The notes beneath the pieces were generated by a model. The model was not told the origin of the DNA. It made no database searches and worked only from the letters and a program-made list of their open reading frames with translations. DNA of 64,000 nt from Syncephalastrum monosporum B8922 (taxonomy: Eukaryota; Mucoromycota; Mucoromycetes; Mucorales; Syncephalastraceae): the NCBI GenBank assembly GCA_000697355.1, contig JNEN01001206.1, positions 310,001-374,000 on the forward strand, written 5' to 3'. Below are positions 1 to 64,000 of the stretch, piece by piece. Both the position numbers and the translations under genes were made by a program. The first letter of the stretch is position 1, and the number at the start of each line of letters is the position of its first letter.

Positions 1-1
1 A

Positions 2-133
2 ACGAGCCCAGACCGCCAGTTACATAGCCATATTTGGACAGCTGATACTCATAAGGATCTCCTTGTTATCCTGCACGAGCACCGTATGTCCTTTGATGAG
101 ACGACGGGTCCGTCACCCGACATTGATACATAA
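2..133 (+). CDS. Possible 3' end of an upstream gene (partial)
   Basis: An open frame enters from the left edge and ends in TAA at 131-133. Its last residues (ILHEHRMSFDETTG region) have a protein-like composition, but I recognise no family and there is no start within the window. It could be the last exon of a gene lying mostly to the left, or chance. Confidence 0.2.
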   Translation, partial: TSPDRQLHSHIWTADTHKDLLVILHEHRMSFDETTGPSPDIDT

Positions 134-159
134 AAGGGGCGTCCAGCTACGTACGTGAT

Positions 160-312
160 ATGAGTCTTTATCTCGGTATTGACAGTAGTAGTTTGGCGAT
201 CTATCCGCTCAAGAAGCGTGAGTTATATCGACACACCCTGCAGGCCGAGGGTGAGTTTGTTCTGTATAATGCACTTGAAGAATATGATAGTTTTGCAACA
301 TGTTGTCTATGA
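160..312 (+). CDS. Short ORF, 50 aa, unknown
   Basis: ATG at 160 opens a 50-residue frame ending in TGA at 310-312. It begins MSLYLGIDSSSLAIYPLKK and contains EFVLYNALEEYDSF, which reads like real coding sequence rather than random codons. It starts 26 bp after the stop of the partial frame at the window edge, so it may be a further exon of the same gene after an unrecognised intron. No family recognised. Confidence 0.22.
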   Translation: MSLYLGIDSSSLAIYPLKKRELYRHTLQAEGEFVLYNALEEYDSFATCCL

Positions 313-471
313 GGATGGAAAGCCATGATGTTTATTCGGCTGCCAAAAACGCTGGAAGAATCATATGCATACACAAGACAAAAATAAACTTCTTACAGTT
401 GAGCGTATGTGAGAAAAAAAGTAGAACGGAAAGTGACTGATTGATGGACGCATGCAATAGAAGGAGGAGCT

Positions 472-1641
472 TCATGCGTAATGAAGATCAGCACCCTGCG
501 GCAATGTAGCACTTAGAATCGACTGCAGAGAGCTGTCTGAGAGCGGATCGGGCATCAACATGCTGTGGTTGGTAGATGTTATACCTTCAGGCTGCTGTAC
601 AAAGAATGTGCTCGTATACCACTCCGGAAAGTGAGAGACTGATAGGCTTACGTCTGCCACGGCCGAATCGGTTGTACTAGTCGTCGAACTTGAACAGGTC
701 GTCGAAGGTACGTCGCTATGAAAAGGCATGTTGTAAGCTGGGTTGTCCATCACGACCGGCCATACGGGAAGCGCAGGCGAAGCGCTATCTAGACCGTTTT
801 TTATAGAAGCTCGAATGCTTGAATCGATGCTAGAGCTGTTGCCGCTAGTGCTGCTTGTTGTACTGCTTGAGCTGCTACTCATGGTGCTCGTCGTCATACT
901 CGGCACCCAGTCGGTCGGTAAGCTAGGTGACTCCATCGAGGAAAGGAAGAAGGACGGATAGGACAAGGGCGGAGAAATTGGCGACTGATAATAGTTCGAT
1001 GCCGGCTGATATTGCGGGATGTTTTGACTGGCTACGGAGGAACAGACGGGAAACTGTACGGCAGAAGTGTCACTTACGAACATTTGGGAGTAGTTCGTGG
1101 AAGGAAAACCTGTGCTGGAAATGGAGCGCATCGGTTTCTTGGCCGGGACCCGGTGAGGGCGGGAACAATGGTGAGGCGAGCGTACATAGTCACTGGCGTG
1201 GCGAGACGATGATCGGAATATGCCCGAAGCCAAAGTAGAAGAAGAAGGTGCTCGAAGAGCGAGCTGATGAGTGGGTGCTACGGTGGGTGCAGTTGTAGCT
1301 GACCGAGCGTAAACCACCCGCCGCTTGACATAATAGCGTGTGCCTGGCATACGAAGATGGACTTGAGCTACGCCAAAATAGACACGGGCCGGTGCCGGGA
1401 GGTGAGAATCTCGAATCGCGATATAATGACTCGTAGGACGCATTTTGCGCAAATGGTAAGCGTCTTCGATTATACGATGGTTGTGCATATCGAATTCGGT
1501 AAAGTAGGTATTCTCGAGCATAAATCCCCAAATGACACGCGATCTAGCGGAGTGAGGCACGTCTCCCGATGAAGATGGGCCATGTTTGATGCGTGGAGAA
1601 GATGCGGATTCGTTTGGGTCTTGCGGAAGGTGTTGAGGCAT
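472..1641 (-). CDS. WWE-domain-like protein with Ser/Thr-rich tail
   Basis: A single-exon frame of 389 aa starting with MPQHLPQDPNES. Residues about 35-110 look like a WWE domain: an aromatic VIWGF start, an acidic IIEDAYHLRK stretch in the position where WWE domains have IExAY, then VYFGVAQVHLRMPGTRYYVKR, matching the 'Y-x-(I/V)-(D/F)-F-x-x-M-x-Q ... T-G-x-x-x-x-V-x-R' end of the fold. WWE domains bind ADP-ribose chains and occur in ubiquitin ligases and PARPs. The rest (about 120-389) is Ser/Thr/Pro-rich low complexity with a long serine run near residue 255 and no catalytic domain. A TATA box lies 54 bp upstream of the ATG. The domain call is from pattern memory only; partner and role are unknown. 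Confidence 0.6.
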   Translation of the reverse strand: MPQHLPQDPNESASSPRIKHGPSSSGDVPHSARSRVIWGFMLENTYFTEFDMHNHRIIEDAYHLRKMRPTSHYIAIRDSHLPAPARVYFGVAQVHLRMPGTRYYVKRRVVYARSATTAPTVAPTHQLALRAPSSSTLASGIFRSSSRHASDYVRSPHHCSRPHRVPAKKPMRSISSTGFPSTNYSQMFVSDTSAVQFPVCSSVASQNIPQYQPASNYYQSPISPPLSYPSFFLSSMESPSLPTDWVPSMTTSTMSSSSSSTTSSTSGNSSSIDSSIRASIKNGLDSASPALPVWPVVMDNPAYNMPFHSDVPSTTCSSSTTSTTDSAVADVSLSVSHFPEWYTSTFFVQQPEGITSTNHSMLMPDPLSDSSLQSILSATLPQGADLHYA

Positions 1642-1694
1642 GTCTTGAATATAGAAGCTGTGGTTATCAGTATACGTATCAGGCGTGTATTTGA

Positions 1695-1704
1695 CTTATA
1701 TATG
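1695..1704 (-). promoter_or_regulatory. TATA box of the WWE-like gene
   Basis: On the minus strand the sequence reads CATATATAAG, 54-63 bp before the ATG at 1641. Position and sequence fit a Pol II TATA element and support the chosen start codon. Confidence 0.5.
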
Positions 1705-3669
1705 ACCAGCAATGGACCCTGTGGTTTTTAAGGGTTTTTATCACATCATTTGTAATCAAACGCACCAGGAGAGGTGACCCTTATCCTGAACCACTTGTTC
1801 CGTGGACTAGATCAGCTGTCATCGAAGAGGAAATTTGATAGGTTTGACGATCGCCTGGGTCTCGACGGAACCAAGTCGTGGTACATCAGTTGCATGCGTT
1901 GAAAATAACGGTGGACATCCGTACACCCGCGCGCGCGAACACATACACTTGAGCCCCTTAGTTTTCGTCCCATAACCCCGTGTTGAGATACTGCACTCTG
2001 CATAGTCCACTAAGATTTGCTTGAATGACATACGTACCGAGCCCGAGCGCGCTTCGCCGATCCCGCTGACTGCTTCCAGTCGTTCCTTGCGTGGGGGAGT
2101 TGCCCCAACGAATGTGGAAAATGTATTGAAGCTGCACCAATGATGATCTGCGTGGTTGCCTGTGCGTATGCCAAAAGCGTATGCCAAAAGCTTTTCCCCA
2201 TTCAAAGTCCAAAAAAAGGTGAATGCAAACAACAACGACGAGGAGCTTCATGCTCAGAAAAAAATACACGTGGTTTAGTAGGTATGGATCCTGTTCAGTG
2301 AATCCACAACCACGTTTTGATGGATAGGCCATGGGAGCAGAAAGATAAAGTAAATTTAATCGTCATCCGATGGCGGCGGCCTGAAAAAAAAACGCTTTCC
2401 TAACACCGTGGGCCCATGCAAGTAAGTACACCGTGCCCCACATTAACAAAATTTGAGAACGGTAGAAAAGCATAATTGAAATAAACATGCTGTGACATGT
2501 AAGTCTCTTTAGTTGAATCATCCCATGTCCACTGACAGGTGTCATAATGTATGTTTACTTGAGGTCCAGATGCAAAACGGTTATATTCCAGCGAGTTTAT
2601 AGTGCTAGTCCGACAGGCAGTACGACACAAATGGTATGTCTTTGATAGGATATTGTCTACACGCGGATTCAACACCAGGAAGCATACTCACCGGTGATGC
2701 ATGACAGAACTTCAAGTGCAAAATCTCTCCGATGCCCGTCGTCCTGAAGCGAAGCATATTGGGCTGTGTGTGTCGCTTTATCGGGCGAGCATATCTGGGT
2801 TCTTGACGTCACGTCAAACATATATTTTATGAGTTATAGTTGAGGTAGAGATATTACAACTGATAAGGTCCAGCTGTCGTGATAAGTTCACTGTAACGAC
2901 GGTGTTCTTCCGTGAAAAGGCGCTAAGATAAGGATAGATAAAACGGTGAACATAGAGCCTCGCATTTGTAGGTTTAAAGGGGTTGTCCATGAGCAAAGTA
3001 TGATTTAGCAGATCGCAGCAAAAAAAAAAAAATTGTAAGAGACACGTGCCGTGCTGGGGATTCGCTCCCTGCCTCATGCTTTCCACCAATATAAGAAACC
3101 CGTCATGTCCCCGCTTATAAACATGTGAACCTCTAAAATTTTTATTCTGTAATGTATAGCACCGCTTTTTTGTGTCCCATACTAGATCGACACGTTGGGT
3201 CCTTTACCAGGTGATTATCGGTGGAATACGACTCCCGGGTTTTCAGCAAGCGTGCAGAATTCTCAAGTAGGGTGAAACATGTGTCATCTGCTGACTTGCA
3301 TAGAGCTGATACACAAAGTAAGCGTTTTCAATCAATTTACTTTTCGAATGATACGAGTGTGCTTTATTTTGTTATGTGTTGGGGGAGAGGGATAGGTACC
3401 CGATTTGATTCATACGGCAAACAAGGGGAAAAAGGGGGGAGAGAAATTATGTATATAAGCTATGCGTTGTGAATTGTGAAATTGAATAACTGTGTGATAG
3501 TGAGGTTGACAATTGGTGGTGTGTGGGAGTGAAAGAGAGAGCGAATGACTGAATGAGTAATAGAGCGGGCGGAAGGGAACACGGGTCCAGCGAGAGTGAG
3601 TGAATGAAGGTTTGCGTCTTGTTTGTTTACGCGTCCATAAATGTGTGTTGCATAATCGAAATAATTGAA
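1705..3669. other. Intergenic, no supported gene
   Basis: About 2 kb between the WWE-like gene and mub1. ORFs here are under 145 codons, overlap each other on both strands and lack family motifs. A 13-A run lies near 3020. Nothing further supported. Confidence 0.5.
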
Positions 3670-4957
3670 TTAGAGCTCCATGCCGACACCCATATCGACG
3701 AGCAGGCCTCTGTTCTCCGAGCTTTCGCTGGTGGAAGATGCTTCTGTATTTCGCTCGATCATGGTCATACTTTCGCTGTGGGCGTGACCGGGCGGCGTCG
3801 GTATTTCATTCACGACGACAGTGCCACCCCGCTCGCGCATACTCTCCGGACGCCGATGGTGATCCTCGGCAAGGACGTTTGTATGCGCAGACGTGTTTGT
3901 TGTGGCTGGTGTATGATCGTCGCCGTCTGCTTGCGTCTCTTGCGTAAGGTTATCCGCAGGTGGATGAGGCACGGCCGTAGCGATCGCAGCTCTGGCGGCG
4001 GCAGCGGTTGCAGCCATGGTGGCTGCGGATGAAATGGCTCCAGTAGCAGGTGCAGTGGACGACGAGGGCTGGCGCTCAACACACCACCATCGATGACCTG
4101 CGCCCCAGGCCGCGCTCTGACAAGCCTTGCTGCAGTACTTTGCTTTGCGGCAGCGACGGCATTTAGCGAATTCGCGTGGCTGCTTCTCCCACTTGCTGCA
4201 GTGCATATTGGCACAGCGACGGATACCACCGCGTGTGTCGTCCTTGCGGCAGGCGTTGCGCATAATGACGCCCGACCAATACTGAATCGTGCTGGGGTGC
4301 AAGCGGTGCGCGAAATTCTCTACTACGGAGAAGACGTTGCGGTCGTAGGCGGTCAGGAACAGATCCCGGATATGGGGGTATTTAGACAAGTAAGCCAGGA
4401 GCTGGAGGGACATGAGGATGTCCTCCTCCCGGTAGTATACGTTATCAATGCTGGGGGATGCACGTGAGTCGGCTGCGAGGAAAGTGCGCGAAGAAGCGGG
4501 GTCGCGCTGAAGCCTGCTGCGCCTGCGCTGAGCAGGGTTGATCTTCAGGTAGGGGAAAGTGGAGCGACGGACGTTGGGAGTGAGGGTGGTGCGGACCCGC
4601 GCGGGGTGCATCGATGAGGATGCAGATGCGGTGGAGGTGGAGGTGGAAGCAGAGGAGGTGGAAGCAGAGTATGGGTGTGACTGTTGATGATGCTGGATAG
4701 GGTTATTATGGTTGTGCGAAGGATGGGGAGGTATCGTAGAAGAAATGGTAGTGGAAGCACTGGTAGCAGTAGTAGTAGGAACGGTGGTAGATGAGGCAAC
4801 AGTGGGTGTGGTGGTGGTGGTGGTGCAAGATAATGAGTGTGAATTTGTTGGCTCCGCAACTGAGGGAAAAAAGTTACAGAGTCAGTATGATGATTATTGA
4901 TGACAATGCCATATTAGATGGAAAACCCTACCACTGCTGTCTGTGGATGAGCCCACT

Positions 4958-4995
<38 letters not shown>

Positions 4996-5412
4996 CTGCT
5001 GCTGTTTTTGCTTCTCCTGAGTGATGGCTTCAAGCGCACGCAAGAAGTTCTCCAGGACACGGAGTACGACGGGTATCATTCCGGCTTCGACAACTCTCGT
5101 CCGAATCTGTTCAGTGCCGCGAACACCAATGTTGACAACACACTGGAAGGCAAGTGACCACTTCCAGACATGGCGCATATCAGCATGGTTCTGCTGCTGA
5201 GAAAGGATGCGGACAAGCTTCTCAAGGCCACCGTCCACAACTAGAATGTCCCTTATGCGAGGTGAGGTGGAGGTGAGGTAAGCAAGATGTGTAAGCGAGT
5301 TGATCATGGGGAGCGTGGCTGTGCAGTCCAAGGCCCGTCTGTCGTAGAGAGCAGACGTAATACAGACAGCAGCTCGATTCTGGCCAGGGAAGCATAGGTT
5401 GGGCTCTCGCAT
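3670..5412 (-). CDS. mub1: MYND zinc-finger protein, Mub1/samB family
   Basis: Two exons (4932-5412 and 3670-4859, intron of 72 nt ending TTTTTTCCCTCAG) give 556 aa. The N-terminus (MREPNLCFPGQNRAAVCIT, then ALYDRRALDCT, INSLTHLAYLT, WKWSLAFQCVVNIGVRGTE) is the hallmark armadillo-like region of Mub1/samB. A poly-Q block follows near residue 140, then a Ser/Thr/His linker. The MYND finger lies at about residues 390-440 with the ligands in CANMHCSKWE, CRRCRKAKYCSKAC and HRWWC. In yeast Mub1 partners Ubr2 in ubiquitination of Rpn4; in Aspergillus samB affects septation and morphogenesis. The C-terminus is Ala/Thr-rich and disordered. The splice joins in phase 1 and keeps both conserved parts in frame, so the model is solid. 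Confidence 0.9.
4960..5003 (-). repeat. CAG/CTG trinucleotide repeat encoding poly-Q in mub1
   Basis: About eleven uninterrupted CTG units on the plus strand followed by CTT CTG CTG CTG. On the coding strand they give a glutamine run broken by one lysine, just before the exon 1/2 splice. Pure CAG runs of this size are usually length-variable. Confidence 0.85.
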
Positions 5413-5825
5413 GATGGAACGACTAAAGATGAGGAGATTCGGGCGAAAACAGGGGTGGGGCTCGAAGCAAAGAGTGAAAAGGAAGCTGCCCTGCGGAGAT
5501 CTGGGTCACGTTTTCTTCGTTTCTCACAGGTTGCTTTGCGACAAATAAATCTCAGCAACAACAACACGACTCATCCCCCACGCAACTATCATAATCATCT
5601 ACTCAGCCAACCGCGCGCAGAACTTGAGAGTCAGCGCAAGATATATGAAATAAACATTTTCCCATTTCTTACACTGATGAAGAAACGGAGCAAACAATCG
5701 CCCTATGGATTTACTTTTCAACGCACTGATCCTATTGGTTGCAGCTTCCTTTTGATTGGTGCTTGCATTATATACCACACAAAAAAGTGAAACGATAATG
5801 TACACATTTTGAAACTCGACCAAAT
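5413..5825. other. Intergenic between mub1 start and rtg2 stop
   Basis: 413 bp holding the mub1 upstream region and the rtg2 3' flank (same strand). No ORF, repeat or RNA signal that I can support. Confidence 0.5.
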
Positions 5826-7817
5826 TTACTCGACGACGCTGACCGTAAACAGCCGTGGATGGTCCAAACCCGACCGCTGTTCCTCATCCATATCAAACTT
5901 TTTGATATTGATTTTCTGGTCCAAGCTCTCAATCACGGACTGAACCATCGGCGCATCCACCATCGGGGACTGTTCCTTGGGTAGTTGGATACAGAGCTCC
6001 ATGCGAGGATACATGTAATTTTCTTGGCTTGACTCGAGAGCGTCCTGCTTGTGGGACCTTAATTGCAAGCCGCTGCGCATGAGGCCAAGTCCCGGCCGGA
6101 GCGGCGAAATTGCAAATATCAACTCCATCAGCCGTCCAACAAACTTACACACCGCCGTTCCTTTGGTCCCCACGATGCCCTGTACCGTATCAAAGATCGG
6201 ATCCGGTACTTTTCCGCCCTGTAACATTTACAAAAAAAAAAAAAAAAAAAAGATCAGCAAAAGTTACTTTTCTCTGTTCCTTCTTTTTTTTTTTTTTGTT
6301 CTTGTCATGCAATCCATTAACATACCTGACGGTACGCCAACAGCAACGCCAACGCGGCTCGCTCTTTATGCGTGAGACCAGGTACATTGGCAAGCGGCCC
6401 GCTGGAAAGCGGAAGGTGGAACGAGACGACACCTCGCGATTCTTTCGGGTAATGTGATGTCAGGTTGGCCAGGTGGATGGCCGACGGTAAGAGCCGATGG
6501 AGTTGAAGGGGATGGTCCTTGGCCATGTAGGGGTGAGCGAGGGCTTGGGTCAGGATAGTGTAGATCGCATCATATTCGTCATCGGCGAGGGTGTGAGGCG
6601 TCGTGGAAAGATAGGCCTTGACACCTTCCAATAACGGGTCCTTTGCCTGCTCTTCTGGAGACAGCAGCTGGTAGCAGAGACCCTGGCGTACGCCCCCCTG
6701 ACTAAAATGGGCGTTATCAATTTGGAGGACCTGCAGCACGGCTGACAATAAGAAACACACGGCGGGAACCATGCCGGCCCGCCGCTTTGAAACACGGAAA
6801 CAGCGCAGCTGCTTCTGCGCCATCTTTGGGTCCTCATGCATGTATCGCGTGGCCAGATCGTGCAGATCGGAGCCGCTGATCGAGTAGCCGCTGATAATCG
6901 GTATCGGATATGTTGTATAGTCCTTGCTATGCGGTGCAGACGACGACTTGAGTGATGACCGGTTCTGAGGCTGGGACGAGCTCGAGCTGTTTGTTGATGA
7001 CGACGCGGTCGGTTGTTGCTGGTCGTGCTGGTGCTTTTGAGGCGGGAGAGACATGGAGAGATAGCCGATCGACCGCAAGCTGCCGCCGGTCATGTAGACC
7101 TGGAAGCCCTCGGGTCTGATCAGCTTGCTAGGTGGCTGCACCTGTGCGAGCGCGTGTGTCACGTTCGCGACGATTTCTTGATACAGATTGGCGCGGTCTT
7201 CCGAGGTGTCGCAGTTGGCCAGACGCTTTTTGAGCGCGACGGAACCATACGGCAGAGAGATGGGGGTTTTGCACACGTCGATGGCACCGTTCTCATCCGT
7301 GAGAACATAGCTGAGCTCGAAGGAACCACCACCGAGATCCATGGTGAGCCCGTTCACGTCATATGAGGTACCTTGAAGATCGCATGATAAACACCAGAAC
7401 ACACGCCCACCCTTCTGCGAGTCACGTACCGACAATGCCTGCGGCTGAGATAAGCGCCTCCTCCTCTTTGGACAACAGTGTCACTCTCCATCCTGTTTCG
7501 TCATAGATTCGTGCCAAGAACTGTTCTGCGTTGGTTGCAATACGCGTTGCCTCGGTGGCAATGACGCGCACATTCTCGGGTCGCACTTGAAGTTCGTCGC
7601 ACAGCATTTTAAAACGTTGGAAGCAGACGATTGTCTGAGCAATGGTCTCGTCAGGGATAATGCCTTCGTCCGTCTGGGCATCCAGCAAGGAAATGGGCGC
7701 ACGCTCTTCGAAGGTCACGGGTAAATGACGTTCGAACGCACTAATGATCCCAAAGCGGATGCCGTTGGATCCCATGTCTACGACCGCGAACGGCGCAGTG
7801 GGGGGTTGATCTGTCAT
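5826..7817 (-). CDS. rtg2: Rtg2-like Ppx/GppA phosphatase family protein
   Basis: Three exons (7430-7817, 6326-7371, 5826-6218) give 608 aa, close to yeast Rtg2 (588). The start at 7817 (MTDQPPTAPFAVVDMGSNGI) places the first phosphate loop (VVDMGSNGIRFGI) near residue 12; an upstream in-frame ATG would add an unlikely extension. The actin-like fold motifs are intact: VIATEATRIATN with the conserved Glu, then MDLGGGSFELS (second phosphate loop), and MTGGSLRSIGYL. The intron between VG and TSYDV closes in phase 1 and the last intron, which carries long T runs, in phase 0. Residues about 280-320 are a Ser/Gln-rich insert. Rtg2 in yeast relays mitochondrial dysfunction to Rtg1/Rtg3 and is in SLIK; the superfamily hydrolyses polyphosphate or pppGpp. 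Which role applies here is not shown by sequence. Confidence 0.92.
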
Positions 7818-7970
7818 GGGCGGTGGAAACAAAAAGAACGGCGTCCCGCTTTGCACGCAAAATGAATGAATGAGAAAGGAAAAGAGCCAGATGAAAATAG
7901 AAAAAGCGTTTTTGTTTCTTCCGTAAAACATAAAGCGATCCTTGTTTCTTCTGATTATATTTGACTCGTT

Positions 7971-9388
<1,418 letters not shown>

Positions 9389-12300
9389 CGTGAAAGGGTT
9401 AAGTGGAGAGGACAACGACGCGTGTAGCGCTAAGTCAGCCAATCCAGTCGCCGGTGACGTTTATCAACATTGAAACGCCGCCAAAACGAGGCTCCCAGCT
9501 GCTATGTTCTTTGCTCTCGTCCAATCAGATCCACTAATAATCTATGTCTTGAATGTTGCGCATTAAAATCATGTTCAGCCCGCGAAACGCATTGAATGTA
9601 GCAAGCTGCTGGATAAATTAAAATTGTTTCATTACTATTACCATCACAGATTGTCTTATTGAATAAAAAATACTTGCACTCGTAGAAGTAGTCTGTTCTG
9701 GTAATGCAGTTTTAATCAATTACCCAGTTATTCGTGTACTAGTAAGCTGCGCAAAGATCACATTTGCTACACGTCTGACAGTGATATAGAAGCACCAAGC
9801 AGAGAGAGTTGCCATGTCATGAACCTTTCGCTTACCTGTCATTTTTGCTCTTCAATCCAACTACCAGCAGTCTCTGGATAAAGGCTTTTATCAGTTCGTT
9901 TTCTTCAATTACATAGATATAACGTGACGCAAATGCAGTTTCATGGCTATTTCTCTGGGAAACGGAGGCATCCGATCGCTCAAGAAGAATGGTTCACTGT
10001 GGGCGTAAATTACAGCTTCATGGTAGTGGACCGAAATCCGCCATCATCCACCAGCGCTAATGTTGTCAGGTATCCGCTGTGCAAAAGCTATCCCTCCTCC
10101 ACGTTACCATATCCTACCTGCCTTTTAGGTATCTTTCTTGACATATATGTCATGCTGTTCCCATTTAGCCCCAGGTTGACATATTTGTCAAACATATCAC
10201 GGAAAACGCCCCCGTTTTGTGTTGTGTTGTAAATACTCTACGCACTCAACCTCCTTTGCAAATAGGACCTCACCAGTCTTGCTGTCTTTCCAGTACTCCT
10301 TATAGGCTTACATCAGCCATGAGTAACACTGTTTACTCTAGTATAGCATTAGTCAGAGCAAGACGCTTCTAACTTTTTCGCTCCTAATCAAAACCCAAGG
10401 AGCAAGGAATTGTGATGTGATCTACCGACCGCATTTACGATGCTTTTATTATAAGTGACGTTTTACCTCTAAGTGCTTCAGCTCCCCATTTATTTCGATT
10501 GACTCCTCACTCATGTCGTACTATATCTACAAACTAGAAAGATACAGTATGTCCAGGGCGAAAATGCGGGAGGGGGTTATTTTGAACCTGTCTTGTGCTA
10601 TGTAAAGGCCTGATGGGCGCATGCTCGTTCAAGCTAAGAAATAAGGAACTAATCCGCCAAGTGCACGGTTTAAAGTAAGGATTGTCACAAAGGATATGTG
10701 TACGAGTATGCCAATGAGGTTAAATATCAGGCCAGTGGTCATACATCAGACAGCGAGTGAGACGATTTTTTATTAACGATGCTTGTCGCTCACATATGTT
10801 TGCTTCCATTGAATACGGTTATATATCTCCCTTCCCCTGAAAATATCAAACATGCAATAGAGTAACTTGAAACGACTTCCTTTACTGGAAGATTAGGAAT
10901 CCATGAAACCGCACCATTTTCTTTCGTGTGTCTGCAGCGGTCTGAAATCTCTAGAATTTTATCCCCAACAAAGTATCCAGGTCATCGACCGACTTTAGTG
11001 GGTAACTGCTGTTTTGAGCTAAACTATATCCATCAGTCGTTGCATAGAGGGCGTGGTAAAGTCACTGGACTTCTGCACGGTGCGCCATCACAAGCTACAG
11101 CATTTTCCTTGAAAGGTATAGGCGATATGTCTGATGAGTGTAGCATGGAACAAACCTTTTACCATAGCCCTCCCAGCAACTGGGTAAGGACTCTTGATTC
11201 GGGTATCCATTTGAAATAGCAGCGGGCGCCGCCTGTCCCTTATTCTCATCGAATCTGATTGCGCAAAAGCAGGAGTGCCTGAATTCAGAATATTCAGCCC
11301 CAATCCAGTTTTGGAAAAGTGCTACCCATTCGTGACGTATCAAGGCACAGTACAAGCTGTGCCTGAGACCGCAGCACATTTTACGCTGGCTAATGTGTAT
11401 CTATCAAGGCTCAAATGGAAATTAAACTCGGCATCTGCTGAGGCGAAGGTAGAAAAGACACATGCACTGATATCGACGCGATTGTTGCTCATCTAATGGG
11501 AACGAGAGACGAAGCTGGGCCAAGCAGTACCAGTCATTTTGGACGACAAGAGCGGAGACAAGCAGAATAAAGGAAAATGTGATACAAACATGAAGAGTTT
11601 ATTTTCCTAATTGATACACCTGTTTGCGAATGTCGCAATGAAGCGTTTTTGGTGGTTGTAAAGTTAATCATCAGCTGCCAGGTTGGCCTAATACAGAACT
11701 TTGGAAAATTGGGAACCAAGTTAGCCATTCTTTTTCTATTAGACCTTTTTTTTTTTTTTTTTTTTTGCTCGGTAGCCGATTCCGTAAGGCTGCGCTTGGA
11801 CACTTGCAAATTTATATTTGCTAACATTAGGACGTTTGTGTTTGCGTTGTTGAGATTTGATGCTTGAGCCATACATATCCAATTTTGGGGTATAAGCAGC
11901 ACATTTCGGATATTTTTACATGCTTTTGGATAGTAAGTTTATCTCTTTGCGTTGCGTTCACATTGTAGAATAGACAATTACGTTATATTGAATAAAAAAA
12001 ACTTTGTGGAGACAGCAACCATAAAGCGAGCAGTGTATCACCCTGTTGTGATTCGAGCAGTGAGTCATAGATGGCAACTGTAAATAACTGACCATCTGAT
12101 CAACGCGACATATTCAAAACCGTAAAATTGACTTCTCAGTACAGTATAGTGCAATAAAGCACAGTATGCAATGTGTCTCATTTGTAAGTAGTGCAAGATT
12201 GGGCGTAACAATTGTCCATCTGCCTTATTTCAAAACGAAGAGCAAAGAAGATTTCTTATCAGGAGCCCCTATCCTACATTTCGTGATTGAATTGACTTCT

Positions 12301-15116
12301 CCTGTTCGACATCTCGCGCATCAAAAGATATACGAAACGTTATGCACATCAACTTGCAAGCGAATAAATAAATGAGGTGCATCGTCATCTGTGAACTGGC
12401 AGCATCATCTGGTCTAGTGTACCCACGATGTCAATTGATATCTTCTCCTTTGATGCATCTAGACATACGCCACCTGGCTGGATGAGCTCAGCCATTGAGC
12501 TGATATACATGCGCGCGTTCTCTTTATTATCTGTCCTGATATTGATGTCAAAATTACTAACGCTGGCTTTCTCACTGGTCAGTCCCGGAATAAGATGCAG
12601 TAGATACACATGCTTTCGTTTCTTTTTTGTCTGCGAGGCTAGTTCACAGTCTGAGGTTAGGTTTAGCTAGTGCCATACATGATACATTGCAAGCTGAACG
12701 CGGGGACACCAGCACTTTTGTGTTTGGTCGCACTGATAGATTGCAGTATACGGCTCTTTTTCATCTTGTTGTAGTTGCAATGGGCTAACATCCCTCTTAT
12801 AAATGCCACTATTGACAGATTTCATTCCATTCGATCCTTGCAAGTTCGTCGTTATCAGTTTATTTATTTCTAATCATGTGTCGCATGTGTTGGACTGGTC
12901 GTGAAGTGAATTCTTCTGTTCCTCCGTTTTGGGAATGACCTGAAATCAAATAATACTAACGTAAAAAAAGCGATCAGCACAAAAAAGACAAAAACAACGT
13001 TGCCTAATCTGTCCAGACGGCATTTCCAAAGTTGGCGATGTTTGATGTGGTATACGTATTATTTGGATTGGGCATCACGCCCGACGGAACGGGCGGAAAG
13101 AAGAGGGTTGGCATGATTGGCGTTCTTGGTTGCACTAGCGCCCATATTTTTCGGCACCTGCGCCCGCCCGCGCGCACACACGCATAGGACGTACGCTCTT
13201 TATTCCGCTCTTCAGGTCCTCTGAATGGGAGGGCCCGTTATCAACTGTGTGCAAACTTTCAAGTGGAAGCCCATAGAATAAATGATGAGAATGATATCAT
13301 ACAGAGAAGTTGGCAAGATATATAGCCCGGCTAGTTTGTTTCGCTGGTTCTCTTCTATTTCGTCCTCTCGATGCCACAGTATCACTCACTACAAGTATCA
13401 CTCGCCCGCCAACATTTCCTTGCTCTGCGGAGCATAGGAGCAGAAACACAGAAAGGTACGTGCTCGCGCGTGTGTGTTGTGCTTTCTTGCAAGTCTGACC
13501 GCTCGAAGCTTCCGTGATCGGTTAAAGAAAATTAAGGGGTCAGGGGAAAGCAAGTTTTGTTCACCTTTCAGAGGTTATTGAACGAAAAAAAAAAATGGCG
13601 CGTGTGATAATGTTTTCTTGGTGGGTGGGGGGTGGTGGGAAGAGAACGGGGCACCCGGCGACGACCGAGAATCTGGAATATTTGACTCGCTCGAACATCC
13701 ATCCATGTGCAGTGTTTATTGTATTCACATAGCGCGAAAACAAAAATCTTCCTTCTGCGTAAAGGTATGTGTCTTTTTTTTCTCGCTGATGACGGTAAAA
13801 AATTATGGTGTAGACTACGATTCTTCGTGGCTATAATAGACTGTTTTCATTGTTTGCGTCGCCCGCGCCGCAACAAGGAGATGGACAGACGATAGGGCGC
13901 CCAGATGCACAGATGCCTACTGCACATGTACAAAAAAAGGAAAGCGTTCGAAGACGAGAGAAATGCGCTGCAACGTCAATGCACACGATAAAAGAGAGGA
14001 AGAGGGTGGTGACTCGAAAAAGGGAGAGGGGACTGTGCACCCTTGATTTCGGCGTCTATACATCCACCATCAGACATGCACACAAAAGTACACAAAATAA
14101 TTCGCCAGTTCTTCATTGTCACGATGAAACGCGACGCGATCGGATACTCCCTAGTGACCATACATCGTCAAGTTAGCACAATCCCTTGCAACTCAAACCG
14201 TCTGTGTGTATATATGTATGTATATGACAAGCGTTGCACCCGGTAGTGTGGTTACGCAGCGCTTTTGGGGTTATCCGAGCTACATGCATGATTGCGGTGC
14301 TCAACAAAAAATTCGACATGTCCTTTTTCATTTTATTTGTAATGGGGGGGGTGGGGTAGAAGCTTTATCTCATCACGCGCGACAATCTGGTAAAGAGATA
14401 AAACCTATACTCCCCAGCACCCAGTCGGCAGAGACCGTCCATCAAAACGTCAATTGCAGAATGTAATGTGGATATATATACGATGAATGAAGTGGTCTCC
14501 ATGTGGTGTTCTCGTGTCAGTTGACGCTCATCGAATGAATAATTTACATGGTGCACACGCCAGGAAAGAGTTCTTTCATTTTCCATCTTCTTGACCCATA
14601 TCAAGTAAGGCAAGGTCTTTGTGCATATAGGAGTCGAAGTTCATGTATCAGTAATAGAAAAATAAGACATTCGGGATATTCCCGAAGGGCAAATGAAATA
14701 TGGACAGCAAATAGTGGGAGCGGAAGAGATGTAGTTGGATTAATTGACAACGTAAGGGAGGAGGGCATTTATTTTGCTATATGCGTATATACAGAAACCA
14801 TCAAGAAGTAATACTATATTCATAAAATCAACGTCGTAAACGAGTCGACTGGAGGGGTAATGTTGCTTTTGAAAACTCGTTTTTTGCAAAAATAAAGGAA
14901 ATAGCATTTGATTGATCAAGGGAGCGTGTGTGTAGAGACGAGGGAGCGGCGGCGGTGGTACGAATGAAAGAGTGGCACATATCGATTGCGTGGTGAGGCC
15001 GATTGGGTCAGGCAGACGTGGCCGATGTTCAGGTGTTCAGGCACGGTATATATAATAGTGTATGTGTACGCAAGTTGGGAGGGGCCTGGGAGGACTCAAA
15101 ACAATGCTGTGGACAA
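9389..15116. other. Gene-poor intergenic region, 5.7 kb
   Basis: No ORF here shows a family motif, a convincing splice chain or sustained codon bias. The best protein-like stretch is a minus-strand frame at 12385-12609 (contains FDINIRTDNKENARMYISSMAEL) without an ATG, which may be a relic. A T run of 18 occurs near 11749, GC-rich CpG runs near 13155-13185. The first few hundred bp hold the rpt3 promoter. No tRNA, rRNA or intact transposon was seen. Confidence 0.5.
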
Positions 15117-16049
15117 TCATGCGAAGTCTAGCACGGTGTGGCAGAGACAGCAGCCGGCATGATGATGGGAATGGTGTAAATCTTGATGCTGGATATGCGA
15201 GACGGACGGTTGTGATGAAGAGCAGTCAGAAGAGGACGCGGAAATGGAAGAGTTGGACTGGCGACGGCCCAAAAGTGCACGCACTTGCGGACTGTTTCGA
15301 CATAAGGGCTCGGCCTTGAAGTGACGACCCCGCGCGTCCGAACGAGCAAACTGCTTTTGACAGCATGGGCAGATATATGGCTTGATACCAGTGTGTACAC
15401 GTGAATGACGGTCGAGGTCGTGGCGACGTGCGAATGACCGAGGGCAATAGGCACATTGGTGAGACTTGCGTGATTTCTTGAAGCTCTGTGGCTGCTGTTG
15501 TTTCTTGTTGCTGATAGGGGTGGCAAGAGAGGATGCAATGGTGGTGGGTGGTGGGGAGGGTGAGGAGCGACCATTGGAACTCTCTTCGCTGACGCTGCCT
15601 CGGCTGCTCACCAGGTCCGGGAAACCATCTTTAGGGGAGGGTAGTGGTGGCATGCTGTTGAATGGATACATGAAAACATTTTCTGACGACATTGAAGCAC
15701 GGTTTGTAGCCGAAATTGCGGGAGGCGTGATGTTGTTGTTTCCGTTGTCCCAGAGCAAGTCGTACAGAAGATAATCGGTGTAGTAGCCTCCAGACGTATT
15801 TAAGGCACCCTGCTGGCTGGCTTCTGTGCAACTTTCGCTGCTATGCACAGGTGGATAGGAAAAGGTCAAAGGGGGCGATAAGAGGGAGCTGTCAGTGTTA
15901 ACAGAGGACAACGACGGGTGCGACAACGACAAGGGCGGCGTAGCACTTGGGGCGAGACCATGAGAGTAGATCATGTCAGGTACGGCAACACCTGGCACGT
16001 AGTCCATCAGGTATGGCGCACTTGAACAAAATTCTTGCTGTTGTTGCAT
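15117..16049 (-). CDS. C2H2 zinc-finger transcription factor, two fingers
   Basis: Single exon, 310 aa from the ATG at 16049 (MQQQQEFCSS); the frame is open further upstream, but the TATA box at 16149-16158 lies inside that extension, so 16049 is preferred. Residues about 1-195 are Ser/Pro/Gln-rich (likely activation region), followed by a basic stretch (FKKSRKSHQ). Finger 1 is CAYCPRSFARRHDLDRHSRVH, a standard C2H2. Finger 2 is CPCCQKQFARSDARGRH followed seven residues later by Cys, a C2HC variant. The linker THTGIKPYI-type (VHTGIKPYICP) is classical. The pair resembles the last fingers of fungal Crz1/Msn-like regulators, but I cannot assign an orthologue. The tail is Ser/His-rich. Confidence 0.85.
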   Translation of the reverse strand: MQQQQEFCSSAPYLMDYVPGVAVPDMIYSHGLAPSATPPLSLSHPSLSSVNTDSSLLSPPLTFSYPPVHSSESCTEASQQGALNTSGGYYTDYLLYDLLWDNGNNNITPPAISATNRASMSSENVFMYPFNSMPPLPSPKDGFPDLVSSRGSVSEESSNGRSSPSPPPTTIASSLATPISNKKQQQPQSFKKSRKSHQCAYCPRSFARRHDLDRHSRVHTGIKPYICPCCQKQFARSDARGRHFKAEPLCRNSPQVRALLGRRQSNSSISASSSDCSSSQPSVSHIQHQDLHHSHHHAGCCLCHTVLDFA

Positions 16050-16148
16050 GGAGAGAACGAAGAAAAAGAGATGTGGAAAAAAGGACCGTGATGTTGGGAG
16101 AAAAGAATACGAGGATTGAATTGGTAACGGCTTGGGTTCAACTGCGGT

Positions 16149-16158
16149 CCTTTTATAC
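16149..16158 (-). promoter_or_regulatory. TATA box of the C2H2 factor gene
   Basis: The minus strand reads GTATAAAAGG about 100 bp before the ATG at 16049, a near-consensus TATA box. Confidence 0.6.
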
Positions 16159-17287
16159 TGACGAGCGTCCGCGTGCAGACATGACGTGCGCAAGCCTCGG
16201 AACCGAAAAGGAAAACCCGGTTGGGTGGATGGTCAAAGCGACATGTGTGTGAGTAGGGTGCGCAAAAAAAAAAGTCTCCCTTGAGCGCCAACTCTCGTGT
16301 GTGTCTGGGAGTGTCCCTACTTTTCCTTTACTGCCTCTTTCGCCCTTGAAGTCGCGGATATAGTAAAAACATGCACATCATTCATATTCACACAAGCCTA
16401 TACCAGGGCACATGCATGAGGGGATCGCACCCTGTGTGCAATGCCATCTGCCGCGAGTTCACTGGCTTCCTTCTCCCGCTGGTGCTGTCGCCAATAGTAA
16501 CCAACACCGAGTATAAACCTGCCTAAAATTCGCGGCCAGTAGGCATCGTCCCCTTTCCCCTCCTCCTCGGTCCTGTCAATGTGTTATTCCTGTTTTTTCA
16601 TTTCTCCTTCTCAAAACCCTGGATTGGCTACCCTTTCATTCATTGTTGCTGCGCAGAAAGAAAGTAATAATAAATTCATTATGGGGCCAGGTGTGGCACT
16701 TGTGCGCGGCAAGTCGACCTTCTCCTATTGATTGTTTTTAGTAAGGGCGTAGAACTGTCCTACCGTTGCCGCGTGATGGACGATCCAAAGTGACAAGGAT
16801 AAAAACAAGCTACGCCCCAAGTATCGCACTAGTATTCTCAGTTACACACAGCATCATTTTCTGTGTTTACGCAGAGAAGCGAAAAGGTTTAGCTTTTCGC
16901 TGTTCTCCTTTAAAATTAGCTATCCGATGGTGATGTCAAATTCTAATGGTATCATGTGCTCACAGGCCTTCGCGATAGTTCTCCATGGAGTGTTATCCCA
17001 ACGGATATGACCAAAGCGAGAAGAAATTTTATTTATTGCTACTCCCCTAAGTTTTTCGAAGGATCGATGACGTTCAAATGAGCGATGCGCCCATCGCAGA
17101 TGCTCCTTAAAATCATATGGAAAGCGACTCATCCGCAGTTTGCTGATCTTACAAAGTGAAGAAAACAGTGTGGTTCCTGATAGTTTTATCGGGACGGTAC
17201 ATAATACATGACAGAGCATGTATGTGATACAAGTCAAGGGTACATCCATCGACCATGTGGAATTGGATGTATGTGCCACCGCCCGAT

Positions 17288-17323
<36 letters not shown>

Positions 17324-18696
17324 CACGCATACACACAGAGAGGGCACGCGTGTCTTTCGTAACGCAAGGTGTGTCCTTTTTTTTTTTTTGTTTTGCAGCA
17401 CAATGCAACGGTAACGAGGCAACGGAACATACTGGAAACTTCCAGCCATCCCAGGACATAGAGAGGCCCTCGCAGACCAACATGGCAATGTGACACTGCA
17501 GCATCGCAAGCTTTTAACTCGCCTTCCATCATGCTATAGTTTTATCGGTGCTTGCCTATGTGTGTATGTATGTACGCACGTATGTATGTATATATATACG
17601 TGGCATATGTGATGCGTGTGTGTGTTGTGTATGTGCGGCATCTAGGCACGTTCGTTTGGATGGAGCGGGTTAGTGCACTCGATTCTGTTCCCCTTGTTTC
17701 TAATTAGGCAACGATGGAAATATGAACGGGATGTAAAGTGATTGTTTTGTAAGCCTGCCAATCTTATGTGCCGCGGGACGTGCCGGCATCCCGGATTGTG
17801 CCGTGGATCCGCCCCCTTTGTTGTTGTTTGATGTGTGGTTTGGGTCAGTTAAACCGCCTCGCCACAGGAAACCTTTTTCTCTTTATTGTGATGGTGTGGT
17901 ACAAGATCTAGCATGTTGTTGCTGGTAGTGCGGATCTATATGTCATTCGGAAAGAGTTCGAGGCACTATTTGAAACCCCCCCCCCACATTGTCCTTCAAA
18001 CGCATTCGTTATAAATTTTAGCTTTATTTTACCCTGACCACGGTGTAACTTTGACTGTCTATTTATTGTCGTGAGCATGCAGAGACTCCAGTACCTGCGT
18101 TCCTATGTGTCCTGTATGTATGTATATGTCGAGATGTCCATTTATTGAAGGGAATGGCGCAAATTGACGGTAGCATGGAGTGTGGAAGGCTGCAGGTATG
18201 ACGACAGTATATCCATGAAGCTTATCATGACAATTATGGTTTTTAAACACTTTACATCATTCTACGTCTACTTGCGTATAAAAAAAAAGTTGAGATGGAT
18301 CAGCCGTACATCGAACTTTTTTTTAAACTGACTAAATAAGGATCAAAGGAGACGGGTACTCAAGCAGGGGGGCTGTTACCAAAGAAGACTAATGACTGCC
18401 GAAGCATATTTGCAACGAGCAAACATACGCAACGCAAGAAGTGTAAACGAGAAGACAAATATGATAAGAAGACAATGTCTCGGCCCCAAATAGGCACACA
18501 AATGGAGAGGACAATCATCTGATTGACCGACGCAGAGCCTGCTTGGCTTATTTTGGGCTGGGCCAATTTTCGGTTTGATTGACCCTTTCTTTTTTCCTGG
18601 TTTCTTCTTTCTCCCACCACCTTGCGGTGCGTACCTCTTCAATACCCATCCACCGACCCCGCATATATTTAATACTTTATACTATTCGAGCACACT
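16159..18696. other. Intergenic with possible relic ORF
   Basis: 2.5 kb without a supported gene. A 194-codon minus-strand frame (16920-17504) crosses the 34-A homopolymer as a phenylalanine run and cannot be a normal gene as it stands. Its last 85 codons (region WRTIAKACEHMIPLEFDITI) read like protein and may be a remnant. The right end is the promoter of the phosphatase gene. Confidence 0.4.
17289..17322. repeat. 34-nt poly-A homopolymer
   Basis: An uninterrupted run of 34 A on the plus strand, with an 11-T run about 55 bp downstream. It could be the fossil tail of a retroposed sequence or simple slippage; no clear body of a retrocopy was recognised to its left. Confidence 0.9.
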
Positions 18697-20367
18697 ATGG
18701 GCAACGCAGCATCGAAGCGATCTAAATCGAAAAGAAGGGACCATGCCCCACGTGCAGGTCCTATGCCGCTCCCGGACTCATATTCGTATATGCCGCCAAT
18801 CCGCCAGTCTGTCGTTGACTTCCCGACCGCAGTCCAGCAAGACAACAACCGCCATCAACGCTCATCATCGACGCCTCTGCAACAAGAGTCTTACCCTCCC
18901 CCACTCGCCGAACTTGACGATGCTACGACCCAAATGACAGTCAGTTCTCGCAATCAGCTCACGGCAACGTCTCTGCGCTCGCTGCAAACCGCGAATAATA
19001 GCAAGCCTTTCGACCTCGACGACTGCATCGCTCGTCTCGTCGAAGTAGGCCAGCAGCACAAATACACCAAGACCGTCTGCTTGAAGCAGTCAGAGATGCT
19101 GACTATTTGTCGAGCCGCACATGATATTTTCATGTCACAGCCGGTATGTCACCCTATAAATATATATATGTATATACGTACATATATATGTATACACCTA
19201 TATATGTATTAGCTGAGTGAGTCTATTCCGCTCTCTATTTCTAATCTTCTATGCTCTATTTACTATATGACATTACGGTAGACCCTGATTGAGCTGTCAC
19301 CAAATGTGAAGATCGTAGGCGATGTGTGTATGCTGTCTTTGCGTGCATCAAAAAACCTCACCGACACTTATAGCCTTTCTATTCCAGGTACACGGTCAGT
19401 ACACCGACTTAATACGGCTCTTCAGCATGTGCGGCTCTCCCCCCTCCGCCAACTACCTCTTTCTCGGTGATTACGTTGACCGAGGAAAACAAAGCCTTGA
19501 AACGATCTTGCTTCTGCTGTGTTACAAGATCAAATATCCCGAGAACTTTTTCCTCTTACGCGGAAACCATGAATGCGCCAATGTCACACGAGGTACAGAA
19601 AGACTCTCACACATAAGCCCGCGCTGAGGTTTTTTTGCCCGTATTGCCTATATTTATTCGCAAACAACAGTCTACGGCTTCTATGACGAATGCAAGCGAC
19701 GGTGCAACGTGAAGATGTGGAAAGTGTTTGTCGACGTCTTCAATACTATGCCAATAGCAGCGCTCGTCGCAGGCAAAATCTTTTGCGTTCACGGCGGCCT
19801 CAGGTAAAACTGCGGCAATTTCGGCTTGTGTCACCCAAACTCTAATGGATAGAATCATTTTCAAGTCCATCCATGCAAAGCATGGACGATATCCGAAACA
19901 TTGCACGGCCCTGCGATGTACCTGACTATGGTCTCTTGAATGATATCTTGTGGTCTGATCCATCCGATACCGCTCTGGACTGGGAGGAAAACGAACGTGG
20001 TGTTTCCTATTGTTTTGGCCGAAAGATCATCAATGAATTCCTCATCAAACATGACCTGGACTTGGTCTGTCGCGCACATATGGTCAGTCATAATTAAGGG
20101 AGTCTAGGGGTGGATCGCGCGCGGGCTGACACGTAAATTGCTACACAGGTTGTCGAAGATGGCTACGAGTTTTTCAACGAACGAACACTTGTCACAGTGT
20201 TTTCTGCGCCCAACTACTGTGGCGAGTTTGATAATTTCGGCGCCGTCATGAGCGTCAGCGAAGATCTGTTATGCAGTTTTGAGCTTTTAACGCCCGCAGA
20301 CCACCCCTTGGCTCAGCAGCAGCAGCAGCAGCAGCATCATCAAAATCAGCAACAACAACATTACTGA
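18697..20367 (+). CDS. ppz1: Ppz-type Ser/Thr protein phosphatase (PP1 family)
   Basis: Six exons (18697-19143, 19282-19323, 19388-19592, 19671-19803, 19866-20082, 20149-20367) give 420 aa. The N-terminus [14 protein letters not shown] is an N-myristoylation signal followed by a basic patch, typical of fungal Ppz; the disordered extension is about 110 aa, shorter than in yeast Ppz1. The PP1 core carries all metal and phosphate motifs: [45 protein letters not shown]. The tail is a short Gln/His run. Ppz phosphatases act at membranes on salt tolerance, K+ transport and cell-wall integrity and are inhibited by Hal3. One 42-nt exon splits the GD|VHG motif. All joins close in phase. Confidence 0.93.
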
Positions 20368-21068
20368 CATCACAGCATATGAGAAGGGGATGAGGTGAGC
20401 GTGTGAAGCATGGAAAACGTCATAATCTTATTAAGCGCGCTACTTGCATATGCGCGTTCATTAGATCAAATGAAAAAGCGAATGGAAGGATAGACTATTA
20501 TGACCATGCGACCTGCAGTCTGCGTGGAACAAAATCGAAGACAGTCTAATAGGCCTATATCTACACTTCTACGTTCAATGGCGTGAAGGCGCAAAAAAAA
20601 GTTCTCCTTTGTCATCATTGTAAACGGTAATTTCGTGACATTACAAAGCGCAGAGCGCTAATGCATCCCTGCCGCCCACAATCCCCTATGCTGCTCTCTG
20701 GCGTATGTGTGTACACGCCAAGCATCATCCGCGATGATGTTATTCTATGTCTTACATCAGAAGCGACTACTGTATGTAGATACAATTGTGTATGTCCCCC
20801 AACCTTCTCCCTTTTCTTTCTTTCTTTGTTCTAGCGCTATGGCGTCCGATAATTGAATCATGCAAGTGATATAGCGTTTGCATCGAAGATATTATGTGGA
20901 TGTTGATATTCCAGCCCAATGTGCGAGATATTGGACATGACTGTGTGTCAAGACTCCAAGAATATCAGTGAAATCAATGGAAAGGGGGGGGGGCAAACTC
21001 AGGGTTTCCCAGACGCGCCAGTGCTCAGCACCTGCCTAACGTTTTTGTATTCTTCAAACTCATAGACA
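20368..21068. other. Intergenic between ppz1 and UPF0662 gene
   Basis: 700 bp with low-complexity stretches (a 9-G run near 20985) and no ORF or RNA motif that I can support. It holds the 3' flank of the phosphatase gene and the promoter of the next gene on the same strand. Confidence 0.5.
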
Positions 21069-23002
21069 ATGATCCCTGCCGAAGGTACATTTGCCTTGTC
21101 TTGTCCTGCCTCTCTCGTCAAAGAGGCTGGTAAATAAGCGTTTTACATCTAAACATACTCTTCTTACCCATCGCAGAGATCCCTGTCTTGGAAAGCTTGA
21201 TCACAATCCGTCACAAACTATCCGCTCTCAAAAAAGACAGAGACTCTTACCCCAAAAGCGAAGTCATCCTCCAGCTCTACCACGACACCGAGGCACAAGT
21301 GGAAAAGCTTGACGCGATTCGAAAGGGCAATGTGTGGGACTCGGGTCTTCGAAATAGGCTGAATGACGTCCTCGACGATGTCATGTCTTTACTGTCTCTC
21401 TTCTTCTTGAGCATAGGCCGCAACCGCGAAAGTATGTCTTTATCATCTGACTTGTTTCATGTGAACTCTCTCGCTCTGTCCCCCCTTTAACACACACACG
21501 CTTCTATCCAGGCCCTGCCGTCTACGCTCAGCTCGTCACTGTCGAGGTACGTCTGCTCACCTTTGATTCATTGGTTGATAACGCATGAATTTCGGTATTT
21601 TATCCGGCAGCGATACCTTGAGCAGCTTGCACAGATGGGTATTTATACAGATGTCGTTCTTTTGGAGATACAAGATCGTGTCAGTGACTTGGAAAGTATT
21701 GTTCTTGCTGACAAGGGCGATGTGAATTCTTGTTTCTTGGATCTCCTCAAAAAGAAGCTTAGCCGATGCAGTAAGCCAACCTTACCTTGAGGTACTCAAC
21801 CCAGTAACCGCATTGTTTCGTAGAAAACTCCCTTGATGCACTCTTGACCACCATCCAAGACGTCGCTCCAAAACTGTATGCACACACGAACGATGTCGCC
21901 TAACCCTTCTTAGTAACATTGACGCGTCATCTTAGGAAACCAGTCCAAGACGAATTAACCACGCTGCGACGCCAGCTTGGTGCGGTCGCGTCGCGTCCAC
22001 AGGGCTTCACGGCCGCTGACATCTACCCAATCCAAGAAAAGGTACGAAAAAGTCGCACAACGCTGCATGTAGTCATGTAGTCCGATGGAGCTAACACGAG
22101 ACTATGTCCATGTTAGATCCGTCAAATCGATAACAAGCAATCCGATCTGTTTCTGCCTAAAGACGGATCACATCCGAAAGGACAAGCTCTGATCGTCGGT
22201 CTTTTGGAACAACTGCATGAAGAGACACATGACCTCATTGTCTCAACCGAAAACGTATCCGCGTCGCTTGTGCCACTCGCCGATCGTCTTAAAGAAATCA
22301 AGGGGCAACTAGAGCGATTGGCCCTCACACATCGCTGGACCCTCCGAGAGACCGATCTCTATACTTTCCAGGTATTATTGATAAGTCACAACCTTGTAAT
22401 CCTTTTTTGACGTCATAATCCTTCCGTGATGTAGTTGCAGCTGCAAGAAATCGAGAAGCTGCGCGTGAACGGCAAATTCAAAGATGCTCAGGGCAATGTA
22501 CCCGAAGGTCAGGCACTCATCAATTTCCTGCTGCGCGGTTGCTATCGCCTGATCACCAAGATGCTCAGCGAAAATGTACCCGTTGCGGAGGCACTGATGC
22601 CTATCCACAACCAGCTCAGTACGGTTCGCCGATGCTTGGTCGAGGTAACCAAGTGGGGCAAGCCAGATTCAGCCAGAGATCTTTATCCGTACGTCATCCA
22701 ATGCAGTCACCAAATGCTTCCAAGGCTGATCCATCTGACTTTTTCTTCTGATCGTAGATATCAAATGAAGCTGGCAAGCATCGATAATATGCGTGTGAAT
22801 GGAATCTTCTACGATGAAGATGGTAACATCCCTGAAGGTAAGGATTTCCGCGCGTTGTTGTTGCAGGCCGTTTCGATCGTTGTGATGACTGACGTAATGT
22901 TCACCTCCCCTGGCAGGGCAAGCGATCTGCACTGCACTTTTGAATGAATGTTATGATATCCTGCACGATCTCATGGCTACCATGGATGATGACAAACATT
23001 AA
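21069..23002 (+). CDS. UPF0662 (DUF2408) family protein
   Basis: Ten exons (21069-21084, 21177-21431, 21512-21546, 21611-21770, 21824-21875, 21936-22041, 22117-22371, 22435-22688, 22758-22837, 22917-23002) close in frame to 432 aa. The chain resembles the fungal UPF0662 family (yeast YPL260W, fission yeast SPAC30C2.08): LESLITIRHKLSALKKDRD, LNDVLDDVMSLLSLFFLSIGR, MPIHNQLSTVRRCLVEVTKW, and a repeated motif 'KLRVNGKFKD...GNVPEGQA' / 'NMRVNGIFYD...GNIPEGQA'. Mostly helical, no signal peptide or membrane segment. Molecular function is unknown in the family. The first exon has only 16 nt. It converges on the P1 gene with 57 bp between stop codons. Confidence 0.85.
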
Positions 23003-23059
23003 ATTGTTGTTTGGGTCCGTAAAAACTCATGCATTTTTATTGCAAGCGTCTTGTTTTGT

Positions 23060-23493
23060 TTAGTCGAAAAGACCTAAGAAAAACAAAGAAAAAGGCAAAT
23101 TAGAGTATTGTCATAATCGAAAGAATTCAACTTACCGAAGCCCATGTCTTCATCGGACTCCTCCTTCTCCTCTTCCTTCTTTTCCTCTTCCTTGGCCTCC
23201 TCAGCAGCACCGCCAGCAGCGGCGGCGGGGGCAGCGCCACCAGCAGCAGGAGCACCCACGTTGAAGACGAGCTCCTTCAGGTCCTGGCCCTCGAGAGCCT
23301 TGGCGTAGAGGGAATACCAGATGGGCTCAACGTCGATACCGGCAGCCTTGACAAGGGTCTGGAGCTTGTCGGCCTGCATTCACGAATGAGTATGGCGTAC
23401 AATGATGAAGGCGGTCGCAATGCTTACGGAAACTTCGACATTGTCATCCTTGAGGATGAGGGCGGCGTACACGATAGCAAGATCAGACGACAT
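23060..23493 (-). CDS. rpp1: 60S acidic ribosomal protein P1
   Basis: Three exons (23428-23493, 23136-23373, 23060-23073) give 105 aa, the normal length. The N-terminal helical dimerisation domain ([43 protein letters not shown]) is followed by an Ala/Gly hinge, a charged Glu/Lys stretch and the conserved stalk tail [12 protein letters not shown]. The last exon encodes only the final GLFD. P1 pairs with P2 on P0 to form the ribosomal stalk that recruits elongation factors. The 3' end faces the UPF0662 gene. Confidence 0.97.
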
Positions 23494-24107
23494 GGTTATC
23501 AACGGATGGATGGATGGGTGGCTGGATGGATGGACGATGGGTGTGGTCGCAAGTAATCTTTAACCCTTGAGGGAACAAGCAACAATACCGATCTCTCTTG
23601 TCCCATCGTGCTGCTTAATGTGTGTGCGGGTATTCAAACCGAAAATGGAAATTTCCTGCCAACTCGAAGACTGACCAAATAAACCATCGTAAGGCATCCA
23701 TGTAATCCAAAGTAAATGAGAGCCGATATGAAAACGTGATAATGGCCAGTATAATCTACATTATATGATACTGTATATGTTAATTTCAGAAAGTACCGAA
23801 TGTATTTGAATCAAAGGCCAAAAACTCAGGAAGATGATGCTGTTGAGGTGTACCCTTACTTCATAGGCATCATTAGATAGTCGCTGAGCGTGTATACATA
23901 GAAGATAACCTAGCAGTGTAGATACAAGCTCTAAAGTGCATAGCAGCGTTTTAATGGGAGATATCATAATGAATCCCGAATTTCAAAATAGTAAGTCAAA
24001 TTAACTCTGAGTAATGTAGGAGAATACCAAATCAGTGGAACTATAGAAGTACATATATATATATAATAAGGGTTGTTGATGAAATATACTGCAATCACTC
24101 ATGTCTT
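23494..24107. other. Intergenic between rpp1 promoter and sulfatase 3' end
   Basis: 614 bp, AT-rich, with GGAT/GGATG-like short repeats just upstream of the rpp1 ATG (23500-23540). No gene supported. Confidence 0.5.
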
Positions 24108-26619
24108 CTAGTTGCCAAAGGCAGCATAGAATCCATGTTTGACCCAGTCAATTTTGGCCTCATGAAGTTCTCGAGGAATAAGTTGCGCGCTGGCTTCAAG
24201 GGTATCAGGATCAGGAACAGCATGGCCCACTTCGGCAGAGCGAGGTAACAGATTAAATAGGCGGCGAGATTCGTCGAGCTCAGCACGTTTCTGCTTGCTG
24301 GGGTGGGCGAACTGCGACGCAATGGCATCCTTGCCGAATTCGGTTTGCGTCTTGTTGGTGTTGACGGCGCCAAAGACTTCATTGGCAGCCGAGTAGTACT
24401 TGATGCACTGGTAGAAGCCGACGGCATTACGATATGTCTTGTAATGCGAGTCGTACTGGAAAGTAGAGAGGGGAATAAAGGAGAAGATAGTGAGTCAAAC
24501 TGACTAATAAACCCAGAAACGAAGATATACCTTTTTGTGAAGCGCATCCTTCAAAGTCTCTATAGACTTATCGCCAGGGTGGAGGATTTCCCAAGGGTTG
24601 CGGCATGAGTTAGCCTTGCAGTCTTTGAGGACATACAAAAGTGCGTCTAATCGGTCAATGAAGCTTTCATCATAGGTAGAGTCAAGGTCATGGCCGCTGG
24701 CGCCATACAAGTTGTTCGTTTCATAGGGATCGACCTTGAGGTCATACAGCTCGCGTTCGCCCGTGCACCACGTAGCAAACTTCACTGTGGAAAGCGTATC
24801 AGTCAGATTAATATCTAATATCTTGCCGGTGCAACACCAAGATACTTACAGTCGTAATCCTCGGAGATCACACGCAAGGTTTTGTATGTGTTTGGACCCG
24901 TTTCTGGAATAGAAACCACTCTAGAAAAGCCAGGGTGTGAGCACTCGACTTTATCGATGAGAATTCGGGATAATGTACTTACTCGCCCATAATACCCAAG
25001 GACCAGTACTCGACTGCAAAGCTCTCCTTGGCAACTGGATGAGGGTGCTTAGCAAGCTCCTTCGTTAGCGGAATAACGCCGCCGTCCACCCACGCAGGAG
25101 TGATGGTCTTTGAATCCGTTGCGAGAGCGACCAAAGTAGGAGCGATATCATGATGGGCGCTGACAAGTCTGCTCACTTCGTTTTTCTTCACACCAGGACC
25201 ACGCACAATAAAAGGAACGCTATGCAGAACTCGATTTGTCAGAGAAAAAATTTACATGAATTTTGCAGCTTACTTTATGTCTTCCTCGATGTTGGTGGAT
25301 TTGCCTGCTGAAGCACGGTGCTGGCCAATGTGATAGCCATTGTCGGCGCTGTAAATAATATAGGTATTGTCAAGCTTGCCCTGATGGTCGAGCTCTTCGA
25401 TAAGCGAGCCGATCATTTCATCCACCGCTTGGAGGGCGCGCAGGCGGTCACGGTACAGCTCATCAAACTCGTCCACCAGTGTTTGGTTACGCTGAGGGAA
25501 AGTCTTCCAGTATGAGGCAGTCTTCGTGAGTTTGGAGGGGTTGAAATTAGGGGTACGGGGGACTGCAAAGATGCATGAGTGTTTGCTGACGCAGATATTT
25601 CGCTCCTTGCGAGTATACTGTTACATACGTTTAACGTCCTTGAAAAGGTTCTTGTGGCGTGCGGCAGGAATCGGGCTCTCGGTATGCAAATTGCCTGCCT
25701 CATCATACTTAAACTGGGCATGGGGGGCCATTGGAGCCACTATAGAAAAGCTGTTAGACAGACCACACGGAAAGAGAGATAGATGGCATACCCCAGAGAA
25801 AAAAAGGTTTTTCCGTTTCATTTCGCTGGCCCTTGAGTACATTCAAAGCCTTGGCGTGGATGACGTCTGTCTGGTACGTGTTGTTATAGTAAACAGGATG
25901 CTGACCATTCTTCGAGAAAACGGCGGTGTTATACACGTATGTATAAGGGTCCACAAGCTGATCTTGGTAGTCGAACCTATAATGTACTTCATAAGTCAAA
26001 GGAATGGCACAATATCTAGTTCGGATACCCTACCCCTTGGGTGTGGGATTGTCGTAGTTGTTTACAGAATATTCGTTCATGAGCTTGCCGATATAATGCG
26101 TGGAATAGCCAGCCTGAAGCCCGTCATTGCATTAGTATCATGTGGTAGCAAGTGTCATGCCTCCCAAGGTAAACATCCAGCTATTTACCTTTTGCATCCA
26201 AATTGGAAGATAACTTTCTCCAAGTCCAAGTTTTGAAAAGCGGCTGTAGCCACCGTATGGAGGAGACACATCGGTTATACTTTCAATTGGGAGAGAGATA
26301 GAAAGGTTTGTGTCAAATGCGTCGATCAAGAGATGTAGTTGACCTACTTTGTGTTGTGTGCGTATTGACCACGCAATAAGCCGACCCGACTAGGACAGCA
26401 CAAGGCAATAGTTGCATAGTGATTTTTGTACAGAGTGCCTTCTTGGACGATATGTTTTTGTAGATTGGGCATGTAGTCAAGAGAATTGAGGTGCAGGTCC
26501 TGATCATCTGTAAAAATGAATAATATGTTGGGCTGCTGTTGTTTTTCTGAAGCGGCCGATGCTGAAGAAATGGTCAGCACAGCTGCTGCCAGAACAGACA
26601 AGAAAGTGCGAGCGACCAT
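24108..26619 (-). CDS. Secreted arylsulfatase-type sulfatase
   Basis: Ten exons (26348-26619, 26189-26279, 26034-26113, 25792-25976, 25629-25739, 25274-25562, 24983-25219, 24850-24920, 24531-24784, 24108-24455) close to 645 aa. It opens with a signal peptide (MVARTFLSVLAAAVLTISSA). The metal-binding start is LFIFTDDQD; the active-site signature is ALCCPSRVGLLRGQ, where the first Cys of C-x-P-S-R would be oxidised to formylglycine. Further motifs: AGYSTHYIGKLMNE, YSADNGYHIGQH and VPFIVRGPGV. The closest family look is the arylsulfatase / N-acetylglucosamine-6-sulfatase type found in fungi. Several N-x-S/T sites fit a secreted glycoprotein. It would release sulfate from organic esters outside the cell; substrate not shown. 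A TATA box lies about 60 bp upstream. Confidence 0.93.
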
Positions 26620-26678
26620 CTTTTCGGGGCAGTGGAGGAAGCAAGGGACAAGGGCGGTTTCATTTTTTAGTGGAAACC

Positions 26679-26690
26679 TTTTATATTTTT
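26679..26690 (-). promoter_or_regulatory. TATA box of the sulfatase gene
   Basis: Minus strand AAAATATAAAAG, 60-71 bp before the ATG at 26619. Confidence 0.5.
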
Positions 26691-27599
26691 ACCTTCCCTC
26701 ATCTGCAGGCAGTACGAAAGGGGTCTAGCAGCGCGTACATACGTTATGCTTAGAGCTAATCCCGCTCGCATTATCGGAAACAGTACGAGACCTTTTGCTA
26801 TAGGTACTCATCTCAGACGTGTATAACAGCCAGTTGAACATGACCGAATATCCGCGACTCTTATTTAGTACAACGTGCCATTTCAGTGCGTTATATTGGA
26901 GATATTATATGATAATCTTTCAAGGCGGTCGTTGGTATGCTAGTCATGTAAAATACATAAGTTAATACTATCTCTCCTGGGGCGGCGTCGGTCCTCCAAG
27001 GGATGCAGATTGCCATGCACAATGCACCCGCGTCCGGGCCGATGATCCTTGTCAATGCTAACATATGACACATGTATATCGTCACCACTAAGCGTATCTT
27101 ACTTTGCAGGCAGTGTCCCTTTTTACCTTATACCGGGAAAACAATAGATTAGTATGAGTGCCCTGTATGGTCGCACAAATATCCCCACAGCGATCGGTTC
27201 CACAGAGAATACCGAATCACATCATGAACATTGCAAATTGCGCGAAAAAGATTGCCACTTTCTCCATTCACTTTAAAATATACTCGATTGTCTTGTTAGA
27301 AGCAAAGTGAGAGGAGCTCTTCGAGCTCTTCACATATCTGTGCAGAATTACTAAAGCAGTGCATGCAGCGACTCGATGGAACATATCGAGAGGTGAAGTC
27401 TCATAGATGTAAAAAAAAAAAAAAAAAGATAAACATTGATGTGCTATGCCACGCTATCAGATGTGATACTAGCGAAAGCATCACGGTGGTACATGAATGG
27501 TCTAATTTTCTTTACGAAGTCGTCATATTTTTCCCTTAGGATCTTTATGACATGACTGTGCGCCATAGTGTCGCCATCGTGATGCCGTTATTTAATTTG
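26691..27599. other. Intergenic, no supported gene
   Basis: About 0.9 kb between the sulfatase promoter and the MIX17-like pseudogene. AT-rich, with a 17-A run near 27412. No coding or RNA signal seen. Confidence 0.5.
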
Positions 27600-28008
27600 C
27601 TGCTGGTCGATCTCAGCGCGGCATTTGGAATAAGCTCATCCCCAGCACCAGCATGCGATGACTCCTCAGGCTGCGCAGCCTCCTGCCCCAGCAGCCTTGG
27701 ATGTTTGCCTAAATGGCAACGACTACGGCTGGTGTTGCTGTCGGCTCCGCTGTAGGCTACACCATGGCCAACGGGATCGCGAGCCTTTTCAGCGGCAGTA
27801 ACGACAAGCCTGCCGAGCTGCACCAGCAGCAGTTCAACAGCAGCTTCAGCGGCAGGTCTATCAGCAGCAGCCCGCGGCTGGCCGTGCCTGTGAGGCTGAT
27901 GCCAAGGCCTTCACTCAGCGCCTCGAGTCCACCAAGAACGACATGACGGCCTGTCTTGGATAGCTGGATGCCTTCACGTCATGCCAACGGATGGCTTCCC
28001 AGTACTAG
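27600..28008 (+). pseudogene. Decayed MIX17/CHCHD2-like twin CX9C gene copy
   Basis: Three frames together read as a CHCHD2/Mix17 protein: a Gln/Pro/Ala segment (HPQHQHAMTPQAAQPPAPAA), then MATTTAGVAVGSAVGYTMAN (27713 onwards), the glycine-rich helix typical of the family, and at 27850-28008 a C-terminal CHCH domain (ACEADAKAFTQ, STKNDMTAC, LDAFTSCQRMASQY). It is broken by a frameshift before 27701, a TAA at 27710-27712, a second frameshift near 27830 and a TAG at 27961-27963; the second Cys of the first CX9C pair is Arg. It has no introns, so a retrocopy is possible. The family works in mitochondrial respiration and stress control. Not expected to make protein. Confidence 0.85.
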
Positions 28009-29502
28009 ATAAAGAAAAAGTGACAGTAGAATAATGACCAAGTAGAACTGCTGTTTGACACTGCCCTTTTGCTCTTCGTTTTTTTTCTTTGCATCCCATT
28101 CCCCTTTGTTCATCGTGAGCATATGATAATGGATAACATCAATTGTCATGATCTTTTACCGGCATGTGCATACCTCACCCTAAGTCGTTGTCATAGCAAT
28201 ATTTCTCCTGTTGTCTTGGTTGTCTTGGTTGTCTCTGTCACCCTTGTTGCCTATGTTGGTTTCTCCCTTTAATTCGCTTATAGTAAATATCTCGACTAAC
28301 GGCAACGATAAATGATGTGATGTTAGGTTTGCAGCACGTGACACCACGCTGACGCGTACCTGACTTCTGACCAGCTTGTGTAGGATCATTCTTGTTTTAG
28401 TTTCTTAGTCTTTTTGTCTCTCTTTCTGCCCATTTCTCTACAGCCCTTTACTGTGAGTTCCCGCTTTTGCCCGAATGGAGGAATCGGTGGTGAGGACAAA
28501 TATTACCGTGCTTGCTGTGTTGAATACCGTTGCTTCTCAATATACCAGATCCTTAGAGCCTTGTACCTCTGTTGTATGACCACTGTATGATGTGTATGAT
28601 GGGCTTATGTATGCGTTCATAATTAGGTACAGTCCTACCTATCCGGAGAGCCATATTTCCATATGATAAGGAATGTATAAGGCTTCAAATTCTAGTAAAG
28701 GCAGATACTGTAAGATGTGTAACCCTCGTCACCCACGCCAGATCACAGGTTTGAGTACTGCCTCTATTATACTTAATGCAGTACATGTCTCTTTTGCCAC
28801 GAGACGGGCGTTACGTGCGACAAGATAAACAAGCTGCATGAATCTCTACCTCTTGTTACATCACCGCGTACAGCTCATTTCCCGTTCTTATGACAGTCCA
28901 TGGCTGCAGCCGTGCCGGATATCAACGAACTGACAACCAAGCAATTCCTTTTTGACCAAATACGTCTACTATCAGATTCCGAGCTCAAATAGCGTGTGTA
29001 TTCTCGAAAGAGGATAGCAGAACTACGGGCCACATTTTTGACTAAAACGATTCAGCAACTCATGACAAGAACACACTTCTAGATCTCTTAAGCCATCAAA
29101 ATTGCACTTCAGTACAGTATATCTGCGTGAATCGCCTCAGTAATAGGGAATAAGATCATTAGGATTAGGGCCGATCACCAGCTCATGCAGGTGCGGCTCT
29201 GATGATACTGTACAATAAGACGAGACACTCTAATGATCGGCTTCCACGGATATCGGGGTTGTGGGTTTGTATATGATGCTTAAAAAATGATCCTAGACAA
29301 GAATGCTTCGATATCCATCACATATAAGATCAGATGCTGACCATGTCACAAACGCTACCACTGACTCCTGAAGTGCGAAGGGAGATTTTGCCTATGCAAT
29401 ATTTGTGTCTGTATCAGGAATAATGTGGAACTTTCCAGTTTCCCTCCTCTCAAATTGCATTTTTCTCTTGCTTTGGCTCGACTTTAATCTCAAATAGAAA
29501 CC
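28009..29502. other. Intergenic with one interrupted ORF
   Basis: About 1.5 kb between the pseudogene and nudC. Apart from the interrupted frame at 28900-29082 (separate entry) I see only AT-rich, non-coding sequence. The last 100 bp are the nudC promoter and 5' leader. Confidence 0.4.
28900..29082 (+). pseudogene. Interrupted 60-codon relic, unknown family
   Basis: ATG at 28900 opens MAAAVPDINELTTKQFLFDQ and runs 30 codons to a TAG at 28990-28992. The same frame continues (VYSRKRIAELRATFLTKTIQ) to a second TAG at 29080-29082. Both halves have a coherent, helical, charged composition, so a coding fragment with one nonsense change is likely. A programmed read-through cannot be excluded from sequence. 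I do not recognise the family. Confidence 0.35.
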
Positions 29503-30341
29503 ATGAGCACATCTGACAAGCGCTACGAAGACATGACGGCTGAAGAACGCGAAGCCTACGACAAGGAGGAACAAGCCCGCGAATTAGTCGAGCAGGCTCA
29601 ACTGCCCTACAAGTAAAGAGAACACGAAACGAGGATTGCCGGCAATTGATCTGTATTGTGATCATGTTTTTCAGATGGCGCCAGACGCTCCAGGAGGTTG
29701 ATGTCAGCGTACCTGTTCCAAAGGGAACGCGTGGACGCGATGTGGAGGTGGTCATAAAGAAGAAGCATATCAAGGTCGCTCTCAAGGGTCAGCCTGCCGT
29801 GATCGAAGGCGAATTATGTAAGGAAGTCCTGGTCGACGACTGCACTTGGACGATAGGTAAGTTTCACCATATTATGGCGTGATCCTACCTGTCTTACTGG
29901 CCCTTGTTCGATCAGATAACCAGGAGGAGGTCAATGTGCATCTGGAGAAGAGCAATCAACAGACCTGGTGGGAGAACGTGGTGACGACAGCTCCCAAGAT
30001 CAATACCAAGAAAATCCAGCCTGAAAACTCGAAATTGGAGGACCTTGATTCTGAAACGCGCGCTATGGTCGAAAAAATGATGGTACGTCAGGTGAACCAT
30101 TCATAAGAAAAGAGCAGCACAGTCTTATCATCCCCACAGTTTGACCAGCGACAAAAGGCCATGGGCCAGCCAATGAGTGACGAGATACGGAAACAAAACA
30201 TCATGGAAAGCTTCAAGAAGCAGCACCCAGAGATGGACGTAAGTTAAAGACCAATTGAAAGGAAATATGAGGTTCATGGATCATGATTAGTTCTCCAAGC
30301 TGGACCAAAATGCCTCGAATGGTATGTTTGGTGACAATTAA
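29503..30341 (+). CDS. nudC: NudC nuclear movement protein
   Basis: Five exons (29503-29612, 29675-29856, 29916-30082, 30140-30238, 30291-30341) give 202 aa, close to Aspergillus NudC (198). A charged N-terminal helix ([17 protein letters not shown]) leads to a CS/p23-like domain: [52 protein letters not shown]. The C-terminal helix ends GMFGDN. NudC is an Hsp90-linked co-chaperone of the dynein/LIS1 pathway and is needed for nuclear movement in hyphae. All introns are 50-62 nt and close in phase. Confidence 0.96.
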
Positions 30342-32068
30342 ATGTACAGCCACGATGATGCTGAGTCAGAGCAAAACGTGGAATCTCTAATGAAAAGAAA
30401 AGAAAGACACTTCGTTCCAAAAGAAATCGAAATCTTCTAGATGAGAACATTTATGTTTGGCTGTCTGCTTTGTCTTCACATGAGCTTGAAAATAGATAGT
30501 GGAGAAAAACGTTGTGTTTGACAGACTGCATGGTACATTGTAATCTATTTGAGAGAAGAAAGACCAAGGAGGGTCTATTTGGCTATGGCTATATCGCACA
30601 TATCCCGTTGCCTAATATGATGGAACATGTACCATGCTTCACTTTTAAAACTTATATATTCAAGAGTTACAGTCCTGTACGCATCGCATGTATCTGATAA
30701 CGACTCTGTAAAGACCACAGAGGTTATCGTAAGCATGCTAATGACAGCAGTGTATTTGATGAGAATATTTCAGTACAAGGCGTGGGAGATGGTTTTTGAC
30801 GGTGTGCCAGCTGTTACTAGATTATGGTCTTGCATTGAACTAAATAACCGTGATGCGTTGCGTTCGTGGTATCTCGCGGGATTTCAACACTGCGAGACGA
30901 AATTAGTACCGAGCCGACCTTGGTTATAGCCTCTATCATGAATAGCCGACGTGTATCATGGTGCAACTTTTCGCTATAGCTCAAAAGGTGATCAATACAT
31001 GAAAAAAGTTGAGATAGGGATGCATAAATGAAACAAGACTTTTTTGTTTTTGATATGACGCTGCACATGAAGCCGAAATGGTATGTGCTTATGACCCGTT
31101 TTTTCAAGTGCCCGCCTAGTCATCTCCGTTGTTTTGCCTCGTCTCTCAGGATGAGCAAATATTTCAAAGGTCGTCAATGATAAAAAGACGCGTGATAAGG
31201 GGCTGTTGTTGTGATTCGAGAAATGCTCGTGCTATATGCATATAACTGCATGAAGCAGTATTCGATCACGATGTGCGGGGTCGCAGCTAATATAACCCTA
31301 CTACTAGCTTTCTGTTTGGTTTGCTCTATTGTATGCAGAAAGACTTTACGGAAGATCGTGACCGAGGTACCTTCTGCAAGAGTGCTCACTGTTAAATAAA
31401 AGAAACTTTGAAGAGCCGGTATTTCCTCCGGTAATTATGCCGGCCAGTCTGTACAGTGCACTCCCAGTTATACGCAGTATCTCCACGTAAGAGAGAAGAG
31501 TCTCTTGCTCTTCCGGCCGTTCTAATGCTAACATACGCGAGGCAGACTGGACTCCATAAGATTTGGCCCGTCGAAAAATCCTGTATCCTTTGTAGCAACG
31601 AATTATACCTCTAATTGTTTATCTATACATCCGATGGTATGCTGCTTTTCAGTGGCTGTCATCCTTGATAAACTCAGTGAGGAGCTCAACTCGGAAGAAC
31701 AGGTGCTGCGCCAACTACGAGACCCTCAGTCTACGGGGCAAACGGGGAGTTTCGTATCACGTCAAGATGAAAAGCAAAAAGCCCTGGCGCAACACTGTAA
31801 AAGCGTACGCGCGGCCCACATGACCCAGATTTGGGGTCAGCTCAAAGGTGATTGGTTATTTTCGTCTGGAACGAGTCGAAGCGTGCAATCTGGGCCATAA
31901 AATGGCAAGAGCTCCTTGTTGCGTTCGCATTAGGTTCATTCATCGCGCGTTTTCCTGACCACACATAACCTCCAACCACAAAGAAGCGTTTGAGCTCGTC
32001 TCTTCTGTCCACTTTTTTAAACTAGTCCACCCCCAGTCCACACTCCAGTCCAGTCCTGCAGATTGATT
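30342..32068. other. Intergenic with weak coding-like fragments
   Basis: 1.7 kb between nudC and the RRM gene. A plus-strand frame at about 31654-31900 (contains LDKLSEELNSEEQVLRQLRD) starts after an acceptor-like TTTTCAG and may be an exon or relic, but I could not find partner exons. The final ~120 bp are the RRM gene's leader. Confidence 0.35.
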
Positions 32069-33564
32069 ATGGCCAGCCCCACCACCACACCCGCCGCCAC
32101 GACCGAAAAGCCGGCGGTCGAGAAACCTGTCGCTGACTCCAATGCCACTGTCGACTCCAATGCCAACGATCAGAACGGCAAGCAAGACGTCGAAGATTAC
32201 AAGGTATGCGTTTGTTTTGTGTGACTCCACGCCATTGCTTAGCAACCGTCACTGACCCATCTCGTCTTTCAATAACCTAGGTGTTTGTGGGAAACTTGCC
32301 CTTCAAGGCCACACAAGAGATGCTGACCGAGTTCTTCGGCGGCGCAGGCAAAGTGTAAGTCTAGCAGGGTCTCAACTTGCTCTACTTACTGGTTACTGAC
32401 GCTTGGGCGTAGTGTCGATGCTACCATCATCAAGCACGGCCGTCGTTCCCTTGGTTACGGTTTCGTTGCATTTGAAACCTCGGCTGAAGCTGAAAAGGCC
32501 CGTAACGAACTGAACAAAAAGTCGTTTGACGGCCGTGAGATCAATGTGGAGGTAGCAAAACCAAAGACATCCGAGGAGGTCAAGGCAGAGCGTCGCGCTG
32601 CCAAGCAGCAGAAGCGCAAGGAGAAACAAGCCGTTGCTGCTGCAGCTACTGCCACTGCAGCCGCGGACCCTGCGGCTGAAGCCACAGCCAATGGCGCCAA
32701 GACTGACGAAGCAACGGGTTCGGATGATGCCAAGCGTACGCGCAAGTCCGAGGTAAGTGACATAAACATTGACGCGAGCGTTTCTCTTTTCTTCCGGACC
32801 CGCTGACCGTGACTCATGCGCATATGTTAGCGCCGCCGCCGTAGCACCAAGTCCCGCCGCAGTAAGAAGGCCGCCGCAGCTGCAGCTTCCGAAAGCGAGA
32901 CCCAAGCACAGGAAGAGTCTGGCAAGACCGCAACCACTTCCAGCTCCGAGAGTGGAGAGGGTAAAAAGAAGAAGGCCAAGACACCCCGTCGCAAACAGCG
33001 CCGCTCGGAAGAGAATGCCGAGCCGAGCAAGACTCTTGTCTTTGTGGCAAACTTGCCCTACAGCACCACGGATGAGGGCCTAGGTGAGGTTTTCAAGAGC
33101 TACAAGGTCAAATCGGCCCAGGTCGCCAAGATGAGAAGGTAAGCACATTTGTGGAAAAAAGGAAAGAATGGTATACTCAATCGAGGAAAATCAGCGGCCG
33201 ATCCAAGGGTTATGGTTTCGTTGATCTGGAAAATCAAGAAGAGCAGCAACGCGCTTTGGAAAACATTAAAGATGTGGAGCTCGATGGTCGGGTGATTTAC
33301 CTGAAGGCGGCCCTGTCCGAGCGGGCTGTCACCCCTGAAGCTAACGGCGCTGCTCCTGCTGCCGGAAGCACTGAAGATAAAACAGCAAAGGAGGCGCCGA
33401 AGAAGACTGAGAAGGAAGTCAAGGAGGAGCCCAAGAAGGAGGAGCCCAAGAAGGAAGAACCCAAGAAGGAGGAATCCAAGAAGGAGGAATCCAAGAAGGA
33501 AGAGCCCAAGAAGGAAGAGTCCAAAAAGGAAGAGCCCAAGAAGGAGGAAGCCTCGAAGAAGTAG
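32069..33564 (+). CDS. Two-RRM RNA-binding protein with KKEEP/S tail
   Basis: Five exons (32069-32203, 32281-32354, 32413-32752, 32831-33138, 33195-33564) give 408 aa. RRM1 (residues ~45-125) has RNP2 VFVGNLPF and RNP1 LGYGFVAF; RRM2 (~258-345) has LVFVANLPY and KGYGFVDL. Between them lies a basic Ala/Lys/Arg-rich linker (AKQQKRKEKQ, KSEVS-side splice, then RRRRSTKSRRSKK). The tail is a run of KKEEP or KKEES pentads. Tandem-RRM proteins of this layout (fungal Rnp24/Nop-like) bind RNA, often nucleolar; the exact orthologue is uncertain. The joins are exact and conserve both RRMs, so the model is firm, the role is not. Confidence 0.9.
33423..33560 (+). repeat. 15-bp tandem repeat coding KKEEP/KKEES
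   Basis: Nine or so copies of a 15-bp unit (GAGGAGCCCAAGAAG and variants) in the last exon, in frame, giving a highly charged pentad repeat. Copies differ mainly by CCC/TCC (Pro/Ser). Confidence 0.9.
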
Positions 33565-34010
33565 ACCAACAAAGAATTAATGAACACTCCCACTCAGGCA
33601 TCTGAATTAAAAAAAACATGTCAATTTGCAGCACTAGCAACATTCGAGACTGAACAATGAGTTCGACATATCGAATCTCTACCCTAGAGAACATAGATTG
33701 AATTCATAAAGTCGTTGCCACCATCGGATACTAAGGAAAATACAGCGAAAAAGATCAACGGGGACGTAGAACGGGTGCTGAAACATTGAGAAGAGACAGA
33801 TCTACAGCCAACACGACAAGGCGCGACATCGACCACATATTAGTAGAACGCAATTCTTTGTTGTCAAAAATGTTATCCACATTACTGAAGTGAAGTAAGT
33901 AATTTAAAGGCTCACATAAAGAAAAGCGTGTGTACATATAAAGTTTATAGCTACAAGCATATTACATCATCATAGAATAGGGAGGTATTGTATCTAACTT
34001 TACTGTGAAA
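33565..34010. other. Convergent intergenic spacer
   Basis: 446 bp between the stop codons of two convergent genes. It contains AT-rich 3' flank sequence and no further gene. Confidence 0.5.
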
Positions 34011-34997
34011 CTAGATGGACACTTCTTTTTTCGGGCGTCGTCGTTGTTGAAGGAGCACAGGTCTACTTTCGTAGCGCTGAAGGCAGTCAGGCTGAGAAGG
34101 AGTGATAACGAAGAGGGCTGGCTGACGTTGACGGGATGGACGCTGGAGCGGAGGCTCTTTCCGTTGGGCGGCTGCTGGTGGATGTTCAAGAGAAGAGGGC
34201 ATAGCAAAGGAAGGTGAAGAACGGAGCTCGAGGTCCTTGGGGGATGGCAAGCTGTCAATGCGCTGGGGAGGAGATATAACTGCTTGCGGTGGAGGGGGAG
34301 AGCTTGGCATAGGTGACAGTAAAGACTGGGACTGCGGACAAGCGGTGGGGCTTGTGTACATATTATCACTATCGTTGTCATCACCGTAGATCTCGGTCTC
34401 GGTTGCGCGGCAGTGAGCGGGCGTGAGGGTTAGGCGCAACGTGCGGACCCTCGGCACCAGCTCAGGATCCTTGACAGTTTGGCCGCATACAGTCGGGAAA
34501 CCTTGCGTGATAACTTCCTCCATGCGATTCGTGGCCAGCACGTCATGCAAGTAGGTGCGTACCTGCGGCGAGCCGTAATAGAGCGTGGTTTTGGGTAAAG
34601 TCGGCGAGGCCGGTTCTTTTGGGAGATCACGTCGCTTGCGGCTGCAGCTTCTTGGCTCGGCAGGGGCGCTCATTTGCTTGAGCCAGCGTGGAAACCGGCG
34701 CCGTCGCGAGAACAGAGGCGACAGAGGGGGTGAAGGTGGCTCTTTCTTTTCTTTGTACTTCATGGACGTAGTATGTGTGAGAGGGTGGAGGGGAGGGAGC
34801 TTCTTTTGATAGCGACCCAGATGGCCTTCCTGCTGGGATAGGGGTGGCGAGGGCGGGAAATACATCTCTGGCTGTTGCTTCTGATAGTTTTGTTTTATGT
34901 TCTCCTCTCGTTCTCCGGGTGCGGGGTGGGTGGGTATCGGTGAGACGAATACGCGTGAAGGTGACGCTGTGGAAGAGGGAAGTGTCAAGGATGTCAT
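34011..34997 (-). CDS. Orphan Pro/Ser-rich protein, 328 aa
   Basis: Single-exon frame starting MTSLTLPSSTASPSRVFVSP. Most of it is Pro/Ser/Arg-rich and probably disordered (SPPLSPLFSRRRRFPRW, SPMPSSPPPP). The one ordered-looking block is residues ~140-205: LYYGSPQVRTYLHDVLATNR, EEVITQGFPTV, VPRVRTLRLTLTP. I do not recognise a family. Length, an ATG in reasonable context and composition unlike the antisense frames support a real gene; SPxx and RxxS sites suggest phosphorylation. It could be a lineage-specific regulator. Confidence 0.65.
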   Translation of the reverse strand: MTSLTLPSSTASPSRVFVSPIPTHPAPGEREENIKQNYQKQQPEMYFPPSPPLSQQEGHLGRYQKKLPPLHPLTHTTSMKYKEKKEPPSPPLSPLFSRRRRFPRWLKQMSAPAEPRSCSRKRRDLPKEPASPTLPKTTLYYGSPQVRTYLHDVLATNRMEEVITQGFPTVCGQTVKDPELVPRVRTLRLTLTPAHCRATETEIYGDDNDSDNMYTSPTACPQSQSLLSPMPSSPPPPQAVISPPQRIDSLPSPKDLELRSSPSFAMPSSLEHPPAAAQRKEPPLQRPSRQRQPALFVITPSQPDCLQRYESRPVLLQQRRRPKKEVSI

Positions 34998-36961
34998 ATT
35001 TTTGTGAGGAAAAGAAAAAGAAGTGATGGTCGATGGCGTTCAGACCAACACAGACAATTTTATGCTGTTGTTTTTATTTTATTTTCGCCAGGGGCTCGGA
35101 TACCATGTATGTGTGTGTAAGTGTGTGCAAATGTGTGGTCAAGATACACGCCGTTATGTATATACGCTACCGTAAATGACATAGAAATGTGTAATAAGGA
35201 GAAGGTCTGATATCAAGTCACAAGGGCAGTCCACCAATACGCCAGAGCTTCTTAATGCTAGTACGTTGCAAGCACAAAAACACGCTGCCTTCACATTCTT
35301 CGCTTGGCCCTAGCAATGCTTTTCACACCATGTTGCCAGCGCTCGTTCGTACGTACTTACCTATCGACTGTGAGGGGTTATTCTATCGCCAATTGGTGTG
35401 CTTCTGCTGTTGCCACTCATAGAGAGGACTGTTGCTTTATGTGATGTGTTTTCCCGAATGCCCCTGATAGCGACGTCTTAATATTTCCATCTAAAAAAGC
35501 TAGTATGTCCCGGATGCTTTTGATGAATATCCGCGCGAAAGAGAAAAAAGAAAGTTCAAATGGAGCAGCAGAGCAAGTGAAATACATCCACATTTAGGGT
35601 TGCCTTGTGTCGTGTGCCTAGTGAGCCCCTGATGCAAGATCAGCACCACGCAACCTGAAAATCATCTTGATACATGTAGCATGAAGGAAATAAGAGACGA
35701 GAAAAATAATCATCACACAACATGCTTCGCTGTGTTCTGATTCGACCGACAGACGCTGACAACAAGTAGCACCCACACGTCTGCTTTCCTCTTTTTACCA
35801 CACGACCGACCTTTTTCATTTTCTTTCTCTCTCACATTTATGCACGCAGGCTCTTGCTGGATTTTGACGTCCGCCGCGTCCATGTAATAACATCCCTCGG
35901 GTTAAGCAGGGATGTGCTGCGACGTAGTCATCAAGGCGCACATATACACACACACGTACAAAGCGTACATACATTTATACATACATCACTTTTATCACCT
36001 TCACCCAAGGCCAGACGCATGTTTATCATGCAACACTTGCTTATGTGCGCTCTGAATAAGCTTTTGATTATTTTTTTTTCGGTTGCTAATGTGTCGATCG
36101 ATCTTAATTTCTTTTTTCTTTCTTTCTCTTGCCACGTTTATCACCGTAGATATGAAAAACCTACTTGGTCTGTGTGTATGTATGTATAACCACTGACAAA
36201 ACAATAGCACGGACCATTAAGTAGTCGGTAGCCAGAATTTAATGATCAATCCAAAAGTATATCAGTTTGCTCATTTTTTTTTCTTTCAATCCATGATGGA
36301 GCACCTGCCCGTCGAGGGCGGTGAGATCGATGGGCATGCTCTATCCCGAGTGTCTCCTTTTTACTCAAGTGTTACCAAAAAAGAACTTGGCATAGAGTTT
36401 ACCGCCATTTATATGGGGGATGAAGTATGCATTTATTCAAGAGATGGGTGGACAGGCTCTCGGATATGTGGAAAAGTTGCGCAGTGTGGGTTTGCAGTAG
36501 ATACATGACAAAACAAATTGAGTCAGTAACGCGACACAAGAGCATCAAGTGCTACAGAAGCAGCTGACAAGGTCACACAACCCAGCACAGAGTGACCTCC
36601 ACGGCGTACACTTTGGCTCAGCTGACTTTGAAGACATGTGTAAGTGTGACAAACTGGGGGACATCCGCGAAGGGGAAAAAAAACAGTCTGCGACAAACAC
36701 CAGGGGAGGGAGAGGAGCAGTATCAGCGAAAGGAGAAAAGGAAAGAGAACATTATATTCAACAGGTTGTGTGTGTGTGCGTGTTTGCGTGTGTATATTTG
36801 CGTGGTTGTGTGTAAAATATAAGGGAGTTCAAGAGAAGGGGAGCCTATGTAACAAAAGCAACAAGAACAGAGAAAAACAAGAGCGGAAAACTTTGTACAA
36901 AGGGGGGGGGGATGGAAGGGGAAGGATTGGGGAGTCATCATGGTGGGATTCATTCGACCAT
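34998..36961. other. Intergenic, about 2 kb
   Basis: No supported gene. Contains an 8-bp-stem hairpin at 35891-35916, TG/CA-rich runs (36767-36815) and a 9-G run near 36903. ORFs are short and mutually overlapping. Confidence 0.45.
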
Positions 36962-38647
36962 TTAAAAGTGTTTTTTGTATCGCGCGTTATCGACAGCTTC
37001 GTGCAGATGCGAAGGCATGCATCCCAACAGAGTTTTCCTGTGGTAAGGTAAAAGATTTTTCTTGTTAAACACAAGTAAACACGGTAAAGTAGACGGTACA
37101 TACTTAATTTGGGACACAATGGCAAGCGGGTCAGGATGATAAGCGAGCCAAAGCTCGACGCGATCGCCTCGCGTGCGCCGCGAGGCAACGACGCCGTTGA
37201 CGCGTCCAGTGTCATGGCCAAAGTTGCCTCCCACAAAGGCTGATAAGACCCAGTCAAAAGTCTCGTCGAGGCTGATGCGGGTCGGGCAGAGCGTGAGGCG
37301 ACCGCCTTGCTTATTTTCGGCATCTTCCCACATGGGCTGGACGCCCTGCCAGAAGCAGTACAGATTCGCATTAGGTTGCATCGGCCGCCAGAACGCCTTG
37401 TGTCTCCGCCACTGGACGCTAAAGTCCCACATGGTGTGCGAGGTAAAGACGGGGTGGACCGAGGCCAGGTAGGTGGAGCCACTCATGGTTTTCTTTGTGG
37501 AGCCCGAATGGAAAAAGGTGCATGCCGATGGCAGCGGCAGTGCGTCTGCATCCAGCAGGCCGTGCGCATCCAGATACTGCTCGACGTACGCGTAACGCGT
37601 CGGATTGTCGCGGACACGGTCTGGATCGGCCCACACCGGTAAGGGTTTCGTCGTGGGCTCATTTTTTTCTGTCGTGGTTGCTGCTTCTGTTGTGGCGTCT
37701 CGTGTGGTGGTCTGCACGTCAACAGAATCGGCGGAGGAAGCAATGCTGGAAGGAGCAGCATCAGAAGTCGAAGGCGGAGACGCAGGAAGGGGAGTGTGCG
37801 CCAATGGCTCGGTCTCCGCAGTAGGCGAAAGCATAGCTTCATCAGGCGAAGTATCCGATGTTTTTGATTCGTGGACGGTCTCGTTCGATGTTTTCTCGCT
37901 TTCTTCTTCATCTTCTTCAGGCTCAGCACATGATGCGATGGGAGGCAGGTGGTGCCTTTCTGTCATGCGTGCGCGTACATCCCATTCGTCGTCAGAAGTG
38001 TCTGTGTGTTCTGTCGCGGCCTTCCACCAATGCGGCTTGGGGAATCTGCCTTGATATTCGTAGTCGTCATCATCGTCCCCGACACTCGACGCGGCCGTGC
38101 TCACCGAGGGGGCCGTGCTGCTGCCGTTGCTCAGACGACGTGAAATGTCCGTCGCAGCTGCCGAGGACGCCCGCCGATCAGCGCTGGCAGCAAGGGTGGG
38201 TGTGATCGGTGTGGATGGTGTGGAAGCTGGGGGCGGGTGCAGCATGTCATCGGGCAGCGGACCCCATGGCTCTTTTGACACGGCGTCCACGCCCTGGTCA
38301 CAGTGTTCGTCCATGGAATAAGGTGATCGGCGCGAATAGTGCGAGTGGTATTTTGGTCGGGTCCGGGGCGGAAGGACAATCTGCTGTAGCTGTTGCTGAT
38401 GCTGCTGTGGGTGCTGCTGGTGAGGAAGGCAGAAGAGAGCGCGTTCACTTGTTATCTTGGAGTAGGCTGGACCATAGACGCATTCTTCCAGGCTACACGA
38501 CGTAGAATTTGGCAGCGAGGGCCTTGTACGCGGGTAGAAATGGGTCTGTCGGTGATCTGCTGGTAAGCGTCGCCTAGTGGACGAAGGCTGATACCGTGTA
38601 TGCATGAAACTAAAGGCGCCGCTGCTGGCAGGTGCAGTTGTTGTCAT
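36962..38647 (-). CDS. Divergent eIF4E-family protein with long N-terminal extension
   Basis: Two exons (37104-38647, 36962-37037) give 539 aa. About 350 residues of disordered Pro/Ser/Thr/Asp-rich sequence precede an eIF4E fold at ~residues 355-539. Visible hallmarks: CFWQGVQPMWEDAENKQGGR (the cap-stacking Trp and Glu of human W102/E103), VVASRRTRGDRVELWLAY (basic triphosphate site and Trp166 position). In place of human ALWFF, with cap-stacking Trp56, it has ACTFF, so that Trp appears lost. The last intron (66 nt) adds the terminal HLHEAVDNARYKKH. Fungi carry such a long-extension class besides canonical eIF4E. It may bind cap weakly, or act as a repressor; not shown. The start at 38647 is the first ATG of the frame. 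Divergent from the 39104 gene. Confidence 0.85.
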   Translation of the reverse strand: MTTTAPASSGAFSFMHTRYQPSSTRRRLPADHRQTHFYPRTRPSLPNSTSCSLEECVYGPAYSKITSERALFCLPHQQHPQQHQQQLQQIVLPPRTRPKYHSHYSRRSPYSMDEHCDQGVDAVSKEPWGPLPDDMLHPPPASTPSTPITPTLAASADRRASSAAATDISRRLSNGSSTAPSVSTAASSVGDDDDDYEYQGRFPKPHWWKAATEHTDTSDDEWDVRARMTERHHLPPIASCAEPEEDEEESEKTSNETVHESKTSDTSPDEAMLSPTAETEPLAHTPLPASPPSTSDAAPSSIASSADSVDVQTTTRDATTEAATTTEKNEPTTKPLPVWADPDRVRDNPTRYAYVEQYLDAHGLLDADALPLPSACTFFHSGSTKKTMSGSTYLASVHPVFTSHTMWDFSVQWRRHKAFWRPMQPNANLYCFWQGVQPMWEDAENKQGGRLTLCPTRISLDETFDWVLSAFVGGNFGHDTGRVNGVVASRRTRGDRVELWLAYHPDPLAIVSQIKYVPSTLPCLLVFNKKNLLPYHRKTLLGCMPSHLHEAVDNARYKKHF

Positions 38648-39103
38648 CAAGAAGGTGCGTGTTGTGCGTGGAAATTTCAGGAAAAGAGAAAGGGAGAGAG
38701 AGAGAGGGGAAGAAGAAATCGAGGGAAAAGAGAGGAAAACCCAGAATCAAGGCAATGGAAAAAAGCAAAAAGTAAAAAAAATAAAAAAAAAAGGCGCGAG
38801 GTTTTGGAGTAAATCGAATGAGCGAGCAAGCACAAGTAAAGCAATCACGAAAGCAGAAGCGTACCGGGTGAGAAAAAGCGTGGTCATGGGGTTGCGGCGG
38901 GGGGGGGGGCATCCAAACTTCTACGCACTGTACGTACGAATTACGGCCTTTGAACCCAAAAAGGGTTCTTGTTTCTCCTCGTCCTCGTCCTCGTCCTCCT
39001 CGCTCTCTTGCCACCGCCCCGTTACAGTTATCTCATTATCTCATTATCTCATTATCGCATTATCGCATTATCTCATATAACGTTGAACGAACCCAACAAG
39101 AGC
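38648..39103. promoter_or_regulatory. Shared divergent promoter region
   Basis: 456 bp between the start codons of the eIF4E-like gene (minus) and the 133-aa gene (plus). It contains purine-rich runs (38690-38790), a 9-G run near 38902 and an 8-bp tandem repeat next to the plus-strand start. Confidence 0.5.
39028..39075 (+). repeat. Six tandem copies of an 8-bp unit TTATCTCA/TTATCGCA
   Basis: Order of units: TTATCTCA three times, TTATCGCA twice, TTATCTCA once. The array ends 28 bp before the ATG at 39104, so it lies in the leader or core promoter. The TTATC unit reads GATAA on the other strand, the GATA-factor core; six evenly spaced sites would be an unusual cluster. Confidence 0.9.
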
Positions 39104-39684
39104 ATGGCCTCCAAGGAAGCCGCCATTCCTCAGTTTATTGTGATTCGTGATCAAGTGCATGACACGTACAAGCACCCGGTCGTGCACTATGTCTTTGAGG
39201 ACGAGCCGTTCCCGGACGTGCCGAAGGACAAGCTCATCACGGCCGAGTTCACCGCCGACACTCAGCTCGCCCACGTCGACAGCTACAGTCCCCACTTCCA
39301 AGTCACAGACTATCGCCTCGAGCATAGCACAAGCGACTTGGATGACACCATGGCTGGCGTCATGACTATCGAGGGCGTCTCTGCTCCACAAGCGTATGGC
39401 TAACAAAAAGAAATGAAAAGAAAAGAAATGAAAAGAAGGAAAGATCACCTGATCTTCCTTTTTTTCGCTGCTCATACGACATGCATATTCATTTAACTTG
39501 GCTTTTTCTTTTTTTGTGCGCAGAAACGAAGCCATCGAGAGCTTGCAGCCAGTGCGTAACCTGGATAATCTCAAAGAAACTATCTCGAACTTTAAAACCA
39601 GGTACGGCTGTTATCCTGCTCTTACCCTCTTTGTCTCACTCACGTTACAGAAATGAGATGGTAAAGAACGTGTTTTCAAAGTAA
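39104..39684 (+). CDS. Small conserved-looking protein, 133 aa, unknown
   Basis: Three exons (39104-39393, 39524-39601, 39651-39684) close in frame to 133 aa starting MASKEAAIPQFIVIRDQ. It has HPVVHYVFEDEPFPDVP, a DSYSPHFQVTDYRLE segment and a helical tail (NLDNLKETISNFKTRNEMVK). Acidic, soluble, no signal or membrane segment. The clean splice phases and codon use argue for a real gene; I do not recognise the family. Its stop is 53 bp from the clathrin stop codon (convergent). Confidence 0.75.
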
Positions 39685-39737
39685 TACAAGGGACATGGTG
39701 TTATACTACGTATCAGAGGATAGGGAATGGGGGAAAT

Positions 39738-42700
39738 CTAGTAGAAAGCAGAGGGAGAATAGCTGGCTCCCGTCATCATCGGAGATTGCTGCTGAGCGGA
39801 GGGTGCAGCGGGCAGCATGAGCGTGTTTCCAAATCCACCGCCAGCGATCGCTGGAGGAGGTGGTACAGCTTCCGAGGATTCCGCCTTCTCCGTCTTGTCC
39901 TTGAGTTCTTGCACGTCCTGGCCCATGCGCTCCACGCGCTTTTGCTGCTCCCACATAAAGTTGATGAGGTACGGCATCGCAAAGTGCTTGAGCCCGTGTC
40001 GCCATGCCACTTCCAGCACCGTCTCGACCCGCATCAGGTCGTAGCACGTATAAAGCATTGCCGCAAAGCACTCGCGCTTGCCGACCTCGATAAAGTATCG
40101 CAGCAGTTCTTCCGCCACCTCTGCGTCGCACGACTCCGCCGCCGTCTCCATGGCATCCTTGAAGAGCCGGTCTTGCTTGGAGAGCGCAATCGACTGGCGC
40201 CACCGCTTGTTGCGCTTGTACAGGTGGGCCGCGATGCGTCGAAACTCGAGGAGCTCGTGCTGTTCGAGACGCTTTGCAAGGTCGAGCGTGTCCTCGACGC
40301 CGTGATGGTCGAGTAGATCGCGTAGTGAGGCAAAGTCTTCCTCTTCAATGTATAGTTCGCACAGCGCCTGAAGGACCGCGCGGTTCTTCGTGTCCTGGAC
40401 AGACATCAAGTACGACTTGATCAAGGGGATGTTGTCCGACTTGTTAAAGATCTGGACGACTCGGGAATGGTTCACGCGTGGGACCATGACGGCTAGGATA
40501 TCATTGAGGAGCATCGGCTGCTCGTTGAGATAGAACCGGAGCGCCTTGTAGTAAAGCTCGACATTGCCGACCTTGACAAGAATGTCCTTGAAAGCCGAGT
40601 GCTCGTACGCGTCCGCAGCGTGCTCCATCATGGCCGACACCGCATTGTCAAATTCGTCATAGTGGACATAGAGAAACACGACCTCTCGCCAAAGATGCGC
40701 GTAGTTGCAGGCCCGGATCACCTTTGGTATATTGATGCGCGATACAAACAGCTTCAGGTGTTCCATCATCTTTTCAGGTGCATACTTGCAGTACAAAATC
40801 GACAGCTCGGTAAACATGCCCATGTGAGCCCGCTCCAGACCCAAACCGGCTTCCAGGAGCGCGATGAGCTGATCAAAGTAGCCGCGCGCCTCGTAGATCC
40901 GGATCACCTGATCGAGCTCCTCGGCGTGGACAATGATGTGAAGACCGCAAATCTGGGCGAGGCGGAACTCTTGCTGCTCAATGCAGACCATGTTCACTTC
41001 CTTCCAGACCTTGGTCGAGTTGGCCTTGCGCGCACAATCGACCGCGCCATTGTAGTCGTTCAAGTGGACCAAGGTAGTTGCTAAGCAAGCGTGGTTCGAA
41101 ATACTCGAGTACAGAAGCTTGGCCGCCTCAAACAGATGGGCCTGCGCGCAGCGGTCGCCGACGGCCTGGACCTGCGCGAGGTTGGGTGACGCCAAGAAGT
41201 CTTCGAGATCCGAAAGACGTTCGGTTTTGCAGTACGCAAACAGGAGCTCGGTGTCAATGTAAGGCTCGCTCATGGTCTTGCGCGCCATCTGAAGATAGCG
41301 GACCAGATCATCGTACTTGATGTCCATCTCAGCCGCGCGTGTGACCTCGAGATAGTTGGACGCATCGTTGGCTTTGATGTAAGCATCGATAGCTTCCTTG
41401 ATGTGCATCTGGTCGAGCTGCGCCTTGGCGAGCTTGGACCATACCGCTGGCTCGTCGCAACGGTCTGCAAACTCATACGCGCGGTCTAGATCCGTAATCT
41501 TGTCGATCAGGACACCCATAGCAGACGAGGTCATGTTGTGTTTCTTGTAGATCGCAAACGCTTCCTCATATAGTTCTTCACCGATGCACACTTCCGCCAC
41601 ATCCTCGGCGTCAAAGTTGTCTAGACGCGAGATGTAGTCCATCACACGCGACGCATCAGACTAATTAAAAGATACATAGAGTTGAGTTTGGATTGAACCG
41701 AGATACCCCTTTTTTACTCACCTTGACAGCTGTGAAGATCAGCAGGTTTTGCAGCGTGCGGTTGTCGCTGAACGGGCTGTCTTCAAGAATGATGCGTTCC
41801 AGTAGTTCGATCAGCTCATGCGGCAAGTCGGCATTCATGAAGGCCTTGACTGTAATCGACACATCCTCGGGGTCGGTGCAGTCTGGCAACGCACTGCCAA
41901 TGATCTAATATTCGGTCAGATGAGCCGGGGGGGGGCACCACTTGGCGAATGAAATAACTCACATTGTCAATCAGTTCGCGTCGGTTGTCATTGTCATTTT
42001 GCAGGACAAACTGCCACAGGTCCATGTCACGTCGGTGAACGAGATAGCGGGCCTGGTGCTTGAACATGGCGTTTTCGTTCGTGATATTGATAAGCTCGTA
42101 ATCGCACTGACCCTTTTCGTAGCAGATCGAGGCCAGGTATGGGTCACGCTTCTCGCAATACTTTCCAATCACGCGAGGCTCATAGAACTAGGAAACGTAT
42201 CTCATCAATACCTTGCTATGTCATCCTTTTGCCACTTCTGTATACATACCCCATTGTCTTTGAGGAAAGGCTCTGGGTTGTTGTTAGTATCAATGTAGAT
42301 TTTGGCGAGTGCATTATAGACGTCCTTGTCCTGGCTGCCATCTGCCACCTTCATGTCCAACCAGGGCAGAAGCAACTTCAGGCGGTTGCGCTCCTCCACT
42401 TCCTTGGTCAGCGAGCTGACCGGGACGTCGCCCTTCACGGACATGAGCAGGGTCTTGATCACGTCCTCGTCGCAGCCCACGTCGAGGAGACCGCCAATGA
42501 CTTCGGGTGTGCGAGCCGGGTTGACCTTTTGGACGTAGACTTCAATAAAGCTTTGGAGGTGGTTGTGATACAGGTACAGGACAAGATCGTGCACAAAGTT
42601 GAAGCGATCGCAAACAATGATCAGCGGCAGTTGGTCGCTCAGGCGAGCCTCCTAGATAAGGGTCATTACCAGAGTAGAGTACAGTTGCATGGACTGACTT

Positions 42701-45304
42701 GCCTTCAAAAAGTTCTTGACTTTCTCGGGGTCATAATAGTTGCTCTCGCGGCAAATACGCTCCGTCTCGCGCACATTGCCGGTACGGCACGAAGATTGAA
42801 TGTACTTGAAGTGCACGAGCGGATCTTGGCTGACGTTGACAATCGAGCCGAGGTAGTAGTAAAGACCTAATCGTCGGGTGAGTCAGCGCCCGTTCTTGTA
42901 GGGGAGGGGAGTTTCTTGCATACCTTCGTTACTCTTGAATTGCTCAAAGAGCTCAATAAGGTTGTGGGGCTGGAGCTGTTCCGAGTACTTGATGGCGACC
43001 TGAACGACAATTTGCAAGTTTTGGCGGAGGTTATTGGTCAGCATCTCCCGGAGACAGTCGAGTGTCTGATCGACTGAGAGATTGCCAAAGTAGTTGACGA
43101 GCCACTCGGGGTTCATCACTTGTGTAAAGGCGATGATGCGCTTGATATCATGGATATCGGTATAGTGTTCGAGCGCCTTTATAAAAAGAAATACCACTGT
43201 CAGACCGTGACATATCCCAATCCCTGGTTTACACTTACGCGTTGGTATAGACCCGCTTTCTCGCAAAGCGAGCCAATGGCGACACGGTCATAGTGGCTTA
43301 AGCAATTCGTGCCCAGGATCGCATCCGCCACCTGGGGCGCGTGAATCAGGTTCATCTCAAGCACACGCGTCTGGAGGTTGGCATCTTCAGGGCGATCCGA
43401 CTGGAGGTAGCTCAGCAAAAAGGAAGTGGCTTCTTTGATCATGTTTTGGGATAAGAGGACGTCCGCGACCTTGTCGGCCGAGACAAGGGGTGGGTCGTCC
43501 GCGATGAGCTTCTCGGCAAAAGGCACGACGGCATCGGGCGAGGTGCGGGCCATGTTGTAGAGAAGGGAGGGGTAGTCGGGGGTGTAGTTGACCGCTTTAG
43601 CATACTGAACAAGTTTGTCGTACTGGCCATTTTCGGCAAAGCACAGGACGGCCTTGTGTGGTGTCTGTGCGCGGAGGTAGACAGACAAAGCCAACTTGGA
43701 GTCGTATTGCTTGACAAAGTCACCGAGCTCTTCGCTGCACTCGAGCTTATCCTCCTTGAGCCACTTTTCGAGGAGATGTTTGCGGTCCTGCATGATGATG
43801 GGTTTGGCCATCTCGAGCGACTCGTACCGGTTCAGGCCGCCCTTTTCGAGAAGGAGGCCAAAGTATTGCAAAATAGGTGAGAGCTGGCCGGGCGGGGACG
43901 GCAGTTGGCGGAAGCGCTCAATGGTCTCAGGTGTACGGAGGATGCCCTGGGATAAGGTGAGTTCAAGTTTTTGACACTAAAAGGTGGGGGGGGGGCATGA
44001 CTTACGCGAGGCGAGTTGGCCGCGACCTTGACTGCATCCAGAAAAGCACCCGAAGCAAACAGTTGGTTGAAGCGCTGGATGCAGAGCTCGTCCGCACCGG
44101 GGAGGCCAGCTCGACCAGCCAACTTGAGCGCGACCTCGGTATTGCCGAGCTGGTTGACGATGTAGGGGATGATGGTGTTCTCGTCGAGGGTGACGGTCAA
44201 GACCTGACCCTTCTTGTTGACGCAGACGATACCAGAGGTCGCCTCACTCGGGGCGGTCACAAAGATGGTGTCGGCCGTAATGCGGTTCATGAACAGGCAG
44301 GTACCGCTCTCGAGATCGTAGATGTGAATGTAGCCAAACTTGGTGACGATGTAGACGACGCCAAACCGGGGGCCGACCTGCATCGAGACGGGGAAATCAG
44401 CCTGGGCCTCGGGTGGAAAGACGAGTTCGACGGTCTTCTTCTGGAAGGGCGGGTTGTGCTGCTGGTGGTCGATCTCGATGATCTGCACCTTGGCGGCGCC
44501 CGTGGCCGAGCGCACAGCAAAGGCAAACAGCTTCGTCGGCGACGTGGCTTCCTCGAGTTGGAGCTCGGCAAAGGCAGCGGCGTGACCCTCGATGGGCTGG
44601 CTCACGTTGCGTTCGGTGGAGAAGAGCTGCATCGAGCCGACGACGCGGTTGTTTTGGGCCGAGATGCCCACGAGGGCCAGCCACTTCTTATCGGACGAGG
44701 CGCGGTAGCTGATAATCTGACAGCCCGACAGGGTGGCGTTGCGGTCAAAGACGCGGACAGGGGTGGCCCCGCCCTCGATCGTCCAGTGGTAGACCGTCGT
44801 AGGCGTCACGATGCCGATGGTTTTGACGTCGAGCCATGTCCAGAAGACAATGTCGTCGTGCATAAGGTGAGCGGTCAGCTTTGTCTTGGTGTCCATGTTG
44901 AACAGTTGGATCTGGCGCTGGGCTATGATTTTGCATAAAATTCGTACACAGGTGAGTCAGCGGATGAGGTGAATCCATCCAGCGGCAGACTCACCTCTCA
45001 GAGCCATGATGTTGGCGGAAGGGTGCATGATAATCGAGTCTGCCGTGACAGGGCGACGCATCAAGTGGTTATTGTTGGCCATATCGATAATGACGACCTG
45101 GTTGGAGTTGTTGATTTGCTCACGCACACAGATATACCGGTCCGACTCCATCGTCAGCGTTTGGAAGCCAATGCTCGCGGCATTGACCCCAAGCTCTTGG
45201 AGCTAAGGTGGCAGCGGATGAGTCTTCTATTGCTGGAGCGTTGCCATCTCATCTCTCCCTACCTGCGCCTGTTCTTGAAAGCGAATGGGCAGCGAATCAG
45301 CCAT
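39738..45304 (-). CDS. chc1: Clathrin heavy chain
   Basis: Ten exons (45263-45304, 44995-45202, 44006-44922, 43239-43946, 42924-43176, 42703-42866, 42250-42651, 41963-42187, 41722-41904, 39738-41660) give 1674 aa, one less than human CLTC. The N-terminus [20 protein letters not shown] opens the seven-blade propeller (to ~330), followed by the ankle/leg CHCR repeats ([37 protein letters not shown]) and a Gln/Ala/Ser-rich tail. It forms triskelia for coated vesicles at the plasma membrane, TGN and endosomes. The intron at 42652-42702 uses a GC donor (AAG|GCAAGT). The join [14 protein letters not shown] matches the family exactly and no GT alternative works. It is divergent from the LLP-type gene. 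Confidence 0.99.
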
Positions 45305-45636
45305 CGTCGTCTTTTTTTTCTATGAAATGGAGCTGGCCAATATAGAAAGCTTTCTGCCTATCTGCTTTTTGTTGTTGGAATGAGAAAACACACGCGTGCC
45401 AGAATAAGAAGAGAGCCAGGCCAAGAGGTCAGCCCAACCCAGACCAGCCCGTCCGTGTTGCTTCTGTTTGATTGGCTGCGGAGACCGAATCTCTCGGTTC
45501 TCTTCTGTCCCTCACTTTTCCATTTCCAGGCGCCACCCACTTTCTCGGCAAAAAAGGGAAAAGAAAAAAAAAAAAAGAAAAAAATCATTCTCTCTTTTTT
45601 TTTTATTATCCTCTCTTTGATTGACCTGATCCAACC
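45305..45636. promoter_or_regulatory. Divergent promoter, clathrin heavy chain / LLP-type gene
   Basis: 332 bp between two divergent start codons. It contains A-rich and T-rich runs (45556-45604) just before the plus-strand ATG. No clear TATA box was assigned. Confidence 0.45.
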
Positions 45637-46003
45637 ATGGGAAGAAGTGTACGATCGCATGCCGTGAAGCGCAACCGAGGTAATTGAGACATACTGCGAT
45701 TGGATCTGAGTGTATGTGCTAAACAAGAGAACAGCTGTCAAGCGAGACGCCGTGTTCCAACCGATCGAGGACGCCCGTCTGGCCCGCCTGGCGCAGGCGC
45801 AGGCTGAAGCGAGCCAAAAGCCCAAGGTGGTCGAGAAAATGAAGACCGAGGACGAGAAGAAGGAAGAGGAGGCCAAGACAGAAGAGGACTCGGCGATGGA
45901 GGTCGAGGAGACCAAGTCGGGCGCAGAGAAGAAGAAGAAGAAGTATGGTAGAAAGAAGCGATCCCTCAAGGGACCCAACAAGTGGAAGAACCGACGCTGG
46001 TAA
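45637..46003 (+). CDS. LLP/LAPS18-like nucleolar protein (DUF2423, UPF0642)
   Basis: Two exons (45637-45679, 45735-46003) give 103 aa. N-terminus MGRSVRSHAVKRNRAVKRDA and then VFQPIEDARLARLAQ match the DUF2423 signature (fission yeast UPF0642, yeast YBL028C, animal LLPH): a basic 'S-x-R-S-K..KR..R..KR' start followed by 'P.EDARL.RL'. The middle is Glu/Lys-rich; the tail KKKKYGRKKRSLKGPNKWK is a nuclear/nucleolar signal. Members associate with pre-60S particles. It shares its promoter region with clathrin heavy chain. Confidence 0.85.
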
Positions 46004-46049
46004 AGAAAGGGCTTTCTTTTTCTACATTACTTCCGTATTATTCATGCAC

Positions 46050-46140
46050 GCATACACACACGCACACACACACGCACACTACACAAACGCCCACTCGCTC
46101 TCTGTCTCTGTCTCTCTCTCTCTCCCGCTATCTCTTTCTG
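46050..46140 (+). repeat. CA and CT dinucleotide-rich tracts
   Basis: CACACA-rich tract around 46051-46083 followed by TCTCTC-rich tract around 46098-46136, in the 3' flank of the LLP-type gene. Confidence 0.8.
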
Positions 46141-46242
46141 TTTGTCTTTCGTCCGTCGCTCGCATTTCATCTTCCTTTGTAACCCCTCTTATCATACGCT
46201 GTCTCGTTATTTCTGTTGTTTCGTCAATATACACTATGAATC

Positions 46243-47299
46243 TTAGCAACGTTTTATTTCGAATCGTTGACATACAAGCTCCTCGCCTTTGGGTATCTCT
46301 CGCAGTGTCCGGCATACGACCTGATTCTCTTCGCTGCCTGGGCTGAATGTGACGTTACATGCAGCCGCGTCGGTTGTCCGGCGCACGTAGTGGAAGGGGC
46401 ATGCGATCACCGAGTCAAACAGACGGCCCTGGGCATCGGTGGCATCCAGGACGTGTGTCTCGTCCAAGGCGATGCAGTAGCGGCTCGCGTCGCCCAGATC
46501 CTGCTTCCTTGCGCAAAAGTCGTGCAGCGTCATGGGCACGCCAAAGTAAAAGCCGAGCGTCGTCTTGGCGGGCAAGTCGCGTGCGGCCGAGACCGGACCT
46601 TGCCCTTGCGGATCGGCCATGTGGAGGAGGTCCTGCCAGGACTGTGGTGGGACGGCGTCTTTCTGCCAGCGCCGCCTTGCGAGAAAGACATCAAACTCGG
46701 TCTGCCCCTCGAGACTCTGCTGGGGCGGGTCGAGCCAGTTGTGGAACAGGTTGGCCTGCCAGCGCTGGTAGTGCTCGACCATGCGCTGGAAGTTATCCGG
46801 GGTTTGCGACAGGCGAAAGTACGTGCTCTTGCTCCCGTTCGGCTTGAAGCGCGTAAAGTAGCCGTCGGCATTGTACGACAACACTGCCGAGGCAGAGTTC
46901 ATGGGTGTCTATTTCATATGTACTTTGTATGAGTTCTCCTGTGCATGGGCATGGGCATGTCACGCTGGCGATGCTTCTTTTGCTTTTGCTTTTGCTTTTG
47001 CTTGCCTTGCCTCGAAACGCACGCGGGCGTCCCATGTCTTGGTTCAGCCGGGTGTCGAGGTCGACCGCTGCCCGAATGAGCTCCTTGCGCGGCAAGCAGT
47101 GATGCGGCGGGTTCTGCTCCAAGGCCATGACAAGCAGGTCTGCTTGTGTGTACGCTGGTTTCTGCTGCTGGCTGCTCGTCAAGGGCTGCCGGCGCTTGGC
47201 AAGAGGTCCCGAATCCGTCGCGGCAGATGACGAAGGCTGCGGAAGGGGCCGTTTGTTGCCGCCCGTCAGAGCCGAAGGTGGCATGGCTGGTTCGAGCAT
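46243..47299 (-). CDS. SET-domain protein
   Basis: Best model has two exons (46964-47299, 46243-46908) and 333 aa. The C-terminal ~210 residues show SET-fold landmarks in order: VSAARDLPAKTTLGFYFG (SET-I start), YCIALDETHVLDATDAQGR, CPFHYVRRT, ACNVTFSP (NH-C-like position) and CRTLREIPKGEELVC (GEEL motif). The canonical NHSC is degenerate, so methyltransferase activity is uncertain. The N-terminus is Pro/Ser/Gln-rich and basic. The intron of 55 nt uses GTGACA as donor and AAATAG as acceptor (phase 0); an upstream GC donor (AAG|GCAAGC) would also stay in frame and skip a Lys/Ser repeat. It is read toward the LLP-type gene. Confidence 0.75.
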
Positions 47300-47577
47300 G
47301 TTCAGTTGGAAAAAAAAAGGGAAGCACGGTTGTCGATTTCTTGTGGTACAATTGATGGGCGTATGTATTCTGCACGGCAGTATCAGGATTCATTGTCTGG
47401 CATTGTCCCTTTGTTTAAAATGGATACATGTTTCTCTCAAACATAGCCAGTCCACTTGCGTTATAGGCAGCGTTCTGCATCACAAAAACAACGCCCCTCC
47501 CCCCCTCCTCACACCTCTCTCTCTCTCTCTCTCTTTTTTTTTTTTCTTTTTCTTTCTATAACGACCCTTTATTACAA

Positions 47578-49678
47578 TTATTCTTCTTTTTTATCCTCGA
47601 GAGCAGCGTCGCCCAGGTCGAGCGCGGTCATTTCGCCCTCACTTGGCGTGTGGATGCTGGGGATCCTGATATGCGAGTGCTGCTGCTTGGTCTTGGGCTG
47701 CACCGGCGGCGGCGGCTGCTGAAGAGCGGTCTGTGCCTTGCCGGGTTCCTTGATCTGGGCCCCTTTCGGATACAGCTTCGGAGAGATCGGCAGGATGGGA
47801 CTCTGCGCGTCCTTGACGATCTCGCCACTCGCGCCCACAGGCAGCTGCACCGTCAGCTTGTCACCGCCCAGCCCTGCCTTCTTCTTGCGCGCCTCGCTTG
47901 GGAGGGTCTGCATGGGCTTGGCCGCGCTCTTGCTGGGTCGCGGACGATGCGTATCGACCGCATCAATGTCCACTGCAGACCAGAAGGTCAGATCGTGCAT
48001 TCGTTCAATTCAGTTTATGCTTCGTTCAAATTTACCTTTGTATCGCTTCTCTTCACAGCCGTACGCTTTCGGGGTGAGCTCAATCACGGTGTGGAGCGGG
48101 ATCTTGATGTACGGCAGGTCCTCGTGGTTGTAGTTCATAAAGTATGCGTATATACAACGCAGGATGGCCTGGTGGCCGATAATAAGGATGTTTTCGTGTC
48201 GCTCGAGAGCCATAATCACCGGTTCCAGTCGTAATACGACGTCCCGATACGACTAAGACGGAAGCATGAGAGACCCGACACGCCCACGTGCTCCACTTGA
48301 GGGATGCTTACCTCGCCGCCGCGGTACCGATAGTTGAATTTGTCTTCGTCGCGGTTTGCGTAATCCTCGGGATATCTCTCTTCAATTTCTTCATAGGTCA
48401 TGCCATCACACACGCCTGCGTCTAGCTCATCCAGGGCCTTCCACTGGAGCTTGGGATACGGCAGCAGCTCGCCGGTCTCGATCGTTCGCTTCATCGTGGA
48501 CGTCCACACCGTTAAGCTCTGGTCGCCGAGGTGCTCGCGGATCAAACCCGGCAACTTGGTCGCATAGAGTTTGCCGCGGGGTGACAGATTCGAGTCGCCG
48601 CCAATCTTGCCCAGCACATTGTACTGCGACTCACCATGCCGACTAAAGTAGATCTTGCGCGGCGCGATATGCAGATTCATGAGGTAATAAATGATGCGCG
48701 ACTCGAGGTAGCCCTGGATCATGTTGATGATGACCTGGCTGCCGACGTTGATGAGCTTGATGTACGAGTAGTCTTCCTCGATCACGGTCTGGTAATGCTC
48801 CTGGTAGTGGTCGATCCGGGCGCGGAAGTCGTCGGCCGCCATATCCGGGTCCATGTTGACGTAGTCGGGCGAGGACAGCTTGACGTCCTTGATGTTGGCC
48901 AGAATCAGGTTCTCGTCCTGGCAGATGGACTCAATGAACAGAACGAGGATGTCGTGCTTGCCCAGCTCCTCGTGGAGCCATTTCCGGCGGCCCAGGGTGG
49001 AGTTGGTCGCATCGTAGATGGCCACGATGCCTTGCTCGGTATCGAACCAGTTCAGCATGTCATCCAGCGCGGCCGCCGCCGCCTCTTTGCGGTGCTGCTC
49101 GCCCACCGGATTGTGCGGGTCGAAGAAGGTGTGGGGCAGGTTGGCCCCGTGCAGCTGGCGTCGGTAGTTGCCCACGTTGAAGACCTTCGTCTTGATGCCT
49201 AGCCACGTCAAGTAGCGACACACTGCATGGACAGAGTAGCGTAAGTAAGCACTGGCATGTCCGGGATAAAGGACCAAATACCTTTCTGTGAAATGTAAGT
49301 CTTGCCGCGCGCTGGCAGACCGACCATCTATTCGTGTGGGGATGCCATATATTTCCTTAATCGTGTCATGCCTGTCAAACCGTCTGTTCTCATGTCTTAC
49401 CACGCAGGCTATACGCAGATCTACACAAGGTACAGTGCAAATATGAGTAACGACGATCCCAGACACTGCATGACCGGTTGAGGGCCTGGCACATACTGAA
49501 GCTCATTGTTGATAAGGCAAAAGGGAGAAGGAGGCGGCTGTTGAATACCGTTTGAACGCTCTGAAATAAGAATCAAAAATATTACAATGCAATGCGCCTC
49601 GAAACTTTGGCTTCCGCGGAAGGACTCATTGGGTACTTACCGCCAAGGAACGGTGTAGACCCTCTTTTTAGGCGCCAT
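47578..49678 (-). CDS. 6-phosphofructo-2-kinase / fructose-2,6-bisphosphatase
   Basis: Seven exons (49641-49678, 49497-49558, 49401-49420, 49282-49327, 48312-49222, 48036-48252, 47578-47972) close to 562 aa. Kinase half: [18 protein letters not shown] (Walker A), [23 protein letters not shown]. Phosphatase half: [12 protein letters not shown] (catalytic His), [19 protein letters not shown] (acid), [11 protein letters not shown] (second His). Both sites look intact, so the enzyme should make and remove fructose-2,6-bisphosphate, the main activator of glycolysis. A ~130-aa Pro/Lys-rich tail follows. The first two exons are the weak part: the second needs an AG two bases beyond the first candidate, and translation could instead start at the ATG in exon 2 (MSFN). 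Later exons are firm. Confidence 0.93.
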
Positions 49679-50091
49679 CTCTCTATACGTCCTATTTGTA
49701 CGACTACGTCCACGTCCAACCCGTCTTCTTCTTTATTGCTGTTATTAATAATCGGCATACTCCACCCTCATGGTGTATAATTCAGTGGCCGCGGATCACC
49801 CAGTCCACGTGCAAGCCCCTGACATGGCAGTAACACAGTAGCATGCATTTGGAAAGCGCATCCCTCGACGTTGAAAAAGCATGACAAAACAAGAGGATGC
49901 AATATATATTTGATATGTGACGAGCGTGTGTAAATAAACGAAACGTTGCAGAAGAGAGAAGAGAAAAAAAAAAAAGATGGCATGTGCGAGAGAGACGGAG
50001 AGAGAGAGGGGGAGAGAGAGAGAGATGGGGTGGAAAAAAAAAGTCGTGAATGGACGTGCGGCGGGGAGGAGATGACATGATGGATTAGTAT
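49679..50091. other. Intergenic, PFK-2 promoter and has1 3' flank
   Basis: 413 bp with GAGAG-rich and A-rich runs (49960-50040). No gene supported. Confidence 0.5.
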
Positions 50092-51753
50092 CTATTTTTT
50101 GGCACTGGAGATGCTGAGGTTGACCTTGGGCGGGGTGGAGAAGCCAAAAGACTTGCCAACCTTGGCCAGGTCGAGGCTGTCGACATTGTAGATCTTTTTC
50201 AGACTGAAGGCGGCGTAGGCCTGGAGGTAAGACCGGAAGCCGTCGCGGGCGGACTGGTTCAGATAGTAGTTCTTCTCCACGAGCTTCTCGAGCTGGCTTT
50301 GGACGTTGGCGATCTTGTTGGTCGGGAACTGGTACTCGTTCAAGGGCACCTTGGCGTGCTTGAGCAGACGGAGGAAGCCCACTTCGCTGGGGAGCAAGAA
50401 CAAGAGACTCTTGCCCTTGCCGTTCGCGCCACGCGCAGTACGGCCGACGCGGTGGATGTAGTCGCGCGGGTCATCCGGCGGGTCAAACTGGACGATCCAG
50501 TCCACGGCGGGGATGTCGAGACCACGCGCGGCGACGTCGGTGCAGAGCAGGATACCGCGGTCGGCGTTGCAGAACTCAAAGAAGGTCGAGGTGCGCTTCT
50601 GCTGCTTCTGCTTGCCGTGCAGGTCCAGAACAGGCACGTCAATGTAGTTCATGAGGTCGGCGTGGTATTTGACCGAGTTGCAGCTTGAGAAGAAGACGAT
50701 GACCTTCTTCTTCAGGTTCTTGCGCAAGAAGGTGAAGAGGAGCAAGAAGCGCTTGTCCGACTCGCACACGACGTAGCCCTGCTCGAGGCCCTCGGCGGTG
50801 GACGTGTCCTTGGACTGGTCGACGTTGATGTAGAGCGGGCCCTGCTTGAGCGAGATGCGCGCGAGGTCGGACACCTTGGTGGTCTGCGTCGCGGAGAAGA
50901 GCATGGTCTGGCGCTCGCGCGGGAGGATGCGGATGATCTGGCGCATCTCCTCCTCGAAACCGATCTCGAGGATACGGTCGGCCTCGTCAATCACAAGCGA
51001 CTTGAGGTTCTTGTAGACAAAGCCGCGCGTGTTCTGCAGGTGATCCAGCAGACGGCCAGGCGTGGCAATGAGCAGGTTGACGCCCTTGACAAGCTTGTCG
51101 GCCTCGGCCTTGCGGTTCGCACCGCCGATGACGATGCCAAAGGTGTGTTCGTGGAACTGGAGGAGCTCCTTGGCGACACCAAAGATCTGCAGGGCCAGCT
51201 CGCGCGTAGGCGAGATGACAATCACACCCGTGCCGTTTCTCGGCTTGAACTTGAGGCGGTAGAGCATCTCGATCGCGGGAATCAGGAACGCCAGGGTCTT
51301 GCCCGAGCCCGTCTTGGCCGCACCCAGCACATCGCGGCCGGCCATCAAGGGCGGGATCGTGCGGGCCTGCACCTCGGTCATCTTTTCAAAGCCCATGGCC
51401 TGAATGCCCTTCATGGTCCGTTCGCAGCACGACAGACTGTTAAAGTCAAAGTTCAGATTCTCGGTCGCCACTGTGCCACGGGTTAGTATCTCGTGTACTC
51501 TAGCTCCATATCCCTAATCGCACTCACCTGTGTCCAGATCGGGAGTCTCGTTGTGGGATTCAGCCGAGGCAGGCTCCTCTTGAGATTCGACCTCTTGTTG
51601 TTGCTCTTCGTCTTCAATGTCCTGCTCGACCGGCTCTTCCTCCTTGGCAGCCTTCTGAGATTGAGCCTTCTCGACCTGTTGCTTCTTTTGCTGGGTCGCA
51701 GCCGCATTGGACTTGCTTCTCTTTCGCTTCTTTTCAATCACCTTGCTGGCCAT
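50092..51753 (-). CDS. has1: DEAD-box RNA helicase Has1 (DDX18)
   Basis: Two exons (51528-51753, 50092-51470; intron with TACTAAC branch site) give 534 aa. A ~75-aa Lys/Glu/Gln-rich N-terminus precedes the helicase core: Q motif region [67 protein letters not shown], then [17 protein letters not shown] and HRVGRTARG. The C-terminus ([29 protein letters not shown]) is specific for Has1/DDX18. It works in the nucleolus on 18S and 25S rRNA maturation, releasing snoRNAs. All catalytic motifs are present. Confidence 0.97.
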
Positions 51754-51951
51754 GGTGCAACAGAAAAAAAAAAAAAGAAAAAGTGCAGGAAGATTTGGAG
51801 CTCGAGGCACATCCCGCTTTCTTTGAAATCTCTCGAAAATTCTGGGTGGCTTATCTCATTCATGCACACACTCTGCCCAAAATGGGGAGGGTTGGTGGTT
51901 GGTTGAGGGTGTAGGTTCTCTCTCTCTCTCTCTCTGTCCCTTTTTTTTATT

Positions 51952-54900
51952 CTATTCTGTTTCTGTGGTATGGTATCCACTACGACGCATCTCGGCCAGG
52001 ACCCGTCGTGCATTGACCAACTCGGCATCGAGCTTGAGAATCTTGACCTGCTGCTCCATCTCGCGTCGCTTAAAGTCGTGCACCGAGAGCTTGTTAAAGT
52101 CGACAGGCACCGCCTCTTCTTCCTTTTCGGCGACGAGCTGCTTGACCTGCTTCACCAGCTCGGCTGAGCAGTCCTTGACGGCCTTGGCTGCAAGCTCCAG
52201 ACGCTCTTGGGTGCGTGACATGAAGCTCGACTTGACCCTCGACGCAGCCACCAACTGGGCCGTCGCTGCCGACACTTCGTTGGACGCCACAATGAGCTGC
52301 TCAAACGAGTGCGTCTTGGAAATCACGCCGTCGGCCGCCTCCACCAAAAGATTGGTCGCCACCGCAACCGCCTTGGCCGCCGAGATGAGTCCCTCCGTCC
52401 ACCGGTTGTGTTTCTTGTAGAACGCGGCCTTGGAGGACGACCCGCGGCCGTCGGCGACGATCTCCTGCTGCGAGGCCGTCGCCGCCTTGATCAGGTGGGC
52501 GATGGCGTTGGTGAGGGCCAGGACTGAGTTGAGGATCAGCTGGTGGACTTGGAGGTCGGTGGCAGAGAACGCAGGGTTGGCCGGTTGCCGCATCAGGTCC
52601 TGGATCTTGGCGGTCGCGGCCTCGATAGTGCGCGCCGCATTCGACATTTCCTGCTCGACCAGGTCGCCCACCTTGTCTTCTTCCAGGCCGTGGATGTCTG
52701 CCTGCTTCAGCACCAGCTCCTCTGTTTTCTGTGAAAGCGCTGTCAGCGCATCCTGCACGCGTACATCGCCATTGATCACGATCTCGGGCCGCTGCGTGAC
52801 CGGCAACATCTTGAGATAGCTGGACATGACACTGCTGAAAAACTGGATCGCAGCCTCAGCCGATTTACGCGCCAGATCTGTGATCTCGCCCGCTTCCTCT
52901 TCCGTCAGCATCCGCATCAGGCCCTTGCCATGCACGAGCACGTCGGTGATGGTATCCGCAAACTCGAGCGCACGCGTGATCACCACCGTATGATCGCCCG
53001 TGCCTGTGCCGTCCAAGAACTTGCTAAACGAGGACATGAACTCGACCGACAGAATGCTGGCACGCTCAATCATGGAGAGAGTCAGCTCTGGCGTCGCATT
53101 CTCGTTGCCATATTGCCCGGGACTGTCGAGCTCATGTACGCCCTCGTTGACCTTTTGGACACACGTCGTCAAGATACAGTCTATATACACACAGGGGTTA
53201 GATTGCGTTATTCATTGTACAGCATGGACACCGGATGCCTACCCAAGATTTGATCGAGCTTTTTGCTCTGCGACTCCTCAAGCATATCTAGCTGGCCCTG
53301 AAGATCTTGGCCTGACTGGGCCTACAGAGAGACACACGCTCAATACGATACTTTTGAAAAAGTACATGCGCGGCTTACGTGTTGCAGTTCACTGAGCTGT
53401 TGCAAACACTCGTCCATGCCAGCCTGAAGCACCGCAATTTCCTCGTCTTTTGCCTACGTTTCGCCTTAGTTCTGCCATCGTATGGGTCAATCCAAGACAT
53501 CTACCTTTCGTACGCGGTCAGCATCCCCTTCTTGGTCCTCCATTTGCTTCAAGAATTCATCGATCAAGGCTTGCTTTTCCGTCAAGCTCGCTTCCAGGCT
53601 GGCCTTTTCCTTGTTAAACTTGGCCAGCAGCGCGCTGACCTCGGCCCCCTTATTTTTACCAAGCGCCTGCATATCAGAACGAGTGCTCTCCAGCTCATGC
53701 CGGAGACGGTCCAGCTCTTCTGTTTGGTTCTACAAGGTGTGCGCGCGTTAACAGAGCAAAACAAAAAAAAAAAAAAACAAAAAGGGTTGATCCCGGCTTC
53801 ACATGTACCCCTTGGATGCGGGCAAGCTCGTTGCGTGCACGGTCCCGCTCACGTATCAGATCGGCGAGCTCAACATTCTTGGCTCGCATGTCGGCCTGCA
53901 TGCGCTCGAGCTTTTCAGTCGCTTCCTGAGCCGAGTTGGCCCGGACCTGGAGCTGCTTGTACTTGCCGAGCATCTCAATGTGTTCCTTGCGCAGCTGGCT
54001 GTACACCTTGGAAAGCGCTTCGTATTTCTGTTTCCACATCTGGATCTCGTCTGTCAAAGGAAATCAGCGAGTTAGCATGGATATGTCTCTTCATGAGATA
54101 TAACACACGTTGAAGTGATCGGATGAGCTCATCCTTGGAAGCATCACGCTGCTGATTGGTTGCGTTTGTGTGCTCTAGCTCCTGCTGGAGCGCTTGTGTT
54201 CGCTTGGAGTAATAAACTTGAGCATGTACATTAAAAAATATAACTAAGATGATCAGTTACCTGTTCGAACTGTTGCAACATCAATTGCGCCCGTTCAAGC
54301 TGGTTTTTCATGTTGAGCAGTTGCATCTCGAGCTCACCGATGCGTCCTGTCTGCTGGTTTTGCAGCTGCTGGCGCATCAGTTCCTGTTGCCGCTGCTGCT
54401 CACGCTGGGCCATCTGACGCTGTTGCTCCTCAAATTCACGCTGCTGTTGGAGTTGCAGCTGGCGCATGCGTTCCTGCTCGGCCGCTTGCTGCCGTGCCAG
54501 ACGCTGTTGCTCTGCTTCATAGCGTTGTCGTTCTTCCTCCTGCTGTTGTGACCAGAAATCCACCACAGGCTCGGGCGAGGGTGCCGGGCGCGGGGTTCCC
54601 TCCGCAGGTCGTTTGGGAAGTGGGGGTGTTTTGGCCTCCATAAGGGAAGGTGGGTCTTGCGAAAGCTGGGGCACGTTGATGAGACTCGTGAGATATTTAA
54701 GACCTGAGCATTCGTAATAGAATTTGCGTAGGTTGTAGTGCTGTGTGTTGTAGCGCTGTCGCAGAGGAGCCAATGCCTCGGATGCATCCGTGGCTATAGG
54801 TTCTGGTTAGCCGGTAATAATAAAGTCAGCGGTGAGACTTACTCCCGTGCATGGCGCGAAGCATGCTCGTCACAAACTTGTAAATACCGTAGCTTTCTTC

Positions 54901-55667
54901 TACGAGGGGAACAAGCGCAGCGATGCGGCATTCATTATGGTGACGCACATCCAGACTGGCAAAGATACGCTTCTGGAAATGATCGATATCGTCCTGTAGA
55001 TTCATCAGGTCGCTGATGGTCTCAAACCTGGGTACACGACAAACACAGTTGTAAGCACGTACGGAATGGAAGGGCAGGCTGTTCATACCCTTCGTTCGGA
55101 TCATCAATGTTTTTGAGACTGATATACTCCTCATAGTCAAAAGTGCCGTTGAACTCGGGATGGGTGCGGTGGAAACGCAGTTTGTGGAGCAAGAACTGGA
55201 CATAATTCTTGATGAGCGAGCCGTAGCCACGAAATCCATCGGCGGTGACGCTGTGTGCCACGGTTTCCAGCCACGACGTCTCTCGTAATGCATCTTTGAT
55301 GACCTGGGCGGGTAGGACCTTTTCAATGCGCGTGTAACATGGCTGAGAAGACTTACGATAGGATGGCCGTCCTTGATAATCTTATGCACCATGATTAGAG
55401 CCTTGAAGGTCTGCACTTCATCCGACAAGAGGGGCTGCACCTTGAGGATGTTCCATATAATTGCCGAGGTGCGATGATCCCAGGTATACACAATGCATTC
55501 TGTCATGGCCCCCATCAGATTCGTCTTTCTTCTTCTTTCACGTTGTCTGCATATGATCACTCACTGCGCACATGTTTCTGTTTCGGGGCTGTTTCGTCTG
55601 CATTGGTAGCTTTTTTGATGCTTTGGGCAAGCTCTGCTTCGGCTCTATCCGCACTCACATACGACAT
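51952..55667 (-). CDS. sla2: Sla2/End4 (Hip1R) endocytic actin adaptor
   Basis: Eleven exons (55565-55667, 55357-55499, 55089-55303, 54843-55027, 54261-54793, 54109-54202, 53809-54050, 53505-53729, 53379-53453, 53243-53321, 51952-53180) close to 1040 aa. ANTH domain ~1-265 (CIVYTWDHRTSAIIWN, VHKIIKDGHPI, GFRGYGSLIKNYVQFLL), a Pro-rich bit (TPPLPKRP), a long Gln-rich coiled coil (~290-720), and the C-terminal I/LWEQ (THATCH) actin-binding module (~800-1030; ERLELAAKAVKDCSAELVKQ, KILKLDAELVNARRVLAEMR). It links PIP2 and clathrin light chain to actin in endocytic pits; needed for polarised growth. The third exon start was chosen to avoid a 38-nt intron. Confidence 0.97.
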
Positions 55668-56253
55668 CCTCGGTCAACCGCAGTCAAAACACTCTATCAT
55701 CACAACTAGCTTGGATAGACTCTGCCCGAATCGACAATAAACAAATTCGATCAATTTTTAATGCGCCTGCCTTTATTTTTGACAGTTGTTATCCGGCAAT
55801 ATCTTGCTTTGTTGAGTGAAAGGATTCCATCATGACATGTGCTCTAGAGTAAAGCACTTGGTTACTTACCACAAAGACCTGACTAATAAATTCACTCTGC
55901 TGTCAGGATCCTCTCCATGATATTGAGTGGCAGTTGCATTCGGTTTGGGTGTGCTTCATGCAACGCGAAATGAGACGTCTCTTTGTGTGAATCTATGACC
56001 TACAAGAAGAAGGCATCAGAACACCTTTAAAAAAGAGAACCGAAAGTTGAGCATGCTCAAGGAACTCTTCCTTTCAAAACCATGGTAAGTAGCAAGAAAA
56101 AGAGACCAAGAATTTCCTCAACCACTCAAAGGGCGACACAAAAAACGCGTCGTGCTGTGCATGAAAAGCCAAAAAAAAAAAAAGATAAAATTGCCCGCCT
56201 TTTCTTCTCTGTATTGTTCTTTATCATTTTCACTATTGCATAAAAAAAAGATT
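55668..56253. other. Upstream region of sla2, downstream of the ribozyme
   Basis: 586 bp between the ribozyme 3' end and the sla2 ATG (same strand). It contains T8 and T12 runs on the minus strand (56242-56249 and near 56172-56183), several of which would end Pol III transcripts. No ORF or retroelement coding sequence was seen. Confidence 0.5.
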
Positions 56254-56333
56254 GGGTGCCTCTTAGCCGTCCTACCCGAAGGTAGTCCGTTGCCCGAGGA
56301 CCATCGCTTGGAGATGGGCACCCGTCGATCCTC
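56254..56333 (-). ncRNA. HDV-like self-cleaving ribozyme
   Basis: The minus strand, 5' to 3', gives every element of the nested double pseudoknot. P1 GAGGAT (56333-56328) pairs with GTCCTC (56301-56296). P2 GGGTGCC (56323-56317) pairs with GGCACCC (56260-56254), 7 bp. P3 CATC/GATG has loop TCCAAGC, the same size and UCC start as the HDV L3 loop. The joiner is GGGCAAC (56295-56289), able to form P1.1 with the CC of L3. P4 is CTACC-TTCG-GGTAG with a tandem G.A extension. J4/2 is GGCTAAGA (56268-56261 region), where the C would be the general acid. Predicted cleavage is just 5' of G56333. A T8 run follows at 56249-56242. HDV-like ribozymes are known in retroelements and as single genomic copies; no retroelement ORF is visible here. 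Confidence 0.93.
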
Positions 56334-56607
56334 TTCCGCACTTCACTGTTTTTAAAACCATTAAGGCCGATTGGAAGGGGAGCCCATCACTGAGCCCTGG
56401 CTAGGGGCCTCCGGGCAATCTGAAGATCCGGATAGTGTCCAACCCTGCGTTTCTTTATACAAGCCAGGCTGCGCATGCGGTAGTGCAATGCATGAGCTGT
56501 CGAAACTTGTCTGCTTCATAGGGTCTGAGGCCTCGCCATCCCCGGGATACCCTCCACAAATTGAATAAAGAAAAGAAAAGAAAAGCGAAGAGGCGAAAAA
56601 AAAGACG
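56334..56607. other. 5' flank of the ribozyme, structured and GC-rich
   Basis: Unlike the AT-rich surroundings, this stretch is GC-rich and non-coding, with short hairpins (e.g. TCCGG / CCGGA near 56410-56435) and, on the minus strand, TATA-like GTATAAAG near 56452-56460. It probably belongs to the transcript that carries the ribozyme. No known RNA family recognised. Confidence 0.4.
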
Positions 56608-56624
56608 CGTTTATATAGTTTTTT

Positions 56625-56704
56625 GACGCCTGAGAGCGAAAAAATTGTTACCTGTAGCCAATGAGGTTTCACGTTGGTGAAAATATTTTTCACTCTCAGG
56701 CGTC
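56625..56704. repeat. Foldback (inverted repeat) with U4-like loop
   Basis: GACGCCTGAGAG (56625-56636) is perfectly complementary to 56693-56704; after one C.A mismatch the pairing continues G-C and five A-T pairs. The ~45-nt loop holds GTAGCCAATGAGGTTT (56654-56669), identical to the 5' stem-loop core of U4 snRNA as I recall it. A TATA-like TTTATATAG lies at 56610-56618 just upstream. The rest does not fit U4, so a complete U4 gene is not claimed. Could also be a small foldback element. Confidence 0.6.
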
Positions 56705-57192
56705 AGGTGAGAATGACGCGTGTGAGTGTGAGTGCTGCGGCAGGTGCTGTGGTGGGTGGGTGAAAAGAAAAGAAGTGAAAGAGTCCACTGTGAACAGGAA
56801 GAAGTAGACATTACAATGAATCTATGGCAATCTGAGTATCGGAGAAACCGTGTAACACCGCTCTATTGTGCCTAGAATAAACTTTGAAGTTGCTACACGT
56901 CGTGCACATGTTTGTATGCATACAAATAAACTGTACATGAAAGAAGATAATTACAAAGTGCTGTTCTGTGAGATGTTTTGTAGTATGCTCTCACACAGCA
57001 GATCCACTAGAAGTCTTGGTACGTCACGTAGCATGTAAACTACGGGGATGATATGTGGTCTGTGCGTTGTACTATATTAGTCTGAACACAAGCTGCCGCT
57101 CCAATAATAAGACGTTCAATGGTTTCAGTGTCGCATATGAATATCGGCAAGACCAAGGCTACGTGACATGCGGTTTATCTCGAGGACTCGCG
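56705..57192. other. Intergenic, no supported gene
   Basis: AT-rich, no ORF with family features. Confidence 0.4.
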
Positions 57193-57564
57193 GAAGAAGT
57201 GAAATGCGTGCTACACTATGCAGTCGTATCGACAAAGACACGCACGGCGAATATATCTGCAACGATTGCACAAAGCTTAATCAGCGAGACTATCGGATGC
57301 TTCTACGAGATTACACATGCGGTCTCAAGGCAGATCAATTGTCGACAATCATAGCCATCCCCTAGTAAATATGTTGCTCGCTTTTAGACACTATCGTCAG
57401 CTTGTACTGGATGACCCATTAGCTCTTCATGACCTGGTGACCTCTCTGGACGCTATTGAAAGTGGGTTATGGAAACTCGTATGCGGACGATCCAATAGAA
57501 AAGATGCCATTTGTAGAAACGCATTCTGGGAAAAGCACAGAACGAAGAGGATGCAATTGCGCTA
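57193..57564 (+). pseudogene. Frameshifted coding relic, unknown family
   Basis: One frame reads DKDTHGEYICNDCTKLNQRD and YRMLLRDYTCGLKADQLSTI, stopping near 57365. A second frame takes over at about 57345 (HPLVNMLLAFRHYRQLVLDD, then DAIESGLWKLVCGRSNRKDA) and ends TAG at 57563-57565. Both halves have convincing protein composition, with a C-x-x-C pair in the first. The overlap point suggests a single-base indel in an old gene, perhaps a transposon-encoded protein. Family not recognised. Confidence 0.4.
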
Positions 57565-57592
57565 GGCACTGCTCTTCTGTGGCTCTGACAAT

Positions 57593-57638
57593 CTCGACGA
57601 TGTTCTCGACGATGTTCTCGACGATGTTCTCGACGGTC
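57593..57638 (+). repeat. 12-bp tandem repeat CTCGACGATGTT
   Basis: Three exact copies plus a partial fourth, directly after the frameshifted relic. Confidence 0.9.
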
Positions 57639-59216
57639 TTTGCAGCTAAGAATCCTGAAGCGTTTCTCTCCTCGTAGTTTATCTCGTCTGCAATGTCTCA
57701 CACTCGCCATCATTTTCTGCGTCCTTGTTCGGATTCAAAGTATTTAGGCAGAGACACTCACGTTATGATATGGGTTATTGAGATTTTCTTGACATGATGC
57801 TGTCTCAATTCGAGTACGTACACCTTATATGCAAGAAGAAAACCTGTACGTAGATACTGTAAGGGCTCTCTCGCGCGTCGTCTCGACCCTATACCGTCGA
57901 GGTAAATGCGACGAGTACAGTATATGTCCTGTACACATCACAGCTGGATTAGTAACCATGAAAGTTAATAGAAATATCTCTGCACCACAACAGATATTTC
58001 AAGAATGAGTGCAGTAAAAGTGAGATTTTATTGCAATCATGCTGTATCTGCATTTCGATACCGTTTACTGTACACTGTACATCCGTAGTACAGTGTGTAA
58101 AGCCATGCGTCTGTCTTTGTCTTTGAACACCTGCTTCCACTTCCTGCTTGAAAAGCTTCTTTGATCTATCGAATATTAGTATTAAGAATTGGGACCCAGT
58201 GTGTTGCCGCGGCCCCCCTTCCAGGCAGGTGGTGGCGAGTATATTTGGAGCTGCTGCTACCTTTATTTAAAGGAAAGTAATAAACACAGGAGATGTGGGA
58301 ACACTTGGGCAATATCTTATGCGCCTTCTTCTATTCTTTTCATATTCGAGTTGTTTTGTACATGTCAGATAAAATGTCTCAACAAGATTTTTTTTGCTTC
58401 CTTCTTCTTTGCTGCCACTGCAGATCATTTTTTCATATTGTTGCTTATACCCGTTAGAGGCAAATCCTACGAGTCAAGCAGGGTGGGGAAGCAATGGAAC
58501 AACCACAATTAATGCTACATACTTGTATATACACTATGCTTACTCTGTATATTTTGTGAGCGCGAAACTCTTCCATTCCGTATTCTCGATCCTCTTCCTC
58601 TTCCGCTTCCCCTTTCTCGTCTTCCGCTTTCTGTTCTTCGTCTTCTCTTTTTTTTTTCTTTCCTCCTGCACTTCTTTTCTTCGCTTGTCATGAGAGCGAG
58701 TAGTTGGGACCTGTACTGGACCAGGATGCGGGGTACCGTCACGAACTGTCTATCAAATGGGCTTGCTTGATCCTGGCGCCTTTTTGTATTCTGCCTTATG
58801 GGAGTACGTGGCCGTCTGGACGGTGGTGCAGAAACTCAGTCCGTTCACCAGGAGGTCCGTGCGCAGTGATAGCCCGCCAGCCCTGAAATGACTCCGAGAT
58901 CAGGACCATCAAATCCAGCGGTCATGGTCGGATTACATCAGATGTAAAGAATATGGACGATTCGTCTCGCTTTATGTTGTTTCCGTTATTAAAGAAAAAG
59001 AGGAAGCAATCGATCTTCTGCGTCAAGAGGATTTACGTGACACAGACATCGGCATCTGTCAGACAGGCGCAGCAGTTATGCATTGCCGGAGCGGAGCTTC
59101 TGGGCCGACAACAACAACGACAACAGCGCCAGCACTGGTTGCGCTCTCTTCACTTGACTCTTCTTCTACCAGTTGCACCCAAACAATAGATGCTGATATG
59201 AATTCGATAACTAAGC

Positions 59217-59262
59217 ATAAGAGGGGCTTTTTCGTGGGTGTCAGTAATAAAAGCCCCTTATT
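59217..59262. repeat. Hairpin with AGGGGCTTTT / AAAAGCCCCT arms
   Basis: Arms AAGAGGGGCTTTT and AAAAGCCCCTTATT are complementary except for one extra base, around a ~16-nt loop. No clear role. Confidence 0.6.
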
Positions 59263-59539
59263 CGAGTCTCACAGCATTTTAACTGTTATCGATCTTCCCC
59301 GGCAATTTATTATGGTTGTCGAAGGTCGACCAATCACCCACAGCCCTGCTGACCCAGTTTCTGGCGACACCACCTATCGTCTGTCAGGTCAACCCGTCTT
59401 TAGAAAAGCGGTCTAAGGTCCGAGCCATGCGAATCAGGTTGAAAAACTCACCCAGATCATGGGTGAGTGCCAGCGGCAAATCGGGTTAAATGTCTATAAG
59501 TACTCCGTTGGGGCATGAAGATATGGTACTAAATCAGAT

Positions 59540-61010
59540 GGCTGCAGGTCCTGGCACGCCCCCGCCCCGCTGCCTACTGCTCTCATGGACGACATCCACA
59601 GGCTACTCAACATGCCAGTGGATCCCCAAATCATTCAAGCTGCCTTGAACAAGGGTACGAAACTCCCCTCTCGGCACTAGAAGAAAGTTAAACAGAAGCG
59701 GAAGAAGAAGAAGAAAAAGCAGCAGAAGCAGAAGCAGAAGCACAAAAGATAAACGTTTTCTGATGGCGATGTCTCTTACGAATACAGTAAATGCAGCTGA
59801 TTGTTGTGATGCCTTTAATACAAACTGTTGTGGAAAATGTGTTGGAGGTAGCTAATCCTGCTAGCGTCTCGGACAGGAGAGCCCCGAAGAACAGGTGCAA
59901 GCTGTGACAACCCGTAGCTGCACACGAAATGGTTCAGCCGCAAAATATGCAGCTTGGAGGGTTACGAATGACCGCAGCAAAGAGATCGCGAGGTTGGCTG
60001 TCTTATGGAATCATATCATACACAGGTGGCCGATACGAATTTTTTTATATGTTCCAGCATGATATGAAACCATAAAGCCTGATCTATGCACTGCTCTACC
60101 ACAGGTATACGTGGCTATCATTAGCTGAAGTATATTGCATGACTATAATGCTATCATCTCAAACGATGACTCGGCTGCAGTGATTCTTCTTACCCTTTCA
60201 TCTTGAGCGTGCCATTCGACGAGATATAGAGAGGGCAAATAAGAATCTAGATGTGACACTTCTTCCGCGGAACACGTATGGCACAATATCCTTTTCAAAA
60301 CGATTCTGTTCCCATCGGTAAACGTGAGCCGCGTGTGATGGAAAAACAGGCCAATGGGTTCTTTGAAACGCGAAAAGGCGGTTGACGTCAATCCCTGTCA
60401 GGTCCTCATCTTTTACTTCTCTTTTCCCCATGGTGCAGCCGGCCCGTGTTCTTGCATGAATATCGATTGACGCGTGCTCAGTCTCACAAAAAATATTTTG
60501 CTGGCAAGTACATATGAAAGGATTTTGATTACAAGTATAAACTAGTAAGCGCAACATAGACCACTGCGTTCCCATAAGTTCCTCTGCCACCGGTTGCCCG
60601 CCCCCACCTGCACCGGTGTGCATGATAGTAAGTTGTCGTGTCAAGAGTACATGGTTCTTGGACATCATTGACCTCCTTCTGATGTATACTGAGCTTGCAG
60701 TCTTTTTCCTCGCTGCACCTGTTTCTGGCGGCACCCCCACCATCAGTGACGTTCAAGGAGCCCAAGAGCCCGTGTACGTGTGATCAGCAGCGAGGAGGAA
60801 GGGCCGGATAACGCTCCTCTGGCAGCTGCGCGCCAAGGCTCACCGACCTCGCTGCCAGACCCAGGTGAGGCGTCGCTCATGAAGGACAAGCGGGGGCTCC
60901 GTTATGATAACAATGTCAGAAAGCTGTAGCTCCCGGCACGCTCCGCTCGCTGCCTTCTGCTCTAGTCAAAGATATCCAGGGAGATGTCCTTCTTCACGAA
61001 GAACACAGAC
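59540..61010 (+). repeat. Two diverged copies of one coding-like fragment
   Basis: Around 59540-59600 and 60917-60975 the plus strand carries the same layout: GCTG(C/T)AG..CC(T/C)GGCACGC, then CTGCC(T/T)(A/T)CTGCTCT, then GA(C/T)ATCCA. Translated, they give 'PGTP..LPTALMDDIH' and 'PGTL..LPSALVKDIQ'. A second pair of related minus-strand strings follows each copy (LHLFFGALL near 59880 and VHLFWDTPH near 61390). This fits a tandem or segmental duplication of a gene now decayed in both copies. Confidence 0.4.
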
Positions 61011-61646
61011 GACGCCCAAAGTTCCTTTTAACGGGTGGATGAGGCCCAAGTTCAGCATGCTCTTGATCTCCCGGTGTACATGCTCTTCTTCCCCAGTCAG
61101 TCGTCAAGGTGCCGATCGAATCGGCGCGTCGCTCATGCTCGAAGTCCTGCACCCGGACTCAGACCACTTGTCTCGACAAAGCAATGTTCGTACGTGAGAG
61201 CATCCTTATATTGCTTCAGCAACTCGCAATCGTCAGCATCGTCCTCGCCAAAATCACTCGGACCTTCCGTTGCTCCCTCAGCATCGGGTCCTTGGACCTA
61301 CTTCATGGTTACTTGACCGTCAAAAGCGCCGCTGTTCATCGCTAACACGGTTGCCACTTCGCCGTGCGGTGTATCCCAGAACAGGTGCACAATGCATCGA
61401 GAAAGGGAGCTAATATGTTTGTTACCAGTTCTCAGCAAGGTATATGATAGAGTATGATGTGCTGTATATATAAAGTCAATAATAGACAGTGTATATGTCA
61501 TAGAATTGACAAAGACAGATTGAGTCATCCTATCATTTGTGTTTTTTGCACCATAGCACACGCCCAACCATCCCCTATGATAACTCATCATTGATATACA
61601 GAATAAGAATTCCCGTTGGGTGGCAGTGGTGAATTGTATTTATTTT

Positions 61647-62375
61647 TTAGGCCTTGACGGCGTACTTGCGAAGAGGGAAGTGGTTCTCCTTCTTCTGCTG
61701 GCGGACAGTCTTGATGCTGCGCTCATAGGGGGTCAGAGCACGGCGCATGGCACGGGTCTTCTTGACGCGGAGGTCGAGAGGAAGGTACTTCTTCTTCTGG
61801 TAGTACAGACGAAGCTGCTCGCGCTGGGTCTGGTTGATCACAGTCAGGGTGCGGGCAACGTTCTTGCGAGCCTCACCACTATCAAGTTTGAATTATTACC
61901 ACTGTTAGCCCATAGCAATACCAGCACCGCGGTATGATCCCGGACGAAAAGCTTACATCTGCTGGAGCTTGGAGGCCGAGGCGCCGGCAACCTTCTGGAC
62001 GCGCAGGGCAGCGAGCTCCTGCTTCTGCTCATCGAGGATCTTCAAGAGCTCGGCCTTGTTCTTGTTGCGCAGTTCTTGTGCCTTAACGGGAGCCTAAACA
62101 ACAGCGACGGGTGGGTTGGTTTTACAGTTCTTTGTGCATTCGCCTTCTGCTTTGTAGGTGCAGTAGGCGACGGGGAAGTCATCGTCCAGCCATCCACATT
62201 CATTCTTTTGCTGCAAAGGCTGAATCGTGTCGTTTTTCTTTTGTCGTTTGATCGAAATATTCGTATTGGAGGTAACGCATAGGATGATGGATCGATGCCG
62301 TTCATGTTGAATGGAACGTGGATGGATGGATCGATGATAGATGGATGAATGGATGGATGGATATCTACTTACCAT
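61647..62375 (-). CDS. rpl35: 60S ribosomal protein L35 (uL29)
   Basis: Three exons (62373-62375, 61957-62093, 61647-61878) give 123 aa, the same as human RPL35. Exon 1 contributes only the ATG, followed at once by a 279-nt intron, a habit of ribosomal protein genes. Protein: [20 protein letters not shown], then [20 protein letters not shown] and [20 protein letters not shown]. It sits next to the polypeptide exit tunnel and helps dock SRP. GGATG/GGATC-rich short repeats fill the 5' part of intron 1. Confidence 0.97.
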
Positions 62376-62828
62376 TTGGATGGACGGAAAAGAGGGTCGG
62401 TTGTTGGACGGTGTCTGCACTGCATTTCACCCACTCGCTGCCACCCGCGAATTTGAATAGCGCAAATCATTCCAACACCAAATCCACTTATTTCACACCT
62501 CTTATTGTCTAGAAATGAAGCCCTTTTTCATTTATTTTCCATGTCTATTGTGTTCTATGCACCTTTTATAGCTTTCTCTTTGTCCCAGAAATTGGGCCAT
62601 CGCTCGTTTGTATCAAAGACTTCGACCCCACTCCGTCTAAAAAGCCTGGTACGCTGATCGCACGCAAAGCCATGCGTGGAACCTTACGCAACTGTATTTT
62701 TGTGTAAGCGACGCACATAACAATGAACTGCTCGACGATACTATACGGAAATGTAATACATACTATAGGGGAGGGGGCGCACTGGGAATGGATTATGATA
62801 CAAGGTAGAGGTGGGTGAATGCGATGCC
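62376..62828. other. rpl35 promoter and 3' flank of the partial orphan gene
   Basis: 453 bp; contains AT-rich flank and no ORF of note. Confidence 0.5.
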
Positions 62829-64000
62829 TTAGCGTGGTGGAGTGTGTGATACGCTTGGCAGATCATGCGTTGCTAAAGCAGTCGCTGCTGCCATTTGCTG
62901 ATCCATGCCTCCGTCTTTCCACGTCACTGACAGGTTCTTTCCGTCCTTGGAGTTCTGGTCGATACCAATGTCGAGCCACGAATGCTTGCCTGTCGCTGCC
63001 GAGTTTGCACCCCATTTTAGATGCTCTTCCTCTTCCTCCTTCTGCTCATGCATCACAAGCGAAATAACAGGGTGCGTGGGCTGCTCCTCCTCTTTTTGCT
63101 CTTGTACCCTCCTATATTCCTCTGTAGCCCTACCCTCTTCTTCTCCTTCTTGGTTTGCAGTGAGCTGGGACGTTGATCGCTGATGTGACGGACATGCGGA
63201 AGCGCGCTTTTGCCCCGCGTCTACTTCACGCTGACGCCAACGGTCAAACACTTCACTCGTTGCCGCACTCTTGGGACGGAACACATCTGAGCACGGAGGC
63301 ACAGGCGTTGTCTCGCTTTTAAGGCTGATGGTACTGGTCTGGCTTGCTTCCCGATTACGCCAGTGCTGGAGCATCTCGCCATATCGAAAAGCGGGCTTTG
63401 GAAAATCAGAACTTGCACGCCGATCTGGGAAGGCTACTAGGAAAGCATGGCAGGGTCGAAACTCAACGGCCTTACTGAACCAGTCTTGGAAGGAAGATCC
63501 AGTTTTTGCACGCGGATTTGGGCGTGGGGAGGGTACCCAGCGTACGGTTTCGGGGGTAGCAGCTTCCCGGGCGAGGTTAAAGTCAACGGGGATGCGGATA
63601 TTCAGTGGAGGACAGTCAGCACTCGGGGACGATAATGACCCATCTTCTTGCTCCGCGGATAATTGGCTATGATGCACCGTGGGTACTAAATCGTCCAAGT
63701 TGAAGTCGTCTAGTGTAAGCGCGTCTGCTTTTGTGGTCGAGATAAGCTCTTCAAAAAGAGCGGTCCATCGTGCACTTTTGCGAAGCGCTTCGAGGCGGTC
63801 TTCTTCTACCAATTGCGCCGCCAATTGGGCATTCGGCGACTCCTTCCCCGTACAGCGCACTTGGCGCACAAAGAAGGAGCAGAGCGTGCGAATGGGGGCA
63901 AGGCCTGTCCGTCGGTTAGATGGTGTACTCGCAGCTGCGGCTGCAACCGCCTCGTCCGACGCAGAAAGACGGATACAGGTCGGGGCAAAAACGAGCGCGA
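62829..64000 (-). CDS. C-terminal part of an orphan protein (runs off the window)
   Basis: A minus-strand frame is open from the right edge to the stop at 62829, at least 390 codons. Near the edge it reads TCIRLSASDEAVAAAAAS and LAPIRTLCSFFVRQ; further on, WTALFEELISTTKADALTLD, DWFSKAVEFRPCHAFLVAF and FRYGEMLQHWRNREAS, then a Glu/Gln-rich tail ending in SHTPPR. I see no known domain; it looks like a largely disordered regulatory or scaffold protein with short conserved helices. The true start lies outside. Confidence 0.65.
   Translation of the reverse strand, partial: ALVFAPTCIRLSASDEAVAAAAASTPSNRRTGLAPIRTLCSFFVRQVRCTGKESPNAQLAAQLVEEDRLEALRKSARWTALFEELISTTKADALTLDDFNLDDLVPTVHHSQLSAEQEDGSLSSPSADCPPLNIRIPVDFNLAREAATPETVRWVPSPRPNPRAKTGSSFQDWFSKAVEFRPCHAFLVAFPDRRASSDFPKPAFRYGEMLQHWRNREASQTSTISLKSETTPVPPCSDVFRPKSAATSEVFDRWRQREVDAGQKRASACPSHQRSTSQLTANQEGEEEGRATEEYRRVQEQKEEEQPTHPVISLVMHEQKEEEEEHLKWGANSAATGKHSWLDIGIDQNSKDGKNLSVTWKDGGMDQQMAAATALATHDLPSVSHTPPR

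Follow-up and report, generated by a model that had tools for sequence, protein, structure and literature searches.

To our knowledge, most natural HDV-like ribozymes described so far belong to HDV-like agents or to the 5' ends of retroelements, and their roles in host genomes are largely open. An earlier note, made from the letters of the DNA, described such a ribozyme upstream of the endocytosis gene sla2 in a stretch of 64,000 nucleotides from Syncephalastrum monosporum B8922 (the window). Three roles were offered for it: it may trim a non-coding transcript, cut long sla2 leaders, or be the last trace of a retroelement. The locus thus raises the question of whether the ribozyme is genuine and, if so, which RNA it would serve. 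The gene had been named correctly, its product carrying ANTH and I/LWEQ domains. Near the ribozyme there is also a HAS1-type helicase, with 90% identity to a Rhizomucor pusillus protein, the best named match among the 120 listed.

The ribozyme occupies positions 56254 to 56333 on the minus strand of the window, the strand of all window features given below unless stated otherwise, and was assigned from its alignment to the Rfam HDV family RF02682, a by-position reading and covariation. P1 is formed by 56327-56333 with 56296-56302, P2 by 56317-56323 with 56254-56260, P3 by 56313-56315 with 56303-56305 and P4 by 56281-56289 with 56268-56276. The catalytic C of J4/2 is found at 56266, and the predicted cut site lies 5' of G56333. 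The elements named in the earlier note (P1 to P4, the joiner and J4/2) are all present in these places. Its fold and positions stand; two helix lengths do not, P1 having 7 bp rather than 6 and P3 3 bp rather than 4, because the copies C35, C76 and C83 (see below) have U-A as the seventh P1 pair, which precludes the proposed fourth pair of P3.

Several details can be read across the copies. The catalytic C is invariant in 18 copies and in C181, J4/2 of C172 and C181 reading GGCAAAGA. An extra nucleotide between P2 and P3 is C or U in all 18 rows, and the pair at the cut site is G-C in 12 of the 13 distinct rows and G-U in C181. The letters are suitable for P1.1 (L3 with J1.1/4), yet invariant across copies. 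The tandem G-A/A-G positions of P4, which might belong to a loop E motif, are retained, with A-A in the C44 row. Single-strand folding, which is uninformative for this kind of fold, returned a pseudoknot-free structure (z -1.17, 26 of 200 shuffles equally good).

The RF02682 model, which represents one bacterial subfamily, spans exactly 56254-56333 of the minus strand with 29.2 bits and an E-value of 0.0032 in a search of 1,001 bases; this falls below the curated gathering score of 44, and Rfam at gathering thresholds gave no match in the whole window. In the control set of the RF02682 genome search, 8 of 14 bacterial and archaeal genomes contained matches at E<=10, none of them above the cut-off, so that weak E-values with this model are no proof of a ribozyme by themselves. 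RF01788 had no match in the genome, which is uninformative, since its controls had none either, and one scan of viral contigs with an exact ribozyme pattern yielded zero matches.

Stronger evidence comes from the genome itself (27.5 Mb in 198 contigs), and all copies discussed here were compared within this one Mucorales genome. The core pattern GGGCAAC-N10-30-GGCTAAGA occurs there 18 times, compared with one occurrence of the reversed control. These sites comprise 17 copies of the family described below and C98, which is not matched by the 381-base family probe; C172 and C181 deviate from the pattern by one base. Counts across copies are not independent, the copies being mutually related, and with this in mind 18 of them, giving 12 distinct rows, pair in 99.0% of cells, with 11 cells altered on both sides against a shuffled mean of 2.6 (0 of 500 shuffles as high); sliding the partners by 1-3 columns reduced pairing to 29-51%. 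When C181 was added, the 13 rows had 15 both-side changes against 3.9 in shuffles (again 0 of 500 as high). In both row sets taken together, the 99.0% pairing of the named structure compares with 29-57% in slid versions. In the 13 rows, four pairs of P1 and two of P2 carry compensatory changes, while P3 and P4 are almost invariant and hence say little about covariation. The count of further pair types stayed within the shuffle range (421 and 273 of 500 as high). Promoter and 3' flank of 17 copies, with C172 and C181 left out, gave a tree of low resolution, in which 3 of 14 inner branches have good support; these branches require at least 2-3 changes of P1 type. A covariance model made from the 18 copies scores those same copies at 117-131 bits, by construction; C181, which is outside the model, reaches 80 bits with P1 and P2 letters that are divergent and still paired. 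Because the core pattern so exceeds its control and because P1 and P2 covary, the HDV-like fold goes beyond chance, and to judge from these comparisons of letters the window holds a genuine one.

The earlier note had treated this ribozyme as a lone element, which does not hold, since it recurs at 18 further places as part of a gene family. A 381-base probe that starts close to the TATA box and stops shortly after the ribozyme found 21 stretches at 19 places, the window included: 15 near-full copies, three partial ones (C44, C58 and C172) and a weak match at C181, counted for its ribozyme part. The number of ribozyme-bearing copies is at least 19, the genome searches having scored the best candidates. 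Damage is seen in C172, which has lost most of its promoter, in C44, which lacks the TATA box and one P2 base, and in C58, where part of the body is gone. A promoter probe without the ribozyme recovered 18 of the 19 places (C172 in part) and, beyond these, 50 bp at C180. This last piece is a truncated copy of the upstream region (L071, C180:4900-5900), which abuts a stretch that to the eye resembles part of a reverse transcriptase; no Pfam family matched the 48 residues of it that were searched, and the reading was not accepted.

The unit has a constant order: an upstream region with a TATA box, a GC-rich body of about 200-250 nt, the ribozyme, a run of 6-20 T and AGTAnAAATGATAAA or a close variant of it. 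Relative to the cut, the conserved region starts at about -560 and the TATA box lies near -284. In the window, the conserved upstream region, probably the promoter, covers 56663-56893. Next to it, at 56658-56662, is an ATTGG motif, which we take to be a CCAAT-type element; in the alignment it belongs to a CTCATTGGCTACAGG-type stretch, which differs by one base in C58 and is missing from C172. A possible snRNA-type proximal element, AATTTTTTC, follows at 56638-56646, named for its likeness to stretches upstream of U1, U2 and U5 genes, and the TATA box TATATAAA at 56610-56617; the latter is altered in C76 and C83 and lost in C44 and C172. The RNA body, of class A, would extend over 56334-56582, its start being placed at TATA + 36 by analogy with U1 and U2. 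Downstream of the ribozyme, a T8 run resembling a Pol III terminator occupies 56242-56249 and the snRNA-type 3' box AGTGAAAATGATAAA 56220-56234. The promoter part also contains an inverted repeat, CCTGACGCCTGAGAGTGAAAAA ... CGCTCTCAGGCGTC (56621-56708), which is largely retained in the copies and is perhaps a paired protein-binding site. A match to mir-85 on the plus strand at the same positions (E 0.39, far below cut-off) reflects this repeat and was dismissed.

Identities were calculated for 15 copies, the damaged C44, C58 and C172 being dropped and C181 left out. Mean identity is 73.0% beyond -560 and 91.0% in the upstream region, 86.9% in the TATA region, 78.7% in the body, 95.1% in the ribozyme and 87.9% in the T-run with the box, and it falls to 65.2% beyond. 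The bodies are of two classes. Class A (C136, C155, C82, C193, C91 and C35) has bodies of about 249 nt, the nine class B copies have 201-211 nt and C58 has 148 nt, all counted from TATA + 36. Within class A (six copies) the body is 98.8% identical, compared with 73-77% in the flanks, and the ribozyme 96.3%; within class B the body is 86.5% identical. The difference between within-class and overall identity implies that the body is class-specific yet not freely drifting. Its consensus fold has both-side changes in 2 of 38 pairs, that is, little covariation. Rfam searches of two copies, one per class, gave no match to the body up to E 1, the ribozyme alone being matched in the class B copy. Longer flanks of up to 1-2 kb, fading near -1,550 and +455, are common to ten copies and, as far as alignments can tell, look like duplication of DNA rather than of RNA.

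What kind of gene this is can be judged from the snRNA genes of the same genome (U1, two U2, two U5 and four U6), with which the family has in common a TATA box and a downstream AAATGATAAA-type element. AAATGATAAA is found behind U1, both U2 and two of the four U6 genes, and the variant AATAGTACAAAATGAAAAA behind both U5 genes; in the remaining two U6 genes the box is absent from the 43-49 bases of 3' flank examined. There are in fact two kinds of U6 gene, C36/C102 and C141/C149 (L074-L077), with different promoters and 3' flanks, and the box occurs in the C141/C149 kind only. In 16 of 18 ribozyme copies the last P2 base is followed at 22-27 nt by the start of ATGATAAA, from which C73 and C58 differ by one base. 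A matrix built from the snRNA genes alone ranks the window site second among 127,972 window positions. Other copies score like 2 to 69 window positions, C181 poorly (949 as high). Genome-wide, AAATGATAAA has 202 occurrences against 78 for its reversed control. It is found at identical positions (14118 and 31903) in contigs C10 and C11, which may be assembly duplicates and may slightly inflate copy counts elsewhere.

The likeness extends beyond the box. With two U6 genes the family shares the T-run and its spacing to the AAATGATAAA-type element, and 33 nt of 3' flank, including the T-run, align between C176 and a U6 gene. When the 3' flanks of four copies were compared with those of the two box-bearing U6 genes, the scores were above all 500 shuffles; against U1, U2 and U5, 0-81 of 500 shuffles were as high, which is less secure, and against the two box-less U6 genes 17-335 of 500. 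On the promoter side, a stretch similar to AATTTTTTC lies 20-24 nt before the TATA box in U1, in one of two U2 and in one of two U5 genes; the remaining U2 and U5 genes and all four U6 genes showed no such stretch. In the family, the T-run of at least five in this element is present in 11 of 17 copies, and a scan of the window with the pattern of this element gave one match, with none in 100 shuffles. The ribozyme sets the family apart, as it was not seen in the U1, U2, U5 and U6 stretches, and the family body has no Rfam match.

The T-run bears on the choice of polymerase. A run of 6-20 T starts 1-6 nt past P2 in 18 of 18 copies, and in C181 T6 follows P2 immediately. Runs of five or more T are absent from 5,241 nt of putative transcript and number 72 in 14,400 nt of flank (18 related, GC-rich copies). 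As a pattern of letters this fits Pol III, and either polymerase is possible for the unit.

Two further families of HDV-like ribozymes were noticed in the genome. One, on contig C183, consists of three near-identical copies (L063 721-781, plus strand; L064 5008-5068 and L065 4984-5044, minus strand) with a different body. ATGATAA is found within 60 nt downstream in all three, and the snRNA-gene matrix scores 12.9, as high as 15 window positions. The other has ribozymes of about 60 nt without a long P4 (L059 1922-1981 and L061 8801-8860, minus strand; L060 4962-5021 and L062 3489-3547 and 5921-5979, plus strand), some of them close to contig ends. Box, T-run and TATA box are absent nearby in all five, and no ORF resembling reverse transcriptase was noticed by eye in the ORF list.

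We think it probable that the window contains one of a family of 19 snRNA-type ncRNA genes whose 3' end is made by a built-in HDV-like ribozyme. This proposal builds on the fold with its covariation, the constant layout, the 3' box common to snRNA genes and the conservation of body and ribozyme above the flanks. Each gene would be transcribed from its own snRNA-type promoter. The polymerase would pass through a structured body of about 200-250 nt and then through the ribozyme, and transcription would end at the T-run, at the snRNA-type 3' box, or at both. The ribozyme would fold once the 3' strand of P2 emerges and cut before G56333, which would free a body RNA whose single, precise 3' end bears a 2',3'-cyclic phosphate; the ribozyme and the U-rich tail attached to it would be discarded. 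What we infer here is that the RNA is cut in the cell, which polymerase makes it, where exactly it starts and that the body is the working product. Of the three roles offered in the earlier note, trimming of a non-coding transcript is the favoured one.

One rival is a mobile element. Dispersed copies would also be expected of a non-autonomous retroelement or its remnant, in which the ribozyme would mark where the mobile RNA begins, as it does in R2 or L1Tc; some retroelements do carry an HDV-like ribozyme at the 5' end, according to the parts of the account consulted (PMC8256844). The truncated C180 copy adjoins the stretch resembling reverse transcriptase mentioned above, unconfirmed by Pfam over 48 residues, and a piece of a DDE_3 transposase lies beside copy C155. 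This mariner-like ORF piece (L023) is situated about 1.1-1.8 kb upstream of the C155 ribozyme, and none was seen by eye beside other copies. Against such an origin, an external promoter well ahead of the ribozyme opens the conserved unit, which extends little beyond the ribozyme, and the promoter travels together with the ribozyme. At their estimated edges five copies lack direct repeats longer than 6 nt, three of them having 6-nt matches, four copies lack 10-base inverted ends, and Pfam found no reverse transcriptase domain in 12 flanking ORFs or ORF pieces, of which seven long ORFs had no Pfam match at all; most of the 142 flanking ORFs of at least 90 aa were read by eye only. We therefore do not favour the last trace of a retroelement and consider a retroelement origin quite unlikely. 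The copies could instead be segmental duplicates of one old locus, mostly decaying and unexpressed, and the long flanks common to ten copies, the damage in C172, C44 and C58 and the truncation of C180 speak for this. Decay, however, is at odds with the 99% of ribozyme cells that still pair and with unit segments of 79-95% identity where flanks drop to 65-73%, which makes this reading decidedly unlikely.

Two other explanations accept an active ribozyme and assign it different work. The polarity of the unit could be the reverse, the body being a removed leader and the working RNA the 3' product, a folded ribozyme with an oligo-U tail. Indeed, over the 15 intact copies conservation is highest in the ribozyme, at 95.1%, with the body at 78.7%, and the T-run right after P2 would leave a compact RNA of about 90 nt. 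Within class A, however, the body (98.8%) exceeds the ribozyme (96.3%), and the conservation of the ribozyme is already accounted for by its own pairing constraints; we regard reverse polarity as unlikely. The window copy could also be a cis-regulatory ribozyme that cuts the sla2 leader, as it shares the strand of sla2 and precedes the proposed start codon at 55667 by 587 bp, a distance that agrees with the sequence. The same promoter-body-ribozyme unit is nevertheless present, with its own terminator-like end, at 18 other places and, where examined, by other genes, among them an F-box-like ORF, a DUF1604 ORF and a carnitine acyltransferase, the last on the opposite strand. Cutting of long sla2 leaders is not favoured on these grounds and seems to us most improbable.

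The proposal of an snRNA-type gene ended by its own ribozyme has its counterpoints as well. The body varies between classes, the box of C181 scores poorly and two U6 genes have no box; moreover, there are 202 genomic AAATGATAAA sites, the T-run of the proximal element is found in 11 of 17 copies, and 2 of 38 body pairs covary.

HDV-like ribozymes of fungi have been surveyed before. In the sections covered, a 2017 screen in BMC Genomics reports 230 fungal HDV ribozymes in 26 species, and two constructs from its variant screen were shown to cleave (PMC5640933). In the same sections, these fungal variants share with our family the HDV-class fold, the extra nucleotide between P2 and P3 and an irregular P4; they typically have C-G at the cut, where the window family has G-C, and widely variable gene associations are described for them, with no fixed gene of promoter, body, ribozyme and box (PMC5640933). 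With the ribozymes of R2 and L1Tc the family has in common the catalytic fold and dispersed copies; in the parts of that source consulted, however, the retroelement ribozyme makes the 5' end of the mobile RNA, while in the window family it occupies the 3' end of a short unit whose promoter is external (PMC8256844). In the open-licence literature we found nothing on natural ribozymes in snRNA-type or Pol III ncRNA genes, and nothing on HDV ribozymes in Mucoromycota; either may be described elsewhere.

Self-trimming of the tail of its own RNA would be an undescribed job for a ribozyme of this kind. We see about an even chance that these loci form a new class of Mucorales snRNA-like ncRNA genes, in which a built-in ribozyme and not a protein nuclease makes the 3' end and a class-specific body does conserved work, and that the second ribozyme family (C183, three copies), which is unrelated to the first, may use the same order of body, ribozyme and box. 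If true, HDV-like ribozymes would have one clear and testable host role, sited where the 3'-processing site of an snRNA-type gene belongs, and the laboratory trick of terminating an RNA with an HDV ribozyme would have a natural counterpart. The finding also brings into view an uncharacterised multicopy ncRNA and, for the snRNA genes of Mucorales, a 3' box.
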